Source of the DNA: Paracoccaceae bacterium | GTDB taxonomy: Bacteria; Pseudomonadota; Alphaproteobacteria; Rhodobacterales; Rhodobacteraceae | Assembly (NCBI GenBank): GCA_026710155.1 | Contig: JAPORQ010000050.1 | Span: forward strand, 1 to 41,616 | Direction of reading: 5' to 3' | Length of the DNA stretch: 41,616 nucleotides | Shown: positions 1 to 41,616 of the stretch, in pieces | How the letters are laid out: each line of letters starts with the position of its first letter | Numbering within the stretch: position 1 is the stretch's first letter | The notes under the pieces: generated by a model | Databases searched by the model: none | The model's input: the letters and a program-made list of their open reading frames with translations, nothing else | Told to the model about the DNA's origin: nothing | Program-made: the position numbers and the translations under genes

Positions 1-2
1 GA

Positions 3-1740
3 AGGGTTTTGGGAAATAAAGGAATTGGCCGCTTGGCTGCAGCCAAGCTTGGGCAATTTTTGAAAATTGAAAGTACCACCCGAAAAGGAGAAAACTTTAC
101 TTCTATAGCAGTTAATGGAATAGACTGGAACTCTTTCTCGGAAAAGGAAAATACATACATCGATGATGTAAAATTTTTTGCCGAAGAATTTCCTGGCGGA
201 GATGCTATCGGAACTACTTTGTTTATTTCGCAACTTAACCAGATTTGGAAGAAAAAAAAGTTAGAAACGTTAGTACGGGAATTGCGTAAACTTATTTCAC
301 CAATCGTAGAAAATGACAATGATTTCAATATTTATTTGAATTTAGATGCATTTACAGAAGAATTATACGGTTTTGATGGTGGTGTGCTTGTAAATGGTAG
401 TGAATCATTATTCTCAAGGAAAAAGGGAAAAGGTCACGACATTAGAAACAAAATAGTATCTTTTCCACTATTAGATGCTTGTGATTATACTTTTGAGGCT
501 GAATATTTAGGAAATAAACTTACTGGAATATTAAAAATCAATGATGCAAAAATTGATCACAAAGTCGAGGTATCAGGTAATGACAATATTTGCTTAGGCC
601 AAGGGCTGATACAATTAAACATTTTTGATCGTGATAAAGATTCTTTACAAAATACATTCGTTAAAGCTGGAGTTATTAGTAAAGAGGATAAAAAATCTTT
701 AAAGTTGAGGGATGCTAGAAGGCATATAGATGATCTCTCAGGAATTGCTATTTACCGAAATGATTTTCGTATCCGGCCATATGGTGACCAAGACTCTGAC
801 TGGCTAAACCTAGCCGAGAGACGTGTTCAAAATCCATCCAAATGTTTAGAACAAAAGCAAATATCAGGTTTGATTATAGTGGATACAGCCGAAAATTCAG
901 GTTTGTTTGAACGCAGTAGCCGTGAAGGTTTTGAGCACAATGATAACTATATTTGTTTTAAGAATTTGCTACTAAAAGCTTTAAACCAAATCGAAGCTCT
1001 TAGATTCGCTCATAATGCTAGGACTGGAAAAAATAGAGAAAAGACTAGTACCACTGTAAAATCTGCTTTTTTCTCATTAAGAGAACAGGCAGATTTGAAA
1101 AAAATTGAAAGTTTTTCTGAAAACATTTCAAAAGAAAAAAGGCGTGAGTTTAAAAATGCTGTTAGTGGGTACAAAACTAGTTTAGATAAACTCATCAATA
1201 TTATTCAGGAGAGGCAATCCATATTGGAGGCACGTTCCACCTTAGGATTTATTCTGGCAGAAGTAGTACATGAAGCAAAACATCCCACTAGTGCTGTGGG
1301 TTCAAACTTATTATCTCTCTCCAAGCGGGTAAAAAATAAATGGCTAAATGACATATCTGAAGAAGTATCCGTGACATTATTGGATAACTTTTCAAAGGAT
1401 ATAGAACATATTGTAAGTTTGGAATCACTTCTTAAAAGATTGGATCCATTAATTAATGTCAGAAGGAAGAAAGCTTACGAGTTTTCTGTTTATGAGACCG
1501 TGAAAACTTCCCTTCTTTTATATCTGGAACGGGCACAAAGAGCAGGCGTGGATATAATTCATGAAGATTTATCAAAGGATAAAAAAATGATTGGTCTTGA
1601 GGTAGACCTTTCTTCTGCAATAATAAATTTAATTGATAATGCACTTTACTGGCACGAGCAAAGAAGAACCAATAATCCATATATTTCAATCAATTATCAA
1701 GACAGTGATAATGCACTGGATATACTAATCTCAGATGGAG
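3..1740 (+). pseudogene. GHKL-fold ATPase / histidine-kinase-like protein, truncated at both ends
   Basis: The reading frame is already open at the window edge and begins at an ATP-binding G1 box (GNKGIGRLAAAKLG), so the start codon and first N-box lie upstream. A second kinase-like module follows: a possible dimerisation helix around residues 410-425 (ILAEVVHEAKHP) and a second N-box near residue 540 (AIINLIDNALYW). Two GHKL domains in one protein of this size is a layout known from MORC-like and sensor-kinase-like proteins, some of them in defence islands. The second domain never reaches its own G1 box. At about 1735-1745 the frame runs without a stop into sequence that reads as the restriction subunit HsdS, and it ends at 1892. 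The gene is visibly more AT-rich than the core genes, consistent with transfer. I do not recognise the exact family. Both halves would be needed for activity, so I regard it as broken. Confidence 0.7.
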
Positions 1741-2081
1741 ATGTTGCAGGGGGAAGGAAGCCCGCATGTTTCCACGATGCACCCGACCGGGAAGGCGGGA
1801 CGATAGCCGTCGCCGGACCGGGAGCGCATGCGGGTTTCGCGAGTTGCCGGACAATTCCATTCTGCTGCGAAAACACCTGCATTGGTTTTTGAGAAGGAGG
1901 CGACACCACATTCACCACCTGAGAAAAGGTGCCGGGATTCCGCATGCATGCATTGGAGACCTGCAGACCATTCCCATGCACCCATCGAGGAACAGGGGAG
2001 GATTGCTGGCAGGAATTGATGGGGGAAAACGAATTGAGGCAGAGGCAGTTTGAACATCATCTTGACAAACCGGTTGAATAG
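1741..2081 (+). pseudogene. Remnant of type I restriction specificity subunit HsdS (3' end), copy 1
   Basis: Three frames must be joined to read this. In the frame of the upstream ATPase the residues GGTIAVAGPGAHAGFAS match the recurring 'tIxvxxxGahAGfvsy' segment of an HsdS target-recognition domain. In the next frame GAGIPHACIGDLQTIPM matches the 'gaaiphvxixdlxxipiP' segment. After another shift near 1980, PIEEQGRIAG is the conserved 'PPLxEQxrIa' helix start. A last shift gives ELRQRQFEHHLDKPVE and a stop at 2079-2081, matching the 'EielRqkQyeyYrdkLL' end of the family. HsdS recognises the DNA target for type I restriction-modification. Only the C-terminal part survives, with at least three frameshifts, so it is dead. 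It shares its last 100 bases with a second remnant near 21.1 kb. The identification rests on motif memory, not a search, but the motif order is convincing. Confidence 0.8.
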
Positions 2082-2172
2082 CGTCGTCTCCGAGGCAATC
2101 CATATTCAGGGATATAATTCCCGAAAATATTGTCAAACCGTCTTTATAAGACCCATTTATTCCGATTCAATC

Positions 2173-2187
2173 AAGTATATAATCCCC
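2173..2187 (+). repeat. Border repeat AAGTATATAATYCCC, copy 1
   Basis: AAGTATATAATCCCC, followed by a T/A-rich stretch, lies 92 bases after the stop of hsdS remnant 1. Related copies are at 16692-16706 (minus), 17837-17851 (minus, one mismatch) and 21200-21214 (plus, one mismatch). All four are in accessory DNA and next to remnant or variable genes. Function is unknown. Confidence 0.5.
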
Positions 2188-2216
2188 TATATTTTTAATT
2201 TGTTATTAACATACTT

Positions 2217-2438
2217 CACCGATGGCTACCAAGCATCTGGGCTGATGGCAGTTTTATTGATCCCAAGCTGGTCGGGGAATTGGAAGGGATGGGGATCAAT
2301 CCATACCTTGAGATTATCTTGAAAATCAAGGAGAGCAGAGGTCGGTTTTGTTTCGGCGTTGGGTTGTCAACAGATGTTTGCCTGGATGTGGCGTGTCGTT
2401 TTTTGTGGAAGTATTTTAAGAGAAGACTGGTGCACTGA
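2217..2438 (+). other. Unidentified open frame, possible gene remnant
   Basis: A frame of 73 codons without stop ends with TGA at 2436-2438. It extends upstream to about 2190 but has no ATG and no ribosome-binding site. Its composition (DPKLVGELEGMGINPYLEI near the start, a basic end KYFKRRLVH) looks more like protein than chance, and it might be the tail of a lost transposase or other gene. I cannot assign a family. Confidence 0.25.
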
Positions 2439-2600
2439 TTCAAACAAAAGCCTCCCATCATTTTTCCTTTGAATGCCTATAAATAAAGGGAAAAGATATT
2501 ATTAATATTGTTACCATATGTAGTGGACAGTGCACTAACAAGCTCATAGGGTTCACAATTTGCAACATGTCGCTTCCTGCTGCGTTGAATAGACGACGAA

Positions 2601-2636
2601 CAGGAGGAAAACAACATGAAATACTCAGTAGTGTGA
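2601..2636 (+). other. Orphan ribosome-binding site and start codon (six-codon frame)
   Basis: AGGAGG at 2603-2608 is followed after seven bases by ATG at 2616, but the frame stops after six codons (MKYSVV). This looks like the 5' end of a gene whose body has been deleted, or a leader peptide. The site faces the 3' end of the B12 permease gene. Confidence 0.3.
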
Positions 2637-2640
2637 CTCA

Positions 2641-2665
2641 TGATTCAGACTCTAAGAGTGAATCA
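2641..2665 (-). terminator. Hairpin after the btuDFC operon
   Basis: TGATTCA (2641-2647) and TGAATCA (2659-2665) are perfect inverted arms, and an inner CTC/GAG pair lengthens the stem. It lies just past the stop of the permease gene on the minus strand. No U-tract follows, so it may be a processing or stabilising hairpin rather than an intrinsic terminator. Confidence 0.35.
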
Positions 2666-2672
2666 TATTCAG

Positions 2673-3737
2673 TTACCCTTGGGCATTACGCGATCGGATG
2701 AGTAATAAGAATACGAATACAGAACCGATGGATGTCGTGACTATCCCAATCGGTAACTCCTGTGGAGCGAGCAGGAATCTGCTTACGATATCGGAACCAG
2801 TCAACAGGAGCGCACCCACAATGGCAGCCGTTGGTAACAGGTCCCGATGAAGTGGCCCGACAATACCACGGGCAATATGTGGGACCATAAGCCCCACAAA
2901 GCCGATCACACCCGCAACTGAGACGAACACCGCCGTTGCAAGGGCTGATAGAAAAAACAACAAGAACCTCAACCTGCGAACCGGAACACCCAATGTGATG
3001 GCAGTTTGATCCCCTGTCAGGAGAATGTCCAGCCAACGATTTCGATAAAGTGAATAGGTTAGGATCAGGAGCAATCCTGAGCAGACCAGTGGAAAGGTCT
3101 CCCACCGTGCTAGCCCCAGCCCTCCCAGCATCCAGAAAATGGCTGAATGGGCAGCACGATTGTCGCCATAAAATATCAGGTAGTTGGTGATGGCGGAAAA
3201 TAGAAAAGATACCGCCAATCCCGAAAGAATCAGTTTTTCGGGAGCACTCGTGCGTAAACCGTGAACGAGTGCCAACACGATTCCCGAGGCCACAAGGCCA
3301 CCACAGAAAGCTGCCAAGGGTAATGTCCAGAAACCTAGAATATCTCCAGTAATTGTGATTACAAATACTGCTCCCGCCGCTGCACCTGATGAGAGACCGA
3401 AAAGAAACGGATCAGCAAGATCATTTCGAGTCGTGGTTTGAAGAATGACACCAACAATGCCCAATCCAGCACCGATTATTGCGGCAAATAATGTTCGAGT
3501 AAGACGCAGATCAAATACGATTCTATGCTGTAAGGTCATTTCTCCTTCAGTCAACCCCAATCCCAACGAGATGCCAACCATAACATCTGAAAGTGATATG
3601 GGAGTTGTTCCATAGACGATGGATACCAATAGCAGAGCGACCAGAATAGCCGCTCCGAGAATTGTTATTTGTACAGATCGGCTCAAATCAGTTGATCTCA
3701 GAATGCATGGCCTTGGCCAATTTTTCAATTGCCTCAA
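2673..3737 (-). CDS. btuC: Vitamin B12 ABC transporter permease (FecCD family)
   Basis: This integral membrane protein forms the translocation channel of a type II ABC importer. Up to 354 residues with many hydrophobic segments fit the FecCD/BtuC family, as do GLGIVGVILQTTTRNDLADP in the first third and GVIGFVGLMVPHIAR around residue 280, the characteristic loops including the contact with the ATPase. The operon starts with a cobalamin riboswitch and carries btuD and btuF, so cobalamin or a corrinoid precursor is the likely substrate. The substrate rests on context, because family members carry haem and siderophores too. The start is uncertain: the ATG at 3737 overlaps btuF by 50 bases, while a TTG at 3686, directly after the btuF stop, would give a 337-residue protein with a more ordinary N-terminus. 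Confidence 0.85.
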   Translation of the reverse strand: MRQLKNWPRPCILRSTDLSRSVQITILGAAILVALLLVSIVYGTTPISLSDVMVGISLGLGLTEGEMTLQHRIVFDLRLTRTLFAAIIGAGLGIVGVILQTTTRNDLADPFLFGLSSGAAAGAVFVITITGDILGFWTLPLAAFCGGLVASGIVLALVHGLRTSAPEKLILSGLAVSFLFSAITNYLIFYGDNRAAHSAIFWMLGGLGLARWETFPLVCSGLLLILTYSLYRNRWLDILLTGDQTAITLGVPVRRLRFLLFFLSALATAVFVSVAGVIGFVGLMVPHIARGIVGPLHRDLLPTAAIVGALLLTGSDIVSRFLLAPQELPIGIVTTSIGSVFVFLLLIRSRNAQG

Positions 3738-4638
3738 TATTGGCTGGTCCTGGTGTCAATTCCTCGTAACGCAATCCGATCCAGCGATTGTTTCTGACAG
3801 CATCGGTCAATGACATTAGAGGATGATCTTGCAAAAACTGGAACGTATCCTTCGCTCCATTACCTGTCTGGTAATCAAGTAAGATAAGAAATTCAGGATT
3901 GGCACTGGCAACCGCTTCCCATGAAGTACGCCCCCAACTGGTATCCAGATCGTGGGTGACTGACTGGCCACCTGCTGCAGTAATCATTGCATCGGGAATT
4001 GCGAACTTTCCTGACGTAAAGGGGGCATCCGCTGGACCATCCAACAGAAACACCCGTGGTTTGGGCAGATGTGCGGTTCGCTTTTGGATCGAAGCCAATT
4101 GACTTTTCCAGCCAGCAACCAAGGCTTCTGCACGGCTTTCGACCTCCATCACTTGCCCCAATCTGATAATATCGTCAAACAGCAGATCCATGCTTGCTTC
4201 AGGCCGATTCCTGTCCAGATGCACACAGCTCTCGGTCAAAATCATTGTCTTAATTCCAAAAGGTGCAAGTGTATCGGGAGTGACTTCTCCACCTGGTCTC
4301 ATTCCATAATACCAACCTGCAAAAAATAGGTCGGGGTCGACTGCTACAAGGTTCTCGACCGTCGGATATTTTGGTGCAAGTTCAGGGATATCCCCACGCA
4401 GGACATCAAATTCCGGACTTGCCTTGTACCAACCGGTGATTCCTGTCAATCCAACAATCCGGTTCTGCAGTCCCAATGCGAATGCCATGTCAGCCATGTT
4501 CATGTCGTGGACAACCACCCTCTCGGGAGTTGTTTCGAATACAAGCGGTTCACCGCAATTGTCGACTGTCAGTGCTTGCGCAGCAGCACCAAAAATCTGG
4601 ATTATGCATAGGGTAAAAATCAAGTGTGATTTGATCAT
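3688..4638 (-). CDS. btuF: Periplasmic vitamin B12-binding protein
   Basis: The 316-residue product has a signal peptide (hydrophobic residues 6-20, cleavage probably after AQA) and the helical-backbone metal-receptor fold of class III binding proteins (periplasmic binding protein 2, PF01497). ERVVVHDMNMADMAFALG is the usual first strand and helix, and VENLVAVDPDLFFAGWYYG the conserved 'DLVia' strand region. It should capture the ligand in the periplasm and deliver it to the BtuC permease. The gene overlaps the end of btuD by four bases (ATGA type), so the two are translationally coupled. B12 specificity is inferred from the riboswitch upstream of the operon. The protein alone could equally bind an iron chelate. 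Confidence 0.8.
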   Translation of the reverse strand: MIKSHLIFTLCIIQIFGAAAQALTVDNCGEPLVFETTPERVVVHDMNMADMAFALGLQNRIVGLTGITGWYKASPEFDVLRGDIPELAPKYPTVENLVAVDPDLFFAGWYYGMRPGGEVTPDTLAPFGIKTMILTESCVHLDRNRPEASMDLLFDDIIRLGQVMEVESRAEALVAGWKSQLASIQKRTAHLPKPRVFLLDGPADAPFTSGKFAIPDAMITAAGGQSVTHDLDTSWGRTSWEAVASANPEFLILLDYQTGNGAKDTFQFLQDHPLMSLTDAVRNNRWIGLRYEELTPGPANIEAIEKLAKAMHSEIN

Positions 4639-5429
4639 GGATTCCTCCTTTGGTTGGAAACTTTGGTATTACGAATATCAAGGGCCGGGATCATGCGGCC
4701 GTCACGGTAAAAACACAGATAGTCCACGCCGAAGGTTTCACGGACCCGCTCGGGAGTCAACACTTGGTTTACCGGACCAAATGCAGTCATTCTGGTAGAA
4801 TGCATTAGTGCGACATGGGTAGCAAAGACAGGTATCATCACCAGATCATGAATAACCATCACCACAGTGATTCCAAGATCAACAATCAACGACAAAATCC
4901 GGCTCTTTGCATCTGGATCAAGATGATTGGTGGGCTCGTCGAGAAACAGCAGGAATGGATTCTGAGCAAGTGCCCTGGCAATGTGGGCACGTTGCCGTTC
5001 ACCGCCTGACAGAACCTCAATTCGCTTTTCAGCCAATGAACTCAATCCCGTCAATTTCAAGATTCTGTCCAAATCAACTCCATGTTCCTCAATGGAACGG
5101 TCAACCCATATCGGAACCTGACCCAATGCGACGTAATCGCGTAACATCAATGAACCTTCCGGTTGTTCCTGCTGACTGACAACAGCGATGGTACGAGCAC
5201 GCTCGGGGGCCGACATCTGTTTTATGCTTCGACCCTGAATCAGGACATCGCCTTTTGTTATATTCCTTATACCGCTGAGCAGGTTCAACAGGGTCGTTTT
5301 GCCAGCCCCATTTGGTCCGGCAATCGCAAGAACTGATCCTTCTTCCAGATCAAAGGATACATCCTGCAACAGAATGGTATCGTTGAGAATGTAATTGAGA
5401 TTTTTAACGAACAGCAATGAGGAATTCAT
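4635..5429 (-). CDS. btuD: Vitamin B12 ABC transporter ATPase
   Basis: A complete ABC ATPase of 264 residues. Walker A is GPNGAGKTT around residue 40, the signature LSGGERQRAHIARAL around 140, Walker B LLFLDEPTNHLD around 160, and the H-loop VIHDL around 193. It powers import through BtuC from the cytoplasmic side and is closest in style to FecE/BtuD-like ATPases. It is the first intact gene after the cobalamin riboswitch, so its expression should be shut down by adenosylcobalamin. The ATG at 5429 overlaps the stop of an upstream interrupted frame in an ATGA arrangement, and the 3' end overlaps btuF in the same way, which shows a tightly coupled operon. Confidence 0.88.
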   Translation of the reverse strand: MNSSLLFVKNLNYILNDTILLQDVSFDLEEGSVLAIAGPNGAGKTTLLNLLSGIRNITKGDVLIQGRSIKQMSAPERARTIAVVSQQEQPEGSLMLRDYVALGQVPIWVDRSIEEHGVDLDRILKLTGLSSLAEKRIEVLSGGERQRAHIARALAQNPFLLFLDEPTNHLDPDAKSRILSLIVDLGITVVMVIHDLVMIPVFATHVALMHSTRMTAFGPVNQVLTPERVRETFGVDYLCFYRDGRMIPALDIRNTKVSNQRRNP

Positions 5430-5833
5430 TTATACATCCTCAGACCAACGCTTTGCATGGCTTGGTCTCGTAGGCATCTACAGATTCTACAAGTGCCCAC
5501 CATCCCATTTTCAGAAATTGCATCTGACGGGATAACATTAACATACCTCTTATGCCACACAACAAAGAAATACATACGACCCTGAAACTGCTGGATGCCA
5601 CATGATTGAATGGCAATTGCCGCGAGAAACTCCAACTCGGATTTTGTACTTCTGGCTTTGAAATTGACATCGAATTTACCAAATCCATCGTGATCCGGGA
5701 GAATCCTCCCAAACCTCTAACTTGACCGTCCCTTAAAGGGGTTGAATATATCCTTGGAGATGGGGATGGAGCTATTGGCAATCCATTCAACTGCTGGCCC
5801 ACCCCGGAACACCCCGTCCGGAAGACAAACTTC
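5426..5833 (-). pseudogene. Riboswitch-controlled leader ORF interrupted by one amber codon
   Basis: Between the riboswitch and btuD one minus-strand frame stays open for 136 codons except for a single TAG at 5717-5719. Before it the frame reads like protein (residues such as GGPAVEWIANSS and KDIFNPFKG). After it the frame continues (RILPDHDGFGKFDVNF, then a cysteine pair CRICRC) to a TGA that overlaps the btuD start as ATGA. This coupling argues that the frame was once translated. No good start codon is visible, though GTG or TTG starts are possible, and the part below 5635 could start at a TTG. I do not recognise the product. It may be a decayed cobalamin-related gene, a sequencing error in a real gene, or chance. 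Confidence 0.35.
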
Positions 5834-5985
5834 GATGGCAGGTCTCCTGACTCGTGTGTTTTGTTCCCTTGCACCTTCCCAACCTTACAGGCCAGTGGTT
5901 TCCACAAGGGTATCTTTCACTTACAGTTGCGGGGACAGCTACGGCCTTGGCACCTACTGGTTACACCTCACCGTATTCCCTATTA
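5825..5985 (-). promoter_or_regulatory. Cobalamin riboswitch (AdoCbl element)
   Basis: Read on the minus strand, the conserved blocks come in the canonical order: GGTGCC (5954-5949), the B12 box CCCCGCAACTGTAA (5934-5921), CCACTGGC (5898-5891), GGGAAGG (about 5881-5875) and the terminal GAGTCAGGAGACCTGCC (5853-5837). This matches the Rfam cobalamin family (RF00174) closely. It lies about 400 bases before btuD and should repress the importer when adenosylcobalamin is plentiful. The expression platform was not resolved; it must lie below 5837. Confidence 0.95.
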
Positions 5986-6093
5986 ATCCCAGTCTTGTGA
6001 CTTTATGGGAACCATCGAAGACAATATTGGGATAAATCAGGATTTTGTAAAGTGGATTTTGAAAATATTTTGGGCGCTTAGACCATCGAGTGG

Positions 6094-6411
6094 TCAATCA
6101 GTGTTTTCTGTCGTTATGTTTTTGATTTCATCAAGGGATACCGTATCCTTATCATTATCCAGAATGTCTTCGCTATCATCCTCGATGCCATCTTCTTTGA
6201 CATCATTGTCATCCTTCATGGTGACATCGCTACTGTCAATTTCAAGATCAATACCTTCCTGATCCCTTGCATCAGGGATAACATCTTCCTTGAAAAAAAC
6301 CTCCAGTTGATAGCCACAATTCGGGCACTCGACAGGGTAACGCTGCATGTCATAAAACTTTGTACCACAGCTATCACACCGATGTTTTGAACCCCAAACT
6401 TCCTTTGGCAT
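6094..6411 (-). CDS. TIGR02300/FYDLN-type zinc-ribbon acidic protein
   Basis: This small cytoplasmic protein of 105 residues has an N-terminal zinc ribbon formed by CDSCGTKFYD (from residue 12) and CPNCGYQ (from residue 29), then a long acidic low-complexity tail rich in Asp and Glu. This is the FYDLN-acid family (PF09538, TIGR02300), here with FYDMQ in place of FYDLN. The family is widespread in Alphaproteobacteria and has no established function. Its N-terminus (PKEVWGSKHRC) is typical. It lies downstream of lpd on the same strand with a 58-base gap, and might be co-transcribed. Confidence 0.85.
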   Translation of the reverse strand: MPKEVWGSKHRCDSCGTKFYDMQRYPVECPNCGYQLEVFFKEDVIPDARDQEGIDLEIDSSDVTMKDDNDVKEDGIEDDSEDILDNDKDTVSLDEIKNITTENTD

Positions 6412-6469
6412 TGAATTCCCCTTAATATTGATTGTTAGGTTGTTGAAATAGTATTACCGGTCAGAAATA

Positions 6470-7858
6470 CTAGGCATGTATGGCACCATCACCACAAGCG
6501 AGTGCAGCCTCCTTTACAGCCTCGGAATATGTGGGGTGGCCATGACATGTCAAGGCAATATCTTCAGCCGAGACTCCAAACTCCAGGCCGAGGCATACCT
6601 CCTGTATCAAATCCGAGGCCGAAGGGCCAATGATGTGACAGCCCAGAATTTTATCCGTTTCGCGGTCAGCGAGCATTTTAACGAAGCCACTTGCCTGGAA
6701 AATCGACTTGGCCCGGGCATTGCCCTGGAATGGAAACTTGCCAATCTTGTAATCCACACCCTCTTCCTTCAATTGGTCCTCGGTCTTCCCGACCGCGGCC
6801 ACCTCCGGTTGCGTATATATGACAGATGGAATGACATCATGATTGACATGACCCTTGTTACCTGCAATTTCTTCAGCAACCGCCATACCCTCATCCTCGG
6901 CCTTATGCGCCAGCATGGGTCCAGGTGTTACATCCCCAATGGCATATATTCCCTTGATATTGGTCTGGAAAATCGAATCTACTTCAATCTGTCCTTGTCC
7001 GGTCAGTCCCATACCGATTTTTTCCAGACCCAGACCATCCGTATAGGGCCTTCGACCGGTAGAGAGAAGAACAATGTCAGCCTTTATGGTTTCCGCCTTG
7101 CCGGTTTTTCTGATCTTGAATTCAACGGTTTTGGCCTTGCCCTTCTTGGCAACAGAGGTTACTTCCACTCCCAATTTGAAATCAATCCCCTGTCTTTTCA
7201 GTATTCTCTGAAAGGTCTTGGATACTTCAGTATCCATGCCGGGTGTGATTCCATCGAGATACTCCAGAACCGTGACCCTTGATCCCAGTCTTGCATAAAC
7301 AGAACCCAGCTCAAGGCCAATGACGCCAGCGCCAATAATGACCAACTCCGCTGGAATGGCTGACAATTCCAATGCTCCCGTGGAGGTAACCACTGTTTTT
7401 TCATCAACTTCCACACCTTTCAGGGAATTGGGTTCCGAACCGGTTGCGATTACAATGTTTCTGGTTTCAAAGATTTGGTCTTCAACCCGTACCTTGCCTG
7501 GCTCAACGATTTCTCCCTTACCCTTGATCCAGTCAACCTTGTTTTTCTTGAACAGGAATTCTATGCCACCGGTGTTGGCATCGATTGTTGATTGTTTGTA
7601 GGCCAGCATCCTGTCCCAATCAATTGAAGTTGAACCAGTCACAATGCCAACCTTCGGAAAGTTATGAATTGCCTCGTGGTATTGGTGGGATGCATGGAGG
7701 AGTGCCTTGGATGGAATACACCCCACATTGAGACAAGTCCCACCAAGAGTTTCCCTGCTCTCGACACAAGCCACAGAAAGACCCAGCTGGCCGGCACGGA
7801 TGGCACAAACATAGCCACCTGGACCACCCCCAATAACAATCAAATCGTAAACAGCCAC
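6470..7858 (-). CDS. lpdA: Dihydrolipoyl dehydrogenase (E3 of 2-oxoglutarate dehydrogenase)
   Basis: This FAD enzyme re-oxidises the dihydrolipoyl group on SucB and passes electrons to NAD+. At 462 residues it has the normal length. The FAD-binding GGGPGGY is at residues 10-16, the redox disulfide [13 protein letters not shown] has Cys42 and Cys47, the NAD-binding [10 protein letters not shown] is around residue 180, [18 protein letters not shown] near 305 completes the FAD site, and the C-terminal [14 protein letters not shown] supplies the His-Glu pair. It is the last gene of the suc operon, 90 bases after sucB, so it is the E3 dedicated to this complex, though it may serve others. Confidence 0.95.
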
Positions 7859-7948
7859 CGTGTTTCCTTTTCAAATTTCTTCATGTGTTCAAAGGTAATC
7901 TGAATCAGGCCATGATCCTGCAAATCAGATGCACTCAAAACGGGTGAT

Positions 7949-9142
7949 TTAGATATCAAGCAACATCCGTCTTGGATCTTCAAGACCTTCCTTGACCCTG
8001 ACCAGAAATGTTACAGCACCCTTGCCATCCACGATTCGATGGTCATAGGAAAGGGCAAGGTACATCATCGGCCGGATTTCAATTTTCCCGTCAACGACAA
8101 CAGGCCTATCCTGAATCTTGTGCATCCCAAGAATACCCGATTGTGGAGGATTCAATATGGGTGAGGACATCAGGGACCCGTAAATTCCCCCATTGGAAAT
8201 GGAAAATGTTCCTCCTTGCATGTCATCAAGCGCCAGCTTGCCATCCCTGGCCTTCTTGCCATAGTCTGCAATGGCCAATTCAATTTCACCAAAATTCATG
8301 TTCTGGGTGTTCTTGATTACAGGTACGACCAATCCCGATGGTGTTCCCACTGCAATTCCCATGTTTACATACTTGCGGAATACAATATCGGTACCATCAA
8401 TCTCACCGTTGACTTCCGGCACTTCCAGAAGTGCATTTGTACAGGCTTTGACAAAGAAGGACATGAAACCCAGCTTGATGCCGAATTTTTGACTGAAGTC
8501 TTCACTGTACTGCTGGCGCAGTAGCATGATTTCAGACATGTCAACCTCATTGTAGGTCGTCAGGATGGCCGCTGCATTCTGGGCCGCCTTCAACCTGCTG
8601 GCAATGGTCTGCCTCAAACGCGACATCGGAATGCGCTCTTCCGGTCCGCCAGCCGATTCAGCTGGCAACTGGCTTTGCATGGCAGAAATATCCGTCAGGT
8701 TAATGACATCCTGTTTCATGACACGCCCGTCCCTACCAGTTCCTGAAACTGTGTTTCTATCAATCCCTTTTGCAGCCATTATCCGTTTGGCGGATGGGGC
8801 ATCTTCAGGTGCTTTTTCCCTTTGGGGTTGAACATTGGGCTGGGGTTCGGGATCCTTGACGGCGGTTTTCTTGGGAACAACAGGTTGTGGAGTTCCTTCG
8901 GGCATGCCCTCACTCAACATGGCCAAAAGGGCATCAACGGAAACATCCTCCCCCTTGTCTGCTAAAATTTCAGACAAGATACCACCTTTAGGTGCACGAA
9001 CTTCAATGGCGACTTTCTCCGTATCAAGGTCACAAACAACCTCATCCTGCTTCACGACATCACCAGTCGACTTGTACCAATTTCCAACAGTGGCTTCAGT
9101 AATACTTTCACCCAATGTTGGTACCCTAATTTCAATGGACAT
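7949..9142 (-). CDS. sucB: Dihydrolipoyllysine succinyltransferase (E2 of 2-oxoglutarate dehydrogenase)
   Basis: The core of the 2-oxoglutarate dehydrogenase complex, transferring the succinyl group from lipoate to CoA. The 397-residue chain has an N-terminal lipoyl domain with the modified lysine in DLDTEKVA (Lys43), a linker rich in Pro, Lys and Gln (about 80-115), a peripheral subunit-binding domain ([25 protein letters not shown], about 117-141) and a C-terminal catalytic domain ending in [13 protein letters not shown] with the catalytic His and Asp. It follows sucA by 11 bases, so the two are surely co-transcribed. Confidence 0.95.
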
Positions 9143-9153
9143 AATTCAAATCC

Positions 9154-12102
9154 CTATTCCAAGGCCTTATCAATTAATTCTTGCTGTTCCTTGCGGTGTT
9201 GCTCCAGCAATCCGGTGGCAGGTGAGGCCGAGGCTTGTCTGCCAACATATTCCACTCTTTTTGTTTTTGCTTTTATACGGTTCAATACCCACTCCAGATT
9301 GGGTTCGATAAATGACCAGCTTCCCTGGTTTTTGGGTTCTTCCTGACACCATACCATTTCTGCCTTCTTGAACCTTTCCAACTCGGTAATCAAACTTCTC
9401 GCCGGAAATGGATAAAGCTGTTCTATCCTGAGAAGGTAGACATCATCGATTCCCCTCCTGTCCCTTTCATTCAGCAGGTCGAAATATACTTTTCCACTAC
9501 TTAGTACAACCTTTCTGATCTTGCTGTCTGCAACCAGATTGGTATCTGAATTACCCTTTTCCGCATCATCCCACAGTAACCTGTGGAAGGTTGTACCTTC
9601 ATGGAAATCCTCCAGATTGGAAACCGCCATCTTATGCCTTAGCAGGGACTTTGGTGTCATCATGATCAGAGGCTTGCGAAATTCCCGGTGCAATTGTCTC
9701 CTGAGTATGTGGAAGTAGTTGGCCGGGGTTGTGCAATTGGCCACGATCCAGTTGTCTTCAGCCGATAATTGCAGAAACCTCTCCAAGCGGGCCGATGAGT
9801 GTTCTGGTCCCTGTCCCTCGAATCCATGTGGAAGCAGTACAACCAACCCCGACATCCGCAACCATTTCCTTTCTCCGGAGGCAATGAATTGATCAAAGAT
9901 TATCTGGGCACCATTGGCAAAATCCCCAAATTGTGCTTCCCACATTACCAGGGCATTCGGTTCCGTTAATGAATAGCCGTATTCAAAACCCAACACGGCG
10001 AATTCGGATAGCATTGAATCAATAACCTGCAATGATTTCTGATCATTATCCAGATGATTGAGGGGATAGTATCTCTCCTCCGATTCCTGATCAATAAAAG
10101 CCAGATGCCGTTGGCTGAAGGTACCTCGGGTACTATCCTGACCGGCAAGCCTGACTGGATATCCTTCAAGCAACAAACTGCCGAAGGCCAAGGCTTCTCC
10201 GATAGCCCAATCACATCCCCTGCCCGTTTCAAAAACCTTCTTTCTGCCATCCAGAATTCTCTTCAGGGTAGGATGGATATTGAAGTCATCGGGACAGCCG
10301 GACAACCCCTTGCCGATTTTCTGGATGACTTCCTCCCTGATGCCTGTTCGCCCTCTTTCATATTGTTCAGGCAGGGTACGAAGATGAGACCATTTTCCAT
10401 CAAGCCAATCGGCTTCATTGGGACGGTAGGAATTGGCAATCTCCAATTCATTTTCCAATTTTTCCCTGAATTTGGTTTTCATTTCGAAAATATCTTTTTC
10501 GGGAACCAGGCCCTCCTGGGTCAGTTTCTTGGAGTAAATCTCAAGGGTGGTTTCATGCTTTCTTATGTTCCTGTACATCCTTGGTTGGGTAAACATGGGA
10601 TCATCACCCTCGTTATGACCAAATCTGCGATAACAGAACATGTCGATAATGACATCCTTGTGGAATTTCTGACGAAATTCCGTGGCAACCTTAGCGGCAT
10701 GGACCACCGCTTCCGGGTCATCACCATTGACATGAAAAATTGGAGCTTCGATCATCATGCCAATATCTGTGGGATAGGGTGAGGATCGTGAATAAAATGG
10801 TGATGTGGTAAATCCAATCTGGTTGTTGACTACAAAATGGATGGTTCCACCCGTTTCATGACCGTCGAGACCAGACAGGCCAAAGCATTCGGCCACGATA
10901 CCCTGTCCGGCAAAAGCAGCATCGCCATGGAGCAAGACCGACAGTACCTTTGTTCGGTCATGATCTTCCAGCTGGTCTTGCTTGGCCCTGACCTTCCCGA
11001 GCACAACAGGATTGACGGCTTCAAGATGTGATGGGTTGGCAGTTAGTGACAAATGGACACTGTTGCCATCAAATTCGCGGTCCGAGGAAGCACCCAGATG
11101 ATATTTGACATCACCTGATCCCTCAATGTCTTCCGGTTTGTAACTTCCCCCCTGGAATTCATGCAATATTGCCTTGTAGGGTTTGCCCATGACATTGGCA
11201 AGAACATTCAGACGCCCCCGGTGGGGCATGCCTATGACAATTTCCCTTATCCCCAGTGAACCACCACGCTTGATGATCTGTTCCATTGCAGGAATCAGGG
11301 CTTCACCCCCATCAATGCCAAATCTCTTGGTTCCGGTATATTTTACATGGAAAAACTGCTCCAGTCCCTCGGCTTCAACGAGCTTTTGAAGAATTGCCCG
11401 TCTTCCTTCCGAGGTGAATTGTATTTCCTTTCCGTAGCCCTCGATTCTTTCCTTAAGCCAGCCTGACTGTTCAGGATCGGATATATGCATGTATTGCAGG
11501 GCAAAGGTGCCGCAGTATGTCCTTCGGACCAATTCAAGGATTTGCCGCATGGTTGCTGTTTCAAGCCCAAGGACATTATCGATGAATATGGGCCGGTCCA
11601 AATCATCGTCGGTAAACCCGTAATTGTAGGGTTCAAGCTCGGAATGAGGTACATGATGATGTAGCCCAAGGGGATCCAGAGTAGCTATGCGATGTCCCCT
11701 TATTCTATATGCCCTGATAAGCATCAGTGCTCGTATGGAATCCAGGACTTTCTGGTGAATTTCCTCTTCGGCAATCCGCATCATACCGCCCGAGGCGATT
11801 TTTGTCCTCAGCTTGGTTTCTATCTTGTGCCCGAATGTTTCGATTTCCGACTGCCATTGACCATCCAGGGCCGATAGGGTTTCCGTGCGGGGAATGTAGG
11901 GCCAGTTGGGCTTGGTCCAGGAGGGGGTTGAGCCATTCGGGGTATCGTTTGAACCTGTTGCATTGAAGTAATCTCTCCAGGTTTTGTCGACTGATTCGGG
12001 ATTGGCATTGTACTTTCTTTGAAGCAATTCAATATATTGAGCATTTCCCCCTGAAAGGAAACTTGTCGAATGTAAATTCTTGTTGGTTATTTTCTCGGTC
12101 AT
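9154..12102 (-). CDS. sucA: 2-oxoglutarate dehydrogenase E1 component
   Basis: This thiamine-diphosphate decarboxylase converts 2-oxoglutarate and succinylates the lipoyl arm of SucB. The length, 982 residues, fits the homodimeric E1 family. The N-terminus contains the SucB-interaction segment (GGNAQYIELLQRKYNANPES), GMPHRGRLNVLANVMGKP is around residue 310, LLHGDAAFAGQGIVAE around 400, NNQIGFTT and FVVNN around 435, and the C-terminal transketolase domain has GQDSTRGTFSQRH and MLPHGFEG-like segments. It stands between sucD and sucB, with gaps of 35 and 11 bases, and forms the central gene of the TCA operon. Confidence 0.96.
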   Translation of the reverse strand: MTEKITNKNLHSTSFLSGGNAQYIELLQRKYNANPESVDKTWRDYFNATGSNDTPNGSTPSWTKPNWPYIPRTETLSALDGQWQSEIETFGHKIETKLRTKIASGGMMRIAEEEIHQKVLDSIRALMLIRAYRIRGHRIATLDPLGLHHHVPHSELEPYNYGFTDDDLDRPIFIDNVLGLETATMRQILELVRRTYCGTFALQYMHISDPEQSGWLKERIEGYGKEIQFTSEGRRAILQKLVEAEGLEQFFHVKYTGTKRFGIDGGEALIPAMEQIIKRGGSLGIREIVIGMPHRGRLNVLANVMGKPYKAILHEFQGGSYKPEDIEGSGDVKYHLGASSDREFDGNSVHLSLTANPSHLEAVNPVVLGKVRAKQDQLEDHDRTKVLSVLLHGDAAFAGQGIVAECFGLSGLDGHETGGTIHFVVNNQIGFTTSPFYSRSSPYPTDIGMMIEAPIFHVNGDDPEAVVHAAKVATEFRQKFHKDVIIDMFCYRRFGHNEGDDPMFTQPRMYRNIRKHETTLEIYSKKLTQEGLVPEKDIFEMKTKFREKLENELEIANSYRPNEADWLDGKWSHLRTLPEQYERGRTGIREEVIQKIGKGLSGCPDDFNIHPTLKRILDGRKKVFETGRGCDWAIGEALAFGSLLLEGYPVRLAGQDSTRGTFSQRHLAFIDQESEERYYPLNHLDNDQKSLQVIDSMLSEFAVLGFEYGYSLTEPNALVMWEAQFGDFANGAQIIFDQFIASGERKWLRMSGLVVLLPHGFEGQGPEHSSARLERFLQLSAEDNWIVANCTTPANYFHILRRQLHREFRKPLIMMTPKSLLRHKMAVSNLEDFHEGTTFHRLLWDDAEKGNSDTNLVADSKIRKVVLSSGKVYFDLLNERDRRGIDDVYLLRIEQLYPFPARSLITELERFKKAEMVWCQEEPKNQGSWSFIEPNLEWVLNRIKAKTKRVEYVGRQASASPATGLLEQHRKEQQELIDKALE

Positions 12103-12137
12103 AATATCTCCAAGATCAAGTGAAATCCAGACTTCAA

Positions 12138-13022
12138 TTAGCCCTTGATTGCCTCCATTACGGCTTCACCAAGGGTTGCGGGGCTATCAGCGATAATGAT
12201 TCCAGCCTTCTTCATTGCCTCTATTTTATCACCGGCACCTCCCTTGCCACCGGATATCACGGCACCGGCATGTCCCATTCTTCGTCCCGGGGGTGCTGTC
12301 AGGCCCGCCACAAATCCGGCGATTGGTTTCCTTCTGCCTTTTTTTGCTTCATCACAAATATATTGTGCAGCTTCCTCTTCCGCACTGCCGCCGATTTCAC
12401 CAATCATGATTATCGATTCTGTTTCATCATCGGCCAAAAACAACTCAAGTGCATCAATGTGTTCCGTTCCCTTGATTGGATCACCACCAATACCGATGCA
12501 GGTTGACTGTCCCAAACCTATATCGGTCGTTTGCTTGACGGCTTCATAGGTCAAGGTTCCCGATCTGGAAACAACACCAACAGTGCCCTTCTTGTGAATA
12601 TGACCCGGCATAATGCCGATTTTACATTCATCCGGTGTAATGACCCCTGGACAATTGGGTCCAACCAGACGGGATTTTGAACCAAGCAAGGCCCTTTTGA
12701 CAGGTATCATGTCCAGAACCGGTATCCCTTCGGTGATGCAGACGATCAGTTCGATTTCAGCATCAATGGCTTCCATGATTGCATCAGCGGCAAAAGGCGG
12801 CGGCACGTAGATTGCCGTGGCGTTTGCATCTGTACTTGCCTTGGCTTCATGTACGGTATCGAACACCGGCAGGTCCAGATGCTTCTCATCCCCTTTACCT
12901 GGTGTTACGCCACCAACCATTCTGGTACCGTAGGCTATTGCCTGTTCGGAATGGAACGTCCCTTGGGAACCAGTGAAACCCTGGCATATGACTTTCGTAT
13001 CTTGATTAACCAGAACTGCCAT
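12138..13022 (-). CDS. sucD: Succinyl-CoA synthetase alpha subunit
   Basis: With SucC this enzyme interconverts succinyl-CoA and succinate with ATP or GTP formation. The 294-residue chain has the CoA-binding Rossmann domain ([17 protein letters not shown], from about residue 14) and the phosphohistidine loop [21 protein letters not shown] around residue 250, where the His is phosphorylated. [11 protein letters not shown] near 155 and [10 protein letters not shown] near 175 are family hallmarks. It follows sucC by 41 bases. Confidence 0.96.
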
Positions 13023-13063
13023 CTATCATTCTCTTTCTTTTACAAAATCCATTGAAGGGATAC

Positions 13064-14254
13064 CTATTTTACAGCCTCGACGATTTTTTGGGCTGCCTCA
13101 CCAAGATTGCTGGCTGCAATGACATTCAACCCGCTCTCAGCAATTATTGCATTGCCTTCATTGACATTCGTTCCCTCAAGCCTGACAACCAAAGGCACCC
13201 CAAGACCGACATCCCTGACTGCTTCGACTATACCGTTGGCGATGATATCACACCGCATGATGCCACCGAAAATATTTACCAGAATTCCCTTGACCTTGGG
13301 ATCGGAAGTGATGATCTTGAACGCCTCAACAACCTTCTCCTTGGAGGCACCACCACCAACATCAAGAAAATTTGCCGGTTCGGAACCATGGAGTTTGATT
13401 ATGTCCATGGTGGCCATGGCAAGACCTGCTCCATTGACCATACAGCCTATTTCGCCGTCCAGGGCAATGTAGTTCAAATCATATTTCGAGGCTTCCAATT
13501 CCTTTGAATCCTCTTCTGATTCATCTCGAAGGGCCAGAACCGATGAGTTTCTGTAGAGCGCATTGGAGTCAAAGCCCATCTTGCAATCAAGGCATTTCAA
13601 GTCACCACTTTTGGTAACAATCAGGGGATTGATTTCCAGAAGTTCGGCATCCTTTTCAATAAATAGACCATAGAGACACTGGATAAGTTTGACGCATTGC
13701 CTGATCGCCTTCCCACTCAAGCCGAGGGCAGCTGCCGCCCGCCGTCCGTGAAATCCCTGAATGCCTGTTGCCGGATCAATCCGGAAGGTTACAATCCTGT
13801 CAGGTTCATTGGTCGCAACATCTTCAATATCCATCCCCCCTTCGGTGGAACAAACGAAGGAAATCTGCGAGGTAACCCTATCCAAGAGAATGGCCAAATA
13901 CAGTTCCCTTTCGATTTCAGCTCCATCTTCAATATAGATACGATTGACCTGTTTTCCGGCAGGTCCGGTCTGGTGGGTAACCAATGTCCGGCCGAGCATT
14001 CTTCTGGCCTCAATTGCAGCAGCTTCAACTGATCGGGTTATCCTGACTCCTCCATCCGAACCGGCATCAGGTTCCTTGAAGGTTCCCTTGCCCCTGCCAC
14101 CTGCATGTATTTGGGCCTTGACAACCCAGACCGGGCCATCCAATTCAGCCGCGGCCGTCTTGGCATCCTCGGCCCTTAGAACCGCCCTGCCATCTGCAAC
14201 AGGTGCTCCACAAGTTCTAAGCAACTCCTTGGCCTGATATTCATGGATGTTCAT
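13064..14254 (-). CDS. sucC: Succinyl-CoA synthetase beta subunit
   Basis: The ATP-grasp subunit that binds nucleotide and succinate. The 396-residue protein starts with [12 protein letters not shown], the typical opening. [14 protein letters not shown] around residue 45 is the nucleotide-binding loop, [16 protein letters not shown] around 205 carries metal ligands, and [27 protein letters not shown] near 275 is the subunit interface. It is followed by sucD and preceded by mdh with a 118-base gap in which a separate promoter could sit, though I could not define one. Confidence 0.95.
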
Positions 14255-14372
14255 TTGTTTTTCCTTAATCTTCTTCAGTTTGGGTAGTTGTCTTACGGTA
14301 TTACAAAATATCCCTATTGGAAAGGTAACATTTCTCGATCAATTTTCTCCCCCAATCTATAACCCAAATGGT

Positions 14373-15356
<984 letters not shown>

Positions 15357-15371
15357 TTAAAGTATCTCCAG

Positions 15372-15399
15372 ATAATACTCTTGTAAATTTCCTAGTCAA
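15372..15399 (-). promoter_or_regulatory. Possible sigma-70 promoter of mdh-suc operon
   Basis: On the minus strand TTGACT (15399-15394) and TATTAT (15377-15372) are separated by 16 bases and lie about 35-60 bases ahead of the mdh start. A GGGGGC purine run just before the ATG could serve as the ribosome-binding site. Predicted by eye. Confidence 0.4.
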
Positions 15400-15437
15400 T
15401 AAAACGAGTGGTTGTTACAATAGAAAAATTTTTCCGT

Positions 15438-16400
15438 TCAGGCGAGTTTGTTTATTAACGCCTCGGCTTGCCTTATTGAAGCATAATCAATCAGTTTGCC
15501 ATCAAGCGATACCGCTCCCATGCCTTCCTTTTCAGCCTTGACCATCGCGGCAACAATTTTCCTGGCTTTGGCAATTTCCTCTTCCGAGGGACTCATGACT
15601 TCATTGGCCAGGACAATCTGGCTTGGATGAATGGCCCATTTGCCTTCACACCCCAATGCAGAAGCCCGGTAGGCAGCAGCTTTATATCCTTCTGCATCTG
15701 AATAATCACCAAACGGACCATCAATGGGCCGCAAACCGTTGGCCCTTGCAACCACAACCATTTTTGACAGGGCATAATGCCACATGTCGCCCCAATGTTC
15801 CTCTCGCAAGTCATTTCCCACCGGATCAGTCAAAATCACATAATTCGGATTGGGACCACCAATATTGGTTGTTCTTGCCCGGGTCGAGGCCGCATAATCG
15901 GCAACACCGAAATGAAGACTTTCATTTCGTGTTGATGCTCCGGCAATCTCGGCCAGATTTTGCATTCCCAATGCGGTTTCAATGATGAGTTCCAATCCAA
16001 TGCGATTGTCAAATCCCCTGGCAGTTTCGATTTGGGTTAGCAACATGTCCAATGCATAAACATCAGAACTTGTACCCACCTTGGGAACCATGATCAAATC
16101 TATGAATTGGCCAGCCTGTTCGACAACATCGACAACATCCCTGTACATCCAATGCGTATCCAACCCGTTTATCCTGACTGAAACGGTTTTCGAACTCCAG
16201 TCAAGGCCATTCAGGGCTTCAATGATATTTTTTCGTGCCTGGGCTTTTTGATCAGGTGCTACGGCATCTTCCAAATCAAGAAAAATTACATCAGCAGGAG
16301 AGTTCAGTGCCTTCTCAAAGAATTTGGGCTGGCTTCCAGGTACAGCCAATTCACTTCTGTTAAGTCTTGTCTTGGTTTCCCGAACCTCACTAAAACTCAT
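15438..16400 (-). CDS. (3S)-malyl-CoA / beta-methylmalyl-CoA lyase family protein (CitE-like)
   Basis: A CitE/HpcH-fold enzyme of 320 residues. It should cleave or form malyl-CoA and beta-methylmalyl-CoA (glyoxylate plus acetyl- or propionyl-CoA), or hydrolyse malyl-CoA. LDLEDAVAPDQKAQAR (about 41-56) and SVRINGLDTHW (about 75-85) hold Mg and acyl-CoA-binding residues, GLELIIETALGM around 140 the catalytic Glu, and GKWAIHPSQI near 255 is a family signature. The ATG at 16400 follows GGAG by six bases and matches relatives; an in-frame CTG/ATG-like site 24 bases upstream is less likely. In Rhodobacter a paralogue at this position next to mdh is a malyl-CoA thioesterase (Mcl2), so lyase versus thioesterase is unresolved. 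The length is nearer to the Mcl1 lyase. Confidence 0.85.
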   Translation of the reverse strand: MSFSEVRETKTRLNRSELAVPGSQPKFFEKALNSPADVIFLDLEDAVAPDQKAQARKNIIEALNGLDWSSKTVSVRINGLDTHWMYRDVVDVVEQAGQFIDLIMVPKVGTSSDVYALDMLLTQIETARGFDNRIGLELIIETALGMQNLAEIAGASTRNESLHFGVADYAASTRARTTNIGGPNPNYVILTDPVGNDLREEHWGDMWHYALSKMVVVARANGLRPIDGPFGDYSDAEGYKAAAYRASALGCEGKWAIHPSQIVLANEVMSPSEEEIAKARKIVAAMVKAEKEGMGAVSLDGKLIDYASIRQAEALINKLA

Positions 16401-16691
16401 TGTAAACTCCAATTCTCCCTGCAAACGGGCGTAATAATCCTACCGACCAAAAAACATTTTTCATTCAGGCCATTTCAGGAATTATTTAGGTGTTTATGGA
16501 ACTAATAAAACTCTCTAAATAGGGGAAGCAAGTTTTTTTTTATTTGAAAAATGATTCTCATAAACTCAAAAGGGGTAATACCATTTCAACTATTTAATAA
16601 CCTATAGAAGATCATTCTGAACAAACCGAAAAAGTGTTGTTTCTTTTTGCTATAAGTATTTATTTTTGAGGGTTTTGGGGTTCTAAATTTA
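16401..16691. other. Intergenic region upstream of the malyl-CoA lyase gene
   Basis: AT-rich and without a credible gene. TGAAAAATGATTCTCA at 545-560 of the 16 kb block (16545-16560) resembles an iron-regulator (Fur/Irr type) box, with near-symmetric GARAAT/ATTYTC arms. A run of A/T from 16531 follows on. This would be the control region of the lyase gene on the minus strand. The regulator assignment is only a visual match. Confidence 0.25.
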
Positions 16692-16706
16692 GGGGATTAT
16701 ATACTT
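16692..16706 (-). repeat. Border repeat AAGTATATAATYCCC, copy 2
   Basis: On the minus strand AAGTATATAATCCCC is followed by the palindrome CTAAATTTAG. It overlaps a TACTTGTTTCCCCA box read on the plus strand (16702-16715). It lies downstream of variable gene A, in the same orientation as the copy upstream of that gene, so the two bracket a 1.1 kb segment. Confidence 0.5.
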
Positions 16707-16715
16707 GTTTCCCCA
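16702..16715 (+). repeat. TACTTGTTTCCCCA box, copy C
   Basis: An exact 14-base match to the boxes upstream of the two poly-C genes (17804-17817 minus and 40555-40568 plus). This copy points right, towards gene A's 3' end, and faces the other copy in inverted orientation. A weak TTGACT (16741) lies downstream, as TTGACA does in the other copies, but no good -10 box or poly-C gene start follows. Confidence 0.5.
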
Positions 16716-17020
16716 CCCCTGATTTCAGCACCTTTTCTAGTTGACTCACGGTTGTTTACCCAGGATTGAAAACCCATGCGCTTCCTGATGGTGGACCGGC
16801 TTGAAAATTCCCCGTCCACCTTCCGGCAGGGTGAATGCCATCACCACCGGCACAGCAAGTGGGGGAGTGAATACCGTGAAAAGTCTCGTTTCCGGCTTTC
16901 CCCCTTCAGGCGGGCCGGGTTCCAACCATCACTGCACCGTGAATGCGTATCCGGCCCTGCCGTGTCCGCCCGGGGAATCGGCCAGCGTCTCTCCGGCAGG
17001 TGCCGCAACCGTTCAGGCCA
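16716..17020. other. Non-coding or decayed stretch after variable gene A
   Basis: GC-rich, with open but unsupported frames on both strands. The plus-strand frame 16801-17088 overlaps gene A, and the minus-strand frame contains two stops. Proline/glycine-rich translations on both strands suggest decayed coding DNA of the same exported type. I could not choose a strand. Confidence 0.3.
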
Positions 17021-17702
17021 TCAACGACAGCCCCAGTTGGACCGAATCGAGGAATAGTCCCAACTCACGGCACTGCCGTCAATCGTGACACTTCCGGTGG
17101 CACCCCGGCCACACAGGCAGTTCCTGACATGGTGGATGGTCAGGGGGCTGATCGAGAAGCACCCGTTGCTGCCGTTGTTAATAGAGAGATTGGTGATGGT
17201 GTAGGTGCCACCCGTCATGAAGCAGCGCCGGGCAAGCACTTGGAGAGGGCGACCTTGCGGAACCGCACGAACTTCGACATAATAGGGGGTCCTTGCCGCC
17301 AAACCCGTTCTGGACAGGCTGCCGCCGGCATAGTCCGTTCCACTTGATATTGTCATAACGGGCACCCCGCTTTCCGTTGAGTTCACAAGGACACCCGTCC
17401 GACCGTTGTAAACACCGACGTAAATGCTGGCAAACAATGGCGCCTGCCCGTCGCCGAGCGGTGCGGTCACCTGGCTCCATGTCACCTGCGGTGCCGTGAC
17501 GGTCGTGCTGGATGTGGACAGGGCCGTGATGGGCATATTCGCGGCATTGATCTCAGCGGAGCCGATGCAGGCCGTCGGGCCTTCCCGCCCGCTGCTGGTC
17601 ACGCTTGTCTGCGCCCATGCCGGCCCGGCCAGAACCGCAGACAACAAAAGGATTGTTAATTTAATAAAAAAGTGGGGGGGGGTATGTGATGATTGCTTTC
17701 AT
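17021..17702 (-). CDS. Phase-variable exported protein, gene A (recorded OFF)
   Basis: The ATG at 17702 is preceded by AGGGAG at good spacing and a promoter, but after six codons comes a run of nine C (17682-17674 on the minus strand), and this frame ends at TAA 17661. Dropping one C joins the ATG to the long frame: a lysine, a hydrophobic signal segment (KLTILLLSAVLAGPAWA-Q) and about 200 exported residues. The mature part is rich in Ser, Thr and Gly with beta-strand character, a CFMTGG motif and a cysteine cluster (CLCGRG) near the C-terminal WGCR. Its signal region, poly-C position and leader resemble the gene at 40.7 kb, so the two are paralogues. I do not recognise a functional domain; a surface or secreted adhesin-like role is only a guess from the architecture. 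If the run length is an assembly error, the gene is simply ON. Confidence 0.65.
17674..17682 (-). repeat. Poly-C tract (9) in the 5' end of gene A
   Basis: Nine consecutive G on the plus strand, read as C on the coding strand. In-frame lengths are 8 or 11, so the recorded length is off by one. Such tracts mutate by slipped-strand mispairing. Confidence 0.85.
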
Positions 17703-17757
17703 GGGTCTCTCCCTGTGCTGGCCGGTGCCACCGGCTGGAAACTTGAAATGTCCAATT

Positions 17758-17786
17758 ATTATGTCCATCGCGCTCCCCGGTGTCAA
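17758..17786 (-). promoter_or_regulatory. Sigma-70 promoter of variable gene A
   Basis: On the minus strand TTGACA (17786-17781) and CATAAT (17763-17758) are separated by exactly 17 bases. The first base of the ATG is 55 bases beyond the -10 box. The matching gene B has the same layout. Confidence 0.7.
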
Positions 17787-17803
17787 GAGGCCGGTTGAAA
17801 AAA

Positions 17804-17851
17804 TGGGGAAACAAGTATGGAATGCCCTTAATTTAAGGGAATTATATACTT
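17804..17851 (-). repeat. TACTTGTTTCCCCA box with imperfect palindrome upstream of gene A
   Basis: The minus strand reads AAGTATATAATTCCC (17851-17837), CCCTTAA/TTAAGGG arms around 17825-17839, and TACTTGTTTCCCCA (17817-17804). The stretch 17813-17851 is an imperfect inverted repeat, each arm being about 19 bases with three mismatches. The 14-base box lies 17 bases ahead of the gene A -35 box. It may be a regulator site, a recombination site, or an element end. Confidence 0.5.
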
Positions 17852-18395
17852 AAGTGATCATTCTTTCAAATTTGAAAAAACTGCGAATCACCAATGTAAT
17901 GAGCCCTTTGTTGAAAGCCGAACCAAAATCAACTCGATATTGGCACAAGCAAAATCCAAAACAAAAGCAGGTTAAATCCTGCAATGGTCTCTTGAAGTAT
18001 ACAATCTCCTTTTTTCCCATCAAGGCAACAGCAGTCCGGTTCTTGGCCTCAAGGTCATTTGCTGGTCTTGGCGAGGACCTAACCCGGGTGAGATTGATAA
18101 GTAAACCGCCATCGCCACTTGGTTGGCATACGGCAAAGGGCCGACGGATGATGTCCTGAAACCAGATGGCAAGGCCTTCCCAACCGACCGTCCGCAACTC
18201 TGACCAACATGACACCTATGTGCTCGTCATCCACATCAATATCCCAGCCCTTTTTACCGCAAGCCGTTACCATCCTTTTTGGCATTCATCAAAGGGCATT
18301 GGGCGTGGTGCCCTTGCGGCATGAGATTTCGGGATTGCTGGCGGATTAGTGTTCTCTTCTGTTTCGCCAGCGGGTGGGAAATCCTTCTCCAGCAG
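17852..18395. other. Vestigial region downstream of the AAA+ ATPase gene
   Basis: No intact gene. On the minus strand two overlapping frames (18285-18079 and 18215-17850) carry protein-like segments such as GWDIDVDDEHIGVMLVRVADG and GDGGLLINLTRV, so a decayed gene with frameshifts is possible. Neither segment was recognised. Confidence 0.3.
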
Positions 18396-19790
18396 CTATT
18401 GCAGCCTATCGGCCTTGGCCAAAATCCTCTGCACCAGACAAGGGGCGACCAACTGCAAATATCCCGGTTCTGGCGTTGGTATCAACAATCCCATCTCCTG
18501 AAAACGGGTCAACGGAACGTACCCTCCCTGATTTTCCTTTATGGTGGCCTCTAGGGACGCTTTTTTTTGGGTCATGGGTTGGTTTGATATTGGACCGTAA
18601 CTTTTGGCCAGGGCCAGGAGAGCCGGAAGCATACCTTCGTCCCTGAAATGCTCCAATAGCAGATCAACGGCCTGCTCCCGGACATGTGAGGCGAGACTGG
18701 GAATACCATACTCCCAAGTACCAATCTTCGGCTCCCAGATAAAACCGGTATGCAACACCTCTTGTTCTGCCTCGCTCCTCTTCAGGAAAAAACCAGGTCG
18801 GGAATAAAGATGGTGGATAACCCGATTGAAATCACCCCTTGTCGGTTCTTGGCCCTTGCCCAAACGCCAGACCATTTCGGCAATGGGAACCAGCAAATCA
18901 CTATTGTTCAATTCCGAGATCCTGCCGGAATAGAGTTCCATTCTTTTTTCTTCAACCATTGGTTGAGCCGCCTTGACCACATCCATGCTAGGACGGGGAT
19001 CAGGTGATGCCTTGAGCACATCCCAAAGGGCCTGGCCCCAGAGCTGAATGAAATAGGGATAGTTCTGGACTTCATCTAAAACATGCTCCCTCGCCTCGTC
19101 GGTAAAACGCACATATTTTTGCATCGGTTCAAAAAGGGCCTGGTGAGCATCCGCACGGCTCAATCGCCCGATACGTTCTATCTGGGCCCTCTCGACAAAG
19201 GTCGCATGCGATTGACCCAGAACCAATTTCAAATCGGGAGTGCCGGCAATAACCAGCAAAAGAGGATGATGACGGCCAATGGTCTGGGCCTTGTTGTAAA
19301 GGATTTGGCCGATCTCCGGCGGCATGTTGTGGGCCTCGTCAATGAGCAGAACACCTCCCTCACACCCCAAGACCCGCAGCCATTTGCCAAAGGCATCAGA
19401 TTCCTCATGCTGGGAAGATGCGGCCAAACCAACCCCGGCACCAAACCCTCCGACATTCAGGTTGAGGGTATTGATCCGCTGCAACAGATTGGGAGGAAAC
19501 TGCTGTTCTATTTCCCGGGCCATGGACCCCAAATTGGTGATATGGTCCGAAGCCAGATTAACCACCGGTAGGTCTCGTTTCCTGGCTTCTCTTTGGAGCC
19601 ATTCCAAAAGAACCGTTTTGCCACACCCCCGGGGACCCATCAGGACGGTGGCGGTTGCGTTACTCTGTTTGTCCTTGATATCTTGCAAGCGTTCTTTGAA
19701 ACACCGCTTGAGATGATCCCGACCAGCCAATACAGGCGGAATGACGCCATAACCAGGAAGAAAGGGATTCTTTTTGTCAGGCGGCAACAT
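18396..19790 (-). CDS. AAA+ ATPase of the Orc1/Cdc6-like AAA_16 group
   Basis: A complete 464-residue protein starting NPFLPGYGVIPPVLAGRDHL, the opening of a family of stand-alone P-loop ATPases. Walker A is GPRGCGKTVLLEWL (about residues 51-64), Walker B VLLIDEAHNM (about 147-156), and sensor-1 LLLVIAGTPDL near 180. The last 150 residues look like a winged-helix-rich lid and C-terminal domain. It is alone on the minus strand in the island, and no transposase or partner gene stands next to it. A transposition-type ATPase (TniB/IstB) was considered, but the N-terminus and length fit the AAA_16 group better. The start may be the ATG at 19790 or the TTG 12 bases upstream. Function unknown. Confidence 0.7.
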   Translation of the reverse strand: MLPPDKKNPFLPGYGVIPPVLAGRDHLKRCFKERLQDIKDKQSNATATVLMGPRGCGKTVLLEWLQREARKRDLPVVNLASDHITNLGSMAREIEQQFPPNLLQRINTLNLNVGGFGAGVGLAASSQHEESDAFGKWLRVLGCEGGVLLIDEAHNMPPEIGQILYNKAQTIGRHHPLLLVIAGTPDLKLVLGQSHATFVERAQIERIGRLSRADAHQALFEPMQKYVRFTDEAREHVLDEVQNYPYFIQLWGQALWDVLKASPDPRPSMDVVKAAQPMVEEKRMELYSGRISELNNSDLLVPIAEMVWRLGKGQEPTRGDFNRVIHHLYSRPGFFLKRSEAEQEVLHTGFIWEPKIGTWEYGIPSLASHVREQAVDLLLEHFRDEGMLPALLALAKSYGPISNQPMTQKKASLEATIKENQGGYVPLTRFQEMGLLIPTPEPGYLQLVAPCLVQRILAKADRLQ

Positions 19791-19843
19791 GTTTATTTTC
19801 AATAGAGGGCAACAGAAAAAACGGCAGGCCCATTATATATCAG

Positions 19844-19874
19844 TTATCTTGTGCAAAACAACCTTTTTGGTCGT
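19844..19874 (-). promoter_or_regulatory. Possible promoter of the AAA+ ATPase gene
   Basis: On the minus strand a TATAAT sits about 40-50 bases ahead of the start, with a TTGTTT about 18 bases further upstream. The -35 match is poor, so confidence is low. Confidence 0.3.
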
Positions 19875-20049
19875 GATAGCCATAATATTCTTACAACCTA
19901 GCCTTCTCGTTTTTTTATTCGCGAGCGTTTCATCCCATACATACTGGGAACATTTGGTCCGCAAGTTCTCGGAATGAGCGCAAACCCCTATGGTTATGGG
20001 CAACTCTTTGGCCAATAACTGGTATTAGGTTAAGTAAGGCGGAGGTGTC
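19875..20049. other. Intergenic, nothing recognised
   Basis: AT-rich between the AAA+ ATPase gene and the broken minus-strand gene. No frame with a ribosome-binding site and no clear hairpin was seen. Confidence 0.4.
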
Positions 20050-20088
20050 AATACACAAAAGGGCGGTCAATGCCGCCCTCGGTGTATT
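20050..20088 (-). terminator. Intrinsic terminator of the broken minus-strand gene
   Basis: AGGGCGG (20060-20066) pairs with CCGCCCT (20073-20079), and outer arms AATACAC/GTGTATT (20050-20056, 20082-20088) extend the stem. On the minus strand TTTT follows the inner hairpin, as expected for termination of the gene ending at 20111. Confidence 0.7.
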
Positions 20089-20110
20089 CTGGCTGTCCGA
20101 TCCGTGCGCA

Positions 20111-20867
20111 TTATCTGGGGCCCCAATGGACGGACAGATCGCACCATTCTGCATAGGGAGGCAGATCGGCAGCCTGATGCGCCGCACTGGGCCATGTTGG
20201 AGGGCCGCAATTCCACGCACTGTTGTGGGGACCGAAGGAAGCCACATAGCCGCCGTCATTCAGCATCACCACATTCCCCTTCAAGCAAATGACCATTGAG
20301 TGGCGAGGCGCCGAATCGATACCCCTCCGAGTATTGACAATATCAGCAAACCAGTCGCCACATTTATTAATGATAAATGGCTGAACCAAATCCAGTTCGC
20401 CGCTTTTATTACCTCATATAGACACTTATGGTCTCGAGCGACGGGCACATGTCAACAATGCTGGCCGGTTGACTACCCGTTCTCCGTCCACCTAGGATCT
20501 CAAATTCAACTGATTTGACCATGTTTATATTTGTTGACGGAGGTGTCCAACCGAGCCGAATATTGAGAATTTTGTTACCTCGATTGACTCCGCCAGCGTT
20601 AATCTCATATCTGTCCAATGCCCCGACGTACCCTTTCCCTGTGCCTGTGGTATCAAGGTTGTTTTGGTTCCAGTTCTGCTGCTCCGGGTTTAGATAATTT
20701 CCATTTCCGCCAGATGCCTTCTGTTGACTCTCGGGATCGACGAAAATCGGCCCGGAGACCTGCGCCCCTACGGGGGTGTCAAGCCATCCGGCAGTCACAA
20801 TCAAGTCAACCCCGAACCGGCTTCCATTGCCATGAGGCTTCGGGTCAATCGGCAGGTGGTGTGGATT
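20111..20867 (-). pseudogene. Broken gene for an exported or structural protein (5' truncated, frameshifted)
   Basis: The minus strand carries a frame running from 20867 to 20409 and a second from about 20397 to 20111. They overlap at the stop of the first (YMR-stop) in a way that a one-base change would join. The joined product would be about 250 residues, rich in Gly, Asn, Gln and aromatic residues (GWLDTPVGAQVSGPIFVDP, NQNNLDTTGTG, KCGDWFADIV, NCGPPTWPSAAHQ). It ends at a strong terminator. Upstream, at about 20868, the frame hits TGA and the sequence changes to the hsdS remnant on the opposite strand, so the gene has lost its start. I do not recognise the family; a pilus-tip or surface protein is possible but not supported by a motif. 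Confidence 0.45.
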
Positions 20868-21178
20868 TCATGTCCATTCGGCCTTGGGCAGGGGGCCCAT
20901 TGTTTTGTTGCAGCGTCGAAAACGCCCGATGTTCTGACACGACAGCTGTTTCATGTCTTGAAGAAGTGGCAGGGAATTCTCACGGCATCCCAATCGGGAA
21001 GGGGACATGCCATTCCGGGGCTTCGGAAGGCGGTTCTTGAAAATCTTGAAATCATCCCCCACCCATCGAGGAACAGGCGGTGATTGCTGGAAAGCTGGAT
21101 TGTTGGTAGGAATTGACGGGGGAACGGGAGTTGAGACAATCCCAGTTTGAATACCATCTTCACAAACTGGTGGATTGA
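20868..21178 (+). pseudogene. Remnant of type I restriction specificity subunit HsdS (3' end), copy 2
   Basis: The plus-strand frame reading GAHCFVAASKTPDVLTRQLFHVL and GHAIPGLRKAVLENLEIIP matches the end of the second target-recognition domain ('gxaipglrksdlenixiplP'). A one-base shift after the proline run near 21062 gives PIEEQAVIAGKLD, a TAG interrupts, and ELTGERELRQSQFEYHLHKLVD with a stop at 21176-21178 gives the conserved C-terminus. At least one frameshift and one stop show it is dead, and it begins abruptly at the junction with the broken minus-strand gene. The last part is close to copy 1 (1741-2081) in both DNA and protein, while the upstream halves differ, as expected for two different specificity genes that shared a conserved end. 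Confidence 0.82.
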
Positions 21179-21596
21179 TTGTTTCAGGTATGCGTATTGA
21201 AGTATGTAATCCCCATTATTATGCTTTATTTAACCATTACACCATCTGTTCAAATTGGGCTGAATACAACCCATGTGATTAATGAAATCAGTAATGTCAT
21301 CAATTTGTTTTTCCATCCAGATTATTGCTGGGAAACAGGTGAGTATTTTCTTGTTGCCCGAGGTAAATGGCATTTATTCATTAGAATCCAAAAGGTTTAA
21401 ATCATTTCAGAAACCACTAGGTATAGGGTTGAAACCTGATACAGCCATTACATCCGTACCAGCATTTTAGGAGGTGTTGGAAACAGGGTGAAGAAAGAGT
21501 AATAAAGAGGATTTCTAATTTTGTTTCCATTCATCTCAACAACCTGCCATTTATCGTTAAACCCCCTCAATTCATATCCATACTAAAGGTCATGCT
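21179..21596 (+). other. Leader region of the mesaconyl-CoA hydratase gene
   Basis: No gene. It begins with the border repeat AAGTATGTAATCCCC (21200-21214) after hsdS remnant 2 and ends with AAAGGT seven bases ahead of the mch ATG. The promoter must lie here, but I could not name one with confidence. Confidence 0.4.
21200..21214 (+). repeat. Border repeat AAGTATATAATYCCC, copy 4 (one mismatch)
   Basis: AAGTATGTAATCCCC lies 21 bases after the stop of hsdS remnant 2, in the same place relative to a remnant stop as copy 1 after hsdS remnant 1. Confidence 0.45.
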
Positions 21597-22616
21597 ATGA
21601 CAAACTGGTCATCAAAAACAAATCCGGGAAACTATTTTGAGGACTTTGAAATCGGCCAGAAAATTCTTCACTCCACACCTCGAACAGTCACCGATGGCGA
21701 TAAGGCCCTTTACCAATCCCTTTATCCCGTAAGAAACTCCATCCACTCCTCCAAAATGTTTGCTCAAGGTTGTGGCCTTATTGAAGCCCCGATAAATGAC
21801 ATGATGGTTTTCCACATTGTCTTTGGCAAAACCGTCCCTGATATTTCCTTGAATGCAGTTGCCAATCTGGGTTATGCCGAGGCCCGGTTTTTTCAATTTG
21901 TAAATTCGGGCGACACCCTTCGGAGTGAATCCGAAGTAATCGGTCTCAAGGAAAATTCGAATCACAAGAGTGGTATCGTCTGGGTGAAAACAAGTGGATA
22001 TAATCAAAGACAGGATGTTGTACTGGAATACATACGGTGGGTGATGGTTTTGAAGAAAACCGAACGTATTTATCTTGAGCAGCCAGTAATCCCGCAATAT
22101 CAGAGCGTGGTTCCACCTTCGTCCCTTTGTATTCCGGAAGAACTGGATTTTACATGCTATGATACATCCCTGGCAGGAGAGAGATTCTTGCTGGGTGATT
22201 ATGCTCCCGGTGAAATGATAGACCATGTCGATGGGGTAACCCTTGAAGATGCCGAACACATGATGGCAACAAGGTTGTGGCAAAATACGGCCAGGGTTCA
22301 TTTTGATACCATCTACAATAAAAACGGAAAGCGATTGATTTATGGCGGTCATATGATTTCGATGGCCCGGGCCTTGAGTTTCAATGGCCTGGCCAATGCC
22401 CAATGTGTTCTGGCAATAAATGCGGGATCACATGTCAACCCATGTTATGCAGGTGATACCATCAGAGCATGGTCGGAAATCATTGACGTACACGATTTTG
22501 AAACAAGAGGGATGGGGGCGATCAGAATTAGAACCGTTGCAACAAAGGATCAGGCAGGTAAATATGATAAGTATGTTGTGTTGGATCTTGATTATTGGTG
22601 CTTGATACCAGCCTAA
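21597..22616 (+). CDS. mch: Mesaconyl-CoA hydratase (beta-methylmalyl-CoA dehydratase)
   Basis: A MaoC/hot-dog-fold hydratase of 339 residues interconverting mesaconyl-CoA and (2R,3S)-beta-methylmalyl-CoA. The opening GNYFEDFEIGQKILHSTPRTVTDGDKALYQ is the family start with the catalytic-loop helix, and a second hot-dog unit begins at about residue 190 (FLLGDYAPGEMIDHVDGVTLEDAEHMMATRLWQNTA). The reaction connects C5 acyl-CoA intermediates to the malyl-CoA lyase step. The lyase family gene stands 5.2 kb upstream across the accessory island; the two are expected to be neighbours in relatives. The ATG at 21597 is preceded by AAAGG at good spacing. Confidence 0.88.
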   Translation: MTNWSSKTNPGNYFEDFEIGQKILHSTPRTVTDGDKALYQSLYPVRNSIHSSKMFAQGCGLIEAPINDMMVFHIVFGKTVPDISLNAVANLGYAEARFFQFVNSGDTLRSESEVIGLKENSNHKSGIVWVKTSGYNQRQDVVLEYIRWVMVLKKTERIYLEQPVIPQYQSVVPPSSLCIPEELDFTCYDTSLAGERFLLGDYAPGEMIDHVDGVTLEDAEHMMATRLWQNTARVHFDTIYNKNGKRLIYGGHMISMARALSFNGLANAQCVLAINAGSHVNPCYAGDTIRAWSEIIDVHDFETRGMGAIRIRTVATKDQAGKYDKYVVLDLDYWCLIPA

Positions 22617-22886
22617 ACTTCAGGCTTATGGCTTTTGCACCCAATGCGAATTTCTGATATGCTGTTTCGATTCCGGCAACAACGAGTAAAGTTCAAGAAT
22701 AATGGTTTGGTGGAAAGTGTTTTGCAATCGAGTCCTACATCCACTCAATCCACCTATCTTTCTTAATGAGACTTCTTGAATTTGATTGCCATTGGACTAT
22801 GCACATAAATAAAAACAATATTTCTTGCAGTGAAGGCAATTGATGATTAAAAAATTCTAAAATTCTAGCGTTTGTAATTGGACAAA
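22617..22886 (+). other. Intergenic region before sdhC
   Basis: About 270 AT-rich bases without a supported gene. It should contain the sdh promoter. A segment near 22660 resembles a tRNA T-arm but has no partner arms. Confidence 0.4.
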
Positions 22887-23276
22887 ATGAATAAAATCCA
22901 CTCCCAACGACCACTTTCACCTCACGCTACCATATACAGGTGGCCGCTGAATGCAATCATGTCAATCATGCACAGGATAACCGGGGTTGGATTATGTGTG
23001 GGTGGTTTTCTCATTGTTTGGTGGTTTTTTGCCGGAGCCATTTCCGAGAGTTATCATGATTTTGTATCGTGTATTGTCACCTCAATTTATGGCGATCTTG
23101 TCATGCTGGCTTGCCTCACGGGATTTTGGTTTCATTTTTGCAATGGAATCAGGCACCTGTTTTGGGATGTAGGGTTAACCTTCAATGAAAGAAATGTAAT
23201 GATTTCAGCCATACTTGGTTTGCTCGGAACAGTTTTTTTGACAGCACTTTCTCTATTAAGCATTTATTTTTGGTAA
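22887..23276 (+). CDS. sdhC: Succinate dehydrogenase cytochrome b556 subunit
   Basis: The first membrane anchor of complex II, about 129 residues with three transmembrane segments. RPLSPHATIYRWPLNAIMSIMHRITGV (from about residue 8) carries the quinone-site Ser and Arg, and HxxxGIRHLFWD (about 90) the haem-ligand region. The ATG at 22887 is favoured over a TTG nine bases upstream. First gene of sdhCDA-(lipoprotein)-B, seven bases ahead of sdhD. Confidence 0.93.
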   Translation: MNKIHSQRPLSPHATIYRWPLNAIMSIMHRITGVGLCVGGFLIVWWFFAGAISESYHDFVSCIVTSIYGDLVMLACLTGFWFHFCNGIRHLFWDVGLTFNERNVMISAILGLLGTVFLTALSLLSIYFW

Positions 23277-23282
23277 GGTTAA

Positions 23283-23669
23283 ATGGAATTTCAGACCAAT
23301 TTCAGCAAAGTCGACGGGCTGGGTTCATCCAAGGAGGGAACCCACCACTGGTGGATGCAGCGATTATCAGCTGTAGCCCTTGTTCCCTTGTCCCTGCTGT
23401 TTGTTTACACCTTTCTGCCAACATTGGGTTCGGGGTATCAGGGATTTGTCGAAACCTATTCCAATTTGGGCAATGCCATCGCTGCTATCCTCTTTTTGAT
23501 CGTTGCCTTTTTCCATTTGCGACTTGGCTTGCAGGTTGTCATTGAAGATTATGTTCATTCCAAGACTTGGAAAATCGTGTTCCTGATTTCGAATACCCTG
23601 TTTTGCTGGGGTTTGATGGCAGTAGGGGTAATTTCAATTGCACGAATTGCTTTCGGATTTGTAGGTTAG
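23283..23669 (+). CDS. sdhD: Succinate dehydrogenase membrane anchor subunit
   Basis: The second membrane anchor, 128 residues with three hydrophobic helices. EGTHHWWMQRLSAVALVPLSLL holds the conserved tryptophans and arginine of the quinone site, and FFHLRLGLQVVIEDYVHS contains the haem b histidine and the conserved Glu-Asp-Tyr motif. It is followed by sdhA after nine bases. Confidence 0.93.
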   Translation: MEFQTNFSKVDGLGSSKEGTHHWWMQRLSAVALVPLSLLFVYTFLPTLGSGYQGFVETYSNLGNAIAAILFLIVAFFHLRLGLQVVIEDYVHSKTWKIVFLISNTLFCWGLMAVGVISIARIAFGFVG

Positions 23670-23678
23670 GGGAATTCA

Positions 23679-25484
23679 ATGCCATCGTACAATATTGTAA
23701 ATCATTCCTATGATGTCGTGGTTGTGGGAGCTGGTGGGGCCGGGCTGAGGGCAACGCTTGGGATGGTTGAAAACGGATTGCGAACCGCCTGTATAACCAA
23801 AGTATTCCCGACCAGGTCACATACGGTGGCTGCCCAGGGCGGAATCGCCGCATCCTTGGGCAACATGGGACCGGATGGGTGGCAATGGCATCTCTATGAT
23901 ACTGTCAAGGGTTCTGACTGGCTCGGTGATAATGACGCCATGGAATACCTTGCCAGAGAGGCACCCAGGGCAATTTATGAATTGGAACATTATGGTGTTC
24001 CATTCAGCCGTACTCCAGAAGGCAAGATATACCAGAGACCATTTGGAGGACACACAACCAAATTCGGTGAAGGCCCACCGGTTCAAAGAACCTGTGCTGC
24101 TGCCGATAGAACCGGTCATGCCATACTTCATACCCTCTACGGGCAATCATTGAAGAAAAAGGCCGAGTTTTTCATAGAATACTTTGCTCTTGATCTCATC
24201 TTTTCTGAGGATGGTGTTTGCCAGGGAATCGTGGCCTGGGACCTGGAAACCGGTCAGCTGCACAAATTCTCGGCAAAAATGGTTGTCCTTGCGACAGGTG
24301 GTTATGGCCGATCGTATTTTTCGGCAACTTCTGCGCATACCTGTACAGGAGACGGCAACGGTTTGGCAGCAAGGGCAAATCTTCCTCTCCAAGATATGGA
24401 ATTTGTCCAGTTTCACCCGACGGGCATCTACGGTGCAGGCGTCTTGATCACGGAAGGAGCTCGTGGTGAAGGTGGTTATCTGACGAATTCCGAGGGTGAA
24501 CGGTTTATGGAGCGTTATGCCCCGACCTACAAGGATCTTGCCAGCAGGGATGTTGTCTCAAGGTGCATGACACTGGAGATCAGGGAAGGTCGTGGTGTCG
24601 GACCTGATAAGGACCACATCCTGCTTCATCTCAATCATCTTCCACCAGAGATTCTGGCGGAGAGATTACCGGGAATATCAGAATCGGCAAAAATCTTTGC
24701 TGGCGTCGATGTCAGGCGGCAAGCAATTCCAGTACTTCCAACCGTTCATTACAACATGGGTGGTATTCCCACCAACTATTGGGGCGAAGTTATCAATCCT
24801 GCGGAAAGTAATCCTGATGCAGTTCAGCCAGGTTTGATGGCCGTTGGTGAAGCAGCAAGCGCATCCGTACATGGTGCGAATCGGCTGGGCTCGAATTCCC
24901 TGACCGATTTGGTTGTTTTCGGTCGGGCATCAGCCATAAGGGTTGGACAGATTCTGACACCTGGTGGATCAGTTCCTGAAGGAGATGATAGATCCGTCGA
25001 AGCCATTGTGGATAAATTTGACAAGACCAGACATTCGAATGGAGGAATACCAACTTCAGAAATCAGGTTGAAGATGCAAAAAGCCATGCAGGAATATGCT
25101 GCCGTTTTCCGAAGTGACGATACCTTGGCGAAAGGAGTGGAGGAAATCAGGGAAATCGCCTCTTCCATGAATGATATCAAGGTAACCGACCGATCCATGG
25201 TTTGGAATTCGGACCTGATGGAAACACTTGAATTGGAAAACCTCATGGCAAGTTCCCTTGCCACGGTTAAATCAGCCCATGCAAGAAAGGAAAGTCGTGG
25301 TGCACATGCTCATGAGGATTATCCCGAAAGGGATGACAAGAATTGGCGGGTTCACAGTCTGGCCTGGGTCAACGAGACCAATGTTGAAATGACCTATCGA
25401 CCAGTTCACTCGGAATTGCTGTATTCGCAGGATGAAGGTGGTATAGATCCTGCAATCATAGCTCCAAAGAAAAGGGTTTACTAA
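23679..25484 (+). CDS. sdhA: Succinate dehydrogenase flavoprotein subunit
   Basis: The catalytic subunit oxidising succinate to fumarate with covalent FAD. The 601-residue chain has the FAD Rossmann motif [12 protein letters not shown] (residues 13-25), the covalent-FAD histidine in [11 protein letters not shown] (His48), [25 protein letters not shown] with substrate-binding residues around 125, the catalytic arginine region [11 protein letters not shown] around 260, and [19 protein letters not shown] around 395. Upstream and downstream partners are in the same operon. Confidence 0.97.
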
Positions 25485-25485
25485 G

Positions 25486-25773
25486 TTGAAACGTTTCCCA
25501 TTGATTGGCATAATGGTTGCAATGCTGGTTGGATGTTCAGAACCAAAACCTGAGAGCAAGGGCATCAGAGAACATTTATGTGAAGAGAATCAAGGTCAAC
25601 AAATCAAGCGGAGCCCGCAAGTCAGGCAAACTGGTACAGCAGAATTGGGGATCAACTCTCATGGTGAAATAATCAGATCAGTAGCAATAAATTTTGAGAC
25701 ATCCACCAATCTTGGACGAGATAGGCTCCAGCCCTCAAACAATACCCTGGCTCCATGCCGGAATGATAATTAA
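25486..25773 (+). CDS. Small putative lipoprotein between sdhA and sdhB
   Basis: A 95-residue frame starting with TTG one base after the sdhA stop. The N-terminus is a hydrophobic signal ending in a lipobox (MLVGCSEP, Cys around residue 18), then a polar tail of low complexity. The insertion of a small unrelated gene here is known from some alphaproteobacterial sdh operons, though I cannot name its function. The gene keeps sdhA and sdhB 300 bases apart in one transcript. A non-ATG start and lack of conserved domain make it uncertain, but the lipobox is good. Confidence 0.55.
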   Translation: MKRFPLIGIMVAMLVGCSEPKPESKGIREHLCEENQGQQIKRSPQVRQTGTAELGINSHGEIIRSVAINFETSTNLGRDRLQPSNNTLAPCRNDN

Positions 25774-25786
25774 AGAGTAGAGAATA

Positions 25787-26566
25787 ATGGTTGAATTAAG
25801 GTTACCCAAGAATTCAAGAATCAAGGTGGGAAAGGAGTGGCCCAATGCCGCCTCTTCGAACAATATCAGGAAATTCAGGATTTATCGCTGGGATCCGGAT
25901 ACAGCCGATAATCCTCGTCTGGATACCTATCATGTGGATATGGATGATTGTGGACCAATGGTTTTGGATGCCATAATCAAAATCAAGAATGAAATTGATC
26001 CTACACTTACGTTCCGCCGATCCTGTCGCGAGGGGATTTGTGGTTCATGTGCCATGAATATCGACGGGGAAAATACCCTGGCCTGCATCAAGGGCGTCGA
26101 AGAAATCAAGGGTGATGTCAAAATCTATCCACTGCCCCACATGGAGGTCGTGAAAGATCTGATTCCTGATCTGACACATTTTTATGCCCAACATGCAGCA
26201 GTGATGCCCTGGCTTTCAACCCAAACTTCCGACCCCGGTACCGAGTGGAAACAGTCCCCCGAGGATAGGAAAAAACTTGATGGTCTTTACGAATGCGTCA
26301 TGTGTGCCTGTTGTTCGACATCATGCCCTAGCTATTGGTGGAATGGCGACCGTTATTTGGGACCGGCAGCGCTTTTGCATGCCTATCGCTGGATAATTGA
26401 TAGCCGTGATGAGGGTACCGGAACACGGCTGGACGAGTTGGAGGACCCATTCAGGTTGTACCGATGTCATACGATCATGAACTGTTCAAAGACATGTCCC
26501 AAGGGGTTGAACCCGGCCAAGGCCATCGCCGAGGTGAAGAAACTAATGGTGGAGAGAACAATTTAA
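25787..26566 (+). CDS. sdhB: Succinate dehydrogenase iron-sulfur subunit
   Basis: The electron-transfer subunit with 2Fe-2S, 4Fe-4S and 3Fe-4S clusters. The 259-residue chain has [11 protein letters not shown] (about 80-90) and a later single Cys for the plant-type ferredoxin site, [16 protein letters not shown] (about 171-186) and [21 protein letters not shown] (about 227-247) for the other clusters. It is the last gene of the sdh operon. Confidence 0.97.
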
Positions 26567-26669
26567 GAAATACGCTTTCTTGAAAATTCTTGGCTAAGTT
26601 GAAAAAAACCATATCATCGAAACACAGTCTCCAGCAGGTTTCAATCCAACAAACATCGATTCCAGGGAA

Positions 26670-27644
26670 TTGACACAGAACAAGCTGATTCCGATAAAGG
26701 CCCAAAACCCGGGCATTGAATTGGACCATGGATTGATCGGCGAAATTCAAGCCAACCCTACTGCAATAATACATAGAACAACTACTCTCAAAAACAGGCG
26801 TTCGGTAAAATCCCATTGGCAAACGGCCTGGTTATTGAAAGCCATCACACTTATGGATTTGACCACACTTGCGGGTGATGACACATCAGGAAGGGTAACA
26901 AGGCTTGCCACCAAGGCTCAAAACCCGGTTTCTATGGAGATCCTTCAAATGCTCAAGGTCGAGGAGTTGAACTTGCAGGTCGGTGCGGTTTGCGTTTATC
27001 ACGAAATGATTGCCCCGGCACTTGATGCCTTGAAGGGTTCGTCCATTCCTGTCGCAGCTGTATCAACAGGTTTTCCAGCCGGATTGACGCCTTTTGATCT
27101 GCGTTTGGCTGAAATCAGGGAATCCATCTCCCGAGGCGCACGGGAAATCGATGTGGTGATTTCAAGGAGACATGTCCTGACTGAAAATTGGGAAGAACTT
27201 TACAATGAGATCAAGTTGTTCAAGGAGGCTTGCAATCCTGCCAAGCTCAAGGTCATCCTTGCGACAGGCGAATTGGCAATCCTGAGAAACATTGGCAAGG
27301 CATCGATGGTAGCCATGATGGCCGGCGCCGACTTCATAAAGACCTCTACAGGCAAGGAACCCATTAATGCCACCCTTCCCGCTTCGCTTGTTATGGTCAG
27401 GGCCATAAGGAGTTATTTTCAACTTATCGGCAATCGGGTGGGTTTCAAACCTGCTGGTGGTATTTCCAAGGCAAAGGAGAGTTTGCAATATTTGATGTTG
27501 ATCAAGGAAGAACTTGGAACCGAGTGGCTTACTCCCGGTCTTTTTCGGTTTGGAGCTTCGAGTCTCCTGAACGACATTGAAAGACAATTGGAACATCAAG
27601 CCACTGGAAGGTATTCAACTTCCTATCGACACCCACAGGGTTAG
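26670..27644 (+). CDS. deoC: Deoxyribose-phosphate aldolase
   Basis: It cleaves 2-deoxyribose 5-phosphate into glyceraldehyde 3-phosphate and acetaldehyde. This is the longer alphaproteobacterial form, 324 residues. The Schiff-base lysine lies in GADFIKTSTGKE (about residue 235), the second lysine in GFKPAGGISKAK (about 270), and VSTGFPAGLTPFDLR and KVILATGEL are further active-site strands. The start is TTG at 26670; no ATG is available upstream, and relatives start about ten residues before the NPG segment, as here. The next gene overlaps its stop, so the acetaldehyde produced is probably oxidised by the neighbouring dehydrogenase. Confidence 0.93.
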   Translation: MTQNKLIPIKAQNPGIELDHGLIGEIQANPTAIIHRTTTLKNRRSVKSHWQTAWLLKAITLMDLTTLAGDDTSGRVTRLATKAQNPVSMEILQMLKVEELNLQVGAVCVYHEMIAPALDALKGSSIPVAAVSTGFPAGLTPFDLRLAEIRESISRGAREIDVVISRRHVLTENWEELYNEIKLFKEACNPAKLKVILATGELAILRNIGKASMVAMMAGADFIKTSTGKEPINATLPASLVMVRAIRSYFQLIGNRVGFKPAGGISKAKESLQYLMLIKEELGTEWLTPGLFRFGASSLLNDIERQLEHQATGRYSTSYRHPQG

Positions 27645-27649
27645 TGCTG

Positions 27650-30031
27650 ATGAATGCAATAAACATATTTGAATCGATGGATTATGGTCCCTCACCTGAA
27701 AGTACTACCGATGCGGATCAGTGGCTTGAAAACAGAGGCAGGAAGTTTGGTCACTACATTGCTGGCCAGTATCGGCAATCGACCAAGCCCGGGTATTTTA
27801 CGACTTGCAATCCAGCTACGGGGGAGGAATTGGCCCAGATAGCTTCTGGTACCAAGGGAGATGTTGACAGGGCCGTGGATGCTGCTATCAAAGCCCAAAC
27901 GAAATGGCACAGAATTGGCGGTTATCAAAGGGCAAAATATCTATATGCCATAGCCCGTGGTATTCAAAAGCATGCACGATTATTAGCCGTCCTGGAAACT
28001 ATGGATAACGGGAAACCGATCAGTGAAACCAGAGATATTGATATCCCGCTGGTAGCCAGGCACTTTTATTTTCATGCCGGATTGGCGCAATTGGGTGATA
28101 CCGAATTGCCTGACAGGATACCTCATGGTGTGTGTGGTCAAATCGTTCCATGGAATTTTCCCCTGTTGATGTTGGCATGGAAAGTTGCGCCTGCCATTGC
28201 CATGGGTAATACGGTTTTCCTCAAACCTTCCGAACATACCCCTATCAGTGCCCTGTTCTTTGCAGAAATACTATCCGAGGTCAACCTGCCGACCGGCGTG
28301 GTCAATGTTGTAACCGGAGACGGTATCACCGGTGAACATATCGTCAAGCATGCCGATATCCACAAAATCGCCTTCACAGGATCAACTGCCATAGGAAAAA
28401 GAATCAGGCACCTGACTGCAGAAGACAATAAATCCCTAACCCTCGAACTTGGTGGCAAATCGCCCTTCATCGTTTGCAGTGATGCCGATCTGGATTCGGC
28501 AGTGGAAGGTATTGTTGATGCAATTTGGCTCAATCAGGGTGAGGTTTGTTGTGCCGGGTCGCGTTTGTTGGTTCAGGAATCGATTGCAGATACTTTCCTC
28601 GCCAGGGTCAGAAAACGGATGGATAACCTGCGAGTGGGTTCGCCATTGGATAAATCAACTGACATTGGTTCAATCATCAGTAGGAAACAGAGAAATCACA
28701 TCAGCGAAATGGTTGCCCTTGGCAAGGAGGAAAAAGGAATCGTTTACCAGCCACAATTGCCACTACCACCGAATGGCTTTTTCTACCCTCCGACGTTGGT
28801 TTCGGGACTGACACCAAGTTCGGTACTGATGCGTGAGGAGATTTTTGGTCCGGTCCTTGTGAGCATGACCTTTCGTACCTACAGGGAGGCCATCAATCTT
28901 GCCAATAATTCGAAATATGGCTTGGCGGCTTCAGTCTGGAGTGAAAACATCAACATGGCATTGGAAATTGCCCATGAACTTCAATGCGGTGTGGTGTGGA
29001 TTAATTCAACCAACACATTTGATGCAGCAGCCGGCTTTGGGGGGTATAAGGAATCAGGCTTTGGTCGGGAAGGCGGTTGGGAAGGTATTGATTACTACAC
29101 CAAACCCAAGCCGTCAAAATCACCAGTCCAAGCGAAAGCTAAATCGAAGGGTGGGGTGGTTCATGAAAAGAAAATTCCCGAATCTCTGATAGATCAAACC
29201 CCCAAACTTTATATTGGTGGCAGGAAGGTCAGGCCGGATGGTGGTTATTCGCTTAAGGTATTGAATCCCCAGGGGGATATCGTCGGTACGGTTGGAAAGG
29301 GCAACAGGAAGGATATAAGAAACGCTGTGGAAGCTGCCGGTTCGGCAAACTCCTGGAAACATTCCTCTGCCTACAATCGGGCGCAGATCCTGTATTTTTT
29401 GGCCGAAAACCTTGCAATGCGGGAGACGGAATTTGTCAGGCGAATAGAATTGCAAACAATGTGTGATTCTAGAGATGCCTTGCGCGAGGTTCGAGCATCC
29501 ATCGAATCACTATTCTATTTTGCTTCATGGGCAGATAAATTCGAAGGCAAAATTCACAAGGTGGCAGCCAAAAAAACCGTTATGGCACTCAATGAACCTT
29601 TGGGGATTGTCGGAGTGGTTTGCCCAAATCAATACCCTCTATGGGGTTTTGTTACAATGATGGCTTCCCTGGTCTCAATGGGTAACAGATGCGTTGTGAT
29701 TCCTTCTGAAGCAAGTCCATTGTCAAGTACGGATTTTACCCAGATCCTTGATACTTCCGATGTCCCGGCTGGTGTGGTCAACCTGATTACAGGAAATCAT
29801 GATGATCTGTTAAAAACCCTAGTGGAACATGAAGATATCGAGGCCATATGGTTTGCAGGTTGTTCAACTCATAATGCCATGGTCAATGAACTGTCGGTTG
29901 GAAATTTGAAGCGTATTTGGTTACTTGAAAATAATTTGAATTGCTGGTATGATAAGAATTCAAGTTATTACAAAGAATTTTTGAAACATTCTGTTGAGAT
30001 AAAAAATATTTGGATACCCTTTGGTGAATAA
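27650..30031 (+). CDS. Double-domain aldehyde dehydrogenase
   Basis: A 793-residue protein built from two aldehyde dehydrogenase domains. The first (about 20-480) is catalytic: ELGGKSP with the general-base Glu, and NQGEVCCAGSR with the nucleophilic Cys. The second (about 510-795) resembles the fold but lacks these motifs, so it is a regulatory or structural half. Such long forms stand beside deoC in Alphaproteobacteria and probably oxidise acetaldehyde or a similar aldehyde to the acid. The GTG at 27644 overlaps the deoC stop, and the ATG at 27650 is an equal choice. The C-terminus is complete. Confidence 0.9.
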   Translation: MNAINIFESMDYGPSPESTTDADQWLENRGRKFGHYIAGQYRQSTKPGYFTTCNPATGEELAQIASGTKGDVDRAVDAAIKAQTKWHRIGGYQRAKYLYAIARGIQKHARLLAVLETMDNGKPISETRDIDIPLVARHFYFHAGLAQLGDTELPDRIPHGVCGQIVPWNFPLLMLAWKVAPAIAMGNTVFLKPSEHTPISALFFAEILSEVNLPTGVVNVVTGDGITGEHIVKHADIHKIAFTGSTAIGKRIRHLTAEDNKSLTLELGGKSPFIVCSDADLDSAVEGIVDAIWLNQGEVCCAGSRLLVQESIADTFLARVRKRMDNLRVGSPLDKSTDIGSIISRKQRNHISEMVALGKEEKGIVYQPQLPLPPNGFFYPPTLVSGLTPSSVLMREEIFGPVLVSMTFRTYREAINLANNSKYGLAASVWSENINMALEIAHELQCGVVWINSTNTFDAAAGFGGYKESGFGREGGWEGIDYYTKPKPSKSPVQAKAKSKGGVVHEKKIPESLIDQTPKLYIGGRKVRPDGGYSLKVLNPQGDIVGTVGKGNRKDIRNAVEAAGSANSWKHSSAYNRAQILYFLAENLAMRETEFVRRIELQTMCDSRDALREVRASIESLFYFASWADKFEGKIHKVAAKKTVMALNEPLGIVGVVCPNQYPLWGFVTMMASLVSMGNRCVVIPSEASPLSSTDFTQILDTSDVPAGVVNLITGNHDDLLKTLVEHEDIEAIWFAGCSTHNAMVNELSVGNLKRIWLLENNLNCWYDKNSSYYKEFLKHSVEIKNIWIPFGE

Positions 30032-30243
30032 TCGACTTGTATGTCTGGAATTTCATCACGGAACCATTATGAGGTGTATTGATTTGAACTGATTTGGTTC
30101 TGTTTCTGCGGCCAATGTTCCCTTAACTAATTGTGGAGCGTGGTTGGTATTTATTTGAATTTTGAATTAGGTGTTTTGCCATTTCGAATTTCTGACATTT
30201 TTTTCTCCACAGAATTCAGGTTGGAAGTAGACAGGAATTTATA

Positions 30244-30777
30244 ATGGTACGAAAGCGAAAGGCATTTGGATTTATTGTTGGTGAGAAAGTGGTTTATCCC
30301 TCTCATGGTGTTGGACAGATAGACAGTATAGTTTCACAAAACATTGGTGGTTCAAAGGAAGAAATGTTTGTCATTCACTTTGAAAGTGAAGGTCTTACAC
30401 TCCGCGTTCCAATAAAGAGGGTACCTGAGGTCGGTTTGCGAAATCTCGTCAGTGAAGAAGAACTCATCGAAGCACTCGGGCTGTTAAATGGGCGCGCCAG
30501 AGTGAAAAAATCCATGTGGTCCAGGCGCGCCATTGAATATGATCAGAAAATAAATTCAGGGTGCATCATCAAACTGTCTGAAGTCGTGAGGGATCTTAAT
30601 CGTCATGATCCCAACAAGGATCAATCCTACTCCGAACGACAACTCTTTGAAGAGGCCTACGGACGTTTGACCAAGGAAGTTGCTGCAGTCATGCAAATCT
30701 CCATTCTGGAAGCAAAGGAGGTTATTTCAGACAACCTGCTTCACAAGAAGTCCAAGACCAAGGAACTGGCTGCCTGA
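30244..30777 (+). CDS. carD: CarD-family transcription regulator
   Basis: A 177-residue protein with the CarD/RID domain at the N-terminus (FIVGEKVVYPSHGVGQIDSI, residues 9-28), which binds the RNA polymerase beta subunit, and a helical C-terminal part that stabilises the open promoter complex. This is a global, usually essential, regulator in Alphaproteobacteria. The ATG at 30244 follows AGGAA. A 210-base promoter region separates it from the aldehyde dehydrogenase gene. Confidence 0.92.
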   Translation: MVRKRKAFGFIVGEKVVYPSHGVGQIDSIVSQNIGGSKEEMFVIHFESEGLTLRVPIKRVPEVGLRNLVSEEELIEALGLLNGRARVKKSMWSRRAIEYDQKINSGCIIKLSEVVRDLNRHDPNKDQSYSERQLFEEAYGRLTKEVAAVMQISILEAKEVISDNLLHKKSKTKELAA

Positions 30778-30788
30778 ACAGAAACACT

Positions 30789-30822
30789 CCATTGCTGGAA
30801 ATGCATTCATTCCCAGCAATGG
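30789..30822. terminator. Bidirectional terminator between carD and the lipoprotein gene
   Basis: CCATTGCTGG (30789-30798) and CCAGCAATGG (30813-30822) are perfect ten-base arms around a 14-base loop, between two convergent genes. Confidence 0.6.
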
Positions 30823-30850
30823 AAATCAACCTTTCCAATAAAGGTTCCGA

Positions 30851-31357
30851 TTAATTTTGTTTCCAGAATCCATTGGGTTGTCGGCAAGCACTGCCGCTCT
30901 CGGTACCGGTTTGACCTCTGTCGCTCCATACCGAATCAAAGCCACGGCACCTCAAGCCATATTCCACCCAGGAATTGGTTGGATAAACGGTTCCACTTGC
31001 ACCCTGGTATCTCCATCTTTCTGGTGCATTGTTTTCCAGTGCTGTCTGCATGGCGAAGTTATGGGCAGATAGAACACCGTCATAACGGGACTGGTCATAT
31101 CTGGGGGTTGCTGCCTGGGTGGAAGCCTGTTGATTACCTCCACCTGATCTCTGATTTGCCAGCGAGTTACCAATTATTGCACCCAGTCCGGCACCAATCA
31201 ATGCGCCCTCTTCCTTGTCTTCATCACTGGAAACAGCCATTCCCAAACCGGCACCAATTGCTGCTCCACCCAAAGTACTGACGGATTCATCATCCATTTC
31301 ACAAGCAGCCAACGCAAATACCGAAATGCCGGCCAGTACGATTCCTATCTTGTTCAT
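30851..31357 (-). CDS. Glycine-zipper outer-membrane lipoprotein
   Basis: A 168-residue lipoprotein. The signal peptide ends in a lipobox (ALAACEM, Cys around 19). Then come GGAAIGAGLGMAVSS and GALIGAGLGAIIGNSLANQ, two glycine-zipper helices, and a soluble C-terminal region with a Cys pair (GLRCRGF, SACRQPNGFWKQ). This is the layout of the 17-kDa surface-antigen / RT0821-type outer-membrane proteins. The ATG at 31357 is favoured over an upstream TTG because GGAG precedes it by seven bases. It is convergent with carD. Confidence 0.8.
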   Translation of the reverse strand: MNKIGIVLAGISVFALAACEMDDESVSTLGGAAIGAGLGMAVSSDEDKEEGALIGAGLGAIIGNSLANQRSGGGNQQASTQAATPRYDQSRYDGVLSAHNFAMQTALENNAPERWRYQGASGTVYPTNSWVEYGLRCRGFDSVWSDRGQTGTESGSACRQPNGFWKQN

Positions 31358-31616
31358 CTGCAATCTCCGAAATTAAATTAAAAAATATTTTCCTTTTTTA
31401 TGAATAAACCTATTCTTGCCAAAACCGGAAAGGGTATCAATTGACTAAAATGTTACTTCCACCTTTTACAAGTAAACCAACCAATGGAAAATTAGGTTTT
31501 CTTATCTGCTTGGTAAATAGCTAAACGAAAAAAATGATAATACAATGTATTCATTTGAAATTCTATTCTAGGGCCAATCAGGTTTAAAATCAATTCAAGG
31601 TCAATCGGCAAAACAC

Positions 31617-32675
31617 ATGTATGAAAATTCAGGTGTGGACAAGCGTTCCAATTCCTTCAAGGGAGATTTCAGGAGTGACACCGTAACCCAACCCACAGAA
31701 GGAATGCTACAAGCCATGGCATGTGCGCGTGTGGGTGACGATGTCTATGGTGATGACCCCTCCGTAAACGAACTCCAGAAAAGATTTGCAGCACTGGTCG
31801 GAAAGGAAATGAGTGTTTTTTTTCCATCTGGAACCCAATCCAACCTTGCTGCCATCCTGACGCATTGCGGTCGAGGAAGTGACCTCTTGGTCGGCAACAA
31901 ATATCACACCTATGTTTTTGAGGCTGGAGGTGCTTCGGTACTCGGGGGCATCTCTTTTACTCCTCTCCCCACCGAAGATGATGGTTCAATTATCAATGAA
32001 AGCATAGCATCTCATGTAAAACCGGACGATCCACATTTTCCGGAGACACATCTTCTTTGCCTGGAAAATACCGTATCCGGAAATGCCCTTACTGTAGATG
32101 TCCTAAGGGAAAACGCTACCACGGCAAGAAAATTTGGATTGGGAGTGCACCTTGATGGGGCCCGCCTGTTCAATGCTGCCATCGAATTGAATGTCAATCC
32201 GATTGAAATCGCCAATATTGCTGATACTGTTTCCGTTTGCCTTTCAAAAGGGTTGGGGGCTCCTGTCGGTACTTTACTCGCTGGACCCTCCCGTCTCGAA
32301 AGATCGATTAAAAGGAATCGCAAGCTCCTTGGTGGTAGCATGCGTCAATCGGGGTATTTGGCTGCAGCTGGCATATACGCCTTGGACAATCATATTGTCA
32401 GGCTTGCCGAAGATCACAACAGGGCCAGTTCATTGGCCAATTCCCTGGTCGATTTGACTGAAGGATCAGGGTGCCGGATATCTCAAAATACCAACATGGT
32501 GTTTTTTGAACCCCATCCTGAGGATCATCAACCACTGTTTGACCATTTGCGTTCGGATGGCTTTCTGGTAACAGGTAAAAAACCTGCGTTTCGTTTTGTC
32601 ACACATTTGGGAATTGATGATCAGGTCGTTGAAATGTTTGCCAATTCCATCAAGAATTTTTACAAGGGAAGATAA
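31617..32675 (+). CDS. ltaE: Low-specificity L-threonine aldolase
   Basis: A PLP enzyme splitting L-threonine to glycine and acetaldehyde. FRSDTVTQPTEGMLQAM at the start and GDDVYGDDPSVNELQKRFAALVGKE are typical, and the PLP-binding lysine lies in VCLSKGLGAPVGTLL (about residue 212), with HLDGARLFNAA (about 180) supplying the PLP-ring Asp. The length, 352, is normal. About 240 bases upstream are non-coding. Confidence 0.9.
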   Translation: MYENSGVDKRSNSFKGDFRSDTVTQPTEGMLQAMACARVGDDVYGDDPSVNELQKRFAALVGKEMSVFFPSGTQSNLAAILTHCGRGSDLLVGNKYHTYVFEAGGASVLGGISFTPLPTEDDGSIINESIASHVKPDDPHFPETHLLCLENTVSGNALTVDVLRENATTARKFGLGVHLDGARLFNAAIELNVNPIEIANIADTVSVCLSKGLGAPVGTLLAGPSRLERSIKRNRKLLGGSMRQSGYLAAAGIYALDNHIVRLAEDHNRASSLANSLVDLTEGSGCRISQNTNMVFFEPHPEDHQPLFDHLRSDGFLVTGKKPAFRFVTHLGIDDQVVEMFANSIKNFYKGR

Positions 32676-32694
32676 TTTCCAGATAATGAGTGGA

Positions 32695-33261
32695 TTACTT
32701 TTTCAACAACCTGAATTTCAACCCGTAGAATCGATCAACAACCCAAATGGAGAAAAGTCTCCAAAGGCGCCAGACAACTAGTAGTAAAACAACCACGATT
32801 CCAATTCCGAAATATCTGAACCAATTGAGGGGTTTCGTTTCACCAGGCCGCAATTCCCTGATACTGGTAACATTGGGATAGATTGAAAAGGTCCTGTTTC
32901 TGATTCCATAATGATTGACCAAAACCCGTTCGATACCATCACCGGCCAGTCTCTGGGCCTGTGCCTGGATATCACCGCTATCGAATTTAAGGTAGGGAGG
33001 CCATCTCCACCCGGTATCCTCATTGCGATATACCCTTTCCTGATCCGTGCCGAAATTGACACCATTGATAAATCGAATATCTCGGTTTAGGGTTTCACCG
33101 GTACCTCCCCTGACCCAGAAAATTGGATTCATACCCACCTCGGTTCTGACGACTTCGGTACCCACGATGGTTACCACATCCTTTGACGGGAGAGTATAAT
33201 GCGTAAGAAAGAAGACAATCGAAAGTGTGACAAAAGTTAGGAAGTATTTGATGTATTTCAT
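32695..33261 (-). CDS. DUF1523 family membrane protein
   Basis: A 188-residue protein with one N-terminal and one C-terminal membrane segment and an exposed domain between them. HYTLPSKDVVTIVGTEVVRTEVG (about 21-43), VYRNEDTGWRWPPYLKFDSGDIQAQAQ (about 83-109) and the late NHYGIRNRTFSIYPNV match the DUF1523 family (PF07509) of Alphaproteobacteria. Function is unknown. It is convergent with the threonine aldolase gene, 19 bases apart. Confidence 0.85.
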   Translation of the reverse strand: MKYIKYFLTFVTLSIVFFLTHYTLPSKDVVTIVGTEVVRTEVGMNPIFWVRGGTGETLNRDIRFINGVNFGTDQERVYRNEDTGWRWPPYLKFDSGDIQAQAQRLAGDGIERVLVNHYGIRNRTFSIYPNVTSIRELRPGETKPLNWFRYFGIGIVVVLLLVVWRLWRLFSIWVVDRFYGLKFRLLKK

Positions 33262-33366
33262 TTTTCGTGATCCACTTTATATTGATGCATTTAATGCCGT
33301 CATTTGAAAAATTGTTTTTGTTTTCGCATACTCCTTGTGATCAAAACATGACAATAAGCAAAATTT

Positions 33367-34656
33367 ATGAATATTAAAGAGCGACTGTTCGCCGAGATCG
33401 ATAACCGTCAGGATGACCTGATTTCATTGACACGGGAATTGGTTGCAATGCCTACTCTCAATCCACCGGGTGACAATTACCTTGAAATTTGTGAATATCT
33501 GAAGGCAAGATTTGAGGGATCCGGACTTCAGACGGAACTGGTTAGAGCCGAAGGGGCGCCTGGTGACAGCGACAAATATCCCCGCTGGAACATAATAGGA
33601 CGTAAAGAAGGCAATCACGGCGGGGATTGCTTACATTTCAACTCTCATACGGACGTGGTCCATGTAGGTGAAAATTGGACCAGGAAGCCGTTTGGGGGTG
33701 AAATCGTGGATGGCAAGATTTATGGCCGAGGAACCTGTGACATGAAAGGTGGAATGGCTACATCAATTGTTGCCGTTGAAAGTTTTCTTGCCATCTGCCC
33801 CGAATTTTCAGGTGCTGTTGAAATTTCTGGAACTGCGGATGAGGAATCAGGTGGTTACAGCGGAGTTGCCTGGCTGGCTGAACGGGGCTGGTTTTCTCCC
33901 TCTAGGGTCCAGCATGCAATTATACCAGAACCCTTGAACAAAGATCGTATCTGTCTTGGCCATCGCGGAGTATGGTGGGCCGAAATCGAGACCAGGGGAA
34001 GAATTGCGCATGGTTGCATGCCATTTTTGGGCGATTGTGCGATAAGGCATATGGGTGCAGTCATTCGGGAAATGGAAGATGTTCTTTATCCCCTGCTTGC
34101 GTCCAAAACGACCAACCATCCCATTGTTCCGGAAGGAGCTCGTCAATCAACCATGAATCTCAATTCAATTCATGGTGGTGAGAGGGAACAGGATAGTGAC
34201 TTTGCCGGTTTTTCAGCCCCATGTGTTCCCGACCGATGCCGAATCAGAATTGATCGAAGGTTTCTTCCGGAAGAATCAATCGAGAGTGTGAAATCCGAAA
34301 TTGAAACAATGCTGGAATCCATCAAGGCGAAGCGACCTGATTTTGAATACTCTGTTACCGAAATGTTCAGCGTACCCTCGATCTTGACAGAAAAAGATGC
34401 ACCAATTGTGAAGTCGGTACATAAATCAATTCAAGAAGTATTAGGGGAATCACCGGAATATGTTATTTCTCCTGGGACATACGACCAAAAACATATTGAC
34501 CGCATTGGGAAATTGCAAAATTGTATCGCCTATGGACCTGGAATACTCGATTTGGCTCATCAACCGGACGAGTGGGTCGGGATACAGGACATGGTTGACA
34601 GTGCCAAGGTAATGGCATGTACTATCTTCGATTTACTTTGCAAGGAGCAAAATTAA
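33367..34656 (+). CDS. M20-family metallopeptidase / deacylase (ArgE/DapE type)
   Basis: A 429-residue zinc-dependent amidohydrolase. Metal ligands are visible in HTDVVH (about residue 96), GRGTCDMKGG (about 122), TADEESGG (about 158) and a late His in DLAHQPDEW. Dimer-domain residues follow 190. The substrate could be acetylornithine, succinyl-diaminopimelate or a short peptide; the gene stands 20 bases before a peptide-binding protein gene, which favours a peptide or N-acyl amino acid. No precise symbol is justified. Confidence 0.85.
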   Translation: MNIKERLFAEIDNRQDDLISLTRELVAMPTLNPPGDNYLEICEYLKARFEGSGLQTELVRAEGAPGDSDKYPRWNIIGRKEGNHGGDCLHFNSHTDVVHVGENWTRKPFGGEIVDGKIYGRGTCDMKGGMATSIVAVESFLAICPEFSGAVEISGTADEESGGYSGVAWLAERGWFSPSRVQHAIIPEPLNKDRICLGHRGVWWAEIETRGRIAHGCMPFLGDCAIRHMGAVIREMEDVLYPLLASKTTNHPIVPEGARQSTMNLNSIHGGEREQDSDFAGFSAPCVPDRCRIRIDRRFLPEESIESVKSEIETMLESIKAKRPDFEYSVTEMFSVPSILTEKDAPIVKSVHKSIQEVLGESPEYVISPGTYDQKHIDRIGKLQNCIAYGPGILDLAHQPDEWVGIQDMVDSAKVMACTIFDLLCKEQN

Positions 34657-34678
34657 CAACAATACAGGAGGTATTTTA

Positions 34679-36169
34679 ATGAGACATAATCGATTGATGG
34701 CCATAATTTTGGCCGGTTTGACCTTGGTCGTTGGAATGGTTGGCCCGCTCAAAGCTGCCGATCAAGCAATTACCATTGGAATGCAGTTGGAACCGCCACA
34801 CCTTGATCCTACGGGTGGTGCCGCAGCTGCAATCGATGAGGTGGTTTACGCAAACATTTTCGAGGGCTTGACCCGATATGCTTCCGATGGTTCGATTCTT
34901 CCGGGACTGGCACATAGTTGGGACATTTCGGATGATGGTCTGGTTTACACATTTCATCTGAGATCTGGTGTGAAGTTCCATGATGGAGCGGAATTTGATG
35001 CAAGTGATGTGAAATTCTCGCTTGACCGGGCCCGGGCCGAAGATTCAACCAATGCCCAAAAGGCCTTATTCGCTGGGATTAGTGACGTAACAGTTATTGA
35101 TGCAACAACCGTGCAGATTACCCTGAGTAACCCGAACGGTTCCTTTCCGACCAACATGGCTTGGGGTGATGCCATAATCCTTGATCCGGCAACAGCTGAT
35201 AATGCAGGTGTAAACCCTGTTGGCACCGGACCGTTCATGTTCCATGAAAGAAGGGAAGGCGATCAGATTACCATAGTAAGGAACCCTGATTATTGGGGAC
35301 AGGCGGTAGCCCTCGATTCTGCCACCTTTAAATTTATATCAGACCCCACGGCAGCATTTGGTGCCTTGATGGCTGGTGACATTGATGCTTTTCCAGCCTT
35401 CCCTAGTCCCGAAACACTTGTACGGTTTGAATCCGATCCCAATTTCAAGGTGATCATCGGGTCAACCGAAGGTGAAACGATCCTTTCCATCAACAATAAA
35501 AGTGAATTGCTTTCGGACCTAAGGGTAAGAAAGGCCATTGCACACGCGATTAACCGGCAGGAAATAATTGATGGTGCAATGTTTGGGTATGGCACTCCAA
35601 TTGGAACCCACTTTGCTCCCCACAATCCTGACTATCTTGATTTGACTTCCAATTCTGCCCATGATCCGGAATTGTCCAAATCACTGTTGGCTGAGGCAGG
35701 CCATCCTGATGGCCTTACATTGAGATTGGCTTTACCACCTCCCTCTTATGCCCGCAGGGGCGGTGAGATCATTGCTGCCCAACTGAGGGCCGTTGGCATT
35801 GAAACCGAAGTTTCCAATCTGGATTGGGGGCAATGGTTGGGGCAGGTCTTCCGGAACAAGGATTATGACTTGACCATAGTGAGTCATACCGAACCCAATG
35901 ATATCAATATTTATGCCCGTCCTGATTACTACTTCCAGTACGAAAGTGCGGCATTCCAGGATGTCATGAAACAGTTGAATCTTGCAACCGATCCGGCTGA
36001 AAGAACGGATCTGGCGCATATGGCCCAACAGATTATTGCCAATGATTATGTCAACGGATATTTGTTCCAGCTAGCCAAGCTTGGGGTTGCAAATGCGAAA
36101 ATTGTGGGGTTGTGGGAGAACGCGCCTGCCCAGGCCAATGATTTGACTCAAGTCTACTGGGGAAACTAA
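34679..36169 (+). CDS. Peptide ABC transporter substrate-binding protein (SBP_bac_5)
   Basis: A 496-residue periplasmic protein of the DppA/OppA family. The signal peptide (residues 1-24) ends at AAD. The strand DPTGGAAAAIDEVVYANIFEGL and the later SINNKSELLSDLRVRKAIAHAINRQEIID are family hallmarks. AGGAGG lies seven bases ahead of the ATG. It is downstream of the M20 peptidase and convergent with the permease and ATPase genes, with which it probably works although it is transcribed separately. Confidence 0.9.
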   Translation: MRHNRLMAIILAGLTLVVGMVGPLKAADQAITIGMQLEPPHLDPTGGAAAAIDEVVYANIFEGLTRYASDGSILPGLAHSWDISDDGLVYTFHLRSGVKFHDGAEFDASDVKFSLDRARAEDSTNAQKALFAGISDVTVIDATTVQITLSNPNGSFPTNMAWGDAIILDPATADNAGVNPVGTGPFMFHERREGDQITIVRNPDYWGQAVALDSATFKFISDPTAAFGALMAGDIDAFPAFPSPETLVRFESDPNFKVIIGSTEGETILSINNKSELLSDLRVRKAIAHAINRQEIIDGAMFGYGTPIGTHFAPHNPDYLDLTSNSAHDPELSKSLLAEAGHPDGLTLRLALPPPSYARRGGEIIAAQLRAVGIETEVSNLDWGQWLGQVFRNKDYDLTIVSHTEPNDINIYARPDYYFQYESAAFQDVMKQLNLATDPAERTDLAHMAQQIIANDYVNGYLFQLAKLGVANAKIVGLWENAPAQANDLTQVYWGN

Positions 36170-36181
36170 AAACAATTCATT

Positions 36182-36205
36182 GCCACACGGGTTAGCTCGT
36201 GTGGC
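36182..36205. terminator. Hairpin at the meeting point of the convergent transporter genes
   Basis: GCCACACG (36182-36189) and CGTGTGGC (36198-36205) form a perfect eight-base stem with an eight-base loop. The stem overlaps the last codons of the ATPase gene. Confidence 0.6.
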
Positions 36206-37814
36206 ATCTCTGGCTTGTTTCTTTTTCAACCCACTCAGCGGGAATTCTGGGTGAAGCCTGGAGTAAGCGCTTGGTATAATCATGTTGCGGGTGGTCAAAA
36301 ATCCTGTCGGTTCTTCCCTCTTCAACAATTTCACCACCCTGCATGACCAGAACCCGGTCAGTAACTGCTCTCACGACAGTCAAATCGTGACTTATAAAAA
36401 GGTATGACAGGTTATGTTGTATCTGCAAATCGTTCAACAAATCCAATATCTGAGCCCTGATCGAAACATCAAGGGCGGAAACGGCCTCGTCCAAAATGAC
36501 CAGATCCGGTTTGATGACCATGGCTCTGGCAATGGCAATCCGCTGTCTTTGACCTCCTGAAAATTCATGTATGTACTTGTCAACATCGGTTTCCCTGAGA
36601 CCAACCTCAAGCAGGGCCGTGACAACCCGTTCCCTTTGCTCTGATGCACTCAAGGATTTTTCCAGAAGGTGGAATGGTTCTGCCACGAGTCGTCCGACCT
36701 TGTGCCTGGGATTGAAGGAACCAAAGGGATCCTGAAACACGACCTGCATTTTTTTTCTGAGAGAATGCGGCATTTTTCGACCGGAAATTATCTCTACACC
36801 ATCCACGGTAATTCGTCCCTTCTGCAGTGGATCCAAACCCAGAATTGTTCTTGAGAGAGTCGATTTGCCACAACCCGACTCACCAACCAAGCCCAAACTT
36901 TCACCTTTGTTGATGGAGAAACTGACCCCCCTGACGGCAACATTGTAATTTTGCTTGTCGAGTAACCTTCTGCTGGGCAGTTTATACGCCCTGTAGACCT
37001 CACTTACCTCAAGAAAACTACCACCTCTGGTTTTGGATTTCGTCTCCGGGATATAGCTCGAGGCAGCAAACAGTTTCTTGGAATAATCATGTTTCATATC
37101 CTGAAACAATTCCCTGGTGGTTTTCATTTCCACAATTCTTCCCATCTGCATGACGGCCACCTTGTCTGCCATTCTGGCTATTACCGCCAAATCATGAGTT
37201 ATAAACAGCAGGGACATTTGTTCTTCTTTCACAAGAAGTTTCAAGAGATCAAGAATTTGAGCCTGGGTTGATACATCCAGTGCCGTAGTGGGCTCATCGG
37301 CAATGAGAATTTTTGGCCGCAAGGCAATGGCCAATGCTATGCACACACGTTGGCGTTGGCCGCCCGAGATTTCATGTGGATAGAGATCGGGGGAAAACCT
37401 GTTTGGGGGCATTTCGACCCTGGCCAATTTTTCACGAGCAATAGTCATGGCTTCTGATCGCGAATATCCTCCATGAATAATGAGAGTTTCAGCAACCTGA
37501 TTTCCTATGGTCATGACAGGATTCAAGGCAGTCATGGGTTCCTGAAAGATCATTCCGATATCCCTGCCTCGAATTGAGCACATTTCCTTTTCGGAAAGAT
37601 CAATAAGATTTTTGCCGTCAAGGATGATTTGTCCAGTACGGTCTGAACCCTTCGGCAATAAATTCATCAGGGAGAGTGCCGTCATTGACTTGCCGGAACC
37701 CGATTCGCCGACCAAGCCGAATACTTCTCCTTGATCAACGGTAAATTCTACATCTTTCAGTATCACTTCTTCATTAATGGATACATTGAGGTCTGAAATG
37801 GCAAGTAAAGTCAT
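36192..37814 (-). CDS. dppDF: Dipeptide ABC transporter ATPase, DppD-DppF fusion
   Basis: A 540-residue protein holding two complete ABC ATPase domains. The first (about 1-260) has [13 protein letters not shown] and [17 protein letters not shown] with [13 protein letters not shown]; the second (about 290-530) has [28 protein letters not shown] and [14 protein letters not shown]. The long linker between the domains is typical of the fused peptide-transporter ATPases. It is the last gene of the operon, overlapping dppC by four bases. Confidence 0.93.
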
Positions 37815-38632
37815 TGTCTTACCTTCCTCAATCGTGGATCCAGATAGTCCCTCAAGCCGTCTCCCAACATATTCAGACCCAATACCATTGCAACGATTGC
37901 CAATCCAGGTATGAAGGCCAAACTGGGATTGGTATAAATCAGGGTTTGGGCATCAGCAAGCATTCGGCCCCAGCTTGGTGTTGGTGGTTGGGCTCCGAGA
38001 CCAATGTAGGAAAGCCCTGCCTCTGCCAATATCCCCAGTGAAAATTGAATGGTACCCTGAACCAATAACAGGTTAATTGTATTGGGTAGAATATGTTCAA
38101 CGGAAATTCGTGTCTTACCCTTACCGGCAACTCTGGCAGCCATTACGAATTCCAGTGTCCAGAGACTTAACGCAGCTCCCCTGGAAACCCTGGCAAAGAC
38201 CGGTATATTGAATATGCCGATGGCTAGAATTGCATTAAATGCCGACGGTCCGAATACTGCAGTAATTAGTATCGCAATGACCAGAGAAGGAAAGGCAAAA
38301 ACAAGGTCGTTGCTTCGCATGATCAAATCGTCAAAGATGCTTCGTCTGTTTGCAGCCGCTGCCAGCCCCAGCGGTACACCGACCAACATACCGATACCTA
38401 CTGCAACGAGGGCAACACTTATTGATGTTCTTGCCCCAACCATGATCATGGATAAAATATCCCTTCCAAAGTGATCAGTTCCCAAAATGTATTGCCATTC
38501 GGGCGGTTTCAGTTTTTCGGATATGTTCAGTACCTCTACCGGATAAGGCGTCCAAAGCAACGAGATCAGAGCCAAAACCAGAAAAAAGACAGAGAGGAAT
38601 GCACCAAACAATAATTGGGTAGGTATTCTCAT
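37811..38632 (-). CDS. dppC: Peptide ABC transporter permease DppC type
   Basis: A 273-residue membrane protein with six hydrophobic segments of the binding-protein-dependent transport family. HYILGTDHFGRDILSMIMVGARTSI-like residues near 55 and EFVMAARVAGKGKTRISVEHILPNTINL, the EAA loop contacting the ATPase, are seen around 160-187. It overlaps dppB by four bases. Confidence 0.9.
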   Translation of the reverse strand: MRIPTQLLFGAFLSVFFLVLALISLLWTPYPVEVLNISEKLKPPEWQYILGTDHFGRDILSMIMVGARTSISVALVAVGIGMLVGVPLGLAAAANRRSIFDDLIMRSNDLVFAFPSLVIAILITAVFGPSAFNAILAIGIFNIPVFARVSRGAALSLWTLEFVMAARVAGKGKTRISVEHILPNTINLLLVQGTIQFSLGILAEAGLSYIGLGAQPPTPSWGRMLADAQTLIYTNPSLAFIPGLAIVAMVLGLNMLGDGLRDYLDPRLRKVRQ

Positions 38633-39576
38633 CCATCTCTCCTTAACCTTGGATCAACCACGGCATAGGTTAGATCGACAAGGAAGTTGACCACAATCAC
38701 GGCAAAAACCATTAGCATGACAACACTTTCAACAACAATCAGGTCCCTTTGTATAATCGCCTGAAAGATCAACCGTCCCAACCCCGGCAAGAAGAAGACA
38801 TTTTCAATGATGATTGCGCCCGCAAGGAGGAACGAGAATTGAAGTCCCAAAATGGTAAGAACCGGGATCATGGCATTTCTAAGGGCATGCTTGATCAATA
38901 CCCTTCGCTGAGACAACCCCTTGGCTCTGGCTGTTCTGATGTAATCCTGCGATAAAGTGTCAATCAAGGCAGATCGCATGACTCTTGCCAGGATTGATGC
39001 CTGTGTTAAAGCCAATGCGATTGCTGGCAGAGTAAGTGATTTGATGCCATACCAGAAACCGGTATCCCATCCCGAAAATCCCCCTGCTGAGAACCAACGC
39101 AAATTAATGGCGAAAAACAGGACTAGAAGCATCGCGAACCAAAAATTGGGCACGGCTATCCCCAGCTGGGTAAAGCCCATTATGCCAAAATCTGCTGTGC
39201 CACCCCTTTTCGAAGCAGCTATCAACCCGACTGGAAATGCTATAGCAGTTGACAGGAGAAGGGCATACAGGGCAAGGGGCAAAGAAACTTGTATTCGATC
39301 AACCACAAGTTCCGAAATTGGTACCTTGTAGGTATAGGAAATCCCAAAATCCCCAACAACCAAGCCTGATACCCAATTAAAGTACCTGATCATTGGTGTC
39401 TGGTCCAATCCAAGTTCTGCCTTCAGTGAAGCTACTGTTTCTGGTGAAGCATTAAGACCCAGCATGAAAGAGGCAGGGTCACCGGGTATGATTTCGATGA
39501 CAAAAAATATGACCAAGCTGGCAACGGCCAAACTCAACAAAAGGGAAATAATTCTTGATAACAGGTAATGAAGCAT
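38629..39576 (-). CDS. dppB: Peptide ABC transporter permease DppB type
   Basis: A 315-residue membrane protein with six hydrophobic segments. The start MLHYLLSRIISLLLSLAV and FFVIEIIPGDPASFMLG are characteristic of DppB. The EAA loop (DYIRTARAKGLSQRRVLIKHALRNAMIP) is at about 208-235. First gene of dppB-dppC-dppDF. Confidence 0.91.
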   Translation of the reverse strand: MLHYLLSRIISLLLSLAVASLVIFFVIEIIPGDPASFMLGLNASPETVASLKAELGLDQTPMIRYFNWVSGLVVGDFGISYTYKVPISELVVDRIQVSLPLALYALLLSTAIAFPVGLIAASKRGGTADFGIMGFTQLGIAVPNFWFAMLLVLFFAINLRWFSAGGFSGWDTGFWYGIKSLTLPAIALALTQASILARVMRSALIDTLSQDYIRTARAKGLSQRRVLIKHALRNAMIPVLTILGLQFSFLLAGAIIIENVFFLPGLGRLIFQAIIQRDLIVVESVVMLMVFAVIVVNFLVDLTYAVVDPRLRRDG

Positions 39577-39621
39577 CAGGTGCCAAAATACGAGTTCAAG
39601 CCATCATAACAAAGTAAAATG

Positions 39622-40320
39622 TCAAATGGCAACGAATTGTTTTTCTTCCTGTATCTTCTTCCAGGCTAGATTGTACCTCGAAAGTTGAATCTCCGATAGT
39701 CTTATGGCCTCTTCCGGCACTCCCCTTGCAACCAGTACATCAGGATGGCTTTTTAACACCAGATTTCGCCATATGCGTCTGATTTCGGATAATGGCATAT
39801 CCCTTTTGACGCCCAACACCCTGTATGGATCAAAATTGTCTTTACCATAATGGAAATTTATTTTTTGTCTGAATTGCCTTCTGGGAAGACCAAAAAGGGC
39901 ATTGACCCTGATAAGAAAACGTCTTTCCTGAAAACTGATGTCCCCATCGGCCTTGGCGATGTAGATCAAACCATCCATCAAATCTTCCAGAAGTGGTGAA
40001 CCTGCGCCAAGGTGTTTTCTTATTTCCAATGCATAGTATTCATATCCCAATGTACTCTTGCTGGCGGAGTTGAAAACCCTTGCTGCATTTTTCTGTTCCG
40101 ATTCAGGGAGCTGGAAGATTTCCCTGAAGGCCTTTATTTCTTCCTTGGTTACATGCCCATCAACCTTGGTCAATTTTGCACCAAGTGAAATTATGGCAAT
40201 GGTAAAGGAAACCCTTCGACTCGGACGTTTATTCCCACCTGGCAATTTACCCTTGACCAGGGATTTGATATCCCTGTTCCCACGGACGAATTTTTTTACC
40301 TTTTGCCAATTAGAAATCAT
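39622..40320 (-). CDS. TerB-like plus J-domain protein (DjlA type)
   Basis: A 232-residue cytoplasmic protein. Residues 35-150 form a helical TerB-like domain (VSFTIAIISLGAKLTKVDGHVTKEEIKAF then IAKADGDISFQERRFL, both with the acidic D-G repeat). The end is a J domain: YRVLGVKRDMPLSEIRRIWRNLVLKSHPD with the HPD motif, then the last helix. This is the DjlA/TerB-DnaJ architecture that recruits Hsp70; the usual N-terminal membrane segment of DjlA is absent. The ATG at 40320 follows GGGATAGGAAAA. Confidence 0.82.
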   Translation of the reverse strand: MISNWQKVKKFVRGNRDIKSLVKGKLPGGNKRPSRRVSFTIAIISLGAKLTKVDGHVTKEEIKAFREIFQLPESEQKNAARVFNSASKSTLGYEYYALEIRKHLGAGSPLLEDLMDGLIYIAKADGDISFQERRFLIRVNALFGLPRRQFRQKINFHYGKDNFDPYRVLGVKRDMPLSEIRRIWRNLVLKSHPDVLVARGVPEEAIRLSEIQLSRYNLAWKKIQEEKQFVAI

Positions 40321-40554
40321 TTTTCCTATCCCTTAAACCCAGAGGGAGAAAAGGACACCACGTTTCTTGCTAACCGAATGATCGGTGTTGACAATTTCTC
40401 TGTCGATTCAGTAATACTGTTGAAACCCATGATAAATTATTCTGCTACGGTCTCAAGGAAAGAATGCTCGTTTTTTTATTTCTTTTTTTTATTGATTTAC
40501 ATTAAACAAATTTTGAATATAATTAAAGAGATTTTTTGGCATTAGTTTTGGGGG
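40321..40554. other. Intergenic region before variable gene B
   Basis: No gene. The left half is the TerB/J-domain gene's promoter area; the right half is very AT-rich (long T runs around 40475-40490) and leads into the TACTTGTTTCCCCA box. Confidence 0.4.
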
Positions 40555-40568
40555 TACTTGTTTCCCCA
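40555..40568 (+). repeat. TACTTGTTTCCCCA box upstream of gene B
   Basis: Exact copy of the 14-base box upstream of gene A. It lies 20 bases ahead of the -35 box, against 17 in gene A. Confidence 0.6.
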
Positions 40569-40588
40569 TGGGTTTTGCAAAAAGTTTT

Positions 40589-40617
40589 TTGACATATTGG
40601 GAAGCGACACCTATAAT
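40589..40617 (+). promoter_or_regulatory. Sigma-70 promoter of variable gene B
   Basis: Perfect TTGACA (40589-40594) and TATAAT (40612-40617) with 17 bases between. A consensus promoter is unusual for a chromosomal gene and suggests strong constitutive transcription, so that ON/OFF would be set by translation frame. Confidence 0.8.
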
Positions 40618-40698
40618 TGTCAATGTCCGGCCTGCCAGTCTGTGGTGTGTCGGTTTGAAATACGGCCGATGGCAGCGACCAACACAAGGAGAGACATC

Positions 40699-41362
40699 AT
40701 GTTCACAACCGGGTTCACCCCCCCCCCCTCGTAAATTAACGGCACTGGCCGCCGCACTGGTAGCCTTGCTTGTGGCGGGACAGGTATGGGGGCAGACCAC
40801 GGGCACGATTTCAGCCGTTGCGGACGGTTTTACTTTTCCTATGACCGCAACGCTTAATAGCAATCGTGAATGGGAGTTTGCTTACACCGCAGATATCAGC
40901 AATAACATCCCAACTTCAATTAGCGTATGCAATATCGATTCTTCAGTTCCGGATAAGAGCGTCTGCTTTATAGATGCACCGTATATTATGAAGTTTGGGC
41001 AATTAAACCGGTCTGCCTGCTTTGCTATGCCCCCGCAATCAGCGATAAGCGGAATCAACGGAAGGATACCCTTCGCTTCATGGCAGCAGACACTCCGGAC
41101 AAAGCCAGATACAAGCTATTGCATAGCCATTTATGCGAGTAATCCCATGAGTTATTTTTATAATGTCCCATTCGCGTCCGCTGCGTTTACAACCCCCGCC
41201 GATCCCAATCCGCCCGCGTCCCCTGCGTGGACACCGCTGGGCGCCGGCTGCGGAGCGGAAACTTCACTGGATCTGGTCAGGCAGTGCTTCCGATGCAAAT
41301 ACCAGGGAACGGCTGAAACGTGGAATTTCGACACCAACCGTTGTGTATCAGCCGGTAGCTGA
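40699..41362 (+). CDS. Phase-variable exported protein, gene B (recorded OFF)
   Basis: AAGGAG (40686-40691) lies seven bases ahead of ATG at 40699. After six codons comes a run of eleven C (40718-40728), and the ATG frame stops at TAA 40732-40734. One C fewer, or two more, joins the ATG to a long frame that begins RKLTALAAALVALLVAGQVW and carries on for about 210 residues to TGA at 41360. The mature part is Ser/Thr/Pro-rich with scattered cysteines (ISVCNIDSS, SVCFIDAP, SACFAMP, TSYCIAIYAS) and a C-terminal Cys motif (QCFRCKYQGTAETWNFDTNRCVSAGS). It shares signal-peptide wording, tract position, leader and promoter with gene A. A surface or secreted role is inferred; no known domain was recognised. 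The continuous frame back to 40568 lacks a ribosome-binding site at its ATG. Confidence 0.7.
40718..40728 (+). repeat. Poly-C tract (11) in the 5' end of gene B
   Basis: Eleven consecutive C between the ATG and the signal peptide. In-frame lengths are 10 and 13. The tract is long enough for frequent slippage. Confidence 0.88.
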
Positions 41363-41440
41363 CGGGCAGCGGCGGAGGGGGAAGCTGGTCGATGTCCGCC
41401 AATACATGTGGCAACTAGCCAACCATATCAAAACACACAC

Positions 41441-41465
41441 AGGGCGGTCTTCGGATCGCCCTTTT
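41441..41465 (+). terminator. Intrinsic terminator of variable gene B
   Basis: AGGGCGGTC and GATCGCCCT pair (one G-U) around a TTCG tetraloop at 41450-41453, followed by TTTTT. A strong rho-independent terminator 80 bases after the stop. The stem resembles the terminator at 20050-20088. Confidence 0.85.
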
Positions 41466-41492
41466 TGAATTGAACAACGATAAGATGAAATC

Positions 41493-41597
41493 ATGAATGG
41501 TATATTGCCAAAAGAAGATAAGGAAACCAACGATCCAATAAAGGCAATGGTTCAGATTCTATTCGGCACCAACAGTTGTGGATCAGGCGGCAGTTGA
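41493..41597 (+). CDS. Small ORF of 34 codons, related 3' end to gene B
   Basis: ATG at 41493 leads to a 34-residue frame ending GTNSCGSGGS and TGA at 41595. Its last 48 bases (41562-41609) resemble the end of gene B including bases beyond the stop (41327-41374). This could be a small peptide gene, a decayed end of another family member, or the fragment of a duplicated 3' end. No good ribosome-binding site was seen. It runs close to the window edge. Confidence 0.3.
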   Translation: MNGILPKEDKETNDPIKAMVQILFGTNSCGSGGS

Positions 41598-41616
41598 CGT
41601 GTAGCGGCGATTGATC

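Follow-up and report, generated by a model that had tools for sequence, protein, structure and literature searches.

Poly-C tracts between start codon and signal peptide at dispersed, probably phase-variable genes of a Paracoccaceae bacterium

Results

A run of cytosines cuts gene B off from its start codon

The window, that is, the whole stretch of DNA analysed here, is the 41,616-nucleotide contig JAPORQ010000050.1 of a Paracoccaceae bacterium (assembly GCA_026710155.1). Near its 3' end, on the forward strand, lies a gene that we call gene B. A sigma-70 promoter (TTGACA-17-TATAAT; 40589-40617) agrees with the consensus at 12/12 positions and is followed by a Shine-Dalgarno sequence, AAGGAGAG, read from the sequence at 40686-40693, by an ATG (40699-40701) that opens the leader ATGTTCACAACCGGGTTCA (40699-40717), and by a tract of 11 cytosines (40718-40728), the proposed switch. 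The signal peptide and the putative secreted protein behind it occupy 40730-41362 (210 codons plus a stop at 41360-41362); this open frame starts RKLTALAAALVALLVAGQVWGQ, a typical signal peptide. The signal-peptide frame (40730-41359) is one base out of register with ATG 40699, whose own frame is closed by a TAA (40732-40734) inside a TAAATTAAC stretch, leaving an 11-residue peptide as the product of the ATG at the assembled length. The earlier note had described this start codon, the C11 tract, the one-base offset and the end of the ATG frame at 40734, and direct reading bears it out exactly. With a promoter on one side and, 3' of the gene, a terminator-like hairpin plus a run of T (41441-41462) on the other, gene B looks like a small but complete transcription unit in which the C tract separates the start codon from the rest. 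An in-frame ATG at 40568 was rejected as the start of gene B; it lies upstream of the promoter.

Gene A, on the reverse strand of the window, has the same layout and the same register offset. Its promoter-like element (TTGACA-17-CATAAT; 17758-17786) precedes an ATG at 17702, a tract of 9 C (17674-17682) and a signal-peptide ORF of 216 codons plus a stop (17021-17671) whose product belongs to a family, family A, with a possibly FN3-like fold.

At least 32 loci in the same genome share one plan

The earlier note had also proposed searching the rest of the genome for an ATG followed by poly-C and a signal peptide. Applied to the genome from which the window comes (G000; 83 contigs, 3.13 Mb), this search yields at least 32 loci. 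The pattern ATG-N18-C8 has 19 matches there against 1 for a reversed control pattern, an excess over chance. Tracts of exactly C9 number 63 and those of C10 or more 24; exactly-C8 tracts, about 14 by subtraction, were sampled only in part. We examined 75 stretches around C9 and C10-or-longer tracts (the window's own in addition) and 21 others, and kept those loci that have an ATG within 60 bases, a site resembling a Shine-Dalgarno sequence, seven or more C and, 3' of the tract, a frame that looks like a signal peptide. The 32 loci that pass, genes A and B included, follow one plan: an ATG, 5-9 codons, C8-C11 and a signal peptide. The filter excluded L088 and L089 (both +1, and members by eye) and the short or degenerate L045, L047 and L080. 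Only 5/32 loci are preceded by a strict promoter pattern (each hexamer with at most one mismatch), and we claim no consensus promoter for the whole set. At three of the 32 (L015, L064 and L086), a second Shine-Dalgarno-like ATG stands in another register.

That genes A and B are two unlinked genes of the same layout had been taken to make coincidence or a lone sequencing error improbable. The shared layout and offset hold, and the independence of the two does not: they are members of one set of similar loci dispersed in the genome. The argument from two loci is thus weaker, and the argument from many loci much stronger.

Tract length in the 32 loci is C8 once, C9 24 times, C10 five times and C11 twice. 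The ATG is in register with the signal peptide at 5 loci, offset by +1 at 22 (genes A and B among them, with C9, C10 and C11 all represented) and by +2 at 5. One identical leader, ATGAAACGACTGTTGAATA, occurs with three tract lengths: with C8 it is in frame (L175, a 216-codon ORF beginning MKRLLNTPPTFNLIAALL...), with C9 it is out of frame in six scored copies (L018, L023, L031, L036, L042 and L052), and with C10 it is in the other wrong register (L079). Counted by eye, the distinct leaders per register in this genome are 12 at +1, 5 in frame and 4 at +2; the +1 class is still in excess. That 22 of the 32 loci stand in one OFF register is partly due to recent duplicates and otherwise unexplained.

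Poly-C also extends beyond this layout in the genome, since 59 of the 90 listed tracts of at least 8 fall outside the 32 loci. Two genes for N6/N4 DNA methylases, one fused to an HNH domain and the other to a T5orf172 domain, have such a tract just 3' of the start codon and are assembled out of frame (L032, C9, G000:C21:48919-48927; L058, C11, G000:C55:21318-21328). DNA methylase genes are classic phase-variable loci, and these two are likely phase-variable methyltransferases. Poly-G/C tracts of 9-11 also lie within the solute-binding-protein genes L029, L066, L071, L081, L082 and L085 and the HsdS-like L076, close to the mature N-terminus in L029 and L081; these genes are possibly further contingency loci.

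The proposed switch genes are mosaic and mostly keep open reading frames

The products of the switch genes are mostly related. Members of family A, to which gene A belongs, have a conserved N-terminus, a variable middle and a C-terminal part with CFMTGG...GCFSISP...RNCLCGR. The only other full copy of gene B in the genome is L073, at 58% identity. Nucleotide identity along successive 30-codon windows is uneven in both families: between L018:6293 and L040 it runs 100, 98, 61, 59, 57, 97, 100 and 100%, and between gene B and L073 67, 60, 43, 68, 61, 86, 98 and 78%, so that the constant region of the latter pair is its C-terminal part only. Judged from these alignments, the mosaic pattern is what would be expected if recombination exchanged the middles or homogenised the ends.

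A Pfam search gave no match for genes A and B, and the fn3 scores of two further loci remained under the 25-bit cut-off (L039, 17.7; L019, 13.6). The closest PDB matches of the predicted gene A structure (pLDDT 68.6) are FN3 domains, and they are weak (E 7e-4, TMq 0.27); on this model, family A may possibly have an FN3-like fold. The model of gene B (pLDDT 46.7) was too poor and was discarded. Switch genes also carry other secreted proteins, for instance a Calx-beta protein at L064, and the module of leader, tract and signal peptide therefore appears to be combined with different cargo.

Most of these genes might be decayed copies, permanently OFF remnants of an amplified repeat. Fragments and stop-containing copies do exist (C83:2837, C5:8478 and C29:19183), and the leader of L080 contains, by eye, a stop codon. 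Against this, 18 of the 19 family A matches in the genome that cover at least 185/215 model positions have no internal stop, gene B retains an intact promoter, Shine-Dalgarno sequence and terminator, and in-frame copies exist, at least one of them among those 19 near-complete matches (L175, at C13:77116). General decay is thus very improbable. We count reading frames that stay open in copies that are mostly out of frame in favour of phase variation.

Relatives occur in two classes of Proteobacteria and occupy all three registers

We scanned one genome per species, 84,980 species in all, with the family A alignment; the scan rests on two peptide patterns. It returned 42 family A loci in 13 metagenome-assembled genomes (MAGs), all of them bins labelled CAR1-CAR4. 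Seven are alphaproteobacterial (Rhodospirillaceae, Aestuariivita, Roseovarius, Rhodobacteraceae and Rhodobacter) and six gammaproteobacterial, one of these from Thiotrichales. Contigs of more than 100 kb carry six of the 42 loci, so stray short contigs cannot explain all of them. Carteriospongia foliascens is among the hosts sampled in PMC8163846, with four individuals. CAR probably stands for this species, and the MAGs would then come from one sponge host; this is an inference, and the bin names are absent from the main text of that paper. The bacterium of the window is probably an uncultured sponge associate.

Sixty relatives of the window's genome were searched with the same alignment, and members were found only in G004, of the same genus. 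Among viral contigs, 87 stretches match a peptide pattern and none encodes a relative. Overlapping C9 matches number 214 in G004; they are likewise very many in G013 (703), G010 (287), G015 (247), G022 (198) and G003 (167), five genomes with no family A match, and perhaps belong there to other poly-C systems.

A tract of C7 or longer lies near the gene in 24 of the 42 CAR loci and is absent from 18, many of which are incomplete matches or sit at the end of a contig. When three loci of G004 are added to the 42, a signal-peptide frame follows a tract of 7-22 C in 24 cases, 23 of them in 11 of the 13 CAR MAGs and one in G004. Four of these tracts have no scored ATG, and L093 (C13) was left out by the filter. 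For the 20 with a scored ATG (19 from CAR MAGs and one from G004), the signal peptide is in frame in 5, at +1 in 8 and at +2 in 7. Two members in CAR2_bin_5, L090 and L104, lack a poly-C tract; in L090 an in-frame ATG stands, by eye, directly ahead of the signal peptide. As L090 is free of a tract, not every family member has the switch; these two may have lost it or may not have acquired it yet.

The reading put forward earlier, that poly-C acts as a translational switch, is supported by this survey: the layout recurs at 32 loci in one genome and at 24 tracts of 7-22 C elsewhere, one identical leader is found with C8, C9 and C10, and all three registers are present. The +1 excess in the window's own genome, which persists despite C9, C10 and C11 tracts, keeps a rival alive, namely programmed or leaky recoding, whereby the tract is deliberately one base off and ribosomal or transcriptional slippage provides a low, constant supply of secreted protein. 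A programmed frameshift should have a conserved offset, and this holds neither for the 20 homologues (5/8/7) nor for the 32 own copies (5/22/5), in which one offset is in excess without being conserved. Moreover, one and the same leader is in register in a C8 paralogue and shifted to the other offset in a C10 paralogue, and tracts of up to 22 C are unexpected for a tuned site. We therefore consider recoding unlikely, without setting it aside.

We placed 41 rows (17 own and 24 CAR) on a tree, with class labels assigned by hand from the scan. The tree mixes alpha- and gammaproteobacterial rows: the gamma label changes 9 times against a mean of 11.2 for shuffled labels, 9 or fewer changes occur in 46 of 500 shuffles, and at least 6 changes are forced by well-supported branches. 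Such a tree assumes no recombination, which the mosaic genes contradict, and is approximate only. Vertical descent alone is not a credible account.

The assembly carries no general one-base excess in homopolymers

A further possibility, raised in the earlier note, is a systematic homopolymer error: true tracts would be one base shorter and the genes ordinary ON genes. A uniform correction of this kind would put 22/32 own copies and 8/20 homologues in frame. The same correction would break the 5 in-frame own copies and leave 12 of the 20 homologues out of frame. Conserved genes provide a second line of evidence. We chose eight ORFs by eye from a list restricted to tracts with open frames on both sides; Pfam gave a match above the cut-off for 7/8, none for L050, and one match spanning the tract for 4/8. 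In these four solute-binding-protein genes, a C/G9 tract lies within a single continuous Pfam match (at residue 221 in L066, 350 in L071, 181 in L082 and 158 in L085), in frame as assembled. L029 (G11), L081 (G9) and the HsdS-like L076 (G9) are likewise open through the tract. Given the selection for open frames, this set shows that homopolymer error is not universal and gives no error rate. In-frame C/G9 tracts in conserved genes mean that the assembly has no general one-base excess; an error at a single locus is not excluded. Systematic error is accordingly disfavoured, and we hold it to be very unlikely.

Inverted repeats flank some loci, and gene B lies at a variable site

An inverted-repeat-like motif lies 5' of gene B (40553-40568, forward strand; TATACTTGTTTCCCCA with 2 mismatches). 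Gene A has one upstream (17804-17819, reverse strand) and another, inverted relative to the first, downstream (16700-16715, forward strand). With no more than 2 mismatches allowed, TATACTTGTTTCCCCA has 52 copies genome-wide and the control pattern 2. When up to 4 are tolerated, 17/32 loci have a copy within 330 bases upstream of the tract, and four have an inverted one within 800 bases downstream (gene A, L018, L040 and L073). Loci with repeats at both ends form units of 1,097-1,399 bp. Shorter elements that share these inverted ends but contain no switch gene (196-199 bp) lie at G000:C32:13404-13602, C77:17651-17846 and C29:28235-28433, the first two similar by eye over their whole length. 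At L084 (start of G000:C78, C11) and L083 (G000:C77:41137-41145, C9), the tract lies inside or adjoins a copy of the inverted repeat, by eye as if the repeat's own C run had expanded.

Three results count against a simple, MITE-like mobile cassette. First, no clear target-site duplication was seen by eye in 10 repeat pairs. Second, gene B has a left copy of the repeat only, with no right-end repeat in the end of contig C64. Third, just 1 of the 42 loci in other genomes has TATACTTGTTTCCCCA around it at up to 3 mismatches.

Three close relatives, G001, G006 and G008, lack gene B's region at the corresponding site, and none of them has any family A or B match. The left flank (39000 to 40524/40538) is about 92% identical to all three, and the match stops at 40524-40538, 15-29 bases before the motif at 40553. 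Beyond this point the three relatives differ also among themselves, which marks a variable site, not a clean empty one. Sequence from beyond the flank in G008 is found on contig C64 of the window's own genome, in two pieces about 4.5 kb apart; the end of C64 matches window positions 41184-41525 at 98.8%, continues with about 0.46 kb of other sequence and then has a 72-base match to G008. The last 50 bases of the window (41567-41616) are identical to the 3' end region of the paralogue L073, yet C64 matches the window only to 41525. The contig end may reflect branching of the assembly at a repeat, or a second copy that is only partial.

Discussion

We propose, with a probability of roughly 85%, that gene B is phase-variable by slipped-strand mispairing in its C tract and was assembled in the OFF state. 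Slippage during replication would add or remove C in the tract, and one register in three would join the ATG to the signal peptide of a secreted protein of about 210 residues. The same plan, with a Shine-Dalgarno sequence, short leader, poly-C and signal peptide ahead of proteins that are for the most part related, conserved at both ends and variable between, would make the other loci switchable too, and their products may act in contact with the host or with competitors. The anatomy, the tract-length differences among copies, the three registers and the absence of the gene B region from close relatives are observed; slippage, its reversibility, secretion and the effect on expression are inferred. 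A phase-variable gene of this type should have a homopolymer of about 7 or more in its 5' coding region after a credible start, as gene B does. Tract length should also set the register, with in-frame and out-of-frame forms both occurring; this was seen by comparing paralogues and homologues and not among gene B alleles. The two methylase genes with 5' poly-C in the same genome also count in favour. Against random switching stand the 22 of 32 copies in one OFF register and the 24 of 32 with exactly C9, where about one third per register would be expected. That most of the population is OFF at genes A and B is an inference made without read data.

The mechanism is of a known kind. Its nearest counterpart in logic is the opa genes of Neisseria: many unlinked copies, a repeat tract in the start and signal-peptide region that creates ON and OFF frames, and mosaic copies with a conserved framework and hypervariable parts. 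The opa genes differ in encoding outer-membrane beta-barrels, in using CTCTT pentamers and in being known from one genus only, whereas here a C homopolymer lies ahead of the signal peptide of a small secreted protein of uncertain, possibly FN3-like fold, with relatives in two classes. The homopolymer contingency loci of Campylobacter and Neisseria resemble these genes in having poly-G/C of similar length at many loci per genome, but usually encode diverse surface-modifying enzymes and not one amplified, widely shared secreted family. Phasevarions have a parallel in the two N6/N4 methylase genes with 5' poly-C tracts, which are companions in the genome and not the switch family itself. For sponge symbionts, PMC8163846 reports that FN3 genes are enriched in sponge MAGs and also among genes acquired by lateral transfer; the part of it available to us describes no tract switches or mosaics, and the term 'phase variation' does not occur in the paper. 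Among the papers listed in a literature search, we found no account of this family or of a switch family of such a plan across bacterial classes in one host microbiome.

Phase variation has been studied mostly in animal pathogens. Here, some thirty switch genes of one plan occur in a probable sponge associate, with relatives in 13 MAGs of two classes, apparently from one host. We put forward only tentatively, as an idea more doubtful than secure, that this is a community-wide contingency pool: switch genes with a variable, binding-like domain would pass between unrelated symbionts of one host by an unknown carrier while their middles are reshuffled, alpha- and gammaproteobacteria would draw on common switchable secreted proteins, and in the window's genome some switch genes would travel as inverted-repeat cassettes. 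The near absence of the inverted repeat from loci in other genomes makes this reading less probable. Should switching be confirmed, what varies as a unit may be a gene pool common to a microbiome and not to a species, and it would become testable whether symbionts rely on switchable surface or secreted proteins in dealing with host recognition, phage or each other.
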